DNA of 64,000 nucleotides. Source: Wohlfahrtiimonas sp. G9077. GTDB taxonomy: Bacteria; Pseudomonadota; Gammaproteobacteria; Cardiobacteriales; Wohlfahrtiimonadaceae. The stretch lies in NCBI RefSeq assembly GCF_002252155.1, contig NZ_NEFD01000001.1:124001-188000 (forward strand), read 5' to 3'. A program made the translations under genes and the position numbers. This document shows, one piece after another, positions 1-64,000 of the stretch. Position 1 is the first letter of the stretch; the number at the start of each line of letters is the position of its first letter. The notes beneath the pieces are model-generated. The model was not told the DNA's origin. It searched no databases and saw only the letters and a program-made list of their open reading frames with translations.

Positions 1-7
1 ATTTTTA

Positions 8-1258
8 GTGTATAGAATCCTATGGTGGGTGATCCTGCCATGGGTTTTATTATTTCGGTATTTGAAAGATAAAAAATCTGGCAAAGCTGCACGCTATTGC
101 CTTGAGCGCTTAGGGTTTTCCCGCGCAGTCAAGCCGCATGATGTGATTTTGCATGCTGTTTCCTTAGGGGAAGTGCGCGCAATGACGCCTTTGGTGTGCG
201 AATTATTAAAAACGTCGCCATCGTGCAATATTTTGATCACCACGACCACATTAACGGGGCGCGCGCAGATTGAAAAGAGCTTTGGCGATCAAGTTTCGGT
301 CACTTTTCTGCCCCATGATGTTGGCTTTTTTGTGCGCCGCTTTTTAAAAAAAGTGCGCCCTAAGGCTTTAATGATCATGGAGACGGAAATTTGGCCAAAT
401 CTGCTCAATCAATGCCATCGATTGGGGATTGAAACGTTCATCATCAGCGCTTGTTTATCGGATCGCTCGCAAAAAGGGTATCAAAAGATGCCCAAAACCA
501 TCGCCAAAATTTTGGCGCCCGTACATGTGATGGCGCAAACGGCAGAGGATCAAGCACGTTTTTTCGCCATTGGGGCCAAACATGTGACGGTGATGGGGAA
601 TTTAAAATATTTCACCATTTTGCCAGAAGATTTCAGTTATCAAGTGACGCAACTGACCAAAGGTAAACACAATTATCTGTTGTGGTGTTTAGCGAGCAGC
701 CATGAAGGGGAAGAAAAGCTCATTTTAGAGCATTTTAAAACCCTCAAAGAGCGCTATCCCCATTTAAAATTGGCCATTGCCCCAAGGCACCCTGAGCGTT
801 TTAGAGCGGTGCGTAATCTCATTAAGGATTATGGCTTTTTGTGCCAAGCACGCAGTGAAACCGCCTTTGAGGATTTTGAGTTCAATCATAATGATGTGTG
901 GCTCTTTGACAGCATTGGCGAGTTGCTCTATCTGTATGGTGTTTCAGACATTGTGACGGTGGGCGGCAGCTTTGTGCCCATTGGTGGACATAATATTTTA
1001 GAGCCCGCTTGCCTTAAAAAAGTGATCACAACAGGCCCGTATGTGGATAACATTATGGACATGGTGAACCTATTTAAAGCGTACGATGCCATTGAGATCC
1101 TCACACAAGAGACATTAGATGCCCAAATGGCCACACTCATTGAAGCACGCGCTGTGCGCCGACGCATGAAAAATGCCGCTGAAGCTTGTGTGCAACAAAA
1201 TCAACATGCTTTGCCCTATGTGATCGATGCCCTAAAGGGGGCACTTGAGGAGAGATGA
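8..1258 (+). CDS. waaA: 3-deoxy-D-manno-octulosonic acid (Kdo) transferase
   Basis: This enzyme transfers Kdo from CMP-Kdo to lipid A precursor at the inner face of the cytoplasmic membrane, an essential step of lipopolysaccharide synthesis. The roughly 416-residue length fits the family. A hydrophobic N-terminal anchor (about residues 4-17) is followed by the glycosyltransferase-N domain with the HAVSLGEVRA motif, in which the Glu is the expected catalytic base, and METEIWPN near residue 122. The C-terminal GT-B half contains VGGSFVPIGGHNILEPA. The start is taken at GTG position 8, but the window begins only seven bases upstream, so an earlier start cannot be excluded. The next gene follows almost without a gap. 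Confidence 0.95.
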   Translation: MYRILWWVILPWVLLFRYLKDKKSGKAARYCLERLGFSRAVKPHDVILHAVSLGEVRAMTPLVCELLKTSPSCNILITTTTLTGRAQIEKSFGDQVSVTFLPHDVGFFVRRFLKKVRPKALMIMETEIWPNLLNQCHRLGIETFIISACLSDRSQKGYQKMPKTIAKILAPVHVMAQTAEDQARFFAIGAKHVTVMGNLKYFTILPEDFSYQVTQLTKGKHNYLLWCLASSHEGEEKLILEHFKTLKERYPHLKLAIAPRHPERFRAVRNLIKDYGFLCQARSETAFEDFEFNHNDVWLFDSIGELLYLYGVSDIVTVGGSFVPIGGHNILEPACLKKVITTGPYVDNIMDMVNLFKAYDAIEILTQETLDAQMATLIEARAVRRRMKNAAEACVQQNQHALPYVIDALKGALEER

Positions 1259-1259
1259 G

Positions 1260-1952
1260 ATGAAAGAGCGCTTGCGACAATTGAATCAATTTTATCTGCC
1301 GCCACTGACCAAACTCTATTTTGAACGGGCAGCCCTAGAGAAGATTGTGAACCATGTGCCGCTGTTTGTGCGGATCTCAGATCCGGAGAGTTGGCTCATG
1401 CAAAGCGCCCATCAAATGTATCGTAATCTCTCAAAAGAGGCATTGAGTGATCGCCTTGATCAACTCATTGATTATTTAACTACAGAATCCACCTCTGTTT
1501 TTGAGGGGCAGCAAGGGCTTGTGGTGCATGATTCAGTGCCGTACATCGAGTGGCGCATGGGGCAAAAATTCTATGCCACGAGCGATCTATTGGGCAAACC
1601 CACATTATTCATGGATCTTCAGGATTTAAGTACAGATTCAGAGCAATTGAGTAAAAACATTAATCATCTACAATCGGTGTGGCACGATCAATTGCAGATT
1701 GTATTGATGGGGGAAACGCACACTTATCCAGCCATGGCGCAATATGAGAATCTCATATTGATGGACCCAACGCGCGTCACCCATCCACATTTTGTTGAGC
1801 GCTTTCGCTTCAAACCACGCAACCTCAGCATGTTCAGCTTTGGCAGCAAGCCCTTTTTCTTGATGAACAGCCATGGCAAATTGATGAGCTTTTTCAGTAA
1901 GCAGGATCAATCTGTGTTGGTGGAAGAGGTCAAAAAGCAGCTTAAACTTTAA
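1260..1952 (+). CDS. Unrecognised protein downstream of waaA
   Basis: I do not recognise this family. The 230-residue product has no signal peptide, membrane segment or cysteine-rich motif. It is mixed alpha/beta with several aromatic-rich stretches, and the last third ([20 protein letters not shown]) is the most family-like. ATG 1260 is preferred over the upstream TTG 1245 because a GAGGAGA ribosome-binding site lies just before it; it then begins right after the waaA stop at 1258. The tight spacing suggests co-transcription with waaA, but nothing in the sequence links it to LPS chemistry. It ends convergent with msrB, overlapping its 3' end by 11 bases. Confidence 0.7.
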
Positions 1953-2370
1953 AAAGGGCTAAATAATCGCCATAGCCTTCTTCTGCCATGGTTTCTAAAG
2001 GCACAAAACGCAGTGCCGCGCCATTGATGCAATAACGCAAACCGCCCATATCCATTGGGCCATCGGTAAATACATGGCCAAGGTGCGCATCGGATTGTGT
2101 GCTTCTCACCTCTGTGCGGATCATGCCATGGCTTAAGTCGCGCACCTCTTTGAGGGTTTCAATCGGGCGGCTAAATGATGGCCAGCCGCAACCGGCATCA
2201 AATTTATCTAAAGAACAAAAGAGCGGCTCACCGCTGATGATGTCCACATAAATGCCGGCTTGATCAAAATCATTGTAATGGCTGGTAAATGGGCGCTCTG
2301 TGCCATTTTCTTGTGTCACATGATATTGCAAGGGCGTTAAACGTTTTTTTAAATCATCTTGATTCATCAT
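1942..2370 (-). CDS. msrB: Peptide-methionine (R)-S-oxide reductase MsrB
   Basis: MsrB reduces methionine-R-sulfoxide in oxidised proteins, using thioredoxin. The family motifs are clear: [10 protein letters not shown] (with the candidate resolving Cys), [17 protein letters not shown] and [12 protein letters not shown], which carries the catalytic Cys. The two CxxC pairs that bind zinc in E. coli-type MsrB are absent: [11 protein letters not shown] stands where YxCxxCxxPLF is usual, and SDAHLGH follows without a CxxC. This is therefore a zinc-free type. Two tandem ATGs (2370 and 2367) follow an AAGGAG ribosome-binding site; 2367 has the better spacing. An open frame runs further upstream to 2583 but shows no family similarity, so it is left out. 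Confidence 0.93.
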
Positions 2371-2618
2371 CCATCTCCTTTTGCGGGTAAAGAATGAGCA
2401 TAACAAATTTTGATTTTCCATGGCATTCGGTGTTAGGATACGCGCCTTAATTTTTTCAGAATTTATCATGCGATTGACTCGACACCTCTCCATTTGATGC
2501 ACCCATTTAATCCCTAGTTTAGGGATATGTCGGAGTGCCGAAGGTGGTACGGGCTGATTGCGCGTGGGTCTTTTGCACTCCATTTCTTGTTGTTTAAATT
2601 TTAGAAAAGGATGTAAAA

Positions 2619-3914
2619 ATGACTCACCATACGCAGCTCATGAGCTTTGTGATGCTCGCTGTCGGCTTATTGAGCTTTGCTGCCATATATGTATTATCTA
2701 AGCGCACAAATTTTGGCGTGGTTTCGATGGTGGCACTCATCATCGGTGGCGTGCTTGGCGTAATTTTCCCCGGCGACACCAGCTACTTTGCCGTTTTTGG
2801 CACCATTTATGTCAAAACCATCTCCATGATGGTGATTCCGTTATTATTGGTCTCTTTGATCCGTTCGATCAATAAAATGGAGTCCGTGCAGGCATTGCAA
2901 TCGATCGGCTCAAAAAGCTTCTTTTGGTTACTCTTTCAAGTGATTTTAGCGGCGATTGTGGCCGCAGTATTGGCATTGTCCATTGATTTAGGCAAGGGCA
3001 GTACATTAACGGGTGCAGAAGATTATGTCCAAAAAGCGGTGCCGCCCATTACGCAGGTGATCACGGATCTATTTTCTAATAATCTTTTTAAATCAATGGC
3101 AGCAGGGCAAGTGATTCCTGTGGTGCTCTTTGCCATTATGGTGGGCATTGCATTGGTGGCTGTGCGCACGCGTGGCCGCAACGTTGCCGCATTCATTGAG
3201 TTCATTGATGCTGCTTACATTGTGATCTATCAAATTGTTAAAGTGCTCATTAAATTGTTGCCCTATGCGATTATGCCATTGATGGCCAACACTTTGGCCA
3301 CGAGTGATGCCTCTGTTTTAAAACCATTGTTGACGGTGATTGCACTGACATTTATTGCGTGCTTTTTCCATATTTTCATCACGGGCGGCATTTTGATCGC
3401 CGTTGTTGCAAAATTAAATCCCATCAAATATTTTAAAGCCATTTTACCTGCGCAAATCATGGCATTTAGCTCAAGAAGCAGCGCCGGTACATTGCCCCTT
3501 TATATTGATTGCTTAACCAAGCGCGTGGGCGTTTCTGACAACATTGCAGGCTTTGTGGGCTCACTTGGCACCAGCGTTGGCATGGCCGGTTGTGCCGGTG
3601 TTTGGCCGGTGTTGTTGGCGATCTTTGCCTTAAATGCCACAACGGGCGATGTCACCATGACGCAAGTGATCATCATCATTGCCTTGACGCCTTTGGTATC
3701 GCTTGGCACAGCCGGCGTTCCGGGCGGCGGCATTTTGATCGCCACAGCGCTCTTTTTAACCATGGGATTGCCTGTGGAAGTGGTGGGGATTTTTGCCGGG
3801 ATTGATGCCTTTGTGGACATGGCGCGCACATGTGCAAATGTCAGCAGCTCCATGACGGCAGCAACGTTGGTGGCAAGCTCTGAAAAGGCCATCACACCGC
3901 CTGAATCTGTCTAA
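2619..3914 (+). CDS. Dicarboxylate/amino acid:cation symporter, L-cystine (TcyP)-like
   Basis: This is an inner-membrane secondary transporter of the DAACS family, which couples solute uptake to Na+ or H+. The 431-residue protein has about eight hydrophobic segments and two re-entrant loops. The serine-rich hairpin [12 protein letters not shown] sits near residue 287, and the substrate/cation segment GTAGVPGGG lies near residue 369. The serine-rich sequence and the N-terminal arrangement resemble the cystine transporter TcyP/YdjN more than GltP or SstT, but substrate assignment is by inference. The gene has an AAAGGA site upstream of ATG 2619, stands alone, and is closed by a strong bidirectional terminator. 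Confidence 0.85.
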
Positions 3915-3926
3915 ATCATCACCCAT

Positions 3927-3954
3927 AAAAAGCTTCGCATTGCGAAGCTTTTTT
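3927..3954. terminator. Bidirectional rho-independent terminator
   Basis: A perfect inverted repeat (AAAAGCTTCGCA / TGCGAAGCTTTT) is followed by a T run on the plus strand and preceded by an A run. It therefore works for the symporter and for the convergent DUF1275 gene, whose stop lies at its edge. Confidence 0.9.
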
Positions 3955-4651
3955 ATGTGGGATCGATGGCGTAGCCTTTTTTGCGTGGACTTAAATATAA
4001 ATAGAGCGCCAATAAAATCAGCAATCCTGCCGGCACAAAGAGTGAATGCTCATGAAAGTGGTGCGTCAATGAGGTGCCAAAGAGCCCGCCAAGGGCAAAA
4101 CTACAGAGCACAGCAAAAAAGAGGCACGCTGTTTTAAAAGCGCCGCCATTGCCGCAAATAAAGCGCATGAAGTGGTTAAATGCCAATTGCGCCACCATTG
4201 TGACGGCAATATTGCCATAGAGCATGCCTTGCATTTTATGAAAGCCATTGCCTTGCATCCCCGCGATAAAAGAGATGATGATGCAAATGCCAACCAAGCT
4301 TAAATATGGCGTCAGCACGCCGGTTGCCAATAGACAAAGGATGGCCGCTTCTATCAGTAAAATCACAAATGTCCAGTTGATCTTTTGTCGCACTGAATCC
4401 AAATATTGAATGAAAACGGTGGTCATTGAGCCCAAGCCAAAGGCCAATACTGTGATGGCAGCGATGCGTAAATGCGCCCAGTTGCCGGTGGCCAATGTGT
4501 GCCCGATCATGATCACATTGCCCGATTGCACCGTGCCAAATACGCCCGCTTCATAGAAGGTAAAGCCATTCATCATCCCCGCGATGATTGCTAAAAAGCA
4601 AGCAATGCCGGGATTTTCCATAACAGGAAAGGGGTGTTGATTCGTTGCCAT
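3953..4651 (-). CDS. DUF1275 (YoaK-type) membrane protein
   Basis: This is a polytopic inner-membrane protein of about 232 residues with six predicted helices. The N-terminal pattern GMMNGFTFYEAGVFGTVQSG followed by NVIMIGH is characteristic of the DUF1275/YoaK family, which has no firmly established function. The central sequence MQGNGFHKMQG matches the usual conserved polar loop between helices. Start 4651 is chosen over ATG 4657 because the AAAGG site lies seven bases before it but directly abuts the first ATG. The gene is convergent with the symporter and shares its terminator. Its own promoter presumably lies in the AT-rich 4652-4854 interval. Confidence 0.85.
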   Translation of the reverse strand: MATNQHPFPVMENPGIACFLAIIAGMMNGFTFYEAGVFGTVQSGNVIMIGHTLATGNWAHLRIAAITVLAFGLGSMTTVFIQYLDSVRQKINWTFVILLIEAAILCLLATGVLTPYLSLVGICIIISFIAGMQGNGFHKMQGMLYGNIAVTMVAQLAFNHFMRFICGNGGAFKTACLFFAVLCSFALGGLFGTSLTHHFHEHSLFVPAGLLILLALYLYLSPRKKGYAIDPT

Positions 4652-4854
4652 AATCATACCTTTGCCTTAAATAATGATGATGCTCAACGTATCATTTCAT
4701 TTTTAATTAATCAATTTATGTGAATGATTAAATCATCGATTTTAATGATGAACTATACGCTATATATCAAGGTAATATCGATTGCACAGCTGCATTTTTC
4801 TTGTGATATGCTAGGCAAAAAAATGATGAATGAGCCAACATTGAGGAGGATGGC

Positions 4855-5211
4855 ATGAAGATTTTAGGGTATGGCGCAGCATTGGTGGTGATTTTAAGTG
4901 CTGCCTATGCGGACATTACGGCACGCGAGGCGCATCAATACATGCATGCAACGCAAACGGTGTGCGGTGAAGTCAAACAAGTGACGGTGACGAATAAGGC
5001 GGTGTTCATCAATTTTGATGTCCCTTATCCAAACCAAAGTTTTTATGGCGTTGTGTGGCAGCGCAATGTCGATGCTGCAGGCGGCGTATATGCATTGCTG
5101 TCGCTTAATGGTAAAAATGTGTGCATCACAGGTCAACTACAATTGTATAAACAGATTCCGAACATTCACATTGATGATGGCACACAAATTGAGGTGCGCA
5201 AGAAGCGCTAA
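4855..5211 (+). CDS. Small exported protein with OB-fold-like pattern
   Basis: This is a 118-residue protein with a cleavable signal peptide (hydrophobic run GYGAALVVILSAAYA, with cleavage expected after AYA near residue 19). The mature part has the strand pattern of small single-stranded-nucleic-acid-like OB folds: GEVKQVTVTNKAVFINFDVPYPNQSFYGVVW, then NVCITGQLQLYKQIPNIHI. Similar proteins are known as periplasmic or lipoprotein OB-fold proteins of unknown role. Two cysteines (in TVCGEV and NVCITG) could form a disulfide. A GAGGA site precedes ATG 4855. No partner genes are visible; the tRNA follows. Confidence 0.7.
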   Translation: MKILGYGAALVVILSAAYADITAREAHQYMHATQTVCGEVKQVTVTNKAVFINFDVPYPNQSFYGVVWQRNVDAAGGVYALLSLNGKNVCITGQLQLYKQIPNIHIDDGTQIEVRKKR

Positions 5212-5275
5212 TTTTCTGCTGCCCATTAATACATCTATGAAAATGGCAGAAACTTCGCTACAATAGCCACGCTTT

Positions 5276-5352
5276 GCGCTCGTAGCTCAGTTGGATAGAG
5301 TGTCAGTTTCCGAAACTGAAGGCCAGAGGTTCGATCCCTCTCGGGCGCGCCA
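5276..5352 (+). tRNA. tRNA-Arg (anticodon CCG)
   Basis: The 77-nt gene folds as a full cloverleaf. The acceptor stem is GCGCUCG/CGGGCGC, the D-arm GCUC...GAGU, the anticodon arm UCAGU-UUCCGAA-ACUGA (anticodon CCG), the T-arm includes GGUUCGAUCC, and CCA is encoded. It closely parallels E. coli tRNA-Arg(CCG). A TACAAT -10-like sequence lies at 5259-5264. Its 3' end is the prophage attachment site, and the gene remains intact on the attL side. Confidence 0.96.
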
Positions 5353-5357
5353 TTTTC
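5337..5357 (+). other. attL core (prophage left attachment site)
   Basis: This 21-bp sequence, from CCTCTCGGGC to the CCATTTTC just past the tRNA CCA end, recurs exactly at 34280-34300. It covers the last 16 bases of tRNA-Arg plus 5 bases beyond. The flanks differ on both sides, as expected for an integration duplication. Confidence 0.93.
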
Positions 5358-5385
5358 ATAATAGAAGAGAATAATCAATAATAGT

Positions 5386-5424
5386 AAAGCATAGATAGAA
5401 TCAGGGTTCTACTATGCTTTTTTA
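5386..5424 (+). terminator. Terminator after tRNA-Arg/attL
   Basis: A long hairpin (AAAGCATAG and TAGAA pairing with TTCTA and CTATGCTTT around a TCAGGG loop) is followed by TTTT. It would stop the tRNA transcript before the integrase gene. Confidence 0.8.
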
Positions 5425-5475
5425 GTTTCTAGAATAGCCAAGAATATAAAAATTTAGTTTAAAATAGAAGTAAAT

Positions 5476-5557
5476 GGAAGTAAGATTGGAGTATCTACTT
5501 CCAAATTTGTAAGGTTTTACTTCCAAAATGGCGAAAATTATACTTCCACTTACTTCC
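5476..5557. repeat. Putative integrase arm-type sites (ACTTCC repeats), attL side
   Basis: The hexamer GGAAGT/ACTTCC occurs at 5476, 5497, 5519, 5542 and 5552. The first four are spaced 21-23 bp apart, about two helical turns. The 13-mer TACTTCCAAATTT at 5496-5508 recurs inverted at 34206-34218 beside attR. Clusters of short repeats near both att cores are typical of integrase arm-binding sites. The last two copies lie inside the integrase reading frame. Confidence 0.6.
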
Positions 5558-6718
5558 AAACAAGTTAAAGAAGCCCAGCCTAAGCCTAGAGCTTACAAGC
5601 TTTATGATGGTGGCGGGTTAATACTGACAATTTATCCAACAGGTAAGAAAGTTTGGCGGTTAGATTATTATGATCTCAATAAAAAACGTAAAACTTACAC
5701 AATTGGTGATGCGCAGCACATCCCTTTAGCCGCTGCGAGAAAAAAACGTGATGAACTTAAAGGGAATCTGGAGAATCATCAAAGTATCTCTAAAAAAGAT
5801 ATCATGACATTTGGTCAGGTTTTTTATGAGTGGTTTGATAAATGGAAATTGCTTGTTGTTGAATCAACAGCAAATCGGGCCTTATCATCTGTCAAAAAAG
5901 ATTGTTTTCCTACAATTGAAAATTTAGATATCACAAAAATTAGGCCTAAAGATATTGTTGCAGCATTGGCACCAATCGATAAGCGTGGTGCTGGAGAAAC
6001 ATTAGAGAAAACAAAATCAGCACTTAAATTAACCTTTGATTACGCCATTGCACGAGGATTATGTGATATGAATCCTGTTACGTCAGTCACTGCATCAGCT
6101 TTTACCATACGTGAAAAACAGAATCATAGGGCGCTAGATCCATCAAAAATATATATGTTAAATGACTTTTTTGCATCTGATAGAAGTTCATTAATTGTTC
6201 GAAAATGCACCGAGTTTACATTAAGAACTATGTGCAGAATTAGCGAGGCTGTATATGCTACATGGGATGAAATTAACGGTAATGTTTGGATAATACCCGC
6301 TGAGAGAATGAAAAGTAGAAGAGCTCATATCGTTCATTTAACCGAACAATCATTGAAAATTCTTGAAGATATGAAGAAATTCAAATCATCTCAATATATT
6401 TTTCAAAATAATCATTTAAGTACACATATTCATAAAGACACACCAAATACAGCAATTAATCGCTGTGGTATTGATAGTACAGTACATGGTTTTAGGGCAT
6501 TGGCTTCCACAGTATTAAATGGCACATGTTTATTTGATAGAGATGTGGTTGAAATGTGTTTATCACACAAAGATAGTGATGCTGTGCGCGCTGCTTATAA
6601 TCGTGCACAGTATTTAGAGCACAGAAAAGAAGCTTTGATTTGGTGGAGTGACTTTATAGACATGTGTGATACAGAAAAAAACAATATGAAAGCCCTGAAA
6701 AAATTCAAGCTTATATAA
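5528..6718 (+). CDS. int: Prophage tyrosine integrase (DUF4102 type)
   Basis: This site-specific recombinase catalyses integration into, and with an excisionase excision from, tRNA-Arg. The 396-residue protein has the N-terminal DUF4102 arm-binding domain (YKLYDGGGLILTIYPTGKKV), a central SAM-like core-binding domain, and a C-terminal catalytic domain. In the catalytic domain the first Arg is in CRISEAVYATWDEI (about residue 237), the HxxR box is VHGFRALAS (about residue 319), the second His is in LSHKD, and the nucleophile Tyr is in AAYNRAQY (about residue 356). The P4-integrase-like architecture fits the tRNA 3'-end target. Its position directly inside attL and the repeats overlapping its start suggest autoregulation. 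Confidence 0.95.
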   Translation: MAKIILPLTSKQVKEAQPKPRAYKLYDGGGLILTIYPTGKKVWRLDYYDLNKKRKTYTIGDAQHIPLAAARKKRDELKGNLENHQSISKKDIMTFGQVFYEWFDKWKLLVVESTANRALSSVKKDCFPTIENLDITKIRPKDIVAALAPIDKRGAGETLEKTKSALKLTFDYAIARGLCDMNPVTSVTASAFTIREKQNHRALDPSKIYMLNDFFASDRSSLIVRKCTEFTLRTMCRISEAVYATWDEINGNVWIIPAERMKSRRAHIVHLTEQSLKILEDMKKFKSSQYIFQNNHLSTHIHKDTPNTAINRCGIDSTVHGFRALASTVLNGTCLFDRDVVEMCLSHKDSDAVRAAYNRAQYLEHRKEALIWWSDFIDMCDTEKNNMKALKKFKLI

Positions 6719-7327
6719 TTAAACAATGATTATTACTTAAGGTGGTGTGGGATAAGGTTTGTTTTAAGAAACGACGCACAGAAATCCGCTCCTCACCACG
6801 GCGCGCTTTATGCAAAAAAGGCGTTTTTTTACGGCCAAAATTATGGCATAGGTGCGTAGAAGTGAACTATGGTGCGCAGTATTGCCAAAGGATTGCGCTT
6901 GATCACATCAATGATAAGCAACCAAATTGGGATTCTGATTTATTTCGGATATTTATATTACTTTTTTCTTTAAATTTTCCGTCCTTAAATATAGAGTTTT
7001 TAAAACTTGTGGGTATGTTTTAAAAGTAGTAATTTCAGTAACATTTTTTTATAAATCTTCCAAATACATTGCAATCACTAGCTTTTGAGAGATTCCAAAA
7101 TGTAACATTTAAGTAACTTTTCTGTAATCAATATTACAAATAAGATGTAACATTTTTATTAAAAATAATCATTTAAATTCAAATAGATATATATTTTTGT
7201 AATCTGAGGTTACTAAAAAATACTAAAATGTTACATTTTTAAAATCTCTTGAAATGCAGCAATATCAATGATTTTGGTAAATATTACAAAATCAGGTTAC
7301 TGATGTTACTCTTTTGAGAGACACCCC
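6719..7327. other. Non-coding AT-rich segment with hyphenated palindromes
   Basis: This 609-bp stretch lies between the convergent ends of the integrase and portal genes. I see no convincing gene; the only longer open frame (6742-7023) has no start signals or protein-like composition. From about 7038 it is very AT-rich and holds 13-bp hyphenated palindromes of form AAATGT-n-ACATTT at 7098-7110, 7143-7155 (first base differs in the half-site) and 7226-7238. Further GTAAC/GTTAC half-sites lie at about 7038, 7113, 7209, 7296 and 7305. The 11-mer CTTTTGAGAGA at 7082 and 7311 brackets the cluster. A near-identical 13-mer lies in the repressor operator. Confidence 0.7.
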
Positions 7328-8287
7328 CTAGCTTTCTTCTAAGTCGTATTTGTCAAAATCAAATATCTTTTGGCCAAGTCGATGATTTACTGAGTAGAAT
7401 TTTCGGATCATTGGATACAGCTCATTTTTGTAAAAGACTTTCGCAAATGGTGCAGGGTTACCAAAGCCACCAGCATTTGATGCTTGAATACTCATGAGCA
7501 CCAATGGTACACGATGAACGGTGGCAATGTCATCACGTGACACATCTTTGATATTGACGAACTCATCTTTGGCAGCGATCTGGCTAATGGGAATCAGCTG
7601 CACAGAATCTTTATCCCCCTTTGGTAAGTGAACGAGCAGATTATTAAAGTTGCCTGACTGCTTTGTTTTTTTGAGCGTCTCTTCAATGGTCTTCATGCCC
7701 TTATCCGACACATGTCCATTGATAGCGAGTATAAATCCCGCATGTGATCCATTTTTGTAATATTTATAACGGAATAGGGTACCGGCATGGTTTAATGCAA
7801 TATTGAGCATGGCGCTCAAATATGGCGGGATGCCATACACGTTTTGATTCACATCATAAGCTTTGACGTGAATCAGGTTGTTCTTTTTGATTTTCTCCCC
7901 AAAGTTTTGGAGAAAGTAATAATTACCATCTGTGCCAACGCGGGTATATTTGGCCATCACATGGCGATAGCGAATTGTATTGCCCACCAATGATTTAACA
8001 GGCTCAAGATAAGCATTGCCAAAAATCAGATAATCAGCAATGAAGGCTTCACACGATTCATAATCTAAAAAATGAGTATCTTTAAAAATAGAACTGAGGA
8101 TGTTTTTTTTACAATCTAAAGCGGATTCATGATGGGTATTCAAACGAGGCAATTTGGTTAATGTGTCGTATGAAACGGGCGGGGCATAGTAACCATCAAT
8201 GGTTTGGCAAGATAACATATCAATGAAATCGTGTGGGCTAAAAATCTCAGGTTCACCAATGTTAAATGTCACTACATCATTATTCAT
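7328..8287 (-). CDS. Q: Phage portal protein (P2 gpQ-like)
   Basis: The portal forms the dodecameric ring at the capsid vertex through which DNA enters and leaves. The roughly 319-residue product is of the PBSX/P2 gpQ family, recognisable from TIDGYYAPPVSYDTLTKLPR, the central FIADYLIFGNAYLEPV, and the C-terminal segment VPLVLMSIQASNAGGFGNPA. Start 8287 is preferred to ATG 8293 because the AGAGAGA leader then has normal spacing. It is transcribed leftward directly after the terminase gene, the standard P2 Q-P arrangement. Its 3' end faces the integrase across the non-coding palindrome segment. Confidence 0.92.
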   Translation of the reverse strand: MNNDVVTFNIGEPEIFSPHDFIDMLSCQTIDGYYAPPVSYDTLTKLPRLNTHHESALDCKKNILSSIFKDTHFLDYESCEAFIADYLIFGNAYLEPVKSLVGNTIRYRHVMAKYTRVGTDGNYYFLQNFGEKIKKNNLIHVKAYDVNQNVYGIPPYLSAMLNIALNHAGTLFRYKYYKNGSHAGFILAINGHVSDKGMKTIEETLKKTKQSGNFNNLLVHLPKGDKDSVQLIPISQIAAKDEFVNIKDVSRDDIATVHRVPLVLMSIQASNAGGFGNPAPFAKVFYKNELYPMIRKFYSVNHRLGQKIFDFDKYDLEES

Positions 8288-8298
8288 AATCATTCTCT

Positions 8299-10041
8299 CT
8301 ATAAAACTACAATATGTTCATGTTCAGTATCGACCGTTGTACCATCGAATCGTTCATAGCCCAGCGCGTACATCGTTGCCCAACTTAAATCCGCATGCCC
8401 ATGTTCTTCATCTCTCACAGATTGGAACGTGGCATATTGCTGTGATTTGGTCATGGCATTTTTGATGTTTAAAAAACTGGATAAAAGATCCTGCCAACCT
8501 GCATCAAATTCTATTTTGCGCTCACGAAATAGGGTTTTGGCTTGTAGGACAAATAAGGTTTTTAAGGATAGATCGCTTTGGTAACGCGTTAAGTTTGGAT
8601 AGAAGTTTTCCACGCGTTCAGCGATCACCAATCCCATGTTTCTGGTATCAATGCCCAAATGCACGACGTTGTAGCGATCTGTGATTTCTTTGAGATAGCG
8701 CTCTTGATTGTCAAAGGAGACATCCTGCCAAAAGTGCTTTTCTAAAATGCGATACGGCTCATTTTTATTGGATGGAATGGCAACCACAACACACGCAGCA
8801 CCATCATTGGTGCGGGCAGGGTCATAGCCCACAGCTACTTTTTTACGGCCAAATGGTTTATGGGGTTTGGTTAAAGGTTCAAAGTCTGTCCATTTCTCCC
8901 ATGAATCCACCATACATGCGCTTAAATCATTAAAATTAAATGCGCTTTCCATATCATCAAAGAATTCAAACTCAAACAGCTTTGAGAATTGATCTGGCGT
9001 ATAACGTAGACGCAAACTATCTAAATCCACTAAATCAAAACCGCCTGCAATCGCATCATGAATGGTGATGATCTTACGGAATTTACCATCTTCACACAGC
9101 CGCCCATTTTTGAGTGAGGCATGATCGACCTTAAAGGGTTTATTCTTTTTGTTTGAGTGGTATTCAGCAGCCGTCCAAAATTTATATGCAGGATGCTTTT
9201 TGCTAGAAGGTGTGGATAAATAATTAATGATAAAGTTTTTATGTGTCGCACATGCGGTCACAACGGTTTGCAACTCTTCAAAGCGAGGCATCCAAAAGAA
9301 TTCATCACAGGTCACATCACCTGTATAACCTTGGGCAGTGTATGGATTGGCACCTAAAAAATAAAAGTTCAGATCATCTTTAAATTTAATGGCATCCCCG
9401 CCTGATAACTCAATGCCCGTCAGATTTTTAACAAAGGCCAACATGTAGCGTTTGGCTTGGAATGCTTGATTTTTACTAGCTGAAATGTAAATTTGATTGT
9501 GTTTGAGATTCACCAAACGGCGCAGGGCATAATAAGATAGAAAATAGGTAAAGCCAGCCTGTCGAGTTTTGCCAAAAATGAATTCAGCCGAACTCTTTTT
9601 ACTGTTTTTATATTTTTCAATGTCTTGAATGATCTGCGTTTGGAAGGGGAAGAGATCCTTTAATCCCTCATTGATTTGGGATTGGAATTTTTCCCAATCG
9701 AATTGATCGCTATTGATTTGCGCACTGCGTTTTTTGCGTTGTGGTTTGGGTGAATAGATGTTTTTCATTTGTACGCCAAGCTCTTTAAACTCACGCAATT
9801 CATTTTCTGTTTTGGTGTTCTTCATCAGTAAACGAATGTATTTGAGCTGAAAAGCATCTTGGCAACGTGTGAAAAAATCCGCCTCATCCCATTTATCATT
9901 TTTGCGCCAATCGTAAATGGTGCTCTCTGGCGTGCCAATCATTTTGGAAATTTCAGATACGCGAAAGCCCGCGAAATAAAAGAGCCTTGAAAGTTCGCGT
10001 GGTTGGGTGTTTTCTGGTGTGATGAGCAATTCATTATTCAT
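8299..10041 (-). CDS. P: Terminase large (ATPase/nuclease) subunit, P2 gpP-like
   Basis: This is the DNA-packaging motor. The about 580-residue protein begins with a helix-turn-helix (RLFYFAGFRVSEISKMIGTP). The ATPase follows with the Walker A-like FGKTRQAGFTYFLSYYA and the Walker B-like YTGDVTCDEFFWM. The C-terminal RNase H-like nuclease starts at VAVGYDPARTNDGAACVV, with LGIDTRN following. ATG 10041 is preferred: it gives P2-like length (gpP is 590 residues) and leaves a 138-bp intergenic region before O. The open frame extends to 10134 without a well-placed ribosome-binding site. It forms a two-gene leftward unit with the portal gene. Confidence 0.92.
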   Translation of the reverse strand: MNNELLITPENTQPRELSRLFYFAGFRVSEISKMIGTPESTIYDWRKNDKWDEADFFTRCQDAFQLKYIRLLMKNTKTENELREFKELGVQMKNIYSPKPQRKKRSAQINSDQFDWEKFQSQINEGLKDLFPFQTQIIQDIEKYKNSKKSSAEFIFGKTRQAGFTYFLSYYALRRLVNLKHNQIYISASKNQAFQAKRYMLAFVKNLTGIELSGGDAIKFKDDLNFYFLGANPYTAQGYTGDVTCDEFFWMPRFEELQTVVTACATHKNFIINYLSTPSSKKHPAYKFWTAAEYHSNKKNKPFKVDHASLKNGRLCEDGKFRKIITIHDAIAGGFDLVDLDSLRLRYTPDQFSKLFEFEFFDDMESAFNFNDLSACMVDSWEKWTDFEPLTKPHKPFGRKKVAVGYDPARTNDGAACVVVAIPSNKNEPYRILEKHFWQDVSFDNQERYLKEITDRYNVVHLGIDTRNMGLVIAERVENFYPNLTRYQSDLSLKTLFVLQAKTLFRERKIEFDAGWQDLLSSFLNIKNAMTKSQQYATFQSVRDEEHGHADLSWATMYALGYERFDGTTVDTEHEHIVVL

Positions 10042-10179
10042 GTGCTCATTCTCTATGGTTACGCGTAAAAAATAATCTCGTTTGAGTTTGCAACCCTTGA
10101 GGGCAAACTGTAATGACGTGCGTTCTGTTGCCATTAACGTAAAAATTGAATCCTCTTTTGTACGATTAGGATTCTATTC
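10042..10179. promoter_or_regulatory. Divergent late-promoter region between P and O genes
   Basis: In P2 the divergent PP and PO late promoters lie between these two genes and are switched on by Ogr. Here the equivalent 138-bp space exists if the terminase starts at 10041. I could not find a clear TGT-N12-ACA Ogr box in it, so promoter assignment rests on synteny only. Confidence 0.4.
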
Positions 10180-11001
10180 ATGAATAAAAAAACGAAATGG
10201 ACACGGGTTGCGGTCAGTGGTCCCACCATTGATGGGCGAGAAATCACCCCACAACAAATCAATGAAATGGCTGCGTCATATAATCCTGCGGTTTATCAAG
10301 CAAACATTTGGATGGAGCACATCCGCAGCTCATACCCTGACAGTACTTTTGGCAATTATGGTCATGTTCTGGCATTAAAAGCAGAAGATTATGCAATCAA
10401 TGGCACCACGCAGCGTGCATTATATGCAGAGATGGAAGTAACGCCAGCGCTTGTTGAGTGGAATGCCAAAAATCAAAAGAAAGGTTTTTCCATTGAAATT
10501 GCACCAAACTTTGCCAAAACCAATCAAGCATATTTATCAGGTTTGGCTGTGACCGACTCACCTGCCAGCCTTGGCACTGAAGCTTTGCAATTTAACATTC
10601 AAGTGCGACATAAGCCTGAGCACATTTTTTCAACTGCATTGGAATTTACGGGCATTGATTTTGTAGAAGATGACGATGTGGATGCCAATGAAAAAGGTTT
10701 ATTTAAAAGCTTATTTGCGGGTCTGTTTGCGGCACAACGTGAACAAAATGAACCACCAAAACCCGCCCCAAAATTAGCAGAGTCAAACTTCTCACTTGAG
10801 TCATTAGAACGTGCTTTAACCCTATTTGCATCCAAGCAAGATGACGTGATTACAGAGCTCAAACAGCAAAATAAAGCGCTTTCAGACTCATTTACTGAAC
10901 TTAAAACAGAGTTTGAATCATTAAAAAACACGCCAGAACCCAGTGCAAAACAGGAATTTGTCGCGGGCAATGGTGCCAATGAATATTTAGCAGATGTCTA
11001 A
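10180..11001 (+). CDS. O: Capsid scaffolding protein/maturation protease (P2 gpO-like)
   Basis: gpO proteins combine an N-terminal serine protease that matures the capsid with a C-terminal scaffold. The 273-residue protein matches: Asp18 (GPTIDGREI), His47 (WMEHIRSS) and Ser104 (KKGFSIEIAP) correspond to the D19/H48/S107 triad described for P2. The C-terminal third is charged and helical, with a predicted coiled coil (about residues 205-255) expected to bind capsid subunits. It opens the rightward late operon and is followed 9 bp later by the capsid gene. Confidence 0.93.
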   Translation: MNKKTKWTRVAVSGPTIDGREITPQQINEMAASYNPAVYQANIWMEHIRSSYPDSTFGNYGHVLALKAEDYAINGTTQRALYAEMEVTPALVEWNAKNQKKGFSIEIAPNFAKTNQAYLSGLAVTDSPASLGTEALQFNIQVRHKPEHIFSTALEFTGIDFVEDDDVDANEKGLFKSLFAGLFAAQREQNEPPKPAPKLAESNFSLESLERALTLFASKQDDVITELKQQNKALSDSFTELKTEFESLKNTPEPSAKQEFVAGNGANEYLADV

Positions 11002-11010
11002 GGAAGAGTT

Positions 11011-12030
11011 ATGAGCGAAGTTTTATTACAAAACACATTAGAGTGTTTAACCAATTACACATCACGTCAAGCGGAATTGCATGGCGTGGATGTTAAAGCC
11101 ATTGAAAAGGGTCAGAAGTTTACCATTAACCCGCAAACTGAATATGTGTGGGTGGAAAAGGTGGCTTCAGAGGGCATTTTAAGTGAAGTGGACATTGATC
11201 TTTGTACAGATATGATTGTCAATGATCTAGGCTTTGGTCCTTCACAGTTGGTGTCAGGGCGCACAAATACTGACGATAAAGAGCGTGAAACAAGTGGTTT
11301 AGGTAAACCATCAGGCATTGTGTATACCGCTGTCAAAACAGATCATGACACGCATTTTACCTTTGCAGAATTGAACTCCTTTGCACGCACCAAAGAGATG
11401 TTCCAAAAGCGTTTACAAGATCGACGTTTAGAAAGTAAACGTGAAGACATGGAGCGCATTGGTTGGAATGGTGAAAAAGTTGCAGAGAACACCGATAAAA
11501 AAACCTATCCATTGGGGCAGGATGTGAACATTGGTTGGCTGCAACGCATTCGCACACATAAACCAGAACATGCCATCACTGAGTTAAATGGTGAAGCCAT
11601 TAAAGTGGGCAAAGGTCAATTGATTGAAAACTTGGATCAATTGGTGGTTCAAGCATTGAGCTTAATCCCTAAACAATATCAAAAAGACCTTAAAGTTTAT
11701 GTGTCTAGTGATTTATTGGTGGGTCGCCAAATGAAGTTATTAGAGAAATCAACCAACACTGAAACGGCACAGAAAATCACACAAGAAGCCTATTATGTCA
11801 TCAATGGTTTGATTGCCAAAGCACCAGACTTTTTCCCTGACGGCACCCTTTTAGTGACGCGTCCTAAAAATTTAGCCATTCGCATTCAAAAAGGCTCTGT
11901 GCGTTCATCTTATGAGATGAATTCAAAGCGTGATCGTTATGAGAATTACAACACGCAAAATGAATTTTATGCATTGCATAACTATGAGCAAGCGGTGCTT
12001 GTTGAAAAAATCACCTTAGAAGATAAATAA
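11011..12030 (+). CDS. N: Major capsid protein (P2 gpN-like)
   Basis: This is the HK97-fold coat protein of the icosahedral head. The 339-residue length is close to P2 gpN (357). Family sequence features include GQKFTINPQTEYVWVEKVA near the N-terminus, GRTNTDDKERETSG, WNGEKVAENTDKKTYPLGQD near residue 150, and the C-terminal LYVSSDLL/NLAIRIQKGSVRSSYEMN-type segments. The N-terminal part is expected to be trimmed by the gpO protease. It lies immediately after the scaffold gene with a GGAAGAG site before ATG 11011. Confidence 0.92.
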   Translation: MSEVLLQNTLECLTNYTSRQAELHGVDVKAIEKGQKFTINPQTEYVWVEKVASEGILSEVDIDLCTDMIVNDLGFGPSQLVSGRTNTDDKERETSGLGKPSGIVYTAVKTDHDTHFTFAELNSFARTKEMFQKRLQDRRLESKREDMERIGWNGEKVAENTDKKTYPLGQDVNIGWLQRIRTHKPEHAITELNGEAIKVGKGQLIENLDQLVVQALSLIPKQYQKDLKVYVSSDLLVGRQMKLLEKSTNTETAQKITQEAYYVINGLIAKAPDFFPDGTLLVTRPKNLAIRIQKGSVRSSYEMNSKRDRYENYNTQNEFYALHNYEQAVLVEKITLEDK

Positions 12031-12040
12031 GGGGGGATCT

Positions 12041-12700
12041 GTGTTTTATTTCAAACGAGAAAAAGAACGCAAGCTTGCAGAGTTGCAAGGCAACACAGCC
12101 ATTCCAAATGAGATGGATCCTGAACAGCAGAATTTATTGGTGCGCTTAAAGCATGACTTATCTAGCTTACGCAGCATTTTGAGCTATGAAGAGAAAGAGC
12201 GCTTTAAAGTTGAACATCTTGAGGATTATCGCCATTGGGTGGAAGGCATTTTAGATAATCAAAATGCACCTGAAGATAAGATCACCTCTGAAATGTTCAT
12301 TTGGGCAGTTGATGCGGGAGACATTGATTTTGCACTGCGCATTGCAACGTATTTGATGACAAACAATTATGATTTGCCACCGATCTTTAAGACCAATAAG
12401 GCAGGTGCCATCACGGAACAGATCACAAATCGGGCATTGAATCAAAAGCCAGATACAACGCTAGAACATTTATTGGCTTTGAATGATCTGATGATGGATG
12501 AGGATATGTTGGATGCCATTCGTGCGAAGTTAAATCGTGCCATTGGTGAGTTATCAGAAGAAAGTAATCCACAGTTTGCTTTGGCAGTTTGGAAGCGTGC
12601 GCTTGAATTAGATCCCGATGTTGGAATTAAAACACGCGCAAATAAGCTTGAAGCTGCTTTAAACAAGCAAGAAGAGACATCAACCGACAAAGTTGAATAA
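12041..12700 (+). CDS. M: Terminase small subunit / endonuclease (P2 gpM-like)
   Basis: gpM binds the cos site and with gpP cuts concatemeric DNA during packaging. The 219-residue protein is mainly helical and has the gpM family pattern LVRLKHDLSSLRSILSYEEKERFKVE, followed by EMFIWAVDAGDIDFALRIATYLM. A TPR-like C-terminal stretch (NPQFALAVWKRALELDPDVG) follows. A GGGGG site precedes the start (GTG 12041). It follows the capsid gene by 10 bp in the canonical O-N-M order. The 93 bp after it contain no gene. Confidence 0.9.
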   Translation: MFYFKREKERKLAELQGNTAIPNEMDPEQQNLLVRLKHDLSSLRSILSYEEKERFKVEHLEDYRHWVEGILDNQNAPEDKITSEMFIWAVDAGDIDFALRIATYLMTNNYDLPPIFKTNKAGAITEQITNRALNQKPDTTLEHLLALNDLMMDEDMLDAIRAKLNRAIGELSEESNPQFALAVWKRALELDPDVGIKTRANKLEAALNKQEETSTDKVE

Positions 12701-12793
12701 CGAGCGTCACCACGCGGGGGCTTATGTTGGGAAGCTGATCATTGATATGACACGCGAAGTACCAGCATACAGCCCCGTCATTGGAGGAATGAG

Positions 12794-13252
12794 ATGAGCT
12801 TTATTGGTCAGAATAGTAAAAACAGTGAATTGATGATCTCACGCTCTGGATTTTGGCCTGAGCTCGATGGTCAAAAGTTTCGTGTTGCAATGCGTATTTT
12901 AGACTCTGTTAAAAATGAACAAGTGGAAATGGCATTGTTGTCCGCCCTTGATTTGGTCATTTCTGAATTACGCGTCTTCAGAGCAAAGCATGCTGAGTAT
13001 TTGACACTTGAAGCAGTCCCCTGTGATGAATTGGCGGGTAAAAGCCGTTATGTATTTAACTTTGAACGTGCAGTGTTCAGTGAAGGTAAGGCCAAACTTT
13101 TAGAAGATTTTCGGGACATGGATTTGACGCGTAAATCAGGTGAAGACCGCGCCAACCTCATCATGACCGAAGTTGATGAATTGCGCCGTGACCGGTGGAA
13201 TGCTGTACGTACTTTTTATGATGAACCTGATGTGTTTGCGGTGTTGGTATGA
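12794..13252 (+). CDS. L: Head completion/stabilisation protein (P2 gpL-like)
   Basis: gpL-type proteins sit below the portal and seal the filled head before tail joining. The 152-residue protein begins FIGQNSKNSELMISRSGFWP and contains VAMRILDSVKNEQVEMALLSALDLV, both typical of the family. A TGGAGGAATGAG context gives a strong ribosome-binding site for ATG 12794. The stop overlaps the start of gene X (ATGA), so the two are translationally coupled. Confidence 0.88.
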   Translation: MSFIGQNSKNSELMISRSGFWPELDGQKFRVAMRILDSVKNEQVEMALLSALDLVISELRVFRAKHAEYLTLEAVPCDELAGKSRYVFNFERAVFSEGKAKLLEDFRDMDLTRKSGEDRANLIMTEVDELRRDRWNAVRTFYDEPDVFAVLV

Positions 13253-13455
13253 GAAAGATCATTGCCAATGGCCAGCAAACCATAGATGCGGCTTTATATG
13301 CGGCCAGTGTACCAACTTCTCAATTTGATCAAGTGATCATGATGAAAGAGAACAGACATTTGGCAATGTTGTCAGCCATTTTACCTGCGCGCACGGTGAT
13401 CTATTTGCCTGAGTATAAAGCGCCAGTCAAACAAACAATAAATTTATGGGATTGA
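13249..13455 (+). CDS. X: Tail protein X (P2 gpX-like)
   Basis: This is a small (68-residue) protein of the gpX family, which is needed for tail assembly and carries a LysM-like fold. It matches in size, position and sequence pattern (ANGQQTIDAALYAASVPTS, then ARTVIYLPEY). It starts inside the stop codon of the head-completion gene and ends inside the beginning of the endolysin open frame. Confidence 0.88.
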   Translation: MRKIIANGQQTIDAALYAASVPTSQFDQVIMMKENRHLAMLSAILPARTVIYLPEYKAPVKQTINLWD

Positions 13456-13457
13456 TG

Positions 13458-13949
13458 ATGTTTAAGTTAGGACAAAAATCACGTGCAAATTTAGTGGGGG
13501 TGCATCCACATTTAGTGGCCATTGTTGAACGAGCCATTCAATTGACTCAACAAGATTTTCAAGTGTTTGAGGGTGTACGTACAGCCGCTCAACAAAAGCT
13601 TAATTATCAAAAAGGCACATCCACAACACTACATAACTCACGCCATTTGATTGGTAAAGATGGTTATGCTCACGCCGTTGATTTGGTGCCATTGATCAAT
13701 GGTAAGTTGGCATGGGATTGGAATGGTTGCTACAAAATTGCTGAAGCAGTACGCCAGGCATCAATTGAATTAAATATTCCCATTCGTTGGGGTGGTGTAT
13801 GGGATGCGTTGTTATCTGAGACCCGTAGCATGACCACAAAACAAGCACAACAATCTTATGTTGATAAACGCATGAGAAATAACCAACGCGCATTTGCTGA
13901 TGGTCCACATTTTGAATTACCTCTCTCTCCACAATATCCACAGTTTTAG
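13458..13949 (+). CDS. Endolysin, M15-family peptidase
   Basis: This peptidoglycan L-alanyl-D-glutamate (VanY/M15-type) endopeptidase would degrade the cell wall at lysis. About 163 residues long, it has the zinc-site pattern HLIGKDGYAHAVDLV (His...Asp) and the third ligand in DGPHFELPLSP, plus FEGVRTAAQQKLNYQKG as in the L-Ala-D-Glu peptidase group. There is no signal peptide, so export depends on the holin next door. The start is set at the Met of MFKLGQKSRA; ATGs at 13446 and 13455 lie in frame just upstream. It takes the place of the lysozyme-type gpK of P2. Confidence 0.9.
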   Translation: MFKLGQKSRANLVGVHPHLVAIVERAIQLTQQDFQVFEGVRTAAQQKLNYQKGTSTTLHNSRHLIGKDGYAHAVDLVPLINGKLAWDWNGCYKIAEAVRQASIELNIPIRWGGVWDALLSETRSMTTKQAQQSYVDKRMRNNQRAFADGPHFELPLSPQYPQF

Positions 13950-13958
13950 AGGGCAGAC

Positions 13959-14168
13959 ATGGAAAAGATTGATGATACAAAAGTCATGAGTTTAGGCGCG
14001 TTTGTGGTTGCCACCATTGTTTTACTTGTGATTGCGGTACGTGATCCAAATGCATTGGGTGAAATTTACTGGATCTATTGTTTGGCATTTGCAGGTTTGA
14101 AAGTGTCCAAAGGCATTGTGACCACGTTTCAAAAACGCGATGCCTTAAAAAAGGATGATCATGAATAG
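13959..14168 (+). CDS. Holin-like small membrane protein
   Basis: This 69-residue protein has two predicted transmembrane helices (VMSLGAFVVATIVLLVIAV and YWIYCLAFAGLKVSKGIV) and a charged C-terminal tail (KKDDHE), the layout of class II holins. It sits between the endolysin and the spanin pair, where a holin is expected. Function is inferred from layout and position, as the sequence itself is not diagnostic. Its end overlaps the start of the inner-membrane spanin. Confidence 0.75.
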   Translation: MEKIDDTKVMSLGAFVVATIVLLVIAVRDPNALGEIYWIYCLAFAGLKVSKGIVTTFQKRDALKKDDHE

Positions 14169-14406
14169 TTTTGTGTGGGGGCTAGGTGCGTTGGGTGTGG
14201 CTGCGTTGCTGATCAAACTTATGATGTGGCGCATCGCACAGTTAAAAAAGCAGCGAGATGAGGCAATCAAAGAGGGAAGCATTGCGCATGAAATCATTCA
14301 TAACGTTAAAAAAGCGAACAACATTAAAGCGCGTCATGCTCAGTTGTCTGATGCTGATCGTATTGAGCGCATGCGCACCAAAGGTTATTTACGAAGTGAG
14401 AAATGA
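14161..14406 (+). CDS. Inner-membrane spanin subunit (Rz-like)
   Basis: An 81-residue protein with one N-terminal membrane segment (WGLGALGVAALLIKLMMW) followed by a charged helical region (RIAQLKKQRDEAIKEGSIAHEII) fits an i-spanin, which links the inner and outer membranes and disrupts the outer membrane in the last step of lysis. Start 14161 gives the AAGG site normal spacing, whereas ATG 14155 abuts it. Most of its second half overlaps the o-spanin in another frame, the nested arrangement seen for Rz/Rz1. Confidence 0.75.
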   Translation: MNSFVWGLGALGVAALLIKLMMWRIAQLKKQRDEAIKEGSIAHEIIHNVKKANNIKARHAQLSDADRIERMRTKGYLRSEK

Positions 14407-14536
14407 CAGCTGGTGTCTCAGCTTTGATCCCATTTATGGTCATGAATTAGACACCAGCGGTACACAAGAACAATTAGAAAAGTACATGGATTTATATACA
14501 TATTTTTGCAAAGAAGGCGGAAGCAATGGCAGTTGA
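14288..14536 (+). CDS. Outer-membrane lipoprotein spanin subunit (Rz1-like), nested
   Basis: This 82-residue lipoprotein has a basic N-terminus (KKRTTLKR), a hydrophobic core (MLSCLMLIVLSAC) and a clear lipobox LSAC. The mature part is about 54 residues and has two further cysteines. It starts inside the Rz-like gene in the +1 frame and ends beyond it, overlapping the next gene by 11 bases. A GAGGGAAG site precedes ATG 14288; an earlier in-frame ATG at 14258 is possible. Lipobox, size and nested frame make the o-spanin assignment good. Confidence 0.8.
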   Translation: MKSFITLKKRTTLKRVMLSCLMLIVLSACAPKVIYEVRNDSWCLSFDPIYGHELDTSGTQEQLEKYMDLYTYFCKEGGSNGS

Positions 14537-14888
14537 GAGTCATCAAACAGTAACAATTCGGGAAGTGAATAAATCACTGCTGGCAATCCTAAGCACTTTT
14601 TTTGGCATCGGTATTGCCATTGCCACTTGGTATTTTTCGGCGAATAACAACAGATTGGACAAGTTTGCCAATGTGCAAAATGAAATGAATTTAAAGATTG
14701 AGAAGTTCAGTATTACCACTGAATTGACTGATCTGAAGGTCACAAAGTTGGAAAACCGTGCCGATGCATTTATGAGCAAGATGAGTGCCTTTGATAAGGA
14801 ACTCTCTGAATCAAAAATGATTTTGAACAACCATGACCAGCTTTTAAAGAAACATGAGAACCAGATTAAGGAGCTCGAAAAACGATGA
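14526..14888 (+). CDS. Membrane-anchored coiled-coil protein in the lysis region
   Basis: The 120-residue protein has a short cytoplasmic start, one membrane helix (about residues 17-38, LLAILSTFFGIGIAIATWYF) and then a long charged helical region that should form a coiled coil (about residues 44-120). I do not recognise a family. It lies where P2 has the LysB/LysC genes, between the spanins and R. It could be an accessory lysis regulator or a second i-spanin-like protein. Its start overlaps the o-spanin end and its end overlaps gene R (ATGA), implying coupled translation. Confidence 0.7.
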   Translation: MAVESHQTVTIREVNKSLLAILSTFFGIGIAIATWYFSANNNRLDKFANVQNEMNLKIEKFSITTELTDLKVTKLENRADAFMSKMSAFDKELSESKMILNNHDQLLKKHENQIKELEKR

Positions 14889-15241
14889 GAAAGCTCACAT
14901 CACTGACCCAAATGCTTGAACAGTATGTGGATAAATCAAAATTTGATGTGTTCACAGATGAAGGCAAGATGACCAAAAGCAATGCCAAAGCTTTGGATTA
15001 TCGTTTGAGTTATCGCGCCAATATTTACATTAATGATTTTGCAGGCGATGCATTGCTATTGTTCGCAGCCGTTGGCAAATGGATGAGTGAAAACGAAAGC
15101 AGAACAGGCGGTGATCAGTTTATGAGTTTTGAAACGGCATTAGAACGTGAAACAGATGCATTCATTGCGATTGAATTGCAATTAGTTGAGAACGTATCGG
15201 TCAAAGAAATTGATGGGGAGCTTGTCACCAATGCATGCTGA
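14885..15241 (+). CDS. R: Tail completion protein (P2 gpR-like)
   Basis: This 118-residue protein matches the gpR family, required with gpS to complete the tail so that it can join the head. Typical features are LTQMLEQYVDKSKFDVFTDEG near the N-terminus and LSYRANIYINDFAGDALLLF in the middle. It is coupled to the preceding gene by an ATGA overlap, and its 3' end overlaps gene S by 11 bp. The R-S pair in this place is standard in P2-like phages. Confidence 0.88.
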   Translation: MRKLTSLTQMLEQYVDKSKFDVFTDEGKMTKSNAKALDYRLSYRANIYINDFAGDALLLFAAVGKWMSENESRTGGDQFMSFETALERETDAFIAIELQLVENVSVKEIDGELVTNAC

Positions 15242-15665
15242 TTTAGGGGCTTTACAAGATTTAATCAAAGCATTGTCACCCGTTGAGCGAAAGCAGTTGG
15301 CCAAAAGTTTGGGGATGGTGGTGCGTCGAAGTGCAGGGCAGAGAATTAAAAAGAACATTGATCCCGATGGTGCTGCATTTGTCCCACGTAAGCCACAAAA
15401 ATACTCAATGAAGAAAGGCAAAATGTTTAAGCGTCTTTCTCAATTGCGTAGATTGAAAATCACCGCCACTGACCAAGGTGTCAATGTGCGATATAAAAAT
15501 GCCTTAGATGGCTATATTGCAGGCGTTCACCACTTTGGTGAGTCTTCAATTGTGAATCGTAAAAAACGATTGAAATATAAATATCCAGTGCGTGAGCTGT
15601 TTGGCATCACAAACGATGATCAAAAAGCATTGGAAAGTGCTGTTAAACAACATTTAGGATTTTGA
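15231..15665 (+). CDS. S: Tail completion/virion morphogenesis protein (P2 gpS-like)
   Basis: The 144-residue protein fits the phage virion morphogenesis family of P2 gpS. It contains LSPVERKQLAKSLGMVVRRSAGQRIKKN, then the conserved aromatic/basic stretch FVPRKPQKYSMKKGKMFKRL, and a C-terminal YPVRELFGITNDDQ. ATG 15231 is chosen because GGGGAG lies about 11 bases upstream and because the family begins with this sequence; upstream in-frame starts at 15186 and 15213 would add residues not seen in gpS. It overlaps R by 11 bases. Confidence 0.88.
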   Translation: MHADLGALQDLIKALSPVERKQLAKSLGMVVRRSAGQRIKKNIDPDGAAFVPRKPQKYSMKKGKMFKRLSQLRRLKITATDQGVNVRYKNALDGYIAGVHHFGESSIVNRKKRLKYKYPVRELFGITNDDQKALESAVKQHLGF

Positions 15666-15666
15666 G

Positions 15667-16299
15667 ATGTTACCGTCAGACATTCATAGAAAACTTCAAA
15701 ACATGAACCCTGTGGGCAAGATCGTTGCTGTTGATTTAACGACTGCACCAGGTTTGGTGCGTGTTGAAATTGACCAGGGTGTTTATAGTGATTGGATGCC
15801 ATGTGCGATGCCATTCATTGGCGGGACATGGATTTGGTGTGCGCCAAAAATCGGCGTCTCTGGCACTGTGATGATGGAAGGTGGTGAAGATGATGTGTGC
15901 CGTTTTCATCCCAATTATTTTGATGAAAGTAACTATCCTTATTTGTCTGAAGCTGACTTTAAGATCCATTTTGAGAATGGTGATGAAATTCACCACAGCG
16001 CAGAAAGTGGCACATTAACTTTAAACAGCTCTGCAAATGTGATTGTCAATACACAAGCCGCAGAGGTACATGCACCCATGATTATGTTAGATGGTGACAC
16101 CACCATTGAAAAATCTCTCACGGTGAAAGGTTTTACGAATTTAGAAGGTGGCTTTGCAATGAGTGGTTCTGGCAAAGCGGGCACTGTGAACATTCCGATT
16201 GATTTTAAAGTTGATCCAACCATCAATGGCACGAAATATAGCCAGCATCATCACAGCGGTGTGCAAGCTGGTGGCGATCAAACAGGAGGTGTTGCGTGA
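15667..16299 (+). CDS. V: Baseplate assembly/spike protein (P2 gpV-like)
   Basis: gpV is the trimeric membrane-piercing spike. The 210-residue protein has an N-terminal OB-fold (GKIVAVDLTTAPGLVRVEI), a middle beta-prism region (DGDTTIEKSLTVKGFTNLEG) and an apex sequence QHHHSG close to the C-terminus that supplies the HxH iron-binding motif known from P2 gpV. It opens the baseplate cluster V-W-J-I in canonical order. Its stop overlaps the ATG of W. Confidence 0.92.
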   Translation: MLPSDIHRKLQNMNPVGKIVAVDLTTAPGLVRVEIDQGVYSDWMPCAMPFIGGTWIWCAPKIGVSGTVMMEGGEDDVCRFHPNYFDESNYPYLSEADFKIHFENGDEIHHSAESGTLTLNSSANVIVNTQAAEVHAPMIMLDGDTTIEKSLTVKGFTNLEGGFAMSGSGKAGTVNIPIDFKVDPTINGTKYSQHHHSGVQAGGDQTGGVA

Positions 16300-16673
16300 T
16301 GAGTCGAATCACGGGGCATGAAATCCCAATGAACCAACACATTCAGCAATCCATCATTGACATCATCACGACGCGCATTGGTTCACGCGTGATGCGTAGA
16401 GAGTATGGCTCTCTATTGCCTGAGTTAATTGACCGTCCTGCAAATGATGAAAACATGATGCAACTGATGAGTGCAACTGTGATTGCTTTATCCATTTGGG
16501 AGCCACGCATTACAGCAACATTTGTGAATTTTACACCTGTCTCTAATGCAGGGTTGGTGGATTTAGAGATCGCAGCAACCATTAAAGAAAGCGGTGAGCA
16601 GTTTTATATGAACCAACGTTTATTGCGTAATCCTGACGCGCTCAATGATTTTGTCAAAGGAGCATCTGCATGA
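16299..16673 (+). CDS. W: Baseplate wedge protein (P2 gpW, gp25-like)
   Basis: This 124-residue member of the gp25/gpW lysozyme-like baseplate family shows the diagnostic sequence IIDIITTRIGSRVMRREYGSLLPELIDRP. It links the wedge to sheath initiation. ATG 16299 follows an AGGAGGT site by nine bases and overlaps the V stop. Its own stop overlaps the J start (ATGA), so V, W and J are tightly coupled. Confidence 0.93.
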   Translation: MSRITGHEIPMNQHIQQSIIDIITTRIGSRVMRREYGSLLPELIDRPANDENMMQLMSATVIALSIWEPRITATFVNFTPVSNAGLVDLEIAATIKESGEQFYMNQRLLRNPDALNDFVKGASA

Positions 16674-17566
16674 TTAATTTAGAAACATTGCCAACGCCAG
16701 AGGTCTTTTATGAGATTGATTATGAAAAAGAGTTATCGAACTTAGAAGATCAATTTCGTGTATTGAGTCCTGATTATGCAACGTTAGTGCTTGAGAGTGA
16801 CCCCATTAAAAAGTTATTGGAACTTTCAGCCTATCAAACTGTTTTATTGAAAAACGAAATTAATGAGAAGCTCAAGCAAACCATGCTGGCATATGCCACA
16901 CAAAATAATCTGGATAATATTGCAGCCAATACAGTAACAGAGCGTTTAATCATTCAGGCAGGTGATCCAAATGCCAATCCGCCCATCCCGACCATTTGGG
17001 AAGCGGATGAGGATTTACGTTATCGCGCACAAAATGCGCCCAAAAAATGGTCTGTGGCAGGACCTGCTCGCGCTTATGAATTATTGGCCCGTTCTGTGGA
17101 TGGCAGAGTGAAAGAAGTGGGTGTGCATGCACATACACCCAAAGCGGGTGATGTGACATTAACCATTGTGACCCATGATCAAAAGGGTGTGGCTGATGAA
17201 GCATTGCTAAAGAAGATTGAAAACTATCTTGAATCTGAAGAGGTGGTGCCACTGTGTGATTCTGTGTATGTCAAGAAAGCAGAGTTTATTGATCAAGCCA
17301 TTGAAATCACTGTGACGTATTACAAAGGTCAGGTGAAATCACTTGTGGATCACTCTGTACAACAACGCTTTGAAGCCTTGAAAAAGGATGTGGGGAAGCT
17401 TGGTGAAGCGCTGACACTCAATGCCATTCATGATATGGCACGTGCACCAGGTGTGCAGAACATTAAGATCATTGCACCGAAAGCGGATGTGATCGCGAAA
17501 GCGAATCAGGTGATCCGATTAACAGGGATCAAAATGAATGATGGTGGTTTCTATGCGTCCACATGA
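16670..17566 (+). CDS. J: Baseplate assembly protein (P2 gpJ-like)
   Basis: This 298-residue member of the baseplate_J/gp47 family forms the wedge with W and I. Recognisable parts are YATLVLESDPIKKLLELSAYQ, EADEDLRYRAQNAPKKWSVAG near residue 105, and GDVTLTIVTHDQKGVADEALL near residue 160. It overlaps W by four bases at its start and I by 14 bases at its end, which keeps wedge subunits in one translational unit. Confidence 0.93.
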   Translation: MINLETLPTPEVFYEIDYEKELSNLEDQFRVLSPDYATLVLESDPIKKLLELSAYQTVLLKNEINEKLKQTMLAYATQNNLDNIAANTVTERLIIQAGDPNANPPIPTIWEADEDLRYRAQNAPKKWSVAGPARAYELLARSVDGRVKEVGVHAHTPKAGDVTLTIVTHDQKGVADEALLKKIENYLESEEVVPLCDSVYVKKAEFIDQAIEITVTYYKGQVKSLVDHSVQQRFEALKKDVGKLGEALTLNAIHDMARAPGVQNIKIIAPKADVIAKANQVIRLTGIKMNDGGFYAST

Positions 17567-18119
17567 ATTATTGCCCACATCTAGTACGCAATTAGAACGT
17601 GATTTAGCGGATGTGTGTGCTTTATCAATGCATGATTTTAGCTATGCTGCACTCAATAGTGCAGAGGATTGTCCAACTGAATTATTGGGATGGTTAGCAT
17701 GGTCAAGAAGCATTGAAGATTGGGATGAATCATGGCCAGAAAATCGTAAACGCAAAGTGATTAGAGAGGCGCCTGCCGTTAGTTTGCGGGCAGGCACTGT
17801 GGCATCCATGCGTAGAGCAATGCGCTCTGTGGGCTTTGGTGAAATTGAATTCATTCGTAGAGGCAAGCGCCAACAACACGATGGTTTGTTTAAACACAAT
17901 GGCCGCATTCGATATGCCAAGCAAACAAAAATGACATGGGCGCAATACATCGTGGCTTTTAAATCACCGCTGACAACTGACCAAATGGAAATGGCCAAAA
18001 GCATTTTAAATGCGACGGCACCAGCACGATGTGAATTGTTAGATGTGCAATATGCACGCCCGATGAAGCATGACAAAACATTTAAGCACAACGGTACTTA
18101 TAGATATGGAGTGAGATAA
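17553..18119 (+). CDS. I: Baseplate/tail fibre attachment protein (P2 gpI-like)
   Basis: This 188-residue gpI-family protein starts RPHELLPTSSTQLERDLADV, matching the conserved beginning of gpI (LLPT-S..LE). It contains the family signature LGWLAWSRSIEDWDESWPE and ends just before the fibre gene. ATG 17553 is chosen because homologues start there, although the open frame begins at 17538. gpI connects the baseplate wedge to the tail fibre. Confidence 0.9.
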   Translation: MRPHELLPTSSTQLERDLADVCALSMHDFSYAALNSAEDCPTELLGWLAWSRSIEDWDESWPENRKRKVIREAPAVSLRAGTVASMRRAMRSVGFGEIEFIRRGKRQQHDGLFKHNGRIRYAKQTKMTWAQYIVAFKSPLTTDQMEMAKSILNATAPARCELLDVQYARPMKHDKTFKHNGTYRYGVR

Positions 18120-19172
18120 ATGCCTGAAATTTTAAAGAATATTAAAGCTGAAGATCGGCTCAAAAAGATTCGCATTGTCAGTGAAAATGATGATGTGATG
18201 GGCGGTCAGCCGGATGCCGATGGCATGAAAGAAAATGACAACAATGCCATTTTTGATTTGGCTTGTTCGGTGATGCATGCATTGGCAGAAGTTGCCAAAG
18301 TTGATCAAAAAGCCATCCCACAAATTTTGGATGCCTTAGGTGATTCACGCACAGCAGGTGCCAGTCAGCGCATTGTGAATGAAGTCAATAAACTTGCAAA
18401 AGCTGCCCAAACAGCTGCGAATCAAGCCAATGATAAAGCGAACACGGCACAAAGTAGAGCTGATAGTGCTTATAGCTTAGGGAATACAGCAAACAGTAAC
18501 GCAAACACTCGACTTGAAAAGTCTAAAAATTTGAGTGATCTCACGAACGTAACAACAGCTAGAAATAATCTAGGATTAGGTAATTCAGCAACATTAAGCA
18601 CTACATCAACACTGAGTGATCGCACAGATCAAGTTGCAACAATTAAAGTTGTCAATGATGCTAATCGCGCTGCAAGCAATGCACAAACAGCCGCGAATCA
18701 AGCCAACGACAAAGCGAACACGGCAAATACAGCGGCAGCAACAGCGGATAAAAAAGCGGTTATAGCACAGAATAAAGCAGATAGTGCTTATAACTTAGCT
18801 AATACAGCAAATGGTGCAGCTGCTAATGCTTTAAAGGTCGCTAATACTAAAACAACTGAGGCCTGGGTGAAGTCTCAAATTTCAGGAGCTACAAAAAAAT
18901 GGCTAGATGTGACAAAACAAAGATCACTAAATACAAATTATACAAACAATGAGCAGTATCCCATTTTTTTAAGTGTGGTAATGGGCAGATCGAGAGATAG
19001 TGGGCTTGAAGTTTATATTGATAGCACTCTTATTTTTAGGCAGCAAGATACGTATCACGAGTGGGCATCAGCTTCGAGTGCTTTTTTAGTAATTCCGTCT
19101 AAATCAACATACATGGTAAAAAAAGCAAATGATAAGTCAGCAGGAATTGAAAAATGGAGTGAATTGCGATGA
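18120..19172 (+). CDS. H: Tail fibre protein (P2 gpH-like) with coiled-coil repeats
   Basis: The receptor-binding fibre is 350 residues. The conserved N-terminus (EILKNIKAEDRLKKIRIVSE) attaches to the baseplate. The shaft is alanine/asparagine-rich coiled coil with the imperfectly repeated unit AAQTAANQANDKANTA at about residues 96-111 and again near 187-202; the DNA of the two copies is about 90% identical. The C-terminal 90 residues, presumed to form the host-binding tip, differ in composition and are more AT-rich. The internal repeats allow length change by recombination. The stop overlaps the next gene (ATGA). Confidence 0.85.
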   Translation: MPEILKNIKAEDRLKKIRIVSENDDVMGGQPDADGMKENDNNAIFDLACSVMHALAEVAKVDQKAIPQILDALGDSRTAGASQRIVNEVNKLAKAAQTAANQANDKANTAQSRADSAYSLGNTANSNANTRLEKSKNLSDLTNVTTARNNLGLGNSATLSTTSTLSDRTDQVATIKVVNDANRAASNAQTAANQANDKANTANTAAATADKKAVIAQNKADSAYNLANTANGAAANALKVANTKTTEAWVKSQISGATKKWLDVTKQRSLNTNYTNNEQYPIFLSVVMGRSRDSGLEVYIDSTLIFRQQDTYHEWASASSAFLVIPSKSTYMVKKANDKSAGIEKWSELR

Positions 19173-19534
19173 AACATTTTACAAATAAAAACACAAATGA
19201 AGTTTACGCATATGAATCAATCGAAGATGCTCAAAAATTCAATGAAGATTTTGAAAATTTAGTTGAGATGACTGATGAACAATTTATTCAGTTTAGAGAC
19301 CATAAGCCAAAAGGTGGAATATGGACTACTGAAGGCTGGGTGATTGATGATGATTTGCTAGAGAAAGAAAAAGTTCAAGCATTACAATTGATATTACAAA
19401 AGCTTTTAGATGAGAAGTCATCACTTCAGTCAGATATGAACATGCATCTTTTGTTAGATGAAAAAGAAGAAGCAAAAGCAGTTGCTCAAAAAATCAAAGA
19501 GATTAATTCAGAAATTGAAAAACTCAAGGAGTAA
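19169..19534 (+). CDS. Tail fibre assembly-type protein (gpG-like)
   Basis: This 121-residue acidic protein lies immediately after the fibre gene, where fibre-assembly chaperones are encoded. The N-terminal half (EVYAYESIEDAQKFNEDFENLVEM) and GWVIDD recall short fibre-assembly/caudovirales proteins. The C-terminal half is a coiled coil (about residues 70-121). Assignment rests mostly on position and general pattern, not on a diagnostic motif. It is coupled to H by an ATGA overlap. Confidence 0.6.
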   Translation: MKHFTNKNTNEVYAYESIEDAQKFNEDFENLVEMTDEQFIQFRDHKPKGGIWTTEGWVIDDDLLEKEKVQALQLILQKLLDEKSSLQSDMNMHLLLDEKEEAKAVAQKIKEINSEIEKLKE

Positions 19535-19536
19535 TC

Positions 19537-19686
19537 ATGGAAGTCTTACGACAAATCCAAATCGGCGCTGTGCGCTATCGAAAAGGTGATGTGATTGACG
19601 TGAAGAAGCTCACCAAAGAGCAAGTTGAAAAGATGGTTCACGCAGGCTATTTGACGGATGGCAAGAATAAAAAAGGAGAGAAATAA
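19537..19686 (+). CDS. Small unknown protein between fibre and sheath genes (49 aa)
   Basis: ATG 19537 follows a CAAGGAG ribosome-binding site, and the reading frame encodes a basic 49-residue protein beginning EVLRQIQIGAVRYRKGDVID and ending KKGEK. The RYRKGDVIDVKKLTKEQVEKMV pattern looks like a small winged or SH3-like domain. The stop overlaps the start of the sheath gene (TAATG), so the gene is probably real and translated. I do not recognise the family. Confidence 0.65.
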   Translation: MEVLRQIQIGAVRYRKGDVIDVKKLTKEQVEKMVHAGYLTDGKNKKGEK

Positions 19687-20858
19687 TGAGCACTGCATAT
19701 TTACATGGTGTGCGTCTGACCATTGATGATCAGGCATATATTGAAACACGCATTATGGCAACAGATACGATTGGCGTTGTGTGTACCGCCGAAGATGCAG
19801 ATCCTGAAGTGTTTCCGCTCAATCGTTGTGCTTTGGTCTTAGATATTAAAAAAGCGATTGCCAAAGCAGGGAATAAAGGCACGTTGTCAGAAACATTGCA
19901 ATCGATTGATACAGAAGTGCGTGCGCCTGTTGTGGTTGTGCGTGTGGCAGAAGGCGAAAGCGAAGAAACGATTGCCAATATTATTGGCAAGGTGAATGAA
20001 GATGATAGCGTAACAGGTCTCAAAGCGCTGGCATTAGCACCCACTCAAGTGGGTGTGACACCGCGCATTTTTACCATTCCACTTTATGATAAATCTGAAG
20101 CTGTGGCCAAAGCATTGGTGGAGCATGCAGAACGTCAATATGGTTTTGCTTATATGAGCATGAGCCATTGTGAAAATATCGCAGATGCTTTGGTATACCG
20201 TAAGAAGTTTGCCAATAACTATGGCATGTTCTTTTATGGTGACATCATCAAGTTTAATCCACAATTGGCCGCAGAAGTTGAGCATTATGCGGGGCCGGCA
20301 TTGGCAGGTTTACGCGCACGCTTAGATCAGGAAAAAGGCTGGCATTATTCCATTTCAAATAAGGTGCTCAAAGGTGTGACGGGTTTGACCAAAGAGGTGA
20401 CATATAGCGGCATCAATGGCTATGGCACAGGTGCAAACACACTGAATGAAGCGGGTATTTCTTGCTTTGTGTTAGATGATGGCTACCGCACTTGGGGCAA
20501 CCGCACCACCGCTGGACCTGATTCATCCATGTATTTTGAAGTCTTTGCACGCTCAAGCCAGGTGGCTGCCATAACTTTGGCCAATTTACTCAAAAACATG
20601 ACACAAGATCAACCGATGAATCCTGCGCGTTTGGATCAGTTCAAACAACGCGGTGATGCCATTTTATATGATTGGCAGCGTGCAGGCCGTATTTTAGGTG
20701 GTGAGATTATTCTACACCCTGAATTAAATGGTGATGATGCATTGATGAGTGGTCGTCCTGATTGGTTACTTGAATTGACAGCAGTGCCACCGATTGAATC
20801 CCCAGGATTAACCGTGCGCTTATCCGATAAATTCATTAAAAATGCTGTAGGAGGTTAA
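19686..20858 (+). CDS. FI: Contractile tail sheath protein (P2 gpFI-like)
   Basis: This 390-residue sheath subunit forms the outer contractile tube. Family features include MATDTIGVVCTAEDADPEVFPLN near the N-terminus, the central region with YGFAYMSMSHCENIADAL, and GYRTWGNRTTAGPDSSMYFEV near residue 270. The C-terminal domain (AGRILGGEIILHPELNGDDAL) donates the strand that links neighbouring subunits. It starts in the stop of the preceding small gene after an AAAGGAGAG site and is followed by the tube gene two bases later. Confidence 0.94.
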   Translation: MSTAYLHGVRLTIDDQAYIETRIMATDTIGVVCTAEDADPEVFPLNRCALVLDIKKAIAKAGNKGTLSETLQSIDTEVRAPVVVVRVAEGESEETIANIIGKVNEDDSVTGLKALALAPTQVGVTPRIFTIPLYDKSEAVAKALVEHAERQYGFAYMSMSHCENIADALVYRKKFANNYGMFFYGDIIKFNPQLAAEVEHYAGPALAGLRARLDQEKGWHYSISNKVLKGVTGLTKEVTYSGINGYGTGANTLNEAGISCFVLDDGYRTWGNRTTAGPDSSMYFEVFARSSQVAAITLANLLKNMTQDQPMNPARLDQFKQRGDAILYDWQRAGRILGGEIILHPELNGDDALMSGRPDWLLELTAVPPIESPGLTVRLSDKFIKNAVGG

Positions 20859-20860
20859 TC

Positions 20861-21379
20861 ATGAGCATTGTATTGCCACGCATTTTACGTGCGTTTGATT
20901 TGTATGTGGGTGATAACAACTATGCCGGCACATGTGAAAAAATTAAGTTGCCTAAGAACTCACCAAAATTAGAAGAGTTAAATGCAGGTGGCTTATCACG
21001 TCCACTTAAAGTGGCTGTGGGTTATGACGCTGATTGGGAAATGAGTTTTTCAACCAAAGGTTTGGATTTTGATTTGCTGGTCAATAGTAATTGTTCTGTG
21101 GATGGTGTGCCCATCATGATTTTGGGTTCATTAGGGGAAGGGGACAGTTGTATAGAACGAGCATTTAAAGCCTATTTCTGGGGACAAATTCAAGAAGCAG
21201 ATGCAGGTGATTTATCACTCAATGAATTGAGTACAAATGATGTGACATTGGCGGTTGCACGTGTTCAGTATTTCGTCGATGGCAAAGAGATTTACTTTGA
21301 AGATCCCATGAACATGATTCGCCGCATCAATGGTAAAGATCAATTGGCAGAGCGCCGTCGTCACTTAGGGAGACAATAA
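20861..21379 (+). CDS. FII: Tail tube protein (P2 gpFII-like)
   Basis: This 172-residue major tail tube protein begins SIVLPRILRAFDLYVGDNNYAG, a typical gpFII start, and contains LSRPLKVAVGYDADWEMSFSTKGLDFDLL. It forms the inner tube through which DNA passes. A GTAGGAGG site overlapping the sheath stop precedes ATG 20861, keeping sheath and tube coupled. Confidence 0.93.
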   Translation: MSIVLPRILRAFDLYVGDNNYAGTCEKIKLPKNSPKLEELNAGGLSRPLKVAVGYDADWEMSFSTKGLDFDLLVNSNCSVDGVPIMILGSLGEGDSCIERAFKAYFWGQIQEADAGDLSLNELSTNDVTLAVARVQYFVDGKEIYFEDPMNMIRRINGKDQLAERRRHLGRQ

Positions 21380-21381
21380 AA

Positions 21382-21684
21382 ATGAGCGAACAAAAAACAG
21401 TGAGATTAAGCAAGCCTGTAATGGTGGGCGAAACTGAATATACAGAAATTGTGGTGCGTGAACCGAATGTGATTGCCCTCAAAGGATTGTCATTGCACGC
21501 ATTGCAGTTTGGCCACACAGATCCATTGATTGAGTTGCTACCCAAAATCACGGAGCCACGTCTATCACAGACGGTCATTAAAAAGATGAGCGTTAAAGAC
21601 ATCAGTAAGTTTGCATTAGTGGTCACAGCTTTTTTGGTGGATCCGCTCGATTGGGCGGAGGAAGAGGAACAGATGGAGGCATAA
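21382..21684 (+). CDS. E: Tail assembly chaperone, zero-frame product (P2 gpE-like)
   Basis: This 100-residue protein of the gpE family assists assembly around the tape measure. It starts SEQKTVRLSKPVMVGETEYTEI and ends in the acidic EEEEQMEA. Near its 3' end, at 21630-21636, lies the heptamer T TTT TTG in the correct phase for -1 slippage, the same slippery sequence used by P2 and many phages. The gene is preceded by the tube gene with three bases between. Confidence 0.9.
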   Translation: MSEQKTVRLSKPVMVGETEYTEIVVREPNVIALKGLSLHALQFGHTDPLIELLPKITEPRLSQTVIKKMSVKDISKFALVVTAFLVDPLDWAEEEEQMEA

Positions 21685-21827
21685 AGTCAAAAATGGTGGT
21701 GATCGGGCTGTCGTTCCCGTTCATCACTTATGGCGATATGTGCAACATGGAAATATCTGAATTAAATGGTTGGTATGAGGATGCCAAAACATACCAAGAA
21801 GAGCTAAAGGAGGCACGTGGTGGCTGA
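21382..21827 (+). CDS. Tail assembly chaperone fusion E+E' made by -1 frameshift
   Basis: Slippage at T TTT TTG (21630-21636, zero-frame codons TTT at 21631 and TTG at 21634) moves ribosomes into the -1 frame. That frame is open from 21636 to the TGA at 21825-21827. The fusion is 148 residues: 85 from E and 63 from E'. The E' part (including SFPFITYGDMCNMEISELN, then WYEDAKTYQEELKEA) has the character of P2 gpE' and ends overlapping the tape-measure start. No independent start signal serves E'. The E/E' system is known in P2; here it is inferred from sequence and order. Confidence 0.88.
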
Positions 21828-23997
21828 GTTAAAAATGGAAGTGATTTTACAGGCATTTGACCACGTGACCTCTGTGATGCGTGGTATTGATGGCTCAATT
21901 GGGAAAACCAAACAGAACATTAATGATTATAAAAAACGTATTCGAGAGCTTAATGACCGTATTCCACAAGTTGGACCTTTGAGCAGAGCACAGCAACGTG
22001 ACCAACAAGAGCTTGATAGAACCAATCGTTTAATTGACAGACAAAAAGAGCGATTGAAGCACCTTTATAAAACGCAGGCACATAGAAATGCAGGTAAGCA
22101 AATGATGGGCGCAGGCGGTATGCACATTGCAGCTGCCACGGCAATGGGTTATGGCGTATCGCGTTTTATGGATGATGGCATGAACTTTGACACGACAATG
22201 GGTAGAGTTCAGGCTTTAACACGTTTACAAAAAGATGATCCGATGTTGGCCGCATTGCGGGCAAATGCCAAAGAATTGGGGGCTTCAACTTGGGCGGATC
22301 CTACACAAGTTGCTCAAGGCCAAGCATTTTATGCGATGGCAGGCTTTAAACCTGAAGAGATCATCAAATCAATGGCAGGTACATTGGATTTGGCTAAAGC
22401 TGGTGATGTGGACATCTCAAGGGCGGCGGACATTGGATCAAATATCCTATCTGCTTTTGGTTTATCCGCTGATGAAATGGATCGTGTGGGTGACATTTTA
22501 GTGGGGACATTTACACGCACAAATACCGATCTTGAGATGCTTGGTGAAACCATGAAATATGTGGGACCGATTGCCAAAGGATTGGGCGTGAGCTTAGAGG
22601 AAACCTCTGCCATTGCTGGTGTGTTGGGGAACATTGGTATTCAAGGCAGTCAATCAGGTACAGCCATGCGTGCGATCTTCAGTCGTTTAGCAGCAGGACC
22701 GAGCATGGCAAAGAAAGAGTTGGCTAAACTTGGTATTAAAACGAATGATAAAAAGGGCAACCTTAGAACACCAGTTGATCTATTAAGAGAAGTGTTACAG
22801 AAAACAGCCAAAATGGGTAATGCACAACGCATGGGGATTTTAAAAAGTATTGCAGGTGAGGAAGCTGCTGCGGCTTTTTCTGCATTGATTGAGAAGGGTA
22901 ACTTAGAAGATTTAAATCGCATCATTGATGAGCTGAAGAACAATCATGGTGAAAGTAAGCAATTGGCCAAAGTCATGGCGGATAACTTATCAGGCGATAT
23001 GCAGCAATTAAATTCGGCGTGGACGGATTTTAAGATTTCTATCTTTGAGGTGAACAATAAAGGGCTGCGTAATACGTTTAAATGGCTCACTAAAATCATG
23101 GTTAATATTGGGGATTTTGCCAAAAGTAATCCTGAGATTATTAGTAATTTGAGCTACATCGCGGCAGGTGTGATGGGCATTACAGCCTCATTAGGTTTGG
23201 CTAAATTGGCATGGGGTGCATTTCAGTTTGCTGTGCTTGGTAATCCCATTGTGGCCGCCATTGCTGGCATTGGTTTGGTCATGTATGGCGTGTATAAAAA
23301 TTGGGACAGCTTAGTTTGGTTTTTCACAGATGGTGTTTTTCAAATAGGGAAAGATCTGCGGAATGTATATGACTGGTTAGGGAGTTGGATTGGCAGAATT
23401 CCCATCATTGGCTCTAAGTTACAATTTGTCTTTGATATTGGCGCTAATACTATTTTGGGAATTGGCACTGCATTTAGAAAGCTTGGGGAATTCATGGGCG
23501 CAGGGGTCGCTTTTGTCGTGAATGCCTTTAGGGATTGGGATTCCTCGTTTGCGGTATTAAAGTCCTCTGTGGCGGAATTTTGGGATGACATGGTCAAGTG
23601 GGCACAACCAGCCATTGATAGAGTCATGAAAATATTGCAGCCGTTTTTTGATGCTTATTATGCCATTGTCGGGAAAAAAGACACGGCTATGTATGACAAA
23701 TTAGACATTGAAAATAAAACAGGTTTGACCTATGGCGAATTTGGGACTTTAAGTTCAGAAGTGCAATTGAAAGCAATTGGCGGCAATGCGCCTTTAAATG
23801 ATGCAGCTCGTCAAGAAGACTATCAACGCATATTGCAAAACCGCATCAATGGGACTGGCAATCGCACACAAACTAACACATTTAAGATTAACATTACAGC
23901 GCCAAGCGGTGATGCATCCGCCATTGCTGAATCGGTTAAGCGTGGCATTGCTAGCGTTACCAATAAAAACAGTGCATTTTTAGGAGATGTGACGTAA
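21817..23997 (+). CDS. T: Tail tape measure protein (P2 gpT-like)
   Basis: The 726-residue tape measure sets tail length. The N-terminal 90 residues are coiled coil (KRIRELNDRIPQV...QQRDQQELDRTNRLI). The phage tail TP901-type region follows, with QGQAFYAMAGFKPEEIIKSM and GSQSGTAMRAIFSRLA at about residues 165-290. A hydrophobic stretch (about residues 445-500, including AAGVMGITASLGLAKLAWGA) is probably membrane-inserting during DNA injection. GTG 21817 or GTG 21820 follows an AAAGGAGG site. The start overlaps the end of E' by 11 bases, as usual. Confidence 0.93.
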   Translation: MVAELKMEVILQAFDHVTSVMRGIDGSIGKTKQNINDYKKRIRELNDRIPQVGPLSRAQQRDQQELDRTNRLIDRQKERLKHLYKTQAHRNAGKQMMGAGGMHIAAATAMGYGVSRFMDDGMNFDTTMGRVQALTRLQKDDPMLAALRANAKELGASTWADPTQVAQGQAFYAMAGFKPEEIIKSMAGTLDLAKAGDVDISRAADIGSNILSAFGLSADEMDRVGDILVGTFTRTNTDLEMLGETMKYVGPIAKGLGVSLEETSAIAGVLGNIGIQGSQSGTAMRAIFSRLAAGPSMAKKELAKLGIKTNDKKGNLRTPVDLLREVLQKTAKMGNAQRMGILKSIAGEEAAAAFSALIEKGNLEDLNRIIDELKNNHGESKQLAKVMADNLSGDMQQLNSAWTDFKISIFEVNNKGLRNTFKWLTKIMVNIGDFAKSNPEIISNLSYIAAGVMGITASLGLAKLAWGAFQFAVLGNPIVAAIAGIGLVMYGVYKNWDSLVWFFTDGVFQIGKDLRNVYDWLGSWIGRIPIIGSKLQFVFDIGANTILGIGTAFRKLGEFMGAGVAFVVNAFRDWDSSFAVLKSSVAEFWDDMVKWAQPAIDRVMKILQPFFDAYYAIVGKKDTAMYDKLDIENKTGLTYGEFGTLSSEVQLKAIGGNAPLNDAARQEDYQRILQNRINGTGNRTQTNTFKINITAPSGDASAIAESVKRGIASVTNKNSAFLGDVT

Positions 23998-24431
23998 TGA
24001 AAGTTCAAATGGTTTGGGGATTTTTCCCCTTTGCTTTGGAGTCATTGCCATATGAGCAGTTTACAAAGAAAACGGGCTATAAATATGCAAGTAATTCACG
24101 AGTGGGCACGCGTGATGCCCATCAATTTTTGGGTCCTGGTGATGAAATGGTGGTGTTGTCGGGCAAACTTTTACCCATGCTGACAGGCGGGCGCAATGTG
24201 TTGGAAATTTTGCGGTTACAGGCAAGCAGCGGGCAGGCATTTCCTTTGATTGAAAGAACGGGCAGAATTCATGGCAATTATATTTGTATGAATGCCGATG
24301 AAATTGCCCGTCAGTTTGAGCACACAGGCGCACCACATATTGTGGATTTTACCCTTGAGTTCAAACGGGAAGGGGATGATCTATTAGGTGCATTGGGTGT
24401 GCTGACAAGTCAGATTGGATCGTTATTATGA
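23997..24431 (+). CDS. U: Tail terminator-type protein (P2 gpU-like)
   Basis: This 144-residue protein of the gpU family starts KVQMVWGFFPFALESLPYEQF, with DAHQFLGPGDEMVVLSGKLLP following, both diagnostic. It completes the tail or baseplate hub. It overlaps the tape measure stop by one base. In P2 it is followed directly by gene D; here an inverted accessory gene has been inserted between them. Confidence 0.92.
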   Translation: MKVQMVWGFFPFALESLPYEQFTKKTGYKYASNSRVGTRDAHQFLGPGDEMVVLSGKLLPMLTGGRNVLEILRLQASSGQAFPLIERTGRIHGNYICMNADEIARQFEHTGAPHIVDFTLEFKREGDDLLGALGVLTSQIGSLL

Positions 24432-24436
24432 TGTAT

Positions 24437-25192
24437 TTATTCACCATTTTTAACTCTTTCCCATTCAGTTTTGAGTATTTCTTGAGTCATAATGCTGATG
24501 AATTTTAAAATATATCCCTTTGTTTTTAAATATATTTCTTCTTGCTCTTTTGGTGTGAGCTCTTTAAATTTCTTCTTATCATATGAAGCTGGCAATAAAA
24601 AATCATTTTCCCAATATTCAGATATTTTTTCATAAAATGATTTTAGATCGTGTTCCATAGGATAAAAAAGGAAAAGATTTGCGTCTTCTAATAGTTTAAC
24701 TAACTTTAATGATCTATCATTTTGTGTGTTTTTTGCTTGTGGTGATAACAGCAGTGTTACATAGGATGTTATATACAATAATCTATTGTGATTTTCTTCT
24801 GTAACTAAATGAGGTGTAAATACTATATTGCCTTGGTGGTCATAATTATATGATTTCATGTTGTATACCAGTTTCAAATATTCTGCCATATTTTTACGTA
24901 AGTCATTAATCCAATCCTGACGGTTTTTAGATAAAACTTCAACTTTGATTCTATAACCAACAGTGATAAATACACCAAATAGAGTACTAAGAACTGCACA
25001 AGTAGCACCTATGGCGATGTAAGCATCTTTATTTTTTGCAAGAGTATTATTTACGTTACCTATTATTTCTGGTGAAAAATAACCTAATAGTAAGAAAAAG
25101 ATACATACAGCGATAATTGCAGAAATCACAGTGTGAATTAAAAATTTTAGACAATATTGCCAATTTCTTAATTGATTGAATAACTTTTTCAT
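24437..25192 (-). CDS. Accessory membrane protein inserted between U and D
   Basis: I do not recognise this 251-residue protein. It has two N-terminal membrane helices (about residues 17-42, LIHTVISAIIAVCIFFLLLGYF, and about 59-83, AIGATCAVLSTLFGVFITVGY). A long, mostly helical cytoplasmic domain follows, with a conserved-looking entry motif EVLSKNRQDWINDLRKNMAEYL. It is leftward, against the late operon, and clearly more AT-rich than its neighbours, all signs of a moron. Lysogen-expressed two-helix membrane proteins of this layout are often superinfection-exclusion or abortive-infection factors; that role is only an inference here. Confidence 0.75.
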   Translation of the reverse strand: MKKLFNQLRNWQYCLKFLIHTVISAIIAVCIFFLLLGYFSPEIIGNVNNTLAKNKDAYIAIGATCAVLSTLFGVFITVGYRIKVEVLSKNRQDWINDLRKNMAEYLKLVYNMKSYNYDHQGNIVFTPHLVTEENHNRLLYITSYVTLLLSPQAKNTQNDRSLKLVKLLEDANLFLFYPMEHDLKSFYEKISEYWENDFLLPASYDKKKFKELTPKEQEEIYLKTKGYILKFISIMTQEILKTEWERVKNGE

Positions 25193-25242
25193 TGTTTGCC
25201 CTAATTTATATATTAAAAACTTTATTATGATAAGGAACTACT

Positions 25243-26235
25243 ATGCTTTTTGATACCAAAACACCACAATATGCCATTACTGTTGATGGAAAGAACATTA
25301 CCAGTCGCATTAATTCGCGCTTATTGTCCCTCAATTTGGTTGATAATCGTGGCTTTGATGCTGACACATTAACGCTTGTGATTGATGATAGCGATGGTCT
25401 TATGGCGTTGCCAAAGCGTGGCGTTAAGATCAATGTGAAGATTGGCTTTGGTGCATTGATTGATCGTGGGGATTTTGTGGTGGATGCAGTTTCACATACA
25501 GGCGCACCTGATGTGATCACAATTTCCGCCAATTCTGCGGACTTTAGAAAGAAGCTTTTGGAGCAGAAGAACAAGGCATATCATCAAAAGACCATCAAAG
25601 AGATTGTGGAAGCGATTGCAGGGGAGCACAAATTAGAATCCCGTGTGGCTGAGGAATTGGCCAACATTAAAGTGCAGGATCGTCAGCAACGCAATGAGAG
25701 TGATGCCAACTTTTTAACGCGTTTGGCTGAAGAGTTTGATGCTGTGGCCACAGTGAAAAAGGGTACCATCCTATTTTTGAAACGCGGGGAAAGCAAAACA
25801 GCCAGCGGCCAAGAGTTGCCCACAATCATCATTACCCGTAATCAAGGGGATAATCACAGTTATTCTGTGAATGATCGTGATGCTTATACAGGCATTAAAG
25901 CAAAATACACAACCACTAAGAACGGCGTGCGTAAAGAGGTTTTGGTGGGCGATGATGAGCGCACAAAGATGCTGCGCCGCATTTACAAAACGGAAGGTGA
26001 GGCAAGGGCAGCGGCAGAGAATGAATTGAAGCGGGTACAACGTGCAGCTGCATCATTTTCGTTTACGCTGGCGATGGGTCGCCCTGAGCTCATAGCAGAA
26101 AGCCCAGTGAAAGTACTGGGCTTTAAGGCGGAGATTGATTCACAAAATTGGATTGCTACTCGTGTGACTCATAACCTTGATCAGAGTGGTTTGACGACTC
26201 AGGTTGAGGCTGAAATAAAAGAATCTAAAGATTAA
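25243..26235 (+). CDS. D: Tail hub protein / late control protein D (P2 gpD-like)
   Basis: The 330-residue gpD forms the baseplate hub (T4 gp27-like). Family sequences include FDTKTPQYAITVDGKNITSRI at the start, LTLVIDDSDGLMALPKRGVKINVKIGF, and QRNESDANFLTRLAEEFDAVA near residue 155. The C-terminus has AAASFSFTLAMGRPELIAESPVKVLGF. It is the last gene of the rightward late region. A downstream terminator is not obvious, and the gene ends against leftward accessory genes, overlapping the DUF3800 gene by four bases. Confidence 0.93.
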   Translation: MLFDTKTPQYAITVDGKNITSRINSRLLSLNLVDNRGFDADTLTLVIDDSDGLMALPKRGVKINVKIGFGALIDRGDFVVDAVSHTGAPDVITISANSADFRKKLLEQKNKAYHQKTIKEIVEAIAGEHKLESRVAEELANIKVQDRQQRNESDANFLTRLAEEFDAVATVKKGTILFLKRGESKTASGQELPTIIITRNQGDNHSYSVNDRDAYTGIKAKYTTTKNGVRKEVLVGDDERTKMLRRIYKTEGEARAAAENELKRVQRAAASFSFTLAMGRPELIAESPVKVLGFKAEIDSQNWIATRVTHNLDQSGLTTQVEAEIKESKD

Positions 26236-27323
26236 TATTCTATTCTAGGGTTTTTATCATCCATTAGCCTTTCTAAAAACTTTTCTGTTCGTTCATTAAT
26301 ACTTTTAAGATCTAATGGGTGAACTTTAGTTTCTATTAATTCTTCTTCAACAAATTGTTTTAATACTGGTGTTAGGGGTTCTGTTAAGAAATATCTTTTG
26401 TATATCCATAGAAATACATCAACAATTTCTAAGCCTATATTTGTTTCTGATCCTGTTGGTGTTATTGGTGTACTTGGGTAGATAGAAAAATTTGGCGAAG
26501 GTATATATGAATCTATAGGTACATATCTTTCTTTCATTGTTGCATAGAGACTAGCTAGATCTTTTTGTGCTGAGTTAAATTGCTCTTGTCTATCGACTAT
26601 GATGCTTGTAATGTCAGAGTTATTTATTTGTGCGGTTTCTGCGATTTGATTAAGTACAGATTGAAATCCCATTAAATTAGGAGAGATTTGTAGGCCTTTT
26701 TTGTCATATCGGCCAGCCAAAGTGAATGTTGGTTTATAATTGTATTGTATTTTTTTTGGATTTTCTTGAACCCATGTTAATGCATTATTGATAATCTCTT
26801 GTGATCTCTTGTCGGTAATAAGGGGAATTCGTTGTTTTAAAATTTCACATACATTAATAAGTATATCGTTAGATTTTTCTATATTATTCTCTAATCTGGC
26901 CTCCCAGGCTAATTTACATAAATCATCATCAAATAAATACGCAACTTTAAGTAATAATACATATCTAAGTGGCGTCCAATATGCAGAGTGTGGAACAGAC
27001 TTATTATTACCAGAGTCAAATACTTGGTCAAAAAAAGACATAACAATATAATCAATTTTATTAAAATAATGTAAGTCAAATTTTAATTGATATTGTGCTC
27101 TAATCTGAGTTAGTTGATCAACAATAAGAGAAAGTTTATCTGGACCGAGCTCATTAGCATGTAGTCTATCTACGTGAAATAATTCACGCATAGAAATAAT
27201 CATATCTTGTAAAGTTATATTCAAGTCATCATTTGAAGATAAAACACCATAGAACAAAAGAGGTTGGTTTTTATCGAACAATTCATTTCCAGTATTACCG
27301 CTTTCATCGATCCAAAAATACAT
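26232..27323 (-). CDS. DUF3800-family protein (RNase H-like fold predicted)
   Basis: The 363-residue protein begins YFWIDESGNTG, the hallmark acidic motif of DUF3800. It continues with HANEL near residue 50 and a later conserved Asp in SIIVDRQEQFN near residue 220, the expected layout of an RNase H-like nuclease core. Start 27323 is chosen because the domain begins there and an AGGAAG site lies upstream; the open frame extends to 27401. DUF3800 genes are frequent in prophages and defence-rich islands but have no settled function. Here it is the distal member of a leftward, AT-rich cluster beside the repressor, 50 bp after a membrane-protein gene. Confidence 0.85.
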   Translation of the reverse strand: MYFWIDESGNTGNELFDKNQPLLFYGVLSSNDDLNITLQDMIISMRELFHVDRLHANELGPDKLSLIVDQLTQIRAQYQLKFDLHYFNKIDYIVMSFFDQVFDSGNNKSVPHSAYWTPLRYVLLLKVAYLFDDDLCKLAWEARLENNIEKSNDILINVCEILKQRIPLITDKRSQEIINNALTWVQENPKKIQYNYKPTFTLAGRYDKKGLQISPNLMGFQSVLNQIAETAQINNSDITSIIVDRQEQFNSAQKDLASLYATMKERYVPIDSYIPSPNFSIYPSTPITPTGSETNIGLEIVDVFLWIYKRYFLTEPLTPVLKQFVEEELIETKVHPLDLKSINERTEKFLERLMDDKNPRIEY

Positions 27324-27373
27324 ATTTCTTCCTAATTTACTATGAGGCAAAACCCGTTTTTGATAGAAAATAA

Positions 27374-27985
27374 TTAATTGTTTTGTGTAATGACTAACCA
27401 CATTATTTTAATTATCTCAATTATAAGTGAAATTATATTAAGTATCAGAAATGAAAACCATACAATCAGAATATTCTGTACTGAAAAGTATGGGATCTTA
27501 ATGTGGAAATAATCTAGTATTATGGCTAATAATAATGCCATGCCTACTATAAGTATTGTAATGTAAAATAGAAGTTTGCCAACTGTTGAAGGCTTATTAA
27601 TGTTCTCTGAGTTATTTAGAGATGATTCTTCAGGATTAGGCGTTAGAATATTAAAGATTTTTTGACAATACTGACTCTTTAATTCAGTAGAAATAAACTC
27701 GCTATCTAATATATTTTTTATTAAAAGACTTTTTATTTGGTCTATTGAGTATAATTTTTGATATGAAATTTTATATTCTATTGAAATAGCACTAGCAATT
27801 TGGCAAATAATGTCATGATTTAAATTAAAATTTTCTGGGATTAATTTTTTGATGATAGTAATAAGTTCTTTATTTGCTTTTCTTACTTCTAACGTTTTTT
27901 TAAGATAATTTGTAATACTGGTAATAAATACTAAAATTAAGCCAGAAATCACACCATAAATTATATTAGATATTATATTTATCAT
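27374..27985 (-). CDS. Membrane protein of prophage accessory cluster
   Basis: This unrecognised 203-residue protein has one N-terminal membrane helix (IIYGVISGLILVFITSI), a soluble helical segment of about 110 residues, and two C-terminal helices (LLFYITILIVGMALLLAIIL and IVWFSFLILNIISLIIEIIKIMW). Its composition is very AT-rich (many Ile, Asn, Lys). The start overlaps the stop of the BRCT-like gene (ATGA type), so the two are translated together. The layout would fit a membrane effector coupled to a sensor, but nothing in the sequence proves that. Confidence 0.75.
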   Translation of the reverse strand: MINIISNIIYGVISGLILVFITSITNYLKKTLEVRKANKELITIIKKLIPENFNLNHDIICQIASAISIEYKISYQKLYSIDQIKSLLIKNILDSEFISTELKSQYCQKIFNILTPNPEESSLNNSENINKPSTVGKLLFYITILIVGMALLLAIILDYFHIKIPYFSVQNILIVWFSFLILNIISLIIEIIKIMWLVITQNN

Positions 27986-28845
27986 GGTTGTGCCTTCGAT
28001 ACATAGGATATATCACCCGTATATAATAAAGTAATGAACTGTTCTTTATTCATAATCAATGTGCCATTCTCTGTGGCTCGTTCTATTTGTGTTTCAGGTA
28101 ATGCACCATTAGTAACAATAGCAAATAATGTCTTGGTTTGTGTTTTTAGTACTTTTAATCGATATGCTTTAGCAAGCTCTTCCAATTCAAGTGATTCAGA
28201 TTCTGAAAAGCCGATAATATTAATGCCTGTTCGTTTTATATCATGAGTCAATGATTTTATCTGCTTAACGATTGGTTGCCAATGCTGCAATTTTTCTTTA
28301 AACCTTTCTCCGCGTAAAACATTCAAAACATTTTCATAAGAAAAGGTCAAAATGTATTTATCATAACCATCTTCTAATACATAGCCATTAAAAAACATTG
28401 GATATTCACTTGTAATAATAAGGTTTAGATTTTTTTGTTCCCCTTTTTTATTGCTGTAGCGAATAGAAATAAAATTATCATTATGAGTGGCATATTCATC
28501 TAAATATGCCTCATACATCGCATCAACTATTTCTTGACCATTTGTAAAATATTCAATTTTCTCACGCACATAAGTTCTTTCAGCTTTTGCGGTATGACAA
28601 TATCCATAAATATAATTTTCATCTACTTGATGCAGGGTAATAGTTTTATATCGTTTGGCCTCTTCTAAATCTTCTTCCTCTTCTGTTAAATCCTCATCAT
28701 GATCGGGAAAATTTAGATAATAGAAAGATACTTTTTTCCCTTTTTTTGGCGAGATTTTTTGTTTTTGATTGCGTTTAAGCTTTTTATTTCGCATTAAAAT
28801 AAGAAGAAAAATCCCCACAATCACAAATGCCAAAAAGATTTCCAT
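27982..28845 (-). CDS. Membrane-anchored protein with WYL-like and BRCT-like parts
   Basis: This 287-residue protein has an N-terminal membrane helix (FLAFVIVGIFLLILM), a basic linker and an acidic linker. A segment at about residues 66-105 (ITLHQVDENYIYGYCHTAKAERTYVREKIEYF) resembles the beta-barrel of WYL-type ligand-binding domains. A C-terminal domain (about residues 205-275, NIIGFSESESLELEELAKAYRLKV ... FITLL) follows the BRCT pattern G-F-x(2)-E...L-x(2)-A. Both similarities are pattern judgements of moderate confidence. It follows the repressor gene by one base on the same strand, so it is probably expressed in the lysogen. Confidence 0.7.
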   Translation of the reverse strand: MEIFLAFVIVGIFLLILMRNKKLKRNQKQKISPKKGKKVSFYYLNFPDHDEDLTEEEEDLEEAKRYKTITLHQVDENYIYGYCHTAKAERTYVREKIEYFTNGQEIVDAMYEAYLDEYATHNDNFISIRYSNKKGEQKNLNLIITSEYPMFFNGYVLEDGYDKYILTFSYENVLNVLRGERFKEKLQHWQPIVKQIKSLTHDIKRTGINIIGFSESESLELEELAKAYRLKVLKTQTKTLFAIVTNGALPETQIERATENGTLIMNKEQFITLLYTGDISYVSKAQP

Positions 28846-28846
28846 A

Positions 28847-29545
28847 TTAATCCCTTACACGCCGATTTCTAAACAATGTCACAGGCTCAACATGCACAAC
28901 GCACCCGATGATGTCAAAGTCATTCGGTGGGTTCTTCATATCAATCGTGAACGGTTTATAAAGTGGGTTAGTGCTAGAAATTTCAATGATTTTATTGGGT
29001 AGCTTTTGCACGCTTTTAACGATCAAATCACCATCGATTCTGAGCACATAAATCCCATCATTAAAGAGTTTATTGGCAGTATCAATGAGCATGACATCCT
29101 TATCATTGATGACGCCAATCATAGAGTCACCACGGGCAGTGATGGCAATCAAATCTTTGGGATTGACCTCTAAATATTTTTTAACCCAATACTTACGATA
29201 TGCCAATGAGAATTCATAGGTTTCTTCATTAATAGCCGATCCATGACCTGCCGCCGCAAACACTTTATAACGAGGCACAAAACAGAATTCTTCCAAATCA
29301 ACTAAATGACCAGCGTTGTCATAAATTTTGGGCTGTGAGCTATTAGATGGTATGCCCGTAATAATGTATTGGATATCACATCCAGCCTGGGCAATTCGCT
29401 CTAAATAACTACTATCAGGTTTACGTTCATTTTTTTCATAATTCATTTGAGCGTGCGCACCAACACCTGCTATTTCAGCAAAGGCTTTTTGGCTCAGTTT
29501 TAATGCATCTCTTACTTCTTTGAGTCGTTCACCGACAGTTGTCAT
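28847..29545 (-). CDS. Prophage repressor, XRE helix-turn-helix plus S24 peptidase
   Basis: The 232-residue CI/LexA-like immunity repressor has an N-terminal XRE domain (RLKEVRDALKLSQKAFAEIAG, residues 7-27). Its C-terminal S24 domain carries the Ser141 (ARGDSM) and Lys177 (DLIVKSVQ) dyad of self-cleaving repressors. A possible Ala99-Gly100 scissile bond lies in FAAAGHGSA. RecA-stimulated cleavage and SOS induction would follow if this site is functional. Start 29545 is used because the HTH begins there after an AAGGTG site; the open frame runs 10 codons further. It is the first gene of the leftward transcript that also covers the accessory genes. Confidence 0.92.
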   Translation of the reverse strand: MTTVGERLKEVRDALKLSQKAFAEIAGVGAHAQMNYEKNERKPDSSYLERIAQAGCDIQYIITGIPSNSSQPKIYDNAGHLVDLEEFCFVPRYKVFAAAGHGSAINEETYEFSLAYRKYWVKKYLEVNPKDLIAITARGDSMIGVINDKDVMLIDTANKLFNDGIYVLRIDGDLIVKSVQKLPNKIIEISSTNPLYKPFTIDMKNPPNDFDIIGCVVHVEPVTLFRNRRVRD

Positions 29546-29684
29546 TTGGTTCACCTTAATAGATAAATGTAACATTCGTTAATGTTAATATTGACTTTGA
29601 ATCATTTGACAAGTATTATCCATCTGGTAGTCATTTGGTAAGACGTTAATATAGTCATTCGTTAAGTCACTTGGAGTATTATCA
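29546..29684. promoter_or_regulatory. Immunity switch: divergent promoters and operators
   Basis: The rightward early promoter reads TTGACT (29591-29596), a 17-bp spacer and TATTAT (29614-29619). The leftward repressor promoter reads TTGTCA (29612-29607), a 16-bp spacer and TATTAA (29590-29585), so the two overlap. Operator-like elements are the inverted repeat TAACATT-CGTT-AATGTTA (29570-29587), the 10-mer CATTCGTTAA at 29573 and 29656, and related 15-mers starting GTCATTTGG (about 29630) and GTCATTCGT (about 29655). AAATGTAACATTC at 29565-29577 matches palindromes at 7.1 kb. Confidence 0.75.
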
Positions 29685-29855
29685 ATGAAAAATAAGCTTT
29701 TTACAAGCGAGCAAAGGAGTGAGCAAGTTCGTGTATCGATCACGAAATCTGAGTTAAATCAGCTCAGAAACATTGCAAATAGAGAGAAGCGTCCAGTTGC
29801 GACTGTGGCTCATGCGTTATTAAAAAAAGCAATTGAAGAGTACAGCTGCAAATAA
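29685..29855 (+). CDS. Small ribbon-helix-helix-like protein (56 aa)
   Basis: ATG 29685 follows a TTGGAG site and opens a 56-residue frame. The sequence QVRVSITKSELNQLRNIANRE then ATVAHALLKKAIEEY fits the beta-alpha-alpha pattern of CopG/Arc ribbon-helix-helix DNA-binding proteins. It is the first gene after the rightward early promoter, the place of a Cro-like or apl/cox-like early regulator. Its 3' end runs up to the Ogr-like gene. It is a plausible second regulator of the immunity switch and may bind the operators described there. Confidence 0.75.
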   Translation: MKNKLFTSEQRSEQVRVSITKSELNQLRNIANREKRPVATVAHALLKKAIEEYSCK

Positions 29856-29871
29856 CACATTTGGAGAGTAT

Positions 29872-30063
29872 GTGAATAGATCAGGAACCGCTAATTCGTA
29901 TAAATGTCCACAGTGTGGCAGCAGAGCCAAGATTGTCACCACTAAAGTGATCACGACACAAACGAGGGAGAAGTATTATCAGTGTACAAATCTGCATTGC
30001 TCATCCACGTTTGTGACCTATGAAACGGTTGATCGCTGGATCATTAAAACGAAATCTAATTAA
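29872..30063 (+). CDS. ogr: Ogr/Delta-like zinc-finger late activator
   Basis: The 63-residue protein has YKCPQCGSRAKIV, followed later by YYQCTNLHCSSTFVTYETVDRWI: the Cys-x2-Cys ... Cys-x4-Cys zinc site of Ogr/Delta proteins, which recruit RNA polymerase to P2-type late promoters. GTG 29872 is chosen because GGAGAG lies five bases before it; a TTG-started longer frame (29833) would overlap the preceding gene. In P2 ogr lies beyond D near the att end, whereas here it is part of the early operon. That implies late genes switch on directly after early transcription. Confidence 0.85.
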   Translation: MNRSGTANSYKCPQCGSRAKIVTTKVITTQTREKYYQCTNLHCSSTFVTYETVDRWIIKTKSN

Positions 30064-30086
30064 TTAAAATTTAAGGAGAAAAAATT

Positions 30087-30437
30087 ATGGCTTTAGTTAG
30101 TCAGGGCACTTTTTTACCCATTAAAAATGTATCTCAATGTTTAGAGGCAGCACACTTGGATTTTAAACGCGTAGCGAAAGCAGTACGCGGTATAGCTTTA
30201 ACATCCATGTTTATCAACCATTCAAATGATGTACAGAAGTTCGCCCAACAAGCATCACAAATGACAAGTTCTGCATTGTTAAGTGTGCTTGAGTCTGTGC
30301 GCCATCAATATTACTTAGCGGCGGATGAAGTGGCGGATCAAGCATTCACCATTCATTTGTTGAAGTCTGCCATCTCAATCCATGAATTGATGAAATCCAT
30401 TAAGAAGGGCGCATATCAGGGGGTGAATCATGACTAG
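30087..30437 (+). CDS. Unknown early prophage protein (116 aa)
   Basis: I do not recognise this 116-residue helical protein. It has no cysteine-rich motif apart from one Cys in VSQCLEAAHL. The N-terminus (VSQGTFLPIKNVSQCLEAA) resembles small early proteins of P2-like phages, and the rest is amphipathic helix. A strong AAGGAGAA site precedes ATG 30087, and its end overlaps the thioredoxin-like gene by eight bases. That indicates coupled expression in the early operon, so a role near DNA replication is possible but unproved. Confidence 0.65.
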   Translation: MALVSQGTFLPIKNVSQCLEAAHLDFKRVAKAVRGIALTSMFINHSNDVQKFAQQASQMTSSALLSVLESVRHQYYLAADEVADQAFTIHLLKSAISIHELMKSIKKGAYQGVNHD

Positions 30438-30750
30438 TTATGTGATCAATATTACCAATGGTTTAACGCTCAAAAACATCACAGATAACGAGCCCACCAT
30501 TATTTTATTCACGCGTAGCCACTGCACATCTTCTAAGAAAATGCTGCACATGCTTGATGAGTTCAGCAAACGTCATTTACACATTGCATGCGTCAATATA
30601 GACATCAGCCCAAACAGTGTCGGGAAGAATATGATGCACCGCTTCAATATCAAGGTTGCACCTTCTTTTGTTGTGTTCAAGCAAGGCAAAGAGGTGAACC
30701 GCGGATGTGGCTACACACAGTTTGTGAATTATATGACGAGTGAAATGTAA
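30430..30750 (+). CDS. Thioredoxin-fold protein with CTSS in place of CxxC
   Basis: The 106-residue protein has the thioredoxin pattern: beta strand PTIILFTRSHCTSSKKMLHML, strand HIACVNIDISPN, and the cis-Pro loop VAPSFVVFKQGKEV. The active site reads CTSS, so the second cysteine is missing. It may act as a monothiol protein or as a processivity-type partner rather than as a disulfide reductase. It overlaps the primase-helicase gene by one base. The pairing recalls T7, which recruits host thioredoxin as a polymerase factor, but here no phage polymerase is seen. Confidence 0.75.
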   Translation: MTSYVINITNGLTLKNITDNEPTIILFTRSHCTSSKKMLHMLDEFSKRHLHIACVNIDISPNSVGKNMMHRFNIKVAPSFVVFKQGKEVNRGCGYTQFVNYMTSEM

Positions 30751-33362
30751 TGAAAATGGAACGCAGTCAGAGAGATGAAGTGGTGCGCCGCTTCATCGCA
30801 GAAACAGGGGCAAAGCCTCAAGGCAATGGCAAACGCTATAAAAATGGCATTTGTCCAAGCTGTCAGAAAAAGAAATTATGGATATTTGGTGATAATCCGT
30901 GGAAGATCCAATGTGATAGTACCACGTGCGGTTATGAGATCTCCGCACGTGATCGTTATCCAGACATCTTTGAAAACTTTTCTAAACGCTATGCCCATGA
31001 AATGGCAGAAGATGGCCGCGCAATTGCTAAAGCATACTTGAGGGAAGCAAGGGGCTTTAACACCACATTGTGTGACCAATTCACGCAAGAAACGTTTTTT
31101 GATTATAGCACAAAAGTTTCCACACCAACGGTGCGTTTTCCAATGCCAGGGGATGGTTATTGGGAGCGCTTGATTGAAAACTTGGAAAAGTTTGAGCAAA
31201 AAGCCCACTTCAAAAAAGGCTATTCATACAAAGGGTTGGCTTGGCATTTTAATGATCTTGATGTGAGCAAGATTAATGAATTATGGGTGGTCGAAGGGAT
31301 CTTTGATGCCATTGCGTTAAAACATCACAATATTCATGCCATCAGTGCCATGAGTGCCAATAACTTTCCTGAACACACTTTAACGCAGATCTACCAAAAG
31401 AATCCGCGCTTAAATATTGTGATTGCCTTAGATTCAGATGAGAAGGGCAAACAGTCCGCCATTAAGTGGTTAAAGCTATGTGAAAAAATAGGATTCTTTT
31501 CTGACATCCGTTTGGCCATTACCAATGATGGTGATGATTGGAACGATAAGCACATCAAAGAGCAATTAGATGATGAAGATATTGAAACCTATCTTCATCA
31601 TGGCGCAGTGTTGTCCGCAAGATCACCGATGCGTAAAGCATATTTGATGTATCAGCGCTATGAAAAGCAGCAGTTTTTCCTTGAGTTCAATTTCAATACT
31701 TATTGGGTCAAAGTGGATGTGAAGGCGATGCTTGAAGCTATCAATAAAAACGATGAGGACGAGGAAACAGCCTTTAAATCATCTTGTACCATCACTGAGA
31801 TCGCCAATTGCGTTACGAATATTCTGTACGCACAAAAAGAGTTGGATACGAATGAGTTATTCTACTTTCTTGAAGTGGTCATGAAGAATAAGCGCAATAA
31901 GGATGCCTTTTCACCTAAGCAATTGTCCAGCGCGGGCGAATTTAAAGCACGTGTGATGAATACAGTATCCGGTGCAACATTCACAGGTGAAACAAAGCAT
32001 TTAGATCAAATCTATCGTGTGAAAACGAGCGACATCAAAGACATCAGTACCGTGCCATTTTTAGGATATGCCAAAGAGTTGGGCGCGTATATTTTCCCAG
32101 AGTTTGCCGTTAAAAATGGCCGTGTCTATAAGCTCAATAAGGAAGAGTATTTTGAGTTGCCAGGCAACCAAAACATTAAGACAACATTTTCAATGCCTGA
32201 ATTTGATCCAAGCATGGATTATCAAAATACCTGGCATCAAGATTTCATTGATGTTTTTGGCCAAAAAGGATTGACGGTTTTAGCGTTTTGGCTCGGTTCA
32301 TTATTTGTAGAGCAATTGCGGGATGTTTATAAAGGCTTTCCATTTTTGGAGCTCACAGGTGAGGCGGGTGCTGGTAAATCCACCATTTTGCAATTTATGT
32401 GGAAACTCTCTGGGCGAGGGGGAGATTATGAAGGGGTCAATCCCAATAATGGTTCTAAAGTGGGTTATTTCAGAACATTATCACAAGTGGCCAACTTGCC
32501 AACAGTGATGATTGAGTGTGAAGGCTTTAACTTAGAGGATCTCAAATCCTTATACAATGGCGGTTATTTGAGAACAACGGGCCAAAAGAATAATGGCAAT
32601 AACACCAACAGCCCTAAATTCAGAGGTTCGTTGATTTTATCCCAAAATGAGCGAGCCATTACCGCAGGTTCGCGCGATAACTTAATTGCGTTGTTGTCCC
32701 GCCTTGTGTATGTGCATTTTGATACGAGCAATCACACCTCTGAGTCACGCATTAAAGCCCGTCGATTAGAGCAAATACCAATGGATGAGTTGTCAGGCTT
32801 TTTGGTCGAAGCACTTAAAAATGAAGATGCCATCTTAAAGTGTGTTCATTCAGTCTTTGAGCAAAACAGAGCACGCATTATGGCACTTGAAGAGGTGCAG
32901 ACAACGCGCATTGGCTTGACGCATGGCTTGATGCTCTCATTGTTGCAGGCTTTGAAGTTTTTAATGCCCATTCATGAGCACACTTTGCGTGCAACTGAAG
33001 AGTACATTTGCAGAATTGCGGTTGAACGCGATATTGAGCTTAAGCAAGATCATCCGATTTTGGAACAGTTCTGGGAGGTTTATGAGTATCTCAATAATGA
33101 AGGTTTTGCGGTTAATCATTCCAGAAATGATGAGTATATCGCCATCAACTTAAATCAGTTTTATGGATTGGCCGCGGAGATGCGCCAGCAGCTTGATGAC
33201 ATTAAAACAGTCAAGAAGATGCTGCCACACACCAGCAGGCACAAATACATTGAGCACAATAAAGTTGTGAATTCTAAGTACAACGATGATGAGTACACGA
33301 ACAAAGCAGGTAAAGGTTTTGGCTCATTGCGTTGTTATATTTTTCATAAAGGTAAGGGGTAA
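30750..33362 (+). CDS. Phage primase-helicase (zinc finger, Toprim, P-loop)
   Basis: This 870-residue replication protein carries an N-terminal zinc-binding motif (CPSCQKKKLWIFGDNPWKIQ, then CDSTTC; about residues 30-58). A Toprim domain follows with VVEGIFDAIALKHH near residue 180 and IVIALDSDEKGKQSAIKWL near 223. A C-terminal P-loop ATPase has LTGEAGAGKSTILQF near residue 535. The combination primes and unwinds DNA. It replaces the rolling-circle gpA of classical P2, which suggests theta-type replication with an origin elsewhere in the element. The start overlaps the thioredoxin-like gene. Confidence 0.9.
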   Translation: MKMERSQRDEVVRRFIAETGAKPQGNGKRYKNGICPSCQKKKLWIFGDNPWKIQCDSTTCGYEISARDRYPDIFENFSKRYAHEMAEDGRAIAKAYLREARGFNTTLCDQFTQETFFDYSTKVSTPTVRFPMPGDGYWERLIENLEKFEQKAHFKKGYSYKGLAWHFNDLDVSKINELWVVEGIFDAIALKHHNIHAISAMSANNFPEHTLTQIYQKNPRLNIVIALDSDEKGKQSAIKWLKLCEKIGFFSDIRLAITNDGDDWNDKHIKEQLDDEDIETYLHHGAVLSARSPMRKAYLMYQRYEKQQFFLEFNFNTYWVKVDVKAMLEAINKNDEDEETAFKSSCTITEIANCVTNILYAQKELDTNELFYFLEVVMKNKRNKDAFSPKQLSSAGEFKARVMNTVSGATFTGETKHLDQIYRVKTSDIKDISTVPFLGYAKELGAYIFPEFAVKNGRVYKLNKEEYFELPGNQNIKTTFSMPEFDPSMDYQNTWHQDFIDVFGQKGLTVLAFWLGSLFVEQLRDVYKGFPFLELTGEAGAGKSTILQFMWKLSGRGGDYEGVNPNNGSKVGYFRTLSQVANLPTVMIECEGFNLEDLKSLYNGGYLRTTGQKNNGNNTNSPKFRGSLILSQNERAITAGSRDNLIALLSRLVYVHFDTSNHTSESRIKARRLEQIPMDELSGFLVEALKNEDAILKCVHSVFEQNRARIMALEEVQTTRIGLTHGLMLSLLQALKFLMPIHEHTLRATEEYICRIAVERDIELKQDHPILEQFWEVYEYLNNEGFAVNHSRNDEYIAINLNQFYGLAAEMRQQLDDIKTVKKMLPHTSRHKYIEHNKVVNSKYNDDEYTNKAGKGFGSLRCYIFHKGKG

Positions 33363-33435
33363 TCAAAATAGCCAATCGTTATTTTCTTTGGAAAAACAGT
33401 GAAATTTTATAATTGATTAGAAAAAGGATTTAAGT

Positions 33436-33621
33436 ATGAATAATTTGGAAATGAATGAGCGCATTGCTGGTATTGAACGCATTTTGGCATATCTACAAAA
33501 ACAAAGAATGCAACTGTTTGATCGGCGCAAGATTCAGCGTCGGGAATACAAATTGATCATTGATGAAATCAATGATGCAAAAAGACGGATTCATAAACTT
33601 AAAGCAATGAAGGGAGATTAA
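33436..33621 (+). CDS. Small basic coiled-coil protein (61 aa)
   Basis: The 61-residue product is almost entirely helical and rich in Arg/Lys/Glu, with heptad-like spacing (ERIAGIERILAYLQKQRMQL...). No known family is recognised. An AAAAGGA site precedes ATG 33436. Its stop codon overlaps the ATG of the next small gene (TAATG), so the two are coupled. It may bind DNA or another early protein. Confidence 0.6.
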   Translation: MNNLEMNERIAGIERILAYLQKQRMQLFDRRKIQRREYKLIIDEINDAKRRIHKLKAMKGD

Positions 33622-33740
33622 TGCAGAACTTCACGATTAAATTGGGCGGCTATGAATATGTCATAGCTGCACAATCTTTTGAATTGGCACATTTGGAAGC
33701 AGTTAAACAACATTTAGAATTAGGGAGAGAATTACAATGA
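33621..33740 (+). CDS. Very small early protein (39 aa)
   Basis: This 39-residue frame starts at the ATG overlapping the preceding stop, with AGGGAG upstream. It begins QNFTIKLGGYEYVIAAQSFE and ends LELGRELQ. The stop overlaps the start of the excisionase-like gene (ATGA). Coupling on both sides and a good ribosome-binding site argue that it is real. The function is unknown. Confidence 0.55.
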   Translation: MQNFTIKLGGYEYVIAAQSFELAHLEAVKQHLELGRELQ

Positions 33741-34201
33741 GCATGACAGATAAACGCGACAAAACGTCATACATCATCAACAATGAAATTAAGAAATTCT
33801 TAAATGATCATGGCTATATGTTGAGTCGTCATGATGTGAAAAAATTTGATGGCCAGTGGCTTTATAATATCTCTAAAATTAATTTGACTGGTGTACAACA
33901 TATTGAGCAATTGACCCGTAATGGTTTGATTGAGGCATATAAAAAAGGTGTGTTGCTTCAGAGGTTAAATGTGAGTCATAATTTCAAACCAGCATTTATT
34001 TTACAAAAAGACGTTGCTATACTCATGTCAGAAAATGGCAAACCCATCCATAATTACACGATTAATAATTATGTAAGAGATGGCATGCTGCCAGAACCAA
34101 TTGTGAGCGGCAGAACCAAAAAATGGTCGGTTGATCAATTGTGTGAGCATTTAAAAATTTCAGAAGAAACATTGTGGAAAACACTCGGTAGGGATTATTA
34201 G
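33737..34201 (+). CDS. Excisionase/AlpA-like DNA-binding protein next to attR
   Basis: The 154-residue protein has a C-terminal helix-turn-wing of the MerR/HTH_17 type (TINNYVRDGMLPEPIVSGRTKKWSVDQLCEHL, about residues 107-140), where a Gly-Met-Leu-Pro turn and a basic wing are typical of AlpA and Xis proteins. Its location directly inside attR, opposite the integrase at attL, supports a recombination directionality role. The N-terminal half (FLNDHGYMLSRHDVKKFDGQW) is not recognised. It ends at the repeated GAAGTAAA sequence that may bind the integrase. Confidence 0.65.
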   Translation: MSMTDKRDKTSYIINNEIKKFLNDHGYMLSRHDVKKFDGQWLYNISKINLTGVQHIEQLTRNGLIEAYKKGVLLQRLNVSHNFKPAFILQKDVAILMSENGKPIHNYTINNYVRDGMLPEPIVSGRTKKWSVDQLCEHLKISEETLWKTLGRDY

Positions 34202-34205
34202 AAGT

Positions 34206-34218
34206 AAATTTGGAAGTA
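34206..34218 (-). repeat. Inverted copy of integrase arm-type 13-mer, attR side
   Basis: The sequence AAATTTGGAAGTA is the exact reverse complement of TACTTCCAAATTT at 5496-5508 near attL. It lies 62-74 bases inside attR and is flanked by two GAAGTAAA copies, consistent with an arm site for the prophage integrase. Confidence 0.6.
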
Positions 34219-34239
34219 AAAAATAAATACTCAAAATAT

Positions 34240-34275
34240 AAAGCCCTTTAAATCAAGGGCTTTAGTTGTTTTTAG
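34240..34275 (+). terminator. Terminator of the prophage early operon
   Basis: The inverted repeat AAAGCCCTT ... AAGGGCTTT with a TAAATC loop is followed by AGTTGTTTTT. It lies just before attR and would stop prophage transcription from entering the chromosome. Confidence 0.85.
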
Positions 34276-34279
34276 GTTT

Positions 34280-34300
34280 CCTCTCGGGCGCGCCATTTTC
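34280..34300 (+). other. attR core (prophage right attachment site)
   Basis: This is an exact 21-bp copy of 5337-5357, containing the last 16 bases of tRNA-Arg. The rest of the tRNA is absent here, so this is the partial copy. Bases immediately before and after differ from the attL side. Confidence 0.93.
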
Positions 34301-34454
34301 TTTCGATTGTTATGGAAATTCGCGGTCATCGTTGCGTGACTGATCCCAATTTGATCCCAACCATTCATATTTAAACGAACATTATCTTACGATATTCGCG
34401 ATCATCTTGTTGCCAAAATGTTGTATACTGGCCGATAAATTTTGCAAATGATGC

Positions 34455-34466
34455 GTCAATATTGAC
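34455..34466. promoter_or_regulatory. Perfect 12-bp palindrome upstream of the Nudix-helicase unit
   Basis: GTCAATATTGAC, a perfect palindrome, lies nine bases before ATG 34475 and 25 bases after a TATACT -10-like sequence (34424-34429). The position fits an operator covering the transcription start or leader. No regulator gene is adjacent. The rest of 34301-34474 shows no gene. Confidence 0.4.
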
Positions 34467-34474
34467 AAATAATA

Positions 34475-34882
34475 ATGGTTACAATGATGAAAGAAATAGA
34501 AGTGGTTGCGGCAGTCATTCAATATGAAGGCAAAATATTTTGTGCCCAGCGCGGGGCCAATGCAAAAGAGTATTTGGCATATAAATACGAATTTCCAGGT
34601 GGCAAAACAGAAGCCGGTGAAACCCATGAAGCGGCTTTGATTCGTGAAATTGATGAAGAGCTCAATTGGGTCATTCAAGTGGATGAGCCTTTGATCACAG
34701 TCCATCACACGTATCCTGATTTTAAAATCATCATGCACGCATTTTTATGCACGCCCCTTGATCTGAACTTTCGTTTAAATGAACACATGGATTATGTGTG
34801 GTTGCCCATCAGTGAGCTTTACGCATTAGATTGGGCTGCGGCGGATTTGCCCATTATTGATCAGCTCAGTTATCTTGAGTAA
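34475..34882 (+). CDS. Nudix hydrolase (NTP pyrophosphohydrolase-like)
   Basis: The 135-residue protein is close in size to MutT/NudG enzymes, which hydrolyse oxidised or modified nucleoside triphosphates. The Nudix box is present at about residues 41-63 (GGKTEAGETHEAALIREIDE followed by ELNW), with the metal-binding REIDEE intact. The box ends NW where Gly and an aliphatic residue are usual. ATG 34475 is used, with alternatives at 34484 and 34487, and no strong ribosome-binding site is seen for any. Five bases separate it from the helicase gene, so the two form a transcription unit. Confidence 0.88.
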   Translation: MVTMMKEIEVVAAVIQYEGKIFCAQRGANAKEYLAYKYEFPGGKTEAGETHEAALIREIDEELNWVIQVDEPLITVHHTYPDFKIIMHAFLCTPLDLNFRLNEHMDYVWLPISELYALDWAAADLPIIDQLSYLE

Positions 34883-34887
34883 GCGCT

Positions 34888-37830
34888 ATGAATGATCTTC
34901 TCAATGATTTGACCACAAGTTTTTATGACGTGGATCACATTTCAAGTGGGCAATATCTGCCTGCCATTTTAGTCAATGATTTTAGACGCGAAAAAAAGGT
35001 GCTCACCACGATTTTAGAGCAGCTGAAAACCTGTGATGAGTTCTTTATCTCGGTGGCCTTTGTGACGACAGGCGGCGTTGCGGTGATTCGTGAGGCGCTA
35101 GATGAGTTGAATCGTAAAGCGATTAAAGGCGTGATCATTGTGTCACAGTATCTTAATTTTACCGATCCTGCGGCGCTTGAGCGTTTATTGGCCTATCCAA
35201 ACATTGAATTGCGCATTGATGTGCACAACAGCTTTCATGCCAAATGTTTTTATTTTGAAAAGGGCGAGCAGAGCATTGTGGTCATTGGCAGTAGCAATTT
35301 GACGGACAGCGCCTTATGCAAAAATTATGAATTTAACATTAAATTAGATGCCTCCATTAATGGCGAGATCATCGAGCAGATCAAAGCTGAACAACAAGTG
35401 ATGTATGAGCGCTCCATTGAGGTTAATCAAGCCATCATTGATCAATATCGTGTGCAGTATGAGCAATTGCGCTTTGGCAGAAACCAATTGCAGCATACGA
35501 AAATCACAAGCGGGCAACACATTGCACCGAATGCCATGCAATTAAAAGCTTTGGATAATTTACAACATCTTCGCGATGAAAAAGGGGCAACAAAGGCATT
35601 GCTCATTTCTGCAACCGGCACGGGCAAAACTTATCTATCGGCGTTTGATGTGGCGCGCGTTCAACCCAAAAAATTCCTCTTTTTAGTGCACAGAAGCACG
35701 ATTGCAGCCAAATCTATGCAGTCGTATCAAAAGATATTGTCAAGCGTTGCAGGCCATGATCCGCACATGACCTTTGGCTTATTTGATGGCAATCATAAAG
35801 ATTACGCTGCCGATTATCTCTTTGCCACGGTGCAAACCATGAGTTTGCCCCATCATTTAGCGCATTTTTCTCAAGATCATTTTGATTACATTGTGATTGA
35901 TGAAACCCATCGCGCAGCAGCGCAAACGTATCAAACCATTCTTAACCATTTTACGCCCAAATTTTTATTGGGCATGACAGCAACGCCAGAGCGCATGAGT
36001 GGTGAAGATATTTTTCAATATTTTGATCACAACATTGCCTATGAAATTCGCTTAAAAGATGCACTGGAAGCGGATTTACTCACCACATTTCATTATTACG
36101 GCATTGCGGACATTGTATTGACGGACGATGTGAAAAAGCCGCCAAGCTTTAATCAATTGATTCGTGAAGAACGTGTGGCGCACATTTTGGAGAAAATCAC
36201 CCATTATTCTACGGATACCGGAGATTATCGCGGTCTGGTTTTTTGCTCAAGTGTAGAAGAAGCCGATGCATTATCCGCACAATTTTGTGGGTTTGGTTTT
36301 CGTGCATGTGCTTTGTCTGGGCGCCACAGTGAACATGAACGTGAGGCGGCGATTGAATCGCTCGAATCTGATGATGTGGATCATCTACAATTCATTTTCA
36401 CGGTGGATATTTTCAATGAAGGGATCGACATTCCGCGCGTGAATCTCATTGTGATGTTGCGCGCAACGCAATCGGTGATTGTGTTTGTACAGCAGCTTGG
36501 GCGTGGTTTACGGAAAGCTGAGGATAAATCTTATGTCACGGTGTTGGATTTTATTGGTAATTATGCCAATAACTATATGATTCCGATGGCGCTGTTTGGG
36601 GATCATTCCTACAACAAAGATGCGCTTCGCCGAAAAATGAGTGAAGGCAGCAGCGCGTTGCCGGGCGCATCGAGCATTAGTTTTGATGCCATTACAGAGC
36701 AGCGCATTTATGCTGCGATTAATCAAGCATCCTTTGACCATAAAAAAGATTTAGCCACGGACATGAAGGCGCTCTTTGATAAACTTGGACATATGCCGAC
36801 GCCCATTGACTTTATCCGACATGGCGCGCGTGATCCTTATCAATACATTCGGGTGTTTGGCAGTTACTATCAAACGCTGAAATATGTTTTTAAAGCGCAT
36901 GTGCCGCCAATTTCAGAGGATGCTGCCGCCATGCTGCGTTACTTTGATGGTGAGATCAATAATGCCAAGCGCATTACAGAAAGTTGTCTGCTCTTTGAAT
37001 TATTACAGCATCACGTCATCACGTTGGATGCATTCAAATCCCATTGCAATGCCCATTTTCACTTTACGCCAACGGATGCGGACATTATTTCAGTGGTGGA
37101 TAATCTTAACTTTAGCTTTGTGGTGACTGAAGTTAATAAACGCAAAGTGGTTTATCGTCACAGTGCATATTTAAAAGATGCAACATTGTATGATGTGGTG
37201 ACATTTGATGGGCAATCCTTTGCTTTGACGCCACAATTTAAAACATTGCTGGCGCAATCAAGTTTTAAAAGCCATTTGATGCAATCGGTGGATTTGGCCC
37301 GTGCCATTTATCGACAAAAGTTGGCCGATTCATGTTTGATTGATGGGCGCTTTATTTTGTATGAAAAATATAGCCGTAAAGATGTCTTTCGCATTCTTAA
37401 TTATCAGGAAAATCCAAATGCGCAAAGTGTTGGCGGTTATTTGTTTGATCGCGCAGAAACAGTGTGCCCCATTTTTGTCAATTATCATAAAGATGAAAAC
37501 ATCAGTGAGCGCACCAAATATGAGGATGCTTTTTTAAATCCATCGCTCCTTCATTGGTTTTCAAAAGGGCAGCGCACGATGCTCAGTAAAGATGTGCAGG
37601 CGTTTTATCACAGTCAATCGCGCAATATCGCGTTGTATCTTTTTGTGAAAAAAGACAATGATGAAGGACGAGAATTTTATTGTTTAGGGCGCGTTCAACC
37701 CGATCAAAAGAGCTTTAGAGAAGAAAAAATGCCGATCTCAGCAGACAAAACACAAAATGTGGTAACCCTCAATTTAGAGCTCAAGCAAGCGGTGAAAGAG
37801 AGTTTGTATCAGTATTTGATTCATCCATAA
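34888..37830 (+). CDS. PLD nuclease - SF2 helicase - DUF3427 protein
   Basis: This 980-residue multi-domain protein begins with a phospholipase-D-type nuclease half-site (HAKCFYF near residue 117, then GSSNLTDS near 134; the HxK plus N/D layout). The SF2 helicase core has Walker A SATGTGKTYLS (about 240), DEAH-type box VIDETHRAA (about 335), GMTATPERM (about 361) and motif VI QQLGRGLRK (about 535). The last 300 residues match the DUF3427 pattern (YSRKDVFRILNY, PIFVNYHK, LFVKKDNDEGREFYCLG). Such proteins occur scattered in genomes and are often suspected of DNA defence. It is co-transcribed with the Nudix gene beside a prophage boundary. Confidence 0.9.
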   Translation: MNDLLNDLTTSFYDVDHISSGQYLPAILVNDFRREKKVLTTILEQLKTCDEFFISVAFVTTGGVAVIREALDELNRKAIKGVIIVSQYLNFTDPAALERLLAYPNIELRIDVHNSFHAKCFYFEKGEQSIVVIGSSNLTDSALCKNYEFNIKLDASINGEIIEQIKAEQQVMYERSIEVNQAIIDQYRVQYEQLRFGRNQLQHTKITSGQHIAPNAMQLKALDNLQHLRDEKGATKALLISATGTGKTYLSAFDVARVQPKKFLFLVHRSTIAAKSMQSYQKILSSVAGHDPHMTFGLFDGNHKDYAADYLFATVQTMSLPHHLAHFSQDHFDYIVIDETHRAAAQTYQTILNHFTPKFLLGMTATPERMSGEDIFQYFDHNIAYEIRLKDALEADLLTTFHYYGIADIVLTDDVKKPPSFNQLIREERVAHILEKITHYSTDTGDYRGLVFCSSVEEADALSAQFCGFGFRACALSGRHSEHEREAAIESLESDDVDHLQFIFTVDIFNEGIDIPRVNLIVMLRATQSVIVFVQQLGRGLRKAEDKSYVTVLDFIGNYANNYMIPMALFGDHSYNKDALRRKMSEGSSALPGASSISFDAITEQRIYAAINQASFDHKKDLATDMKALFDKLGHMPTPIDFIRHGARDPYQYIRVFGSYYQTLKYVFKAHVPPISEDAAAMLRYFDGEINNAKRITESCLLFELLQHHVITLDAFKSHCNAHFHFTPTDADIISVVDNLNFSFVVTEVNKRKVVYRHSAYLKDATLYDVVTFDGQSFALTPQFKTLLAQSSFKSHLMQSVDLARAIYRQKLADSCLIDGRFILYEKYSRKDVFRILNYQENPNAQSVGGYLFDRAETVCPIFVNYHKDENISERTKYEDAFLNPSLLHWFSKGQRTMLSKDVQAFYHSQSRNIALYLFVKKDNDEGREFYCLGRVQPDQKSFREEKMPISADKTQNVVTLNLELKQAVKESLYQYLIHP

Positions 37831-37833
37831 AGC

Positions 37834-37855
37834 AAAACCCCGCTTTGCGGGGCTT
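37834..37855. terminator. Bidirectional terminator between helicase gene and yicC
   Basis: A GC-rich hairpin CCCCGC-TTT-GCGGGG (37838-37852) is flanked by AAAA on the left and CTTT on the right. On the minus strand the T run after the stem is good, so it serves yicC at least as well as the helicase gene. Confidence 0.85.
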
Positions 37856-37866
37856 TAATGTGGCGA

Positions 37867-38733
37867 TTATTCGATGTTTTGAATCTGTTCGCGGATCTGT
37901 TCGATCAATACTTTTAACTCAACGGCAATCGCGGTGAGTTCAGCATCTTGGGACTTTGAGCCAAGGGTGTTGGCTTCGCGGTTTAACTCTTGGGTTAAAA
38001 AGTCTAAGCGGCGGCCGATCGGTTCATTGCGGGCAATGGCATCGGTCATCGCCACGACGTGGGAATGGAGGCGGTCGATCTCTTCATCGATGTCCAATTT
38101 TTGAATGGCAAACACCAACTCTTGCTCTAAACGTTGTTGATCCACTTCAATGGCAAATTCAGCTAAGCGCGCCGTTAATTTATCACGAAGGCGCGTGATG
38201 GCTTCAGGGCGAAGGGCTTGGGCTTTTTCAGTCAGCGCCGCGATTTTGCTTAAACGATCTTCAATCACCGCTTGAATGCGTGCGCCTTCTGCTTGGCGAT
38301 TTTTGGCCAATGATTCAAGCGCCGTTGCAAAGGTTTGTGTGGTGATGCTTTCTAACGCATCGGGATCCGGCGTGCGTGTGATGAGCATGTTTGGAAAGCG
38401 CATCAATTCAGATGGGCTCAAAGCATGTGCTGTCCCAAGGATGGCATTGGCTTCTTGATGCAGTGCGATCACATTTTTGGCCAATGTTTCATTGAGGGTT
38501 AAATGTTCATTGGTGGCGCCCGCAGCTTCTAAGCGCATCATGATCTCAAGTTTACCGCGCTTTAATACGGATTGCACTTGATCACGTAAGGCAGGTTCAA
38601 AGGCACGCAATAGGTCTGGCAATTTAAAATAGGTTTCTAAATAGCGGTGATTGATGCTGCGTAGCTCAATGGATAATGTACCAAAGTCTGTCGCTACGGT
38701 TTCTCTGGCAAAACCTGTCATGGAGGAGATCAT
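37867..38733 (-). CDS. yicC: YicC-family endoribonuclease
   Basis: YicC proteins are RNases implicated in small-RNA turnover and stationary-phase survival. The roughly 288-residue protein starts ISSMTGFARE, the strongly conserved family N-terminus, and contains SIELRSINHRYLETYFKLPD. The C-terminal DUF1732 part includes DIDEEIDRLHSHV and IGRRLDFLTQELNREANTLGSKS. Start 38733 is set by the family N-terminus; an open frame continues upstream to 38802. It is divergent from folE, with about 130 bp between. Confidence 0.95.
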   Translation of the reverse strand: MISSMTGFARETVATDFGTLSIELRSINHRYLETYFKLPDLLRAFEPALRDQVQSVLKRGKLEIMMRLEAAGATNEHLTLNETLAKNVIALHQEANAILGTAHALSPSELMRFPNMLITRTPDPDALESITTQTFATALESLAKNRQAEGARIQAVIEDRLSKIAALTEKAQALRPEAITRLRDKLTARLAEFAIEVDQQRLEQELVFAIQKLDIDEEIDRLHSHVVAMTDAIARNEPIGRRLDFLTQELNREANTLGSKSQDAELTAIAVELKVLIEQIREQIQNIE

Positions 38734-38863
38734 ACTGTTCCTTAAAATTACGATAAACAAAAAGCAATTATAACGCTCTTTATGGGATTTGGTGAATATC
38801 ATTGATCAATGTTGCAATTCCTAGTAAACTTCGGAGCTTTATTCACATTATTGAGTTGCGATC

Positions 38864-39412
38864 ATGTCTGATTTAGAAAAAAATTACCGTGCCATTTTAA
38901 CTGAAATTGGTGAAGATCCTGAGCGCGAAGGCCTCGTTGACACACCAAAACGCGCTGCAAAAGCGATGCAATATTTGTGTCGAGGTTATGAGCAAACCTT
39001 AGAAGAAGTGGTGGGCGGTGCCATTTTCTCATCAGACAGCAATGAAATGGTGTTGGTCAAAGACATCGAGTTGTATTCATTGTGTGAGCATCACATTTTG
39101 CCTTTTATCGGTAAAGCGCATGTGGCGTATTTGCCCAATGGCAAAGTGCTCGGTTTATCGAAAATTGCCCGCATTGTGGACATGTTTGCTCGCCGCTTAC
39201 AGATCCAAGAGGCGCTCACCTCTGAAATCGCCAATGCCATTCAAGAAGTCACCGATGCCAAAGGTGTGGCGGTTGTGATTGAAGCAAAACACATGTGCAT
39301 GATGATGCGCGGCGTTGAGAAACAAAATTCTCACATGGTGACATCCGCCATGTTAGGGGCCTTTAGAAACAATCCGGCCACGCGCGCAGAGTTTTTAAGC
39401 TTCATCAAGTAA
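38864..39412 (+). CDS. folE: GTP cyclohydrolase I
   Basis: FolE converts GTP to 7,8-dihydroneopterin triphosphate, the entry to folate and also to queuosine precursors. The 182-residue protein carries the zinc ligands in LCEHHILPF and [14 protein letters not shown], plus [14 protein letters not shown] at the N-terminus, so it is the zinc-dependent FolE1 type. Its terminator lies inside the 3' end of the convergent GIY-YIG gene, and the two coding regions overlap by 18 bases. The preQ1-controlled transporter elsewhere in the window shows that queuosine metabolism matters to this organism. Confidence 0.96.
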
Positions 39413-39676
39413 GCGCGTTAAATCAACACCAAAAGCGGCTAAATAGGCCGCTTTTTTTGTGCGCGTCAATTGCTTAAAGGCATACTCTTGCTGCATGGCT
39501 AACGTTTGTGTGGCAAAACGTTCTGAGTGAATGAGCCGTACAGGCAAGCGCGCCCGCGTATATTTTGCGCCTTTGCCGCGATTGTGCGTTGCCGTGCGCC
39601 GCGTGACATCCGTTGTGTAGCCGGCATACAGCGAGCCATCCTGACATAACAGAACATAAAAGCAGTGATCAGCCAT
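39395..39676 (-). CDS. GIY-YIG domain protein (YhbQ-like)
   Basis: This 93-residue single-domain GIY-YIG nuclease-like protein has [20 protein letters not shown] as the GIY-YIG segment (here VLL...AGY) and [21 protein letters not shown] with the conserved Arg. The C-terminal Glu region is [11 protein letters not shown]. YhbQ/UPF0213 proteins are presumed structure-specific DNA endonucleases. The gene overlaps mutY by eight bases upstream and folE by 18 bases downstream, and its last codons form the folE terminator. Confidence 0.9.
39431..39458 (+). terminator. folE terminator embedded in the convergent gene
   Basis: AAAAGCGGC-TAAATAG-GCCGCTTTTTTT forms a strong hairpin with a T run for the plus-strand folE transcript. 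The same bases encode the KKAAYLAAF segment of the minus-strand GIY-YIG protein. Confidence 0.85.
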
Positions 39677-40766
39677 GGATGAGCGCTAATAAATCATTGG
39701 TGGGCTTGGTTTTTGCATAAGTGTCATACACAGCGCGCGGTGTGAAGGTATAGCATTGTCCATCGAGGAGAATGGAAGATGCTTCTGTATTCACCTTCAA
39801 CCAAAGGGGCTCAATGTGAAAGTTAATGTGTGTGAGCACATGTTTAAAGCGCGGTAAAGAGATGCTTTCAATGACGGTGACATCCGGTAACATCGTCTCG
39901 ATGTCCATGAGATGGGATGAGCGATGGGGAAACTCATAAAGATTGTGCCAGATGGTCTCTGTGGTGCGTTGATGAAACAGTAATTGGCCATGTTGATTTT
40001 CCACAATCAGAGGGAAGAGCTCGAGCTCTTTTTTCACCGTTTTGATTTTTTTGGCCGGAATGCGATCCATGTATTGTTGTTGATGTGTTACGCAGTGCAT
40101 TTGCCAAAAACAGGTGTCACATTTGGGCTGCTTGGTGCAGAGCGTGGCGCCAAAGTCCATGATCGCTTGCGTGTAATCATGAGGGCGCGCTTGGCTGCTC
40201 ATCATATAAGCAAAGGGCAGGAGTACTTTTTCCAACTGTTTTTCAGGGTGCGTCGCGCCGGTGACGCGCGCCATCACGCGTTTGACATTACCATCTAAAA
40301 TGGCAAAAGGGCGATGAAATCCTTGGCTCATGATGGCCGCAGCAGTGGTGCGTCCGATGCCTTTGATGGATTGAATGGCGGCAAAGTCGCAAGGGATTTC
40401 GCCTTTGAATTGATCCCGCACATATTGTGCGCCTTGATGTAAATTGCGGGCGCGCGCGTAATAGCCTAAACCTTCCCACGCCTTTAAAACGCGTTCAATC
40501 TCTGCGTTGGCAAGGTCATTGATGGTGGGAAACTGTTTGATGAAGTTAAAAAAGTATGGGATCACTGTGGCCACCTGCGTTTGCTGCAGCATGATCTCAG
40601 AGAGCCAAATGTGATAAATGTTTTGGGCAGGTGTGTCATGATTTTGTGGCTTCCAAGGCAGATCATGGCGGCCATGTTCATCAAACCAGTGCATCAATTG
40701 TTGATGAAACTTGCGGATTGTCTCGCCCGTTGTGGGGGCTAAAAAAAGGGACATGTTCATTCTCAT
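39669..40766 (-). CDS. mutY: A/G-specific adenine glycosylase
   Basis: MutY removes adenine mispaired with 8-oxoguanine. The protein has the HhH-GPD core ([29 protein letters not shown], with the catalytic Asp near its end), an iron-sulfur motif, and a C-terminal Nudix-like 8-oxoG recognition domain starting near [19 protein letters not shown]. The cluster reads [16 protein letters not shown], a C-x5-C-x2-C-x5-C pattern that is one residue shorter than the usual C-x6. ATG 40766 overlaps the cmoM stop (ATGA), but ATGs at 40760 and 40754 are alternatives. It sits in a leftward cmoM-mutY-GIY-YIG unit. Confidence 0.94.
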
Positions 40767-41518
40767 TTTAGGCGGATTAACCAATGCAAATAGCGCGCAT
40801 TGGGGAGATATTGCGGTTTTGTGGAGCAGTGCATTTCCATCTTTAAATGATCTTCCGTGCTGATTTTTTGTTTATTCTCTTTGGTCATAAAATCATAATA
40901 GGTGCGAATGCCACTTTGGTGGATGATCTCAAAGCCTGCAGTTTCTAACGCTTGCTGTAATATGGCGGGATCAACAGGCGAAATGGGCGTTAAACCGCCG
41001 GCTTCCCCGCGGAAATTGTTTTTTTCCACATAGCGATAATTGCCACGAATGAGATTGTGATAAATCAAACCATTGACGTTATAAAAGAGTAAAGAGACGG
41101 TGCTGTTTGAATGCATCAATCCTTTGACAATGGGAAGGATGCTAAGGGGATCTTCGAGCCATTCGATCACGGCATGCGCGAGAATGAGATCATAGCTATG
41201 AGTTAAACGCTGCGGAATGTTTTGCAGTTCATCATGGATGAAATTTGCGGTGAGTTGATGCTCAGCAAAGCGCGTTTTGGCAAGGTTTAACATGGTTTCT
41301 GAGGCTTCTAGCAGCGTCATTTGATGGCCATGGGCACTGAGCACTCTGGCAAATTGCCCTTGACCGGCACCGATGTCTAATGTAGCGAAAGAGCGCGTTA
41401 AAAGATCAAACTGTAAAAAATCACGCTCTAAAATGGCCAGGCGCAATTGTCCTTTAAAGGAGGCATAAATTTTATCTTGAAAGTGAGCGCTTAATGCATC
41501 AAAACGTGGGGCAGTCAT
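40763..41518 (-). CDS. cmoM: tRNA 5-carboxymethoxyuridine methyltransferase CmoM-like
   Basis: This SAM-dependent methyltransferase of 251 residues resembles CmoM (SmtA), which methylates carboxymethoxyuridine-34 in tRNAs. The N-terminus FDALSAHFQDKIYASFKGQLRLAIL matches the CmoM signature (KIY...KGQLR). The SAM site is LDIGAGQGQFARVL, followed by DLILAHAVIEWL. It is the first gene of the leftward operon that continues into mutY. The weak ribosome-binding site leaves the start slightly uncertain. Confidence 0.87.
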   Translation of the reverse strand: MTAPRFDALSAHFQDKIYASFKGQLRLAILERDFLQFDLLTRSFATLDIGAGQGQFARVLSAHGHQMTLLEASETMLNLAKTRFAEHQLTANFIHDELQNIPQRLTHSYDLILAHAVIEWLEDPLSILPIVKGLMHSNSTVSLLFYNVNGLIYHNLIRGNYRYVEKNNFRGEAGGLTPISPVDPAILQQALETAGFEIIHQSGIRTYYDFMTKENKQKISTEDHLKMEMHCSTKPQYLPNARYLHWLIRLK

Positions 41519-41637
41519 GAGGGAAAACCATAAAGAAAAGAGGGATCATAGTGGAAGGGGTGAAAAAATGTCAAATTTCCAAGATATCAGCTACAATGAA
41601 TGACTGTGATGTTGATTAAAAATAATGGAGCGTACGT

Positions 41638-42087
41638 ATGAAAAAGAGTGTGATCACAGCAGCAATGTTGCCTTTAGTATTAACCGGTTGCTTATCTGTT
41701 ACCCCGAAAAAAACAGAGGCGCCAAAACCTGTTGAGCCTGTGGAAACAGCCTCACAAATTGCCCAAACGAGCTTGGATTATCCAGGCACATATCGCACGC
41801 GCTTAAAATGCGAAGGGTGCGATTATACCAATGCACAGTTGCAAGTGAACCAATATGGGCAGTATCGCTATATTGAACAGAGCATGAAAAATGGTGCACC
41901 CATCGGGCAGCCCATTGTGTTCCAAGGTCGCTATACATGGGATAAAAATGCCCCCATCATTCGCCTCTTAAATGCGCGCAACATGCATTTCTTTGTGGCA
42001 GAAAATCAAATGGTGCTCTTAGATCATCCTGTGGCGAGCTTTGCAGAGATCACCGCCGAGCCTAAATTCCAAAAAGTGGTGCGTTAA
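41638..42087 (+). CDS. NlpE-like outer-membrane lipoprotein
   Basis: The 149-residue lipoprotein has signal peptide KKSVITAAMLPLVLTGC with lipobox LTGC, so the mature part starts at Cys18. The mature region follows the N-terminal NlpE domain: YPGTYRTRLKCEGCDYTNAQ, with the CxxC motif present, then GRYTWDKNAPIIRL and NQMVLLD. NlpE monitors lipoprotein trafficking and copper stress in E. coli; this protein lacks the C-terminal OB domain. A GGAG site precedes ATG 41638. It is placed before, and possibly co-transcribed with, the MoxR operon. Confidence 0.85.
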   Translation: MKKSVITAAMLPLVLTGCLSVTPKKTEAPKPVEPVETASQIAQTSLDYPGTYRTRLKCEGCDYTNAQLQVNQYGQYRYIEQSMKNGAPIGQPIVFQGRYTWDKNAPIIRLLNARNMHFFVAENQMVLLDHPVASFAEITAEPKFQKVVR

Positions 42088-42104
42088 TTTTTCCTTGAGT
42101 CGTC

Positions 42105-43016
42105 ATGCATAATAAAATCACACAAATAAAAATGGCGCTCAACGCCATCATTCTGGGTAAAGAAGCTCAGGTCACATTAAGTTTGGCCTGTCTTTTTGCA
42201 AAGGGGCATCTACTTTTAGAAGATTTGCCTGGTATGGGCAAAACAACGTTGGCCCATAGCTTAGCGAAAGTGTTGGGCTTGTCCTATCAGCGCTTACAAT
42301 TTACCTCTGACTTATTGCCGGGGGACATCATTGGTGGGGAGATCTTTGATCCTGCGACGCAAGCCTTTCGCTTGCATCATGGCCCGATTTTCACAGAATT
42401 ATTGCTCGCCGATGAGATCAATCGCACCACGCCAAAGAGCCAAAGCGCATTGTTAGAGGCGATGGAGGAGCGGCAAGTCTCCATTGGGCGTAAAAGTTAT
42501 CGCCTACCGGAACACTTTTTTGTGATCGCCACCCAAAATCCCAATACAGCCGGCAGTGGTACCTATCCATTGCCCGATTCGCAAATGGATCGCTTTTTAA
42601 TGACATTGTCGCTGGGTTATCCCACTTTAGAAGCAGAGCGACGCATTTTAAAAGGTGACACGCACCGCGGCAAAGTGGCCGCCTTGCCAACGCTATTGAC
42701 GCGTGAAGGGCTGAGCCTCATTCAAAAGCAAGTGTTGGCCGTTTCAGCATCCGATGCATTGTTAGATTATATTTTGCGCTTGGTGTTTGCCACCCGAACA
42801 GAGGCGCGCTTTGCCGTTGGCATTTCACCGCGTGGGAGCACAGCTTTATTGAGGGCGGCGCAAGCCTATGCATTGGTCAATGGGCGTGATTATGTGGTGC
42901 CAGAGGATGTCAAAGCCGTTTTACCCAGCGTCTTTGAACATCGTTTACGTCACAGCGGGCACAATAGCCAAGATGCCGTTCAGTGGCTGCTTGATCACAT
43001 TCCGACGTTGGTATAA
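42105..43016 (+). CDS. MoxR-family AAA+ ATPase
   Basis: This 303-residue AAA+ chaperone has Walker A EDLPGMGKTTLAHS (about residues 37-50), Walker B LLLADEINRTTPKSQSALLEAMEE and sensor ATQNPNTAGSGTYPLPDSQMDRF. The family assists maturation of protein complexes. Here it heads a three-gene unit with a DUF58 protein and a TgpA-type transglutaminase, a widespread conserved trio. Its stop and the next ATG are two bases apart. Confidence 0.94.
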   Translation: MHNKITQIKMALNAIILGKEAQVTLSLACLFAKGHLLLEDLPGMGKTTLAHSLAKVLGLSYQRLQFTSDLLPGDIIGGEIFDPATQAFRLHHGPIFTELLLADEINRTTPKSQSALLEAMEERQVSIGRKSYRLPEHFFVIATQNPNTAGSGTYPLPDSQMDRFLMTLSLGYPTLEAERRILKGDTHRGKVAALPTLLTREGLSLIQKQVLAVSASDALLDYILRLVFATRTEARFAVGISPRGSTALLRAAQAYALVNGRDYVVPEDVKAVLPSVFEHRLRHSGHNSQDAVQWLLDHIPTLV

Positions 43017-43018
43017 TC

Positions 43019-43906
43019 ATGCAGATGGTCAATCGCCGCACCCTCTATATTTTGCCCACGCGCTTTGGGCTCATTTATCTGCTGTTGTGCGGCGTACTTT
43101 TGGTGATGGCCATCAACTTTGACAATGCCTTGGTGTATGTGCTCTGTTTTTGGCTCTTTTCGCTCTTTGTGGCGGCCATGGTGCTCACTTGGCGCAATTT
43201 GGATCAACTGAAAATCTCTGTCGGGCGCGTAGAGCCTGTTTTTGCTGGGCAAACGGCCATTTTTCCGGTGGTTGTTGCGGCGTTTGATCGTCTGCATCCG
43301 GCCATTACAGTGAGTGCTTTGACATCGAGCGTACGCATCGATTGCCCAAAGGATGAGCGCATCACAGCGCCTCTTTTGCGTGAGGATTGCACGCGTGGAC
43401 GGATCATTTTACCGAAAGTGACCCTATCCACCACGTATCCTTTAGGGCTCTTTCGTGCATGGACGCAGATTGCATGCTCAGCTCACACGTTGTGTTACCC
43501 CAAACCCATTGAAACCGCTTTACCAATGGTGGATGCGGCATTGGGGATGGATCAAAATAGAGCATTAGAGGGCAATGCTTTGCGTGGCGTTGATCAATTT
43601 GCGGCGCTTGAGTCCTATCAAATGGGTGATCCCTTGTCGCGCATTGATTGGCGCGCGTATGCAAAAGGTCAGGGCGTTTGGGTGAAGCATTTTACGGATC
43701 CACTCTCCTCAGAACTTTGGCTCAGTGATGCCGATTTTATGGGGACAATGGAACAGAAATTATCTTATTTATGCCATCTTGTGTTGCGTTTGACGGAAAA
43801 CGGGCAGCGATTTGGGTTAAAGCTTGGCGCTGTGATCATTGAGCCGAATACCGGGGATGATCATCGCGCGCGCTGTTTAGAAGCATTGGCATTGTATCGA
43901 CGATAG
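43019..43906 (+). CDS. DUF58-domain protein
   Basis: The 295-residue protein has two closely placed membrane helices at the N-terminus (FGLIYLLLCGVLLVMAINFD and VYVLCFWLFSLFVAAMVLTW), followed by a beta-rich region. The DUF58 hallmark GDPLSRIDWRAYAKGQGVWVKHF lies near residue 203. DUF58 proteins accompany MoxR ATPases and transglutaminases. The function is not settled, but it may link the ATPase to its periplasmic partner. The TgpA gene begins seven bases later. Confidence 0.92.
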   Translation: MQMVNRRTLYILPTRFGLIYLLLCGVLLVMAINFDNALVYVLCFWLFSLFVAAMVLTWRNLDQLKISVGRVEPVFAGQTAIFPVVVAAFDRLHPAITVSALTSSVRIDCPKDERITAPLLREDCTRGRIILPKVTLSTTYPLGLFRAWTQIACSAHTLCYPKPIETALPMVDAALGMDQNRALEGNALRGVDQFAALESYQMGDPLSRIDWRAYAKGQGVWVKHFTDPLSSELWLSDADFMGTMEQKLSYLCHLVLRLTENGQRFGLKLGAVIIEPNTGDDHRARCLEALALYRR

Positions 43907-43913
43907 AGGCAGC

Positions 43914-45923
43914 ATGAAGATGGATCTCCCCCGCAGTTCAGTGCTTTGGTTTGGCGCGGCGTTTGTGTTAACGCTGCTGCCGCAATTGTGGCTCTTTTTA
44001 CCCATTTGGGTGGCGCTCATGTTTGTGGGTTGCTTTGTGTGGCGCCTGCGCATTTATCGCATGAAGATGGGCTTTCCCTCAAGCATTGTTAAAGTTGGGA
44101 TGATTGGCGCAGTGGTGGGAATTTTATCTGCCACACAGGGTAATTTTCTTAATACAACCGGATGCAGCATCTTATTGATGGCAATCTATGCCCTTAAGTT
44201 TGTGGAAGCAAAAACGGTGCGCGATGGTTACATTTTGAGCGCCGTGGGTTTGGTGGGGTTGTCGACTCTTTATTTATTTGATCGCAGCATCGGGATGTTT
44301 CTCTATTCGGTGTTGATTTTTGCACTGATCATGACAGGCATGCTCAGTTTGCAACAAGTGGGTTATGGCCGTGTTAATCATCGTGCCCAATTTGTCACAG
44401 CGTTACAGTTAATGGCGATCTCCTTGCCATTGATGATTGTGCTGTTTTTGATCTTCCCGCGCTTTCCATCTCTATTGCCAGGGCGCGGACAAATGACTGA
44501 AGTGGCCAAAACTGGCGTTTCAAACAGCATGACGCCCGGCAGCATTGCCGAACTTGCCAGCAGTGATCAACACATGTTTTGGGCAGAGTTTGAGCACGCT
44601 GTGCCGCCCATTGGCGCGCTCTATTGGCGAAGCTTAACTTTGGATCATTTTGATGGCAAAACATGGCATGCAACCAATGCAGCACGCGCATTGCCAGAGG
44701 CGAGTTATCGTCTGCCAAAGGCCACAAAAGGGCAGAATTATCAAGTCATCATGGCGCCCACTCAGCAGCATTATCTGGCCACTTTAGATCTTACGGTGAT
44801 GGATCCTGATCCCGGTATTGTCCCGATGCCTGATTTTAGTCATCAAACCCAAATCGACATTGAGCGCAATCTGCAATACAGCGGCACTTATTATGCCAAT
44901 GCTCAGTTGCAAAATGGGCACAATGTGACAGAGATCCAAAAAGCAGGGTACACACAATTGACGCTTGATAATCCATATACGGCAGCGTTGGCCGATCGTT
45001 TATGGTTAGAGAGTCAAAACCCAACGCAATATGTGCAAAAGATTTTGCAACATTTTCGTCAGGACTATGTGTATACCTTAACGCCCGGCTTGCTCACCAG
45101 TGACAATCCCATTGATGAGTTTATGTTTGACACCAAAGCTGGCTTTTGTGAGCATTATGCGGGAGCCACAGCATGGATGCTGCGCCGTGTGGGCATTCCA
45201 AGTCGTGTGGTGGTGGGTTACTTAGGCGGTGATATTAAAGCTGCCGAGCGCCGCGTTGCCGTCAGAGGGCAAGAAGCCCATGCATGGGTGGAATATTGGG
45301 ATCAAAATCAGTGGGTGCGCCTTGATCCCACAGCGGCTGTGGCACCTAATCGCATGGTGCTTGGCATCAATGATCTATTGCAACAGTTGACGGGGGAAAC
45401 ATCATTCAATGGTGCGGATCAAAGTTGGCTAGACACTTTAAAAAATTGGCAAGAGGATTTGGATTATCGCTGGACTCGATTTGTGCTTGGTTATCAAAAT
45501 CATGGCCAGCAATCGCTATTGGCTGCGCTTTTTAATCTTCAAGGCGTCTCCACAGGTTTATTATTAAAACTGACGTTTGTGGGCGTGATGTTGATTTTGG
45601 GGCTCTTGGTGCTGTGGGTGATGAAGCCGTGGCGTCTTTTAAAACGCACAGTCAGCGATGAATATCAGCGATTATTAATGTTGAGCAATGGGCGATTTAG
45701 GCTCAATTTACCAGAAGGCACGTCGATCGATGAGCTCAAACAAGCGTTGATGCCTTATCTTTCGGGCGAGGAGCAAAAAAGTTTAGAAAAGATGCAACAA
45801 ATGATGGTGAGCTATTTTTATGCGCCGCATAAAGGTGTACAATCAACCGCTTTGGTGAAGAAAACGATTTTAGCCATGCAGAAAATTGTGAAGGGTAACA
45901 ATGGCACACGACGAAATGGATGA
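43914..45923 (+). CDS. tgpA: Membrane-bound transglutaminase, TgpA-like (DUF3488)
   Basis: The 669-residue protein has an N-terminal membrane region of six or so helices (DUF3488), a periplasmic transglutaminase-like domain and a C-terminal helix (about residues 548-568), followed by a cytoplasmic tail (DUF4129-like). The catalytic triad is visible: Cys in AGFCEHYAGATAW (about residue 411), His in GQEAHAWVEYW and Asp in WVRLDPTAAVAP. TgpA of Pseudomonas is essential and periplasmic. It ends overlapping slyX by 23 bases. Confidence 0.92.
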   Translation: MKMDLPRSSVLWFGAAFVLTLLPQLWLFLPIWVALMFVGCFVWRLRIYRMKMGFPSSIVKVGMIGAVVGILSATQGNFLNTTGCSILLMAIYALKFVEAKTVRDGYILSAVGLVGLSTLYLFDRSIGMFLYSVLIFALIMTGMLSLQQVGYGRVNHRAQFVTALQLMAISLPLMIVLFLIFPRFPSLLPGRGQMTEVAKTGVSNSMTPGSIAELASSDQHMFWAEFEHAVPPIGALYWRSLTLDHFDGKTWHATNAARALPEASYRLPKATKGQNYQVIMAPTQQHYLATLDLTVMDPDPGIVPMPDFSHQTQIDIERNLQYSGTYYANAQLQNGHNVTEIQKAGYTQLTLDNPYTAALADRLWLESQNPTQYVQKILQHFRQDYVYTLTPGLLTSDNPIDEFMFDTKAGFCEHYAGATAWMLRRVGIPSRVVVGYLGGDIKAAERRVAVRGQEAHAWVEYWDQNQWVRLDPTAAVAPNRMVLGINDLLQQLTGETSFNGADQSWLDTLKNWQEDLDYRWTRFVLGYQNHGQQSLLAALFNLQGVSTGLLLKLTFVGVMLILGLLVLWVMKPWRLLKRTVSDEYQRLLMLSNGRFRLNLPEGTSIDELKQALMPYLSGEEQKSLEKMQQMMVSYFYAPHKGVQSTALVKKTILAMQKIVKGNNGTRRNG

Positions 45924-46125
45924 CTTACGCGCCCGCGTAGATGAGTTAGAGCAGCGCGAGGCGTTTCACGAACTCACGATTGAGACATTGAATCAATGTC
46001 TGATTGACCAACAGCGTCAAATCGAAGATTTGCACAATCAGTTGGTCAAATTATCTTCTAAATTAGCAGAGAAGACAGAAGACTCACAGATTTCGCTTTT
46101 AAATGAGCGTCCCCCACATTATTAA
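45901..46125 (+). CDS. slyX: SlyX-family protein
   Basis: This 74-residue coiled-coil protein of the SlyX family has MDDLRARVDELEQREAFHELTI, then LNQCLIDQQRQIEDLHNQLVKL and the family C-terminus ending ERPPHY. The function is unknown. ATG 45901 lies within the end of tgpA. A CCCCC/GGGGG inverted repeat overlaps its last codons (46111-46130) but lacks a T run. Confidence 0.88.
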   Translation: MAHDEMDDLRARVDELEQREAFHELTIETLNQCLIDQQRQIEDLHNQLVKLSSKLAEKTEDSQISLLNERPPHY

Positions 46126-46273
46126 GGGGGCACCGCCCATTCTGGCCGTTTGCGACTGTGAATAAAAAGTATATAATGAACAACTCGTTTTAAAATTTTT
46201 TAAAGACTGTGAACAGACGTTTAGAGTTTTTAAAAAGTGTTGTTAGGTGTGTTTTAAATTTAAGAGGTAATTT

Positions 46274-49200
46274 ATGGAAGTTTCTAGACGACAGTTTTTC
46301 AAACTGTCCGCTGGAGCTGTCGGAGGAACTGGTTTGGCGTTAATGGGTATGGCGCCAAGCATAGCTCACGCGGAAGTTCGCCAGTATAAATTATTGCGCG
46401 CAAAAGAAGTGCGCAATACATGTACATACTGTTCGGTAGGGTGCGGATTGTTGATGTATAGTTTAGGTGATGGCGCTTATAATGCGAAAGCAAGCTTGAT
46501 CCATGTGGAAGGGGATCCGGATCATCCAGTGAGCCGCGGGGCATTATGTCCTAAGGGAGCGGGTTTACTAGATTACGTGAAAAGCCCGAACCGCTTGAAG
46601 TATCCTGAAGTTCGTCGTCCGAATTCTGATAAGTGGGAGCGCATCAGTTGGGATCAGGCGTACAAAGAGATCGCCGCACACATTAAAGAAGACCGTGATG
46701 CCAATATGGTGGTGCACAACGAACAAGGCGTGCGTGTCAACCGTTGGACAACTGCGGGCTTTTTAGCAGCGTCAGGTGCGAGTAACGAAGCCGGTCATTT
46801 GACGGGTAAGTTTGTTCGTTCACTTGGAATGGTGGCCATAGATAATCAGGCTCGGGTCTGACATGGACCTACGGTAGCAAGTCTTGCTCCATCATTCGGC
46901 CGCGGGGCCATGACCAACCACTGGGTTGACATCAGAAATGCCGACGTTGTAATTGTAATGGGTGGGAATGCCGCAGAAGCGCATCCTGTTGGTTTTCGTT
47001 GGGTTGTAGAAGCAAAACAAAGACGTGGTGCCACATTTGTGGTGGTTGATCCTCGTTTTAACCGCTCTGCATCCGTTGCTGATTTTTATGCACCGATTCG
47101 TTCAGGGACAGACATTGCGTTCCTAGGTGGTGTGATCAATTGGCTCATCGCAAATGGCAAAATAAACTGGGATTATGTAAAAAATTACACCAATGCGACG
47201 TTTATTGTCCATGATGACTTTGATTTCAATGAGGGATTATTCTCTGGTTGGGATGAAGAGAAAAACGCGTACACAGATAAATCCTCTTGGAACTACAAGA
47301 TGGATGAAAATGGCGATGCCGTTGTCGATCCGACAATGGAGGATCCGCGCTGTGTGTTTAATATGATGAAAAAACATTATGCATCATATACACCTGAGTT
47401 GGTGAGCACCATCACAGGGACGCCGGTTGAAGAATTTTTAAAAGTTTGTGAAATTTTAGGCACGTGTTCTGCACACAATAAAGTGGCGACATTCTTGTAC
47501 GCACTTGGTTGGACGCAACATACGATTGGTTCGCAAAACATTCGCACCATGGCGATGATCCAATTATTATTGGGTAACATCGGTATGCCAGGGGGCGGTG
47601 TGAACGCACTGCGTGGTCACTCGAACATTCAAGGTTTGACGGATTTAGGTTTGTTGTCAACGAACTTGCCAGGCTATATGCCATTGCCAAGTGAAAAACA
47701 GACAACGATTGACACCTATTTGTCACAAGTGACGCCAAAAGCAACACGACCTGATCAGTTCAACTATTGGGGCAACACGCCGAAGTTCTTCGTCAGTATG
47801 ATGAAAACATTTTGGGGTGATAAAGCCACCAAAGAGAACGGCTGGGGCTTTGATTGGTTGCCTAAATGGGATCAAATGTACGATGTATTGCGCGTATTTG
47901 AGTTGATGAAACAAGGGAAAATGAATGGCTATTTCTGCCAAGGCTTTAACCCTGTGGCATCATTCCCAAATAAGAACAAAACCATCGCAGCCTTATCTAA
48001 ATTGAAATATTTAGTGGTGATGGATCCATTGGTGACAGAAACCTCCACTTTCTGGAAAAACTATGGCGAGTCAAACGATGTGGATCCAAGTCAAATTGGC
48101 ACTACAGTTTATCGTTTACCCACCACATGTTTTGCGGAAGAAGATGGTGCGGTTGTGAACTCCGGTCGCTGGTTACAGTGGCACTGGAAAGCAGCCGATG
48201 CACCGGGAGAAGCATTGCCAGATGCGAATATTTTGTCAGGCATTTTATATGAAGTGCGCCGACTCTATAAAGAGCATGGTGGTGTGAACCCTGAACCATT
48301 GATGAATATTTCTTGGAAATATGACATTCCAACTGCGCCTCATCCTGATGAATTGGCCAAAGAGCTCAATGGTTATGCATTGGCAGACATCAAAGATGCC
48401 GATGGCAATGTGATTTTGAAAAAAGGTCAATTGTTATCAAGTTTTGCGCAATTGCGTGATGATGGGACAACCGCATCAGGCTGCTGGATTTACGCAGGAT
48501 CATGGACAGAAGCGGGCAACCAAATGGCCAACCGTGACAACAGCGATCCATCGGGCTTAGGTAATACTTTAGGTTGGGCGTGGGCATGGCCTGCAAACCG
48601 CCGCATTATCTATAACCGTGCATCGGCTGACCGTGATGGTAAGGCGTGGGATAAAGAGCGTGCGCTCATTTTCTGGAATGGTAAAAAATGGACCGGTTAC
48701 GATGTCCCTGACTTCAAAGCAGATGAGCCACCTGGCAGTGCGATGAATCCATACATCATGAACCCTGAAGGTGTGAGCCGTTTATATGCGATCGATAAGA
48801 TGGCAGAAGGCCCATTCCCAGCCCATTATGAACCCATGGAATCGCCAATTGGTGTGAACTTAATGTATCCAAAAGTACTGAACAACCCTGCGGTGCGCAT
48901 CTTTGAAGATGACCGTAAAGAGTTAGGTACCATGGAAGAGTATCCATACGTGGGTACCACATACCGTTTGACGGAGCATTTCCACTATTGGACAAAACAT
49001 GCATTATTGAATGCGATTGCGCAGCCTGAACAATTCATTGAGATGGGTGAAGCATTAGCAGCCGAGAAAGGCATTGCCAATGGTGATTGGGTGAAAGTCT
49101 GGTCTAAGCGTGGCTTCATTAAAGCGGTTGCGGTTGTGACTAAACGCATTAAGCCATTAGATGTGAATGGTAAACGCATTCATCACATCGGCATTCCGAT

Positions 49201-49339
49201 TCACTGGGGTTATGAAGGTTTAACCAAACAAGGCTTTATCGCCAATACGTTGACGCCTTCGGTGGGTGATGCGAATACGCAAACACCTGAGTTTAAAACA
49301 TTCCTAGTGAATATTGAGAAAGCAGAGGGAGGTCGATAA
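46274..49339 (+). CDS. fdnG: Formate dehydrogenase-N alpha subunit, selenocysteine-containing
   Basis: This periplasmic catalytic subunit oxidises formate using bis-MGD molybdenum or tungsten and a 4Fe-4S cluster. An in-frame TGA at 46859-46861 is codon 196 (context NQAR-V[16 protein letters not shown]) and matches the conserved Sec position, so the gene is read through to give 1021 residues rather than being a broken gene. The Tat signal is [11 protein letters not shown] and the cluster motif is [13 protein letters not shown], with ALCPKGAG later. A SECIS hairpin follows the TGA at once. It overlaps fdnH by one base. SelA, SelB and tRNA-Sec must lie outside the window. Confidence 0.97.
46859..46890 (+). 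promoter_or_regulatory. UGA codon with bacterial SECIS hairpin
   Basis: Starting 11 bases after the UGA, GG-U-AGCAA-GUC-UUGCU-CC (46873-46890) forms a hairpin with a single bulged U and a loop containing GU. E. coli fdhF has the same design (GG-U-UGCA-GGUC-UGCA-CC), which SelB recognises. This supports selenocysteine insertion rather than termination. Confidence 0.92.
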
Positions 49340-50277
49340 TGTCTTTGCAGTCATTAGATATTAAGCGTTTATCCGCGACGTCCACCACGCCACCTCAAGC
49401 GCGTACACATGTGACAGAGGTGACGAAAGTCATCGATGTCTCATCGTGTATTGGTTGTAAAGCGTGTCAGGTTGCTTGTTCTGAATGGAACGATATTCGT
49501 GATAAAGTCGGTACATGTGATGGTACGTACAACAACCCACATGATTTATCCGCAGAAAGCTGGACAGTGATGCGCTTTGCAGAAGCTGAACCCGATGAAG
49601 CCGGTAAATTAGAGTGGCTCATCCGTAAAGATGGCTGTATGCACTGTGAAGATCCAGGCTGTTTAAAAGCCTGTCCTTCACCGGGCGCGATTGTGCAGTA
49701 CGAAAATGGGATCGTTGATTTCCATGAAGAGAACTGTATTGGTTGTGGCTACTGCATTACAGGTTGTCCATTTAATATTCCGCGCATCAGTAAGAAAGAC
49801 AATAAAGCATACAAATGTACGTTGTGTTCTGACCGTGTTGCGGTGGGTCAAGAGCCTGCATGTGTGAAAACATGTCCAACGGGTGCCATTCGTTTTGGTG
49901 AGCGTGATGCCATGCTTCACTTTGCAGAAGATCGTGTGACTGAATTAAAAGGTCGCGGCTTTGAAGATGCTGGCGTTTATAACCCGAAAGGTGTGGGCGG
50001 TACGCACGTTGTGTACGTATTACAGCACGCAGATAAACCACAGTTGTACTCAAACTTGCCAAAAGATCCTAAGATCAGTGGCTGGACTGAGTTGTGGAAA
50101 GGTTTCTTGAAACCTTTATCAACCTTTGGTATTGCCGCTTCCATTTTGTTCGGATTCTTCCATTTCATTACGATTGGCCCGAACGATGCTGACAGTAAAG
50201 ATAAGGATCGCGATGTTTTAGATCCGAAGAAACTGGCCAAAGAAGCGAAAGATATCGAGAAGGAGGACAATGCATGA
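49339..50277 (+). CDS. fdnH: Formate dehydrogenase-N beta (iron-sulfur) subunit
   Basis: This 312-residue electron-transfer subunit has four 4Fe-4S clusters: [16 protein letters not shown] (about residue 38), [18 protein letters not shown] (about 102), [17 protein letters not shown] (about 134) and [20 protein letters not shown] (about 156). A single C-terminal membrane helix ([18 protein letters not shown]) anchors it next to the gamma subunit. It passes electrons from FdnG to the cytochrome b. The ATG overlaps the fdnG stop, and the end overlaps fdnI by four bases. Confidence 0.97.
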
Positions 50278-50939
50278 AACAAGAAAATCGTTTAATTCAA
50301 CGTTATTCCGCCTCTGAGCGAATTAACCACTGGATCGTAGCGTTTAGCTTTATTGTGTTGGCTCTTTCAGGTTTAGCGCTCTTTTATCCATCATTCTCAT
50401 GGTTTGGCCAAGTGTTTGGTACGTTGCAAACGGCGCGCATTGTGCATCCGTTTGTGGGCATCATCATGTTCGTGGGCTTTATGATTCAGTTCGTGCGTTA
50501 TGCGCCACATAACATTCCAAACATGGAAGATGTGCGCTGGGCATTGTCTGTGAAAAAAGTAATCATGGGCGAAGAAGTGGGCGATGTGGGTAAATACAAC
50601 GCCGGTCAAAAAGGGATGTTCTGGGCGATGACAGGCTGTTTGTTTGTGATGCTTGTCACAGGCATCATGATGTGGCAAAGTCCGTTCTTTTTTGCCGATC
50701 ATTTCTCCATTGAGCTTCGTCGCATTGCCATTTTGTTGCATGCTTGGGCGGCTTTAATCTTGATTGCGTGCATCATCGTTCACGTTTATGCTGCAATCTG
50801 GATTCGTGGCACCATCCGTGCGATGACAGAAGGCGTTGTGTCCGAAAAATGGGCTCACAGCCACCATCCTGCATGGTATCGTGAAATCATGAAAAATGAG
50901 AAAATTGTTGAAGATTCTGAGAAAAAAGAGTCTAAATAA
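50274..50939 (+). CDS. fdnI: Formate dehydrogenase-N gamma (cytochrome b556) subunit
   Basis: This 221-residue membrane cytochrome with four helices delivers electrons to quinone. Haem-ligand histidines are placed as in Fdn[18 protein letters not shown] in helix 1, [15 protein letters not shown] in helix 2, and [21 protein letters not shown] in helix 4. The C-terminus is cytoplasmic and charged ([13 protein letters not shown]). It overlaps fdnH by four bases, and a terminator-like hairpin separates it from fdhE. Confidence 0.96.
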
Positions 50940-50960
50940 CAGTGAATCATAATGTTTAAA

Positions 50961-50994
50961 AATAGGCGCAAGAAATTGCGCTTATTCTTTTTAT
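50961..50994 (+). terminator. Hairpin between fdnI and fdhE
   Basis: AATAGGCGCAA-GAAA-TTGCGCTTATT is followed by CTTTTTAT, a good terminator only 10 bases before the fdhE start. It probably attenuates rather than isolates fdhE, lowering the maturation factor relative to the enzyme. Confidence 0.75.
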
Positions 50995-51004
50995 AGGGAA
51001 AGAA

Positions 51005-51880
51005 ATGAGTCAGTTTACACCGGAAAATAATGTATTAGTGGGCACGATTCCAGACATCAAACCCATTTTATTGCCAGAGGGCAATCCCTTCACATCACGC
51101 GTGATGCAATTTGAGAAGATGGAGATCAGTGCGCCTGAATCATTGCACAGCACCATCAATTTTTGGATTCATTTAACAGAAGCGGCGAAAAATGCATATG
51201 CAGATTTAGAGATGAATGCACCTGTTTTAAATGCACAGACTCCATTCTTAAAAGATGCTGAATTATTGCCATATTTCCCCAATGTGTTTAAACACATTGT
51301 GGCGGCATTGAATGCAAAAAAACTCTCTACTGAGGTCAAAGCGGTTTTAACGGCGATGGCAGATTTATCAGATGAAACATTAATTTCATATGCCAAAACT
51401 TTGCTTGGCCAAAGCAGCGATGAGATTGCCAAAGAGTATTTACCATTTTTATCCATTGCCTTAAAAGCGGTGTATGTGAAAAGTGCAACGTTGGCCACCT
51501 TACCAAAGTTAGAAGTGGAGCAAGGCTTCCATGATTGCCCAATGTGTGGTGATGCACCAATTGCCAGTGTGTTAGACCCAATGGACAATGGTTTGCGTTA
51601 TTTGGTGTGCAACAACTGTGAAACGAAATGGCATAAAGTGCGTTCAACGTGTCACAGTTGCCCAAATACAGGGAAAATTGAATTATTGTCTTTAGAAGGG
51701 CAAGAGTCCCCCATGAAGGCTGAAAGCTGCCCTGAGTGTCATGCTTACATTAAACATTTAGATCGCACAAAAAATCCAATGCTTGATGTGTATGTGGAAG
51801 ATCTCGCAACGCTCGCGCTAGACTTTACCTTAGCTGAAGAGAATCAGCAGCGTTTGTCCATGAATTTGTATTTGCGCTGA
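51005..51880 (+). CDS. fdhE: Formate dehydrogenase accessory protein FdhE
   Basis: FdhE is a cytoplasmic rubredoxin-like protein required to mature Tat-dependent formate dehydrogenases. The 291-residue protein has an N-terminal helical domain and, from about residue 177, four CxxC pairs typical of FdhE: CPMCGDAPIAS, CNNCETKW, CHSCPNTGKI and CPECHAYIKH. A GGGAAAG site precedes ATG 51005. Its placement after fdnGHI completes a self-contained enzyme-plus-chaperone locus. Confidence 0.95.
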   Translation: MSQFTPENNVLVGTIPDIKPILLPEGNPFTSRVMQFEKMEISAPESLHSTINFWIHLTEAAKNAYADLEMNAPVLNAQTPFLKDAELLPYFPNVFKHIVAALNAKKLSTEVKAVLTAMADLSDETLISYAKTLLGQSSDEIAKEYLPFLSIALKAVYVKSATLATLPKLEVEQGFHDCPMCGDAPIASVLDPMDNGLRYLVCNNCETKWHKVRSTCHSCPNTGKIELLSLEGQESPMKAESCPECHAYIKHLDRTKNPMLDVYVEDLATLALDFTLAEENQQRLSMNLYLR

Positions 51881-51898
51881 ATCAGTTTTCTTTGAATT

Positions 51899-51921
51899 AA
51901 CCACCGAAAGGTGGTTTTTTT
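51899..51921 (+). terminator. Rho-independent terminator after fdhE
   Basis: AACCACC-GAAA-GGTGGTT with a GNRA-type loop is followed by a run of T, ending the formate dehydrogenase transcript. Confidence 0.9.
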
Positions 51922-52040
51922 ATGACATGAGTCTTTATTTTTTGAATATCCTGCTGTTATCAATAACATTAATGATATTATATTTAGTATAAAGTTTTAT
52001 TTAATTAATATTAATGTCCTTAATAATATAGGAGATAATC

Positions 52041-55000
52041 ATGAACAAAATTTATCGACTCATATGGAATGAATCATTAAATGCATGGTCAGTGGCCTGT
52101 GAATTGGCCAAAGGGAAGAAAAAGTCAGCCACAGTGAGCGGTATTTTGTTGTTGAGCATGGCGATGGCTGTGGCCAATTCTCCAGCACAAGATGGCATTG
52201 ATGGGAAAGCAGGTACTGATGCTCAGCCGACAAATGTATTGACCAAATCGACCTCCAATGATGAAAAGATTGTGGCAGCCACAGGTAAAAATGGCACATC
52301 AGGTACCGCAGGGCAACAGGGAAAAACAGCCACCAATCAACCCACAGATAGCGTGGCACAAGTCGGAGGTAATGGCGGTGCTGGTGGCACAGGTGGGCAA
52401 GGCGGCGCTGTTTTTGTGGGGAATAATGGTTTCACTTTAAACAATCGATCAGACATTAAAGGCGGTACCGGTGGCAATGGCGGTAATGGAGAGAACGGAG
52501 GCATTGGTGGTAATGGTATCGTATTGCCAGGTCGAGATCCTAATGTCAATGTGGGTGATTTAGCTTTAGGTGCCACAGGTGGCATCGGTGGATTAGGTGG
52601 TACCGGTGGAGCAGGTGGCAATGCCGTGGAAGGCAAGGATTTGATCATCAATAATGCTGCTGGAGCATTGATCGAAGGTGGTCAGGGTGGCATTGGTGGT
52701 GAGGCCGGTGATAGTGGTCAAGGTGGTGCCGGTGGATCTAATGTAAACATTAGTCAAGGTGCCATTGGTGCCGTTGGTGGTACAGGGGGCAATGGCGGTC
52801 AAGGTGGTGCCGGCATTATGGGTGATCAATTGACCATTCATAACTTAGGTCAAATTAAAGGTGGTCAAGGTGGCACAAGTGGTCAAGGTGGCACAGGTGG
52901 TCAAGGTGGCTTTGATGGCTCTGGCATCACTGAATCTAAAAGTGCGGATGGCGGCGCGGGAGGCAATGCCGGTACTGGTGGTCAGGGTGGCTCTGCCATT
53001 AAGGGAGACCATATTACGATTAATAATGAAAATTTAATGATCGCAGGTGATGGTGGTCGTGGTGCTGATACTCAAAGTTATGGTGGTTTAGACGGTGCAG
53101 GTGGTGCAGGTGGTGATAACCTACAAGGTGACAGTAGTGCATTTCTTGGTGGGAACGGTGGACAGGGCGGAAAGGGTGGTAGTGGTGGTCAAGGTGGCAT
53201 CGCCATTGAAGTTAAGCATGGCACCATAACCAATAGTGGTGTGATCCGTGCGGGTAATGGTGGCGATGGCACTCAGGGGTATTTAGGCGGTCAGGGCGGC
53301 AATGCTTGGACGTTCAATGCTCCGGGGGGTGTAGGTGGCCAAGGCGGTGATGGTGGCAATGGTGGTGATGGTGGGATTGCCATTAAAGGCGCGGATTTAA
53401 CCATTCTCAATACAGGATCCATTTATGGTGGTAATGGTGGGAAAGGTGGTGAAGGCGGTTCAGGCAATGTGGGTGGTGAGGGCAGTAGTTATGGTGCCTA
53501 TGGAAAAAAAGGTGCCAATGGGGCTTCCGGCAATGCGGGCATTGCCATTGAAGGTGCTGATTTACGAATCACCAATCATGGATTAATTCAAACCGGTAGC
53601 GGCAATGATCCGACAGCCATTCGTTTTATAAAGGGCATCAATCAATTGACACTGGAGGATGGCTCAAAAATCGTTGGGGACATCGTGCTTAAAGCCACAG
53701 ATCAAACCAATCAATTGACACTCGATGCACAAGCGAAAACAGCGGTGGACGGTGCTTTGAAGGCAGGCAACAACAGTCAATTGATGGTCAGTGGTGGGCA
53801 AGCGACAGGCTTTAATGAGATTACTTTAGATCAAGGTGTCAAGGTTCACTTTACAGATGTTGGTTCATTGACTGCCAATGCTATTAGCATGCAAGATGCA
53901 ACTTTTTCCCTTGATTTGAAAGATTGGGATCAAACCGCGGTGACCCTTATGAAAAGTGATCAGCCCATTCATGGGGCTGCCGCTGAAGGTGAATTGATGA
54001 TCTCAGGTCAAAAGGCGAATCATTATACACAAATCAGTCAAAATGATCATATTGTTCAATATTCATTGAGTTGGTATGGTTTAGGCGATCGGGCGCATGG
54101 AACTTTTGACATTGCAAAGGATGATGCATTGGCCATTAAAGTTCCGCTGAATGATCATGACTCGCTCAATCCATCATGGGATGGTCAAAGCCTAACGAAA
54201 ATTGGGCAAGGCAATTTGGTCTTAATGGCACACAATGGTTATACCGGAAAAACCACCATTAATTCTGGAAAATTATCCTTAGGTGTGCATGATGCGATTG
54301 CTTCTAGTCAACATATCTTGGTGGATGAAAAAGGTGTATTGAATTTAGCCGGTAATGATCAAACCTTGCTGGCATTGGACAATCGTGGAACGATTTTACT
54401 GAATGATGATTCAGTACAAAAAGCGTTGGCCCAGAAAGTGACAGTCACAGGTGACATTGAGCACAGTGGTCATCTGATCATTGGTAATATGCAATCTGTA
54501 GTGGGTCAAACTTATACACAACAAGGCAACTGGCATGGCAATAATGGTCTAGTGACATTAGGTGTCAAAGTGGGTGGGGATGATAGCCCGAAAGATCAGT
54601 TGATCATCACTGGTAACGCCACAGGTACAACGCGCGTGGCAGTGCTCAATCGTGGCGGACAAGGTGCACAAACGGTTGAAGGCATTGAGATCATTCAAAC
54701 AGGGCATTCAGATGCCAATGCGTTTGTACAAGAGGGGCGAATAGTCGCGGGTAGTTATGAATACTATTTAAAACCGGGCGCTGCAGGGCAAAATAGTAAT
54801 CATTGGTACTTAACGTCTAAACAAGACGGTGGCACGATTGATCCAACACCAGATCCCACCCCTGTGCCAAAACCAACTTATCGACCGGAAGGGGGCAGCT
54901 ATGCTGCAAACTTAGCAGCAGCGGGTAGCTTGTTTAACACGCGTCTAAGTGATCGCGTTGGTGAAACATGGTATACCGACCCCATTACAGGCATAATGCA

Positions 55001-55856
55001 ACACACCACGTTATGGAGTCGCGTGTCAGGGGCGCACATGAAGGGCAGAATGTCAGATGAGCAATCGGCGCTCTCATCGGATCGTTATGTGGTGCAATTA
55101 GGCGGCGATTTGTTCAGTGGCTCATGGCAGGGGACAGATGCAGTGCGCTTTGGTTTAATGGCGGGTTATGCGCATGCAAGCAATACCAATAAAAACTCGC
55201 TGTCGCATTACCGTACAAAAGGTGAAGTCAATGGTTACAGTGCAGGGTTATATGGCACATGGTACCAAAATGCGGCATCTTCAGAAGGTTGGTATATGGA
55301 TGGATGGTTGTTATACAACTGGTTCAATAATACGGTCAAAGGTGATTTATTGGATAAAGAAAAATATCACAGCAAAGGTTTAACCGCATCCCTTGAATCC
55401 GGTTATGTGTGGCAAGCTGCCCATTGGCAAAGTGCGGGTGGTGCTTCCAATGAGTTGTACGTCATTCCGCAAGCACAAGTGATTTGGTCAGGTGTGAAAA
55501 GTGACCGCCATGTGGAGCATAATGGCACAGTGGTGGAAGGTTTGGGGCATCATCATGTTTTAACGCGTTTAGGCGTGCGACTCTCTTTAAAACACGAGAT
55601 GGGGGATGCACAAACCGGCATGCGACTTGAACCATTTGTCGAGGCGAACTGGTTGCATCAATCAAAAGCGGTGGGCGTTCGCATGGATCAGGTGGAAACG
55701 CGCTTAACGGGGATGAAAGACCGTGCAGAATTTAAAGCAGGCTTAGAGGCACACATTGATTCGCAATTGAGCGCGTGGGGCAATGTGTCGTATACAACAG
55801 GTGCTCAGCATCATCGGGAAACCAAAGTGATGGTTGGGTTCAATTACCGTTTTTAA
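52041..55856 (+). CDS. Type V autotransporter with glycine-rich passenger
   Basis: The 1271-residue surface protein begins with an extended signal peptide region (NKIYRLIWNESLNAWSVACE) and a hydrophobic core ending near residue 48. The passenger's first half (about residues 110-520) is glycine-rich with regularly spaced beta-helix-like units; the second half is less repetitive and holds a GNLVLMAHNGYTGKTTINSG autotransporter-repeat motif near 730. A Pro-rich linker (PTPDPTPVPKPTYRP) leads to a beta-barrel (about residues 985-1271) that ends in the outer-membrane signature VGFNYRF. Function is probably adhesion or biofilm, by family analogy. It is a single-gene unit with its own AT-rich promoter region and terminator. 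Confidence 0.93.
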   Translation: MNKIYRLIWNESLNAWSVACELAKGKKKSATVSGILLLSMAMAVANSPAQDGIDGKAGTDAQPTNVLTKSTSNDEKIVAATGKNGTSGTAGQQGKTATNQPTDSVAQVGGNGGAGGTGGQGGAVFVGNNGFTLNNRSDIKGGTGGNGGNGENGGIGGNGIVLPGRDPNVNVGDLALGATGGIGGLGGTGGAGGNAVEGKDLIINNAAGALIEGGQGGIGGEAGDSGQGGAGGSNVNISQGAIGAVGGTGGNGGQGGAGIMGDQLTIHNLGQIKGGQGGTSGQGGTGGQGGFDGSGITESKSADGGAGGNAGTGGQGGSAIKGDHITINNENLMIAGDGGRGADTQSYGGLDGAGGAGGDNLQGDSSAFLGGNGGQGGKGGSGGQGGIAIEVKHGTITNSGVIRAGNGGDGTQGYLGGQGGNAWTFNAPGGVGGQGGDGGNGGDGGIAIKGADLTILNTGSIYGGNGGKGGEGGSGNVGGEGSSYGAYGKKGANGASGNAGIAIEGADLRITNHGLIQTGSGNDPTAIRFIKGINQLTLEDGSKIVGDIVLKATDQTNQLTLDAQAKTAVDGALKAGNNSQLMVSGGQATGFNEITLDQGVKVHFTDVGSLTANAISMQDATFSLDLKDWDQTAVTLMKSDQPIHGAAAEGELMISGQKANHYTQISQNDHIVQYSLSWYGLGDRAHGTFDIAKDDALAIKVPLNDHDSLNPSWDGQSLTKIGQGNLVLMAHNGYTGKTTINSGKLSLGVHDAIASSQHILVDEKGVLNLAGNDQTLLALDNRGTILLNDDSVQKALAQKVTVTGDIEHSGHLIIGNMQSVVGQTYTQQGNWHGNNGLVTLGVKVGGDDSPKDQLIITGNATGTTRVAVLNRGGQGAQTVEGIEIIQTGHSDANAFVQEGRIVAGSYEYYLKPGAAGQNSNHWYLTSKQDGGTIDPTPDPTPVPKPTYRPEGGSYAANLAAAGSLFNTRLSDRVGETWYTDPITGIMQHTTLWSRVSGAHMKGRMSDEQSALSSDRYVVQLGGDLFSGSWQGTDAVRFGLMAGYAHASNTNKNSLSHYRTKGEVNGYSAGLYGTWYQNAASSEGWYMDGWLLYNWFNNTVKGDLLDKEKYHSKGLTASLESGYVWQAAHWQSAGGASNELYVIPQAQVIWSGVKSDRHVEHNGTVVEGLGHHHVLTRLGVRLSLKHEMGDAQTGMRLEPFVEANWLHQSKAVGVRMDQVETRLTGMKDRAEFKAGLEAHIDSQLSAWGNVSYTTGAQHHRETKVMVGFNYRF
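52380..53580 (+). repeat. Degenerate repeat array in the autotransporter passenger
   Basis: Seven units of about 170-215 bp each combine a short segment of form A-I-x-G-x(4)-I-x-N-x-G-x-I with a GG-x-GG-x glycine block. Units begin near 52406, 52623, 52810, 52990, 53201, 53379 and 53545 (for example AIKGDHITINN, AIKGADLTILN, AIEGADLRITN). GGTGGT/GGTCAAGGTGGC codons recur heavily. The DNA copies are diverged rather than identical. Confidence 0.85.
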
Positions 55857-55869
55857 GCCCATCTACAAG

Positions 55870-55896
55870 CACCAAGGCGCAGACATCGCCTTGGTG
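55870..55896 (+). terminator. Terminator after the autotransporter gene
   Basis: CACCAAGGCG ... CGCCTTGGTG with a seven-base loop is followed by TTTT. It also lies just before the end of the convergent monooxygenase gene. Confidence 0.9.
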
Positions 55897-55903
55897 TTTT
55901 CAT

Positions 55904-57286
55904 TTAAGAAACCTTCAACGATTTGTGAGGTTTAAAGTCGAGTGATAAGAAATACTCTAATGTGTCATCCTTAATCTCCAACCATGGCATGGGCAGTTGA
56001 GGCGCTAAGGTATTGGTTTGAGTGGATCGATAACAGCGTTCACGGAAACCCATGATGTCTTGCTTTTTATCGTTTTGCCACGCTTTGAGGAGCTCTGCCT
56101 GCTTTTCTACAGCAAAGTCAGGGTAATCCGTTTGGTTCACTAAATCACGGATGTACGCGGCTTGGAAATCAATCGCCGCAAAGGCAGTTGTGGCCGCTTG
56201 GCGTTTTGCTTGCCATGCATTCATATCTTGTTCGCGTGTATCGCTGTCTGGCAAGTTAAAACGGCCAATCATATAATCGCGCGCAAGCCACGCTTGGGCA
56301 TCGAACATATTAAAAGTAAAGTATTGATCTTGCATGCCTAAATAGATCAATTGTGGATGCTCCTGCCAAAAAATCCCTTTGTATAATGTTTCAGGATAGA
56401 GGCAATTGCTCGCCTGTAGGCGCAAGCGATCTTCTAAAAATGGGAAATGGAATTGATAACCGGTGCACAGCAATACGGCATCAAACGCTTTGTGTGTGCC
56501 ATCTTTGAAATGGGCCACATTGCCCTCAAAGTGTGTCAGTAATGGCACTTCTTCAATGCCATCTGGCCAATCAAAGCCCAATGGGCGCGAGCGATAACTG
56601 ATGGTGATGCTGTTTGCGCCATATTTATAACATTGTGTGGCAATGTCTTCAGCTGAATAGCTGCTGCCCACCAATAAAATGTCGCGGCCTTCAAACTCTA
56701 AGGCATCCCTAAAATCATGGGCATGCAAAACACGACCGGGGAATTGATCTAAACCATCAAAGTAAGGCATGTTGGGCGTTGAAAAATGGCCAGTGGCCAC
56801 CACAACATAATCAAACGCTTCGGTCTCTTGTTGATCGGTTTTGTGATTCATCACTGTGACGGTGAATTTTTCTGTGACATCATCAAACGTCACCCAACGC
56901 ACGGGGCATTCAAAGCGAATGTACTTGCGAATGTCTTGTTTATTGATGCGCCCCATGATGTAGTCTTTTAACACTGCACGTGGAGGATAAGAGGGAATGG
57001 GTTGGCCAAAGTGCTCTTCAAATGAGTAATCTGCAAACTCTAAGCACTCTTTCGGTCCATTTGACCAAAGATAGCGATACATGCTGCCATGAACAGGTTC
57101 TCCGTGTTTGTCTAATCCTGTTCGCCATGTGTAGTTCCACATACCGCCAATATCATTTTGTTTTTCATAACATACGATTTCAGGCAGATTTTCAACCCCT
57201 TGTAATCGCGCCGCTTCAAAAGCACGTAATTGTGCTAAACCACTGGGCCCTGCGCCCAAAATTGCAATACGTTTCTTTTTATCCAA
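55904..57286 (-). CDS. Flavin-containing monooxygenase
   Basis: This 460-residue class B flavoprotein monooxygenase has an FAD Rossmann motif (AILGAGPSGLAQLRAF) at the N-terminus, the FMO identifying motif FPGRVLHAHDF near residue 190, and an NADPH-type motif LLVGSSYSAEDIA near 208. Bacterial FMOs of this length include trimethylamine monooxygenase, so N-oxidation of small amines is a reasonable guess, not a proof. It stands alone, leftward, convergent with the autotransporter. An AAGGAG site precedes ATG 57286. Confidence 0.88.
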   Translation of the reverse strand: MDKKKRIAILGAGPSGLAQLRAFEAARLQGVENLPEIVCYEKQNDIGGMWNYTWRTGLDKHGEPVHGSMYRYLWSNGPKECLEFADYSFEEHFGQPIPSYPPRAVLKDYIMGRINKQDIRKYIRFECPVRWVTFDDVTEKFTVTVMNHKTDQQETEAFDYVVVATGHFSTPNMPYFDGLDQFPGRVLHAHDFRDALEFEGRDILLVGSSYSAEDIATQCYKYGANSITISYRSRPLGFDWPDGIEEVPLLTHFEGNVAHFKDGTHKAFDAVLLCTGYQFHFPFLEDRLRLQASNCLYPETLYKGIFWQEHPQLIYLGMQDQYFTFNMFDAQAWLARDYMIGRFNLPDSDTREQDMNAWQAKRQAATTAFAAIDFQAAYIRDLVNQTDYPDFAVEKQAELLKAWQNDKKQDIMGFRERCYRSTQTNTLAPQLPMPWLEIKDDTLEYFLSLDFKPHKSLKVS

Positions 57287-57503
57287 AACATACTCCTTTT
57301 TAGTTGAGGAGCGGTTACCTTATAGAATCTTACCCCATAAGTCAATAGCATAAGATTTTGTATCAATTATTAAACCAATGATATTAAATGATTTATCATT
57401 ATTTTCATGCACGAAAACAAAGATGGATCAAATTATGATTTTTATCTTAAATTCCCATTAAATTGAAATGAAATTTCATAAGATTGAGTAAATTGCTGAA
57501 AAA

Positions 57504-57531
57504 TAAAAAAATCCCGCCAAAACAGCGGGAT
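57504..57531 (-). terminator. Terminator of the TonB/ABC uptake operon
   Basis: On the minus strand ATCCCGC-TGTTTTG-GCGGGAT is followed by TTTTTTA, 25 bases after the receptor stop. The rest of 57287-57555 is AT-rich and contains no gene. Confidence 0.9.
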
Positions 57532-57555
57532 ATGTTCTGATTTATATAACGATGA

Positions 57556-59691
57556 TTAATAAAAATCAATGCGCATGTTTGCGTAGAATGAGCGCCCTTC
57601 AGATGGGAAAGATGCGTTATAGGCTGCATAATCTTTGTTAAAGATATTATCAACGCCTGCATTAAAGCTGACGCCTTTCCATTGTGGCGGTGTCACACTG
57701 ATTTTAAGGTTATATACTTGATAGCCTTTATTTTTCTCATTGCTATGAGTAAATGCATAACTGCTGCTGCGAGCGGTCATAGATGGGGTGATTTCAAACC
57801 AATCCATAGGTTTAAATGTGGCATAGAGATAGCCAAAATGCTTTGGTGTATCGGTGACATGCTCATTAGAATCCTTATTCTTCATGTCTAAATAGGTATA
57901 ACCACCACCTAAACGCACATAACGATTGATGTCATAATCTAATCCAAGTTCTAACCCTTTGCGTTCCACTTTACCAGATAAGTTGATGGTTTGATTCACA
58001 ATGTAACCTGGGAAACGATGAAGGTTATTTTCTTCGCGAGCAATGACATTTTTAGATTGGCTGTAAAAGAGCGTTGCATCTAGGTGTAAACCCTCTACCG
58101 GCATGCCGCTATAGCCTAAGTCAATGTTGATGGCACTTTCTGGTTTTAAACCAGGATTTTGTAGCGCAATGATGGGCGTTTTATCATAAACAGGGCATAA
58201 GCGCTTATCAGATTTGAATTTTTTGTCTTTACAATTGACAGCATTATCACCATAGTTTGAATAGACTTCTTTAAAACTTGGGAAACGAGTCTTTTTACCC
58301 GCAGTGATGCGAAATGTATCTGTTTCTGAAGGCTTATAAAAAAGTGCCGCTTGAAAATCTGTGGCATCCATAGATGGCGCTAATAAAGCGCGTGCAGCAG
58401 GATACTGATTGATGAGCGCTTGTGTATTGGCCCCAATGCCATTGGCCTCTGCTTTACGTTTGGTATAGATTGCCCCAACTTGTGCTTCCCATTGATCATT
58501 AAAGGTGATGGTGTCCTCTAAAGCGATGGAATAGAACTTTTGTGTGGCTTTTGTCTCGTCTTGAGTCATTTTTTTGAGGTCTTGATCAATGCCTTTATGA
58601 GTTTCACGTTTATAGCTCAGCATCAATTTAATAAGATGATTTTGGACAGCCGTTGTGCCAATTTCTACCGAAGCGCCCAATGCCTTGTCATCATAATGAC
58701 TGGCTTGATTGGGTCTAAAGTTTAAGAGCGTATTTTTAAAGCCATCATGATAAATGCGTGGTTTAATGTAAACTTGATCATCAAAAAGCCATGTTTGGGA
58801 AACAAAGGAAACGGTTTCACGATCCCATTTTGGCCAAATCCACTCTGTGGGGATGATGCCATTGCCGGTGCCTGGATATTTTTTTGCCTCTTGTTTGGAA
58901 TAGCTTAAAACATATTCATCGGTGGCATTTGGTGTCCAGCCCACTTTAATGTTCGCGCGGCGATCTTTGGTGTGATAAAGATATTTATCGCTGTCAACCA
59001 TGCGTTTTGCTGCATCTTCGCCCTTAAAGTTTTCTGCAAGGCGACTGTATTTACGGGTGCGTTCAGATGCGCCCACTTGTAGATACCAATGTTCTTGGAG
59101 TGTGCCAACGTTTGCGCTGATCTCTTTAACATCGCCTGTCGCTGTGCCAACGGTGCCTGAAAAATCAAAAGCAGAACGTGGTTTTAATGTCACGATGTTA
59201 ATCGCACCGCCCATAGTGTTGTGACCATACATCACAGAGCTATAGCCTTTTGCCACTTGAATGGAGGAGACATCGGCCGTGGTAAATCGACTCATGTCTG
59301 AATAACCATCGTATGGAATGTAAACAGGAATGCCATCAACAAAAATGGGTACATAGCGTAAACTGTAGCCTCGAATGGAGACACTTGGCTCAAAGCGACG
59401 GGCAGAGCGGCCGCCGGCTGCACCAATTGGTGAATCATAGAAAACACCCGGTGTATATTGCAGGGCTTGTCCTAAATCTTTTGCCTCTAAAAGCTCAATG
59501 GTTTCGCGGTCAATGAAGGATTCAGAGGATTCTGCTGTGGTGATGGCATCTGCGGTCACCACAACAGTGCCTAAGGTGAAAATATTACTATTTTCGGCCT
59601 TGTTTTCATCTGCCATTGCCATGCCAGATGTGCATAAAATCACGGCAGCGGCGATTTTTGTTAACGTAAAACGGGGGGATGGATATTGCAT
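57556..59691 (-). CDS. TonB-dependent outer-membrane receptor
   Basis: The 711-residue receptor has a signal peptide (FTLTKIAAAVILCTSGMAMA), a TonB-box-like stretch (LGTVVVTAD) and a plug domain (LGQALQYTPGVFYDSP, SIRGYSLRYVPIFVDGIPVY and MYGHNTMGGAINIVT). A 22-strand barrel follows, ending MRIDFY. Start 59691 follows an AGGAGAG site; an upstream frame start at 59715 is less likely. It is the last gene of a five-gene leftward operon with an ABC importer and a methyltransferase. The ligand is unknown; a metal chelate or corrinoid-type compound is inferred from context only. Confidence 0.92.
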   Translation of the reverse strand: MQYPSPRFTLTKIAAAVILCTSGMAMADENKAENSNIFTLGTVVVTADAITTAESSESFIDRETIELLEAKDLGQALQYTPGVFYDSPIGAAGGRSARRFEPSVSIRGYSLRYVPIFVDGIPVYIPYDGYSDMSRFTTADVSSIQVAKGYSSVMYGHNTMGGAINIVTLKPRSAFDFSGTVGTATGDVKEISANVGTLQEHWYLQVGASERTRKYSRLAENFKGEDAAKRMVDSDKYLYHTKDRRANIKVGWTPNATDEYVLSYSKQEAKKYPGTGNGIIPTEWIWPKWDRETVSFVSQTWLFDDQVYIKPRIYHDGFKNTLLNFRPNQASHYDDKALGASVEIGTTAVQNHLIKLMLSYKRETHKGIDQDLKKMTQDETKATQKFYSIALEDTITFNDQWEAQVGAIYTKRKAEANGIGANTQALINQYPAARALLAPSMDATDFQAALFYKPSETDTFRITAGKKTRFPSFKEVYSNYGDNAVNCKDKKFKSDKRLCPVYDKTPIIALQNPGLKPESAINIDLGYSGMPVEGLHLDATLFYSQSKNVIAREENNLHRFPGYIVNQTINLSGKVERKGLELGLDYDINRYVRLGGGYTYLDMKNKDSNEHVTDTPKHFGYLYATFKPMDWFEITPSMTARSSSYAFTHSNEKNKGYQVYNLKISVTPPQWKGVSFNAGVDNIFNKDYAAYNASFPSEGRSFYANMRIDFY

Positions 59692-59742
59692 ATACTCTCC
59701 TAAAAATGCAATCAAAATAGAGGTTCAACTCGCAACTAAAAA

Positions 59743-60561
59743 TTACGATGTTCTCCATGATAAAAATGCCCAGGGACGCTGCATTGGCTTCACTGTTGGC
59801 AGTTTGCTTTGGTGGTTGTGATAATAATGGATGAGGCGATCGCGCTCTTCTTCAGTCAAGGCACCAATTGACCACTTAACAGAGCGCACAAATTCCTCTG
59901 CCGTTTGCGTCAATAATTTTTGCGCACAATGGTTGGCTTCAATGAAATCCACGCTCACGCGATAACCTTGTTGATAGAGTAAATTCATGGCGTAAATGTA
60001 CGTCGGAAAGCCAATGTCATCGCGACCAATGGCTTTGAGGATGTCGCGTTGAATGAAATCTTTATCCACCGTCATGCTCATGTAAACGGCTTTTTTGGCT
60101 TTGGCATTGAGCTTAGCCAGTGCATCTTCAATGTCAGCCACCATCGATGAGCGAGAAGAGACGCAAATGTCACAGTCAGGGACATCGTGCCAATCATCTT
60201 CCCAAGATTTGAGAATGGTTTGATAATTATTGATTTTTTGTTCTGCGGCGCGCTCTGCCACCACCTCAAGCATTTTTGGACTGTAATCAAGCTCATAGAC
60301 TTTCTCTAAGCCTGAAGCAACGGCAAGGCCAATGGTGCCACCGCCGCAGCCCACATCTAAAAGAGTCGCCGCATCGGTTAAATCCATGCGCGAGACAAAG
60401 GCTTGAATGTATTGATCATTCGTGCAGCCTGTGCCTGAACGCATGTTATCCGCTTTTTTATCCCAATCGGCAGACGTTTTCGGTTGACGCAATGCTTGTG
60501 CAGCATGATTGCGATAAAGTTTTGCAAAATCAATGTCATAAATGGTGGTGAGATCAGACAT
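59743..60561 (-). CDS. SAM-dependent methyltransferase within the uptake operon
   Basis: The 272-residue class I methyltransferase has motif I LLDVGCGGGTIGLAVASG near residue 83 and the acidic loop YELDYSPKML after it. The N-terminus is SDLTTIYDIDFAKLYRNHA. ATG 60561 is chosen, with a longer frame to 60636 overlapping the ATPase gene. Its substrate is unknown. Location between ATPase and receptor genes implies that it acts on the imported ligand or a cognate metallophore. Confidence 0.88.
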   Translation of the reverse strand: MSDLTTIYDIDFAKLYRNHAAQALRQPKTSADWDKKADNMRSGTGCTNDQYIQAFVSRMDLTDAATLLDVGCGGGTIGLAVASGLEKVYELDYSPKMLEVVAERAAEQKINNYQTILKSWEDDWHDVPDCDICVSSRSSMVADIEDALAKLNAKAKKAVYMSMTVDKDFIQRDILKAIGRDDIGFPTYIYAMNLLYQQGYRVSVDFIEANHCAQKLLTQTAEEFVRSVKWSIGALTEEERDRLIHYYHNHQSKLPTVKPMQRPWAFLSWRTS

Positions 60562-60574
60562 GAAAAATCCTTCA

Positions 60575-61330
60575 TTAAAACATATGGTTGAGATGTTTGT
60601 GGATAGTATCCATCGGTAGGTCATACAATGTGGCAAGGTGCGAGGCTGTTAAACAATCTTGCGGCGTACCTTCTTGAATGATTTTGCCTTGATGAAAAAG
60701 CACCACATGATCGCTGATGTGGGCGGCATGTTCTGGCTGATGGGTGGTGAGTAAAATGCTCATCCCTTCAGCTTTTAAGGTTTCAATGTGGTTGAGCACT
60801 TTTAACTGATTGCCAAAATCTAAACTTGCCGTGGGTTCATCCATGATGAGGATGGCAGGCTTTTGTGCCAGCGCCCGTGCGATCAGCACCAATTGACGTT
60901 GTCCGCCACTGAGTTCTGTATAGGCTTGCGCTCGTAAATGGCTGAGGTTGAGTCGCTCAAGGCAGTCATGTGCGATGGCAAGGTCAGCCGCTTTTGGCGT
61001 TGCATGCCATGAAATGTGTGCTGTTCGTCCCATTAATACCACTTCTTCCACGGTAAATGGAAAAACGTGGTGATGCGCTTGCGGCACATAAGCCATTAAG
61101 CGTGATAAAGCCGCATGTGAATAGGTGGTAATGGGCTTTTGATTGATCAAAACAGTGCCATCAATGGCGGGCAATGTGCCCAAAATGGTTTTGAGTAGGG
61201 TGGTTTTACCGCAGCCATTGCCACCAAGCAAACATGTCACCGCTTGACTTGGTAAGGCTAAATTTAAATCAGCCGCAATCACCTTTTTGCCATAGCCAAT
61301 GGTTAAGTGCTCAAGCACGATATCCGTCAT
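60575..61330 (-). CDS. ABC importer ATP-binding protein (FepC/BtuD-like)
   Basis: The 251-residue ATPase has Walker A LLGGNGCGKTTLLK, Q-loop YVPQAHHHV, signature LSGGQRQLVLIARAL, Walker B ILIMDEPTASLD and the switch His in LLTTHQPEHA. It belongs to the iron-siderophore/cobalamin importer type. It energises the FecCD permease encoded upstream, whose stop it overlaps by four bases. The methyltransferase follows. Confidence 0.93.
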   Translation of the reverse strand: MTDIVLEHLTIGYGKKVIAADLNLALPSQAVTCLLGGNGCGKTTLLKTILGTLPAIDGTVLINQKPITTYSHAALSRLMAYVPQAHHHVFPFTVEEVVLMGRTAHISWHATPKAADLAIAHDCLERLNLSHLRAQAYTELSGGQRQLVLIARALAQKPAILIMDEPTASLDFGNQLKVLNHIETLKAEGMSILLTTHQPEHAAHISDHVVLFHQGKIIQEGTPQDCLTASHLATLYDLPMDTIHKHLNHMF

Positions 61331-62313
61331 CGCTGACCACCTTTAATGAGTAAGCCCATAAAAAATGGCGCGCCCACAAAGGCTGTGATGATGCTGATTG
61401 GCATCTCGATGGGAAAAAGGGTGCGGGCGATGGTGTCTGTGAGGAGTAAAAATGCTGCGCCTAAAAAAAGTGTAGTGGGCAGTAATTGACGAAAATCAGG
61501 CCCGATCCACAAACGGGTGATGTGTGGCACGACTAAACCAATCCAACCAATGATGCCTGCCATTGAGACAGCCGCAGAGGTCATCAATGTCGCCGCGAGA
61601 ATGAAGATGATGCGTAAACGTATGATATTGACGCCAAGGGCTTTGGCCTCTTCATCCTCAAGGCTCAGTAAATTCATGCGCCAGCGCAAGAGATAAAGCG
61701 GAATGAGCCCAATGAGAATCAAAGGGACAATGATGGCAAGGTCTTCTAACGTTGCCATGGTGAGCGAGCCCATCATCCAAAAGGTCATGGTGGTCAATTG
61801 ACTGTAGGGATCGGCTAGGAGTTTAAAGAGAGAGATCAATGCACCGAGCAAAGATGCCACAGCAATGCCAGAGAGCACAAGTGCTAAGGTGGGATCTAAA
61901 CGGCGCACCCAACGGGAAATCAAATAGACTAATGAAACAGTGAGTAATCCACCCATAAAGGCGAATATTTGGATGCCCGCCATCGAATGTTCTAAAAAAA
62001 TGGCCATCACGGCGCCTAAGCCAGAACCCACAGAAACGCCTAAAATGTCTGGGGACACCAACGGGTTTTTAAACATGCCTTGGTACGTTGCGCCTGCAAC
62101 AGATAAAGCAGCACCGACACAAATGGCGGCTAAAATGCGTGGCCAGCGGATGTGCCAGAGGACAAATTCTGCATCTGTGGCTTCTGAGTTTGTCCATAAG
62201 CCTATGAAAGCTTGCCATAATTCAGACAATGAGAGCGGCACTTTGCCCACAAGCATGGCAAGGATCATCAGCATAACCAACAAAGTTGGCGCAATGAACA
62301 ATCGTTTACGCAT
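61327..62313 (-). CDS. FecCD-family ABC importer permease
   Basis: This 328-residue inner-membrane permease of the BtuC/FecCD type has about ten helices. Recognisable are WRWPRILAAICVGAALSVAGATYQGMFKNPLVSPDILGVSVGSGLGA-type sequences (here HIRWPRILAAICVGAALSVA with NPLVSPDILG near residue 90) and the ATPase-contact loop EDEEAKALGVNI. It overlaps the binding-protein gene upstream by eight bases and the ATPase gene by four, so these are one transcription unit. Confidence 0.93.
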   Translation of the reverse strand: MRKRLFIAPTLLVMLMILAMLVGKVPLSLSELWQAFIGLWTNSEATDAEFVLWHIRWPRILAAICVGAALSVAGATYQGMFKNPLVSPDILGVSVGSGLGAVMAIFLEHSMAGIQIFAFMGGLLTVSLVYLISRWVRRLDPTLALVLSGIAVASLLGALISLFKLLADPYSQLTTMTFWMMGSLTMATLEDLAIIVPLILIGLIPLYLLRWRMNLLSLEDEEAKALGVNIIRLRIIFILAATLMTSAAVSMAGIIGWIGLVVPHITRLWIGPDFRQLLPTTLFLGAAFLLLTDTIARTLFPIEMPISIITAFVGAPFFMGLLIKGGQR

Positions 62314-63358
62314 GCAGATCTCCAGAGAGCATGCTCAATGCCTCATCTGTCAGATCATATTGATAAAAGTGTTTAAAGTAACCGGTGATCCATTCTGCAT
62401 ATTCATCATAAGGCATGAGCTCAGGATAGAGAACGCGGCTTAGCCAAATGGTGCCAAGCAATCGATTAGTGCTCGGTGGGCGATCAAGCCAGCCATAAGG
62501 CAGCGTTGGGGCTAAATAAACGCGGCGATTTTTAACCGCATTGAGGCGTTGCCAAAGGGGTAAAGTATAAATTTTAGCATGAAATTCTGGGTCCATGGTG
62601 ATGATGACATCGGGCTGCCATTGCATCAATTGCTCCATGGAAACACGTGCAATGATCTCATCACCAGCCGCCGCTGCCACATTATGCGCGCCCACCCAAT
62701 CGAGCACTTCTGTATGAATCGAACCGCCTAAGCCTGTTTCTAAACCATCCGCACCACGGGCAGAATAGACTTTCATTTCAGGCAATTGGGAAGATTTGGC
62801 GAGTAAATGTGTGCGATCAAGCATTTGAGTGGCATAATTGGCCAAGTGATCACCGCGTTCGCTGACACCTAAAAGATCACCCAAAGTTGAGAGCTGCTCA
62901 GGACTGTCTTTAAGCGTACCATCCATCAATACGTAAGGTACTTTGGTTTGTTGATGCACACGCTCGGCGGTTGTGACGTAGGTGGCGCTGATGCTGCCAA
63001 TGTCCACAATGATGTCAGGCTTGAGTGCAATGATGTTTTCAAATGATAAAGTGGAGCCTTTGCCGGCTAAGCGCCCTGTTAAAGGTAAATCACGAAACTT
63101 TGGGCTGAAAAAAGGTTGCTGCATTTTTGACAATGGGCGCGTTGAGAGTCCCAATAATTTTTCGGGGGCTAAACTCATCAATAAGACATCGGCAACAGGA
63201 CCTGCGCTTAAAATGCGTTGCACACTGTCTGCTTTAGGCAATGCACCAAAGCTCTGTAGCAATGATGTCTCACGGGATTTAGCCCACACAAGGGCAGGGC
63301 AATGAGCCATTAACGCGGTGGCGAGAATGGATTTTAAAAAGGATCGACGAGTGTGCAT
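62306..63358 (-). CDS. Periplasmic substrate-binding protein, Tat-exported
   Basis: The 350-residue TroA/FepB-type binding protein starts HTRRSFLKSILATALMAHCP, a twin-arginine signal (RRSFLK) rather than a plain Sec signal or lipobox. The mature part has RILSAGPVADVLLMSLAPEKLLGL, IIALKPDIIVDIGSISATY and a second-lobe region LMQWQPDVIITMDPEF. Tat export suggests folding or cofactor binding before export. It is the first gene of the operon, and a TTGACA -35-like element lies at 63422-63417 on the minus strand. Confidence 0.9.
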   Translation of the reverse strand: MHTRRSFLKSILATALMAHCPALVWAKSRETSLLQSFGALPKADSVQRILSAGPVADVLLMSLAPEKLLGLSTRPLSKMQQPFFSPKFRDLPLTGRLAGKGSTLSFENIIALKPDIIVDIGSISATYVTTAERVHQQTKVPYVLMDGTLKDSPEQLSTLGDLLGVSERGDHLANYATQMLDRTHLLAKSSQLPEMKVYSARGADGLETGLGGSIHTEVLDWVGAHNVAAAAGDEIIARVSMEQLMQWQPDVIITMDPEFHAKIYTLPLWQRLNAVKNRRVYLAPTLPYGWLDRPPSTNRLLGTIWLSRVLYPELMPYDEYAEWITGYFKHFYQYDLTDEALSMLSGDLHA

Positions 63359-63416
63359 ATCCGCCTTTGATGCGCTGCAAAAGAGAAGCGCTCAGCTTAA
63401 ATTAACCGATATATAT

Positions 63417-63422
63417 TGTCAA
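63417..63422 (-). promoter_or_regulatory. Candidate -35 element for the uptake operon
   Basis: On the minus strand TTGACA lies about 60 bases upstream of the binding-protein start. With a 17-bp spacer the -10 would be TAAGCT, a weak match. The region around it (ATATATATCGGTT) is AT-rich, where a metal-responsive repressor might bind, but I see no convincing Fur box. Confidence 0.4.
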
Positions 63423-63477
63423 ATATAGCGAAAAAGTCGCCTTGCCATTTCGATAATATCGGCTACAATGGCACGCT

Positions 63478-63515
63478 TCGTGGTTCGCAAACCTCCCACG
63501 CAAAAAAACTAAGGA
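63478..63515 (+). promoter_or_regulatory. preQ1-I riboswitch
   Basis: The compact RNA CGUGG-UUCGCAAA-CCU-CCCACG (63479-63500) is followed by CAAAAAAACUAAGGA (63501-63515). P1 is CGUGG/CCACG, the CCU in the loop can pair with AGG (63512-63514) to make the H-type pseudoknot, and the A-rich tail is typical. AAGGA is also the ribosome-binding site of the next gene, so preQ1 would block translation. Confidence 0.9.
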
Positions 63516-63524
63516 ATTTATTGT

Positions 63525-64000
63525 ATGTATGCATTTACGCCTGAACAGCGCCGCCGTGCGTTGTATCAATTGTCATTTTTTCACATTTTAATCATTGCAT
63601 CGAGCAACTATTTGGTGCAATTGCCCTTTACCATTTTTGGTTTTCACACCACATGGGGCGCATTTACTTTTCCATTCATCTTTTTAACCACGGATTTGAC
63701 GATTCGCATTTTTGGGGCATCGTTGGCGCGGCGCATTATTTTTGTGGTGATGATGCCGGCATTATTGATCTCATATGTGTTATCGGTGGTCTTCTTTAAA
63801 GGGCAATGGCTTGGACTTGGAGAGTTAAGTCAATTTAACCTCTTTGTGGCGCGCATTGCGCTGGCCAGTTTTTCTGCCTATTTGGTGGGGCAATTGATGG
63901 ACATCAGTGTCTTTAGTTATTTGCGCCGTAATCAACGCTGGTGGGTGGCACCAAGTGCGGCAGCTGTCGTGGGTAATATGATTGATACCTTGGTGTTTTT
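63525..64000 (+). CDS. yhhQ: Queuosine-precursor transporter YhhQ/VUT family (3' end outside window)
   Basis: The first 158 residues of a membrane protein of the VUT_1/QueT-like YhhQ family are present; the gene runs off the window. The start YAFTPEQRRRALYQLSFFHILIIASSNYLVQLP and FGFHTTWGAFTFPFIFLTTDLTIRIFG match YhhQ of E. coli, which imports preQ0/preQ1. ATG 63525 follows the AAGGA that forms part of the preQ1 riboswitch pseudoknot, which directly supports the substrate. Confidence 0.92.
   Translation, partial: MYAFTPEQRRRALYQLSFFHILIIASSNYLVQLPFTIFGFHTTWGAFTFPFIFLTTDLTIRIFGASLARRIIFVVMMPALLISYVLSVVFFKGQWLGLGELSQFNLFVARIALASFSAYLVGQLMDISVFSYLRRNQRWWVAPSAAAVVGNMIDTLVF

Follow-up and report, generated by a model that had tools for sequence, protein, structure and literature searches.

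A Nudix hydrolase gene paired with a SauUSI-type restriction gene at a tRNA-Arg insertion site in Wohlfahrtiimonas: a proposed two-layer exclusion of 5-modified cytosine

To our knowledge, type IV restriction enzymes act without a partner methyltransferase, and they are therefore usually assumed to need no self-protection. SauUSI of S. aureus, whose substrates are 5mC- and 5hmC-containing DNA, has been shown to cleave DNA in vitro on its own and to restrict when cloned in E. coli (PMC3874153), so a Nudix hydrolase is not required for cutting; ATP and modified DNA are its only requirements (PMC7913695, PMC3874153). At the nucleotide level, the B. fragilis Nudix hydrolase of PDB entry 3GWY acts on 5-Me-dCTP and 5-hydroxymethyl-dCTP with kcat/Km values of 4.8e6 and 4.4e6 M-1 s-1, respectively, its activity on canonical NTPs being far lower (PMC5158307). 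It has been reported that in S. suis the PADLOC family PDC-S07 co-localises with type IV restriction in 23 of 23 instances (PMC12813430), and that a gene for a MutT homologue, a small 'DNA repair' protein in the legend of Fig. 9, lies adjacent to SauUSI homologues in Streptococcus (PMC7641849). A literature search, with subscription journals and bioRxiv mostly outside its scope, found no paper linking a Nudix hydrolase mechanistically to type IV restriction.

The locus described here lies in a 64-kb stretch of Wohlfahrtiimonas DNA (hereafter the window, the whole stretch that was analysed), with the following features:

5337..5357, + strand: attL, 21 bp, overlapping the 3' end of tRNA-Arg(CCG) (5276-5352)
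34239..34264, no strand assigned: bidirectional terminator-like hairpin lying between attR and the last gene of the prophage
34280..34300, + strand: attR, 21 bp
34475..34882, + strand: Nudix hydrolase gene, 135 aa (PADLOC PDC-S07; nearest solved relative 3GWY)
34888..37830, + strand: gene for a SauUSI-type ATP-dependent, modification-dependent (type IV) restriction endonuclease, 980 aa, by profile, structure and model matches
34951..35430, + strand: predicted PLD-family nuclease domain, residues about 22-181, catalytic H117-x-K119
35518..36585, + strand: predicted SF2 helicase-like ATPase/translocase, residues about 211-566
36946..37818, + strand: DUF3427, residues 687-977, predicted coupler plus C-terminal SRA-type 5mC/5hmC reader
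37838..37852, + strand: terminator-like hairpin 3' of the restriction gene

Both open reading frames lie at the coordinates of the original prediction, on the + strand and with the predicted gap of five bases (34883-34887), and the Nudix gene starts, again as predicted, exactly 174 bp outside attR. The pair, which is flanked by the host genes yicC and folE, looks like a single transcription unit because terminator-like hairpins are found on both sides. The perfect palindrome noticed before it is indeed present, as the 12-mer GTCAATATTGAC at 34455-34466; it counts for nothing as evidence, since the window contains 29 equally long and perfect ones. The attachment repeat CCTCTCGGGCGCGCCATTTTC consists of the 3' end of the tRNA gene plus 5 bp, and its two copies delimit a P2-like prophage that encodes terminase, scaffold, tail sheath and tape measure proteins and a CI-type repressor. 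That the pair is cargo of this prophage was considered and rejected: it is located outside attR in both genomes that have it, and a search for a further att copy beyond the pair, which would place it within the prophage, found none. Nor did the pair turn out to be a fixed set of core genes without island context, the outcome regarded beforehand as adverse to a role in defence. It is present in just two of six genus members (G000 and G001) and missing from four, and is therefore accessory, at a tRNA-Arg insertion site.

Regarding the large protein, an HxK nuclease, an SF2 helicase and a DUF3427 domain had been predicted, as in DNA-defence effectors. All of these domains were found, in the Pfam order of SauUSI, and the defence character is borne out by a SauUSI-type match in both sequence and modelled structure. 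H117 and K119 of the PLD HxK motif are invariant, and the SF2 motifs are complete (Walker A, ATGTGKT, 242-248; DExH, DETH, 338-341; QxxGRxxR, QQLGRGLRK, 535-543). The protein matches SauUSI (PDB 7clg) over the full length (E=6.5e-200) and the PADLOC mREase_IV profile (E=5e-209), while its AlphaFold2 model (pLDDT 80.9) matches 7clg with a Foldseek E-value of 9e-69 and Z=45.8 over 785 residues (15-979), C-terminal domain included. The C-terminal part of DUF3427 has been assigned to the SRA type (PMC7913695). F841, I842, D858 and W868 of the SauUSI 5mC pocket correspond to F863, V864, D880 and W890, and the position of SauUSI Y831 is aromatic, in a region where the alignment is uncertain by 1-2 residues. 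C5-cytosine methyltransferase (PF00145) had no match in the host genome, whereas it is present in 10 of 14 control genomes; this is in line with a host free of 5mC methylation that would conflict with a SauUSI-type enzyme. These comparisons and the model identify the 980-aa product as a type IV restriction enzyme of the SauUSI type, predicted to cut 5mC/5hmC DNA. The earlier statement that the pair has no established function thus fails for its large member, a relative of an enzyme with known function, and the restriction gene, taken alone, adds one more ordinary member to a family already described.

The Nudix partner matches PADLOC profile PDLC04899 (PDC-S07) with E=1.2e-46 and 155.7 bits, and 3GWY, its nearest solved relative, with E=1.4e-41. 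The Nudix box Gx5Ex7REUxEE is kept (G43, E49, R57, E58, E61, E62), the last Gly of the classical box being Asn in the window protein and Asp in 3GWY. In a phylogenetic tree, 3GWY falls within a 60-tip clade (support 0.996) whose remaining tips are 57 SauUSI-type and 2 SRA-HNH partners; the window Nudix belongs to the same clade, separate from MutT. D124 was evaluated as a marker of cytosine specificity and discarded, as it is invariant in paired and unpaired Nudix proteins and does not discriminate between them. Judging from sequence, the window Nudix probably destroys 5-methyl- and 5-hydroxymethyl-dCTP.

A neighbourhood analysis, the check initially proposed for DUF3427 helicases, revealed that this Nudix type adjoins 73 of 80 bacterial and archaeal SauUSI-type loci, S. 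aureus SauUSI among them; at a locus of the S. aureus type (L080), the Nudix gene lies 1 bp upstream. PDB entry 5X1X seems to be the Nudix protein that accompanies SauUSI. Among the drawn genomes, pairing was seen in 8/8 Bacteroidota, 12/14 Bacillota and 2/2 Pseudomonadota, and methanogenic archaea are also hosts of the pair. Over 78 pairs, the Nudix gene is upstream on the same strand in 56, downstream on the same strand in 15 and downstream on the opposite strand in 7, so the pairing is not one inherited operon. Distances among the Nudix proteins are correlated with those among the nucleases (Mantel r=0.69, p<0.001). Five of the seven unpaired SauUSI-type loci have this Nudix gene elsewhere in the genome, and the PDC-S07 Nudix is absent genome-wide in some SauUSI-type carriers (G037, G958, G453 with locus L124, the Fusobacterium record W01, and G451, with a truncated gene). 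Many PDC-S07 genes are solitary and located beside housekeeping genes; the family therefore has other uses too. Phage and plasmid records were the source of the S. aureus locus and of further paired copies; the 'phage' record OR845003 and the 'plasmid' record NZ_CP077890, both with SauUSI, look chromosomal.

Nudix pairing depends on the modified-base reader. PLD-SF2 relatives from Bacteroidota and Bacillota classed as lacking DUF3427 (a class set by short ORF, with one member, L267, confirmed by Pfam) are paired in only 3 of 40 cases (Fisher p=4e-11), and these three are truncated genes or the neighbour of a SauUSI-type gene. Among the longer DUF3427 paralogues (about 1,050 aa), pairing was seen in only 16/46 members from Bacteroidota/Bacillota and in 0/16 from Pseudomonadota. 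The broader idea of an association with all PLD-SF2-DUF3427 proteins was consequently dropped: it holds for the SauUSI type, is partial in the longer paralogues and nil in their Pseudomonadota members. The same Nudix is found beside SRA-HNH nucleases in 18 of 20 loci on viral contigs and, in four Bacillota genomes, at five loci, and it is fused to the SRA-HNH nuclease in two Bacillota genomes (L390 and L391). The search of viral contigs for a B. fragilis copy of the 3GWY gene found none and surfaced SRA-HNH pairs instead. Both the SauUSI-type pair and its SRA-HNH counterpart occur at mobile sites and within prophages.

The pair is likely to form a two-layer system for the exclusion of 5-modified cytosine, whatever its main purpose. 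In the first layer, the C-terminal SRA/DUF3427 part of the 980-aa enzyme would read 5mC/5hmC in DNA, the SF2 motor would translocate and a PLD dimer would cut both strands as in SauUSI, a scheme to which the homology and conserved active sites observed here and the SauUSI activity demonstrated by others both point. In the second, the Nudix would hydrolyse 5-methyl-dCTP and 5-hydroxymethyl-dCTP to the monophosphates; we infer that its substrates are those established by others in the kinetics of 3GWY. Modified dCTP could arise when degraded foreign DNA is salvaged, or could come from an infecting phage; left unhydrolysed, it would be polymerised into the host chromosome, which would thereby become a target of the first layer. 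The cell would need the Nudix for this reason; the gene pairing, and fusion in the SRA-HNH case, are observations behind the two-layer reading. Host self-protection as the main role of the Nudix within the two-layer system is the preferred, though tentative, reading, with the loss of precursor for phages needing 5hm-dCTP or 5m-dCTP as a second benefit.

It has to be weighed against a mainly direct anti-phage arm, in which the Nudix removes the 5hm-dCTP/5m-dCTP pool whose synthesis T4-like or XP12-like phages cannot do without; modified phage DNA would be cut and, without modified dCTP, phages would either not replicate or produce unmodified DNA. The hmdCTP pool is in fact the route of hm5C into phage DNA (PMC3874153), and 3GWY is equally active on the 5-Me and 5-hydroxymethyl substrates (PMC5158307). 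This role fits with the occurrence of the pair and its SRA-HNH counterpart at mobile sites and in prophages, and with PADLOC counting the Nudix on its own as a defence candidate. However, we are not aware of any phage experiment with the Nudix by itself, nor of 5hmC-DNA phages for many hosts of the pair, such as methanogenic archaea. An anti-phage arm by itself also leaves the close tracking of the reader by the Nudix unexplained, and we consider it unlikely as the main role. More doubtful still is that the Nudix is an ordinary MutT/NudG-like housecleaner of 8-oxo-dGTP or oxidised CTP, whose place beside the restriction gene is accidental or reflects a general anti-mutator role. Although it is a member of the MutT/NudG superfamily, with many solitary close relatives near housekeeping genes, it scores below the NCBIfam cut-offs for MutT (TIGR00586, 76.3 of 97.9 bits) and NudG (PRK10546, 84.8 of 156 bits), the host has a MutT-like gene of its own elsewhere in the genome, and both the dependence on the reader and the fusions speak against it. 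Nucleotide signals are used by some defence systems and Nudix enzymes can cleave ADP-ribose-type molecules, but it is very improbable that this Nudix makes, degrades or senses a signal switching the nuclease on or off, given that SauUSI needs just ATP and modified DNA, that 5-modified (d)CTP is the substrate of the closest Nudix with a known activity, and that no nucleotide cyclase or synthase was seen among the flanking genes. From the original prediction of modified-nucleotide or nucleotide-signal coupling, the first part is favoured by the 3GWY relative, which hydrolyses 5-methyl-/5-hydroxymethyl-(d)CTP, and nothing points to the second.

Extending the two-layer proposal beyond this locus, it is fairly probable that modified-cytosine restriction in bacteria and archaea is generally two-component, the well-studied S. 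aureus SauUSI included, with a 5-methyl/5-hydroxymethyl-dCTP pyrophosphatase as an overlooked partner that in effect has an immunity function, and that became linked on separate occasions with two or more unrelated kinds of nuclease, one of which it has also been fused to. If type IV enzymes regularly come with a modified-dCTP hydrolase, restriction would reach beyond DNA to the pool of nucleotides. A Nudix family would thereby gain a role, its best substrates, 5-Me-(d)CTP and 5-hydroxymethyl-dCTP, having so far been explained only by mutagen clean-up, and PDC-S07, an orphan candidate in PADLOC, would become a component whose mechanism can be tested. What is proposed here as new is the functional partnership between the Nudix and type IV restriction, their adjacency having been mentioned earlier in passing.

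Compared with known systems, the window enzyme shares with SauUSI (PDB 7CLG) the PLD - SF2 - coupler - SRA/DUF3427 order over the full length, the HxK and helicase motifs and most SRA pocket residues; their identity is about 35-40% and their sequence specificities may differ, and in the published work surveyed on SauUSI a Nudix is not treated as part of the system. The Streptococcus pair (PMC7641849) is the same gene pair, presented there without survey, substrate link or mechanism. The B. fragilis Nudix (Q5LBB1, PDB 3GWY) has about 54% identity, clade and catalytic residues in common with the window Nudix; it is a 5-methyl-/5-hydroxymethyl-(d)CTP pyrophosphatase by assay, and the window protein a predicted one. 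SRA-HNH or McrA-type nucleases (EcoKMcrA, 6GHC; TagI, 6GHS) are likewise modified-cytosine readers, many of them with the same Nudix adjoining or fused, but they employ an unrelated HNH nuclease without an ATPase, and none is encoded in the window. Finally, PDC-S07, in PADLOC a single-gene phage-defence candidate without a mechanism, appears here as a partner of modified-cytosine nucleases.

The original prediction of a two-gene unit beside a prophage is confirmed in its layout: the two genes are separated by 5 bp, and the first starts 174 bp past attR, outside the P2-like prophage that lies between attL and attR. The palindrome ahead of the pair, which had also been singled out, is 12 bp long and one of 29 such palindromes in the window.

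Features of the pair and its boundaries (window positions)
5337-5357, attL, copy of a 21-bp repeat at the 3' end of tRNA-Arg(CCG)
34239-34264, terminator-like hairpin flanking the pair
34280-34300, attR, second copy of the 21-bp repeat
34475-34882, + strand, Nudix gene (135 aa)
34888-37830, + strand, large gene (980 aa; PLD nuclease, SF2 ATPase, DUF3427)
37838-37852, terminator-like hairpin flanking the pair

Judged from its sequence and modelled structure, the large protein belongs to an established family as one of its ordinary members, that of the S. aureus type IV (modification-dependent) restriction enzyme SauUSI. Over its whole length it matches SauUSI (PDB 7clg; E=6.5e-200), and it hits the type IV profile of PADLOC at E=5e-209. 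It was modelled together with 34 relatives in AlphaFold2 (mean pLDDT 80.9), and 7clg fits that model by far the best (Foldseek E=9e-69; Z=45.8 across 785 residues, against 19.6 for the runner-up). Relatives show no variation at H117 and K119 of the PLD domain, the SF2 motifs are complete, and the pocket of the SRA-type reader keeps most of its residues. It has been demonstrated that the SRA domain of SauUSI recognises 5mC and 5hmC, and that the enzyme translocates by means of ATP and shreds the DNA between sites (PMC7913695). No C5-cytosine methyltransferase was found in the host genome, as expected for a cell having such an enzyme.

The Nudix protein matches the PADLOC phage-defence candidate PDC-S07 and scores under the cut-offs for both MutT and NudG. 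Its best solved relative, about 54% identical, is the B. fragilis enzyme 3GWY, for which the relevant passages of PMC5158307 report a screen of 74 compounds, with 5-Me-CTP, 5-Me-dCTP and 5-hydroxymethyl-dCTP as top substrates (kcat/Km 4-7x10^6 M-1 s-1) and much lower activity on canonical NTPs. The modified bases in these triphosphates are those that SauUSI attacks in DNA; in those passages the activity is explained as the removal of mutagenic nucleotides and restriction is not mentioned. A tree built from 129 Nudix proteins places 3GWY in a clade of 60 tips (support 0.996), which otherwise consists of 57 partners of SauUSI-type enzymes and two partners of SRA-HNH nucleases.

Adjacency of the two genes is the rule among SauUSI-type enzymes. 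Of 80 named loci from bacteria and archaea, 73 have a Nudix gene of this family immediately next to the restriction gene; five of the seven unpaired loci are in genomes that carry one at another position, and of the remaining two, one has a truncated restriction gene. The Nudix gene lies upstream on the same strand in 56 of 78 pairs, downstream on the same strand in 15 and downstream on the opposite strand in seven, and the pairing is therefore more than one inherited operon. Distances between Nudix proteins and between their SauUSI-type partners are concordant (Mantel r=0.69, p<0.001). When genomes were drawn evenly across whole phyla, full-length SauUSI-type genes were paired in 8/8 cases in Bacteroidota, 12/14 in Bacillota and 2/2 in Pseudomonadota, and at an S. 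aureus-type locus (L080) the Nudix gene is 1 bp upstream. As exceptions, three genomes with SauUSI-type genes (G037, G958, G453) and a Fusobacterium record lack a PDC-S07 gene, and many PDC-S07 genes stand alone. The loci in OR845003.1 (L080, 'Staphylococcus phage') and NZ_CP077890.1 (L079, S. aureus 'plasmid') have chromosomal-type neighbours and are probably chromosomal contamination or mis-assembly.

Two further groups share the PLD and SF2 parts. The longer one (about 1,050 aa), with a more distant DUF3427 (L199, L206), is paired in 16/46 cases in Bacteroidota and Bacillota and in 0/16 in Pseudomonadota. The short one is mostly about 800 aa, and a Pfam check of one member, L267, shows no DUF3427; only 3/40 are paired, and of these one is itself a neighbour of a SauUSI-type gene while the other two are truncated, one being of the SauUSI type and one of the long group. 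Pairing differs sharply between the SauUSI type and the short group (Fisher p=4e-11); because score and ORF length decided membership, a few cases could be in the wrong group. The Nudix tracks the modified-base reader, not the nuclease or the motor. The same Nudix also accompanies nucleases of another kind. A search of viral contigs with 3GWY returned 13 prophage contigs, of Acinetobacter at a guess from neighbouring phage genes, with the Nudix immediately upstream of a 272-277 aa protein. This protein weakly matches SAD_SRA, contains an HNH domain and resembles the modification-dependent nucleases EcoKMcrA and TagI. A search with this SRA-HNH family gave 20 viral-contig loci, several almost identical to one another; in 18 of them the Nudix lies directly upstream. 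It adjoins SRA-HNH genes at five loci in four Bacillota genomes. In two Bacillota genomes a single reading frame encodes both (L390, 414 aa; L391, 422 aa), a fusion that Pfam and PADLOC profiles confirm, and in Bacteroidota the Nudix gene overlaps a classical SAD_SRA-HNH gene (L346). What these unrelated nucleases have in common is the reading of modified cytosine.

Other settings were also observed. In a Bacillota genome (G1036, L327:4525-7033), genes for a GmrSD-type (DUF262/DUF1524) nuclease, a PDC-S07 Nudix and a shortened SRA-HNH protein overlap one after another, and the Nudix may thus accompany GmrSD enzymes too. On Treponema saccharophilum plasmid pTS1 (L086:3601-5420), a PDC-S07-like Nudix gene shares 4 bp with a gene for an AbiEii-type AAA ATPase (AAA_21). 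A cytosine methyltransferase and an Eco47II-type enzyme are encoded close by, and this setting too resembles a defence locus. A 790-aa Bacteroidota protein (G589, L359:3015-5387) fuses a PDC-S07 domain to a Schlafen-group-3 (SLFN) helicase matching PADLOC candidate PDC-S41 (E=8.5e-287). Ten Bacteroidota SauUSI-type proteins (L087, L088, L090, L092, L094, L097, L100, L105, L116, L137) are extended at the C-terminus by a further domain of about 170 aa that looks like an S24 peptidase of the LexA/UmuD type (Pfam match in L087). In it, a Ser (GESM) and a Lys are likely catalytic residues, which suggests self-cleavage, perhaps connected with DNA damage. Near SauUSI/Nudix pairs, and upstream of a Nudix/SRA-HNH pair, there recurs a MazG-like nucleotide pyrophosphohydrolase, in many cases accompanied by an SLFN helicase; it is a predicted second nucleotide-cleaning enzyme in these neighbourhoods.

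Loci with MazG-like genes
With SLFN helicase: L083:6865-8945, L102:2259-4468, L099:3585-5809, L106, L156
MazG-like alone: L115, L149
Upstream of a Nudix/SRA-HNH pair: L321:4586-4984

Within the genus, the pair is accessory and sits at an insertion-prone site, since only two of six genomes have it (G000, that of the window, and G001, with a restriction enzyme 96.7% identical to the window's) and the contents of the yicC/tRNA-Arg region vary. In both carriers the pair adjoins yicC just outside attR of related prophages, and cargo of the prophage in the strict sense was rejected on this ground. In G002-G005 a metallo-beta-lactamase-fold gene occupies the region, together with integrase or other prophage genes in G003 and G004, and in family member G007 yicC directly adjoins tRNA-Arg. 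The GC content of the pair (0.42) is slightly below that of flanking host DNA (0.46). Across the family, the tRNA-Arg(CCG)/yicC region (window 5276-5357 and 34280-38802; L053-L059) is a hot spot of insertion and rearrangement, in which the genes between tRNA and yicC vary, as does the way the two are oriented to each other. Inside the prophage, an accessory block (26232-28845, - strand) encodes three proteins, one with DUF3800 and two in which no known domain is present; G001 has another gene replacing the first two, and the block is a possible cargo or defence slot.

The pair is proposed to constitute two layers directed against one base: the nuclease would destroy DNA containing 5mC or 5hmC, and the Nudix would clear 5m-dCTP and 5hm-dCTP ahead of their use by polymerases. 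Self-protection would be the strongest reason for this second layer, because a type IV enzyme has no methyltransferase marking 'self', and modified dCTP incorporated in the chromosome would turn it on its own host. The main rival is a second benefit, the starving of phages that replicate with modified dCTP, and the family data do not decide between the two. Both must be set against the many solitary PDC-S07 genes and the fact that SauUSI cloned in E. coli works alone (PMC3874153); the Nudix is therefore not a cofactor for cutting. In a search without most subscription journals and bioRxiv, no paper was found that connects the adjacency with what is known of the substrates or offers a mechanism. 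The adjacency itself has already been noticed: a figure legend in PMC7641849 labels MutT homologues adjoining SauUSI in Streptococcus as 'DNA repair', and in S. suis PDC-S07 is co-localised with type IV restriction in 23/23 cases (PMC12813430). With the window's two genes, this widespread pair gains a new example.
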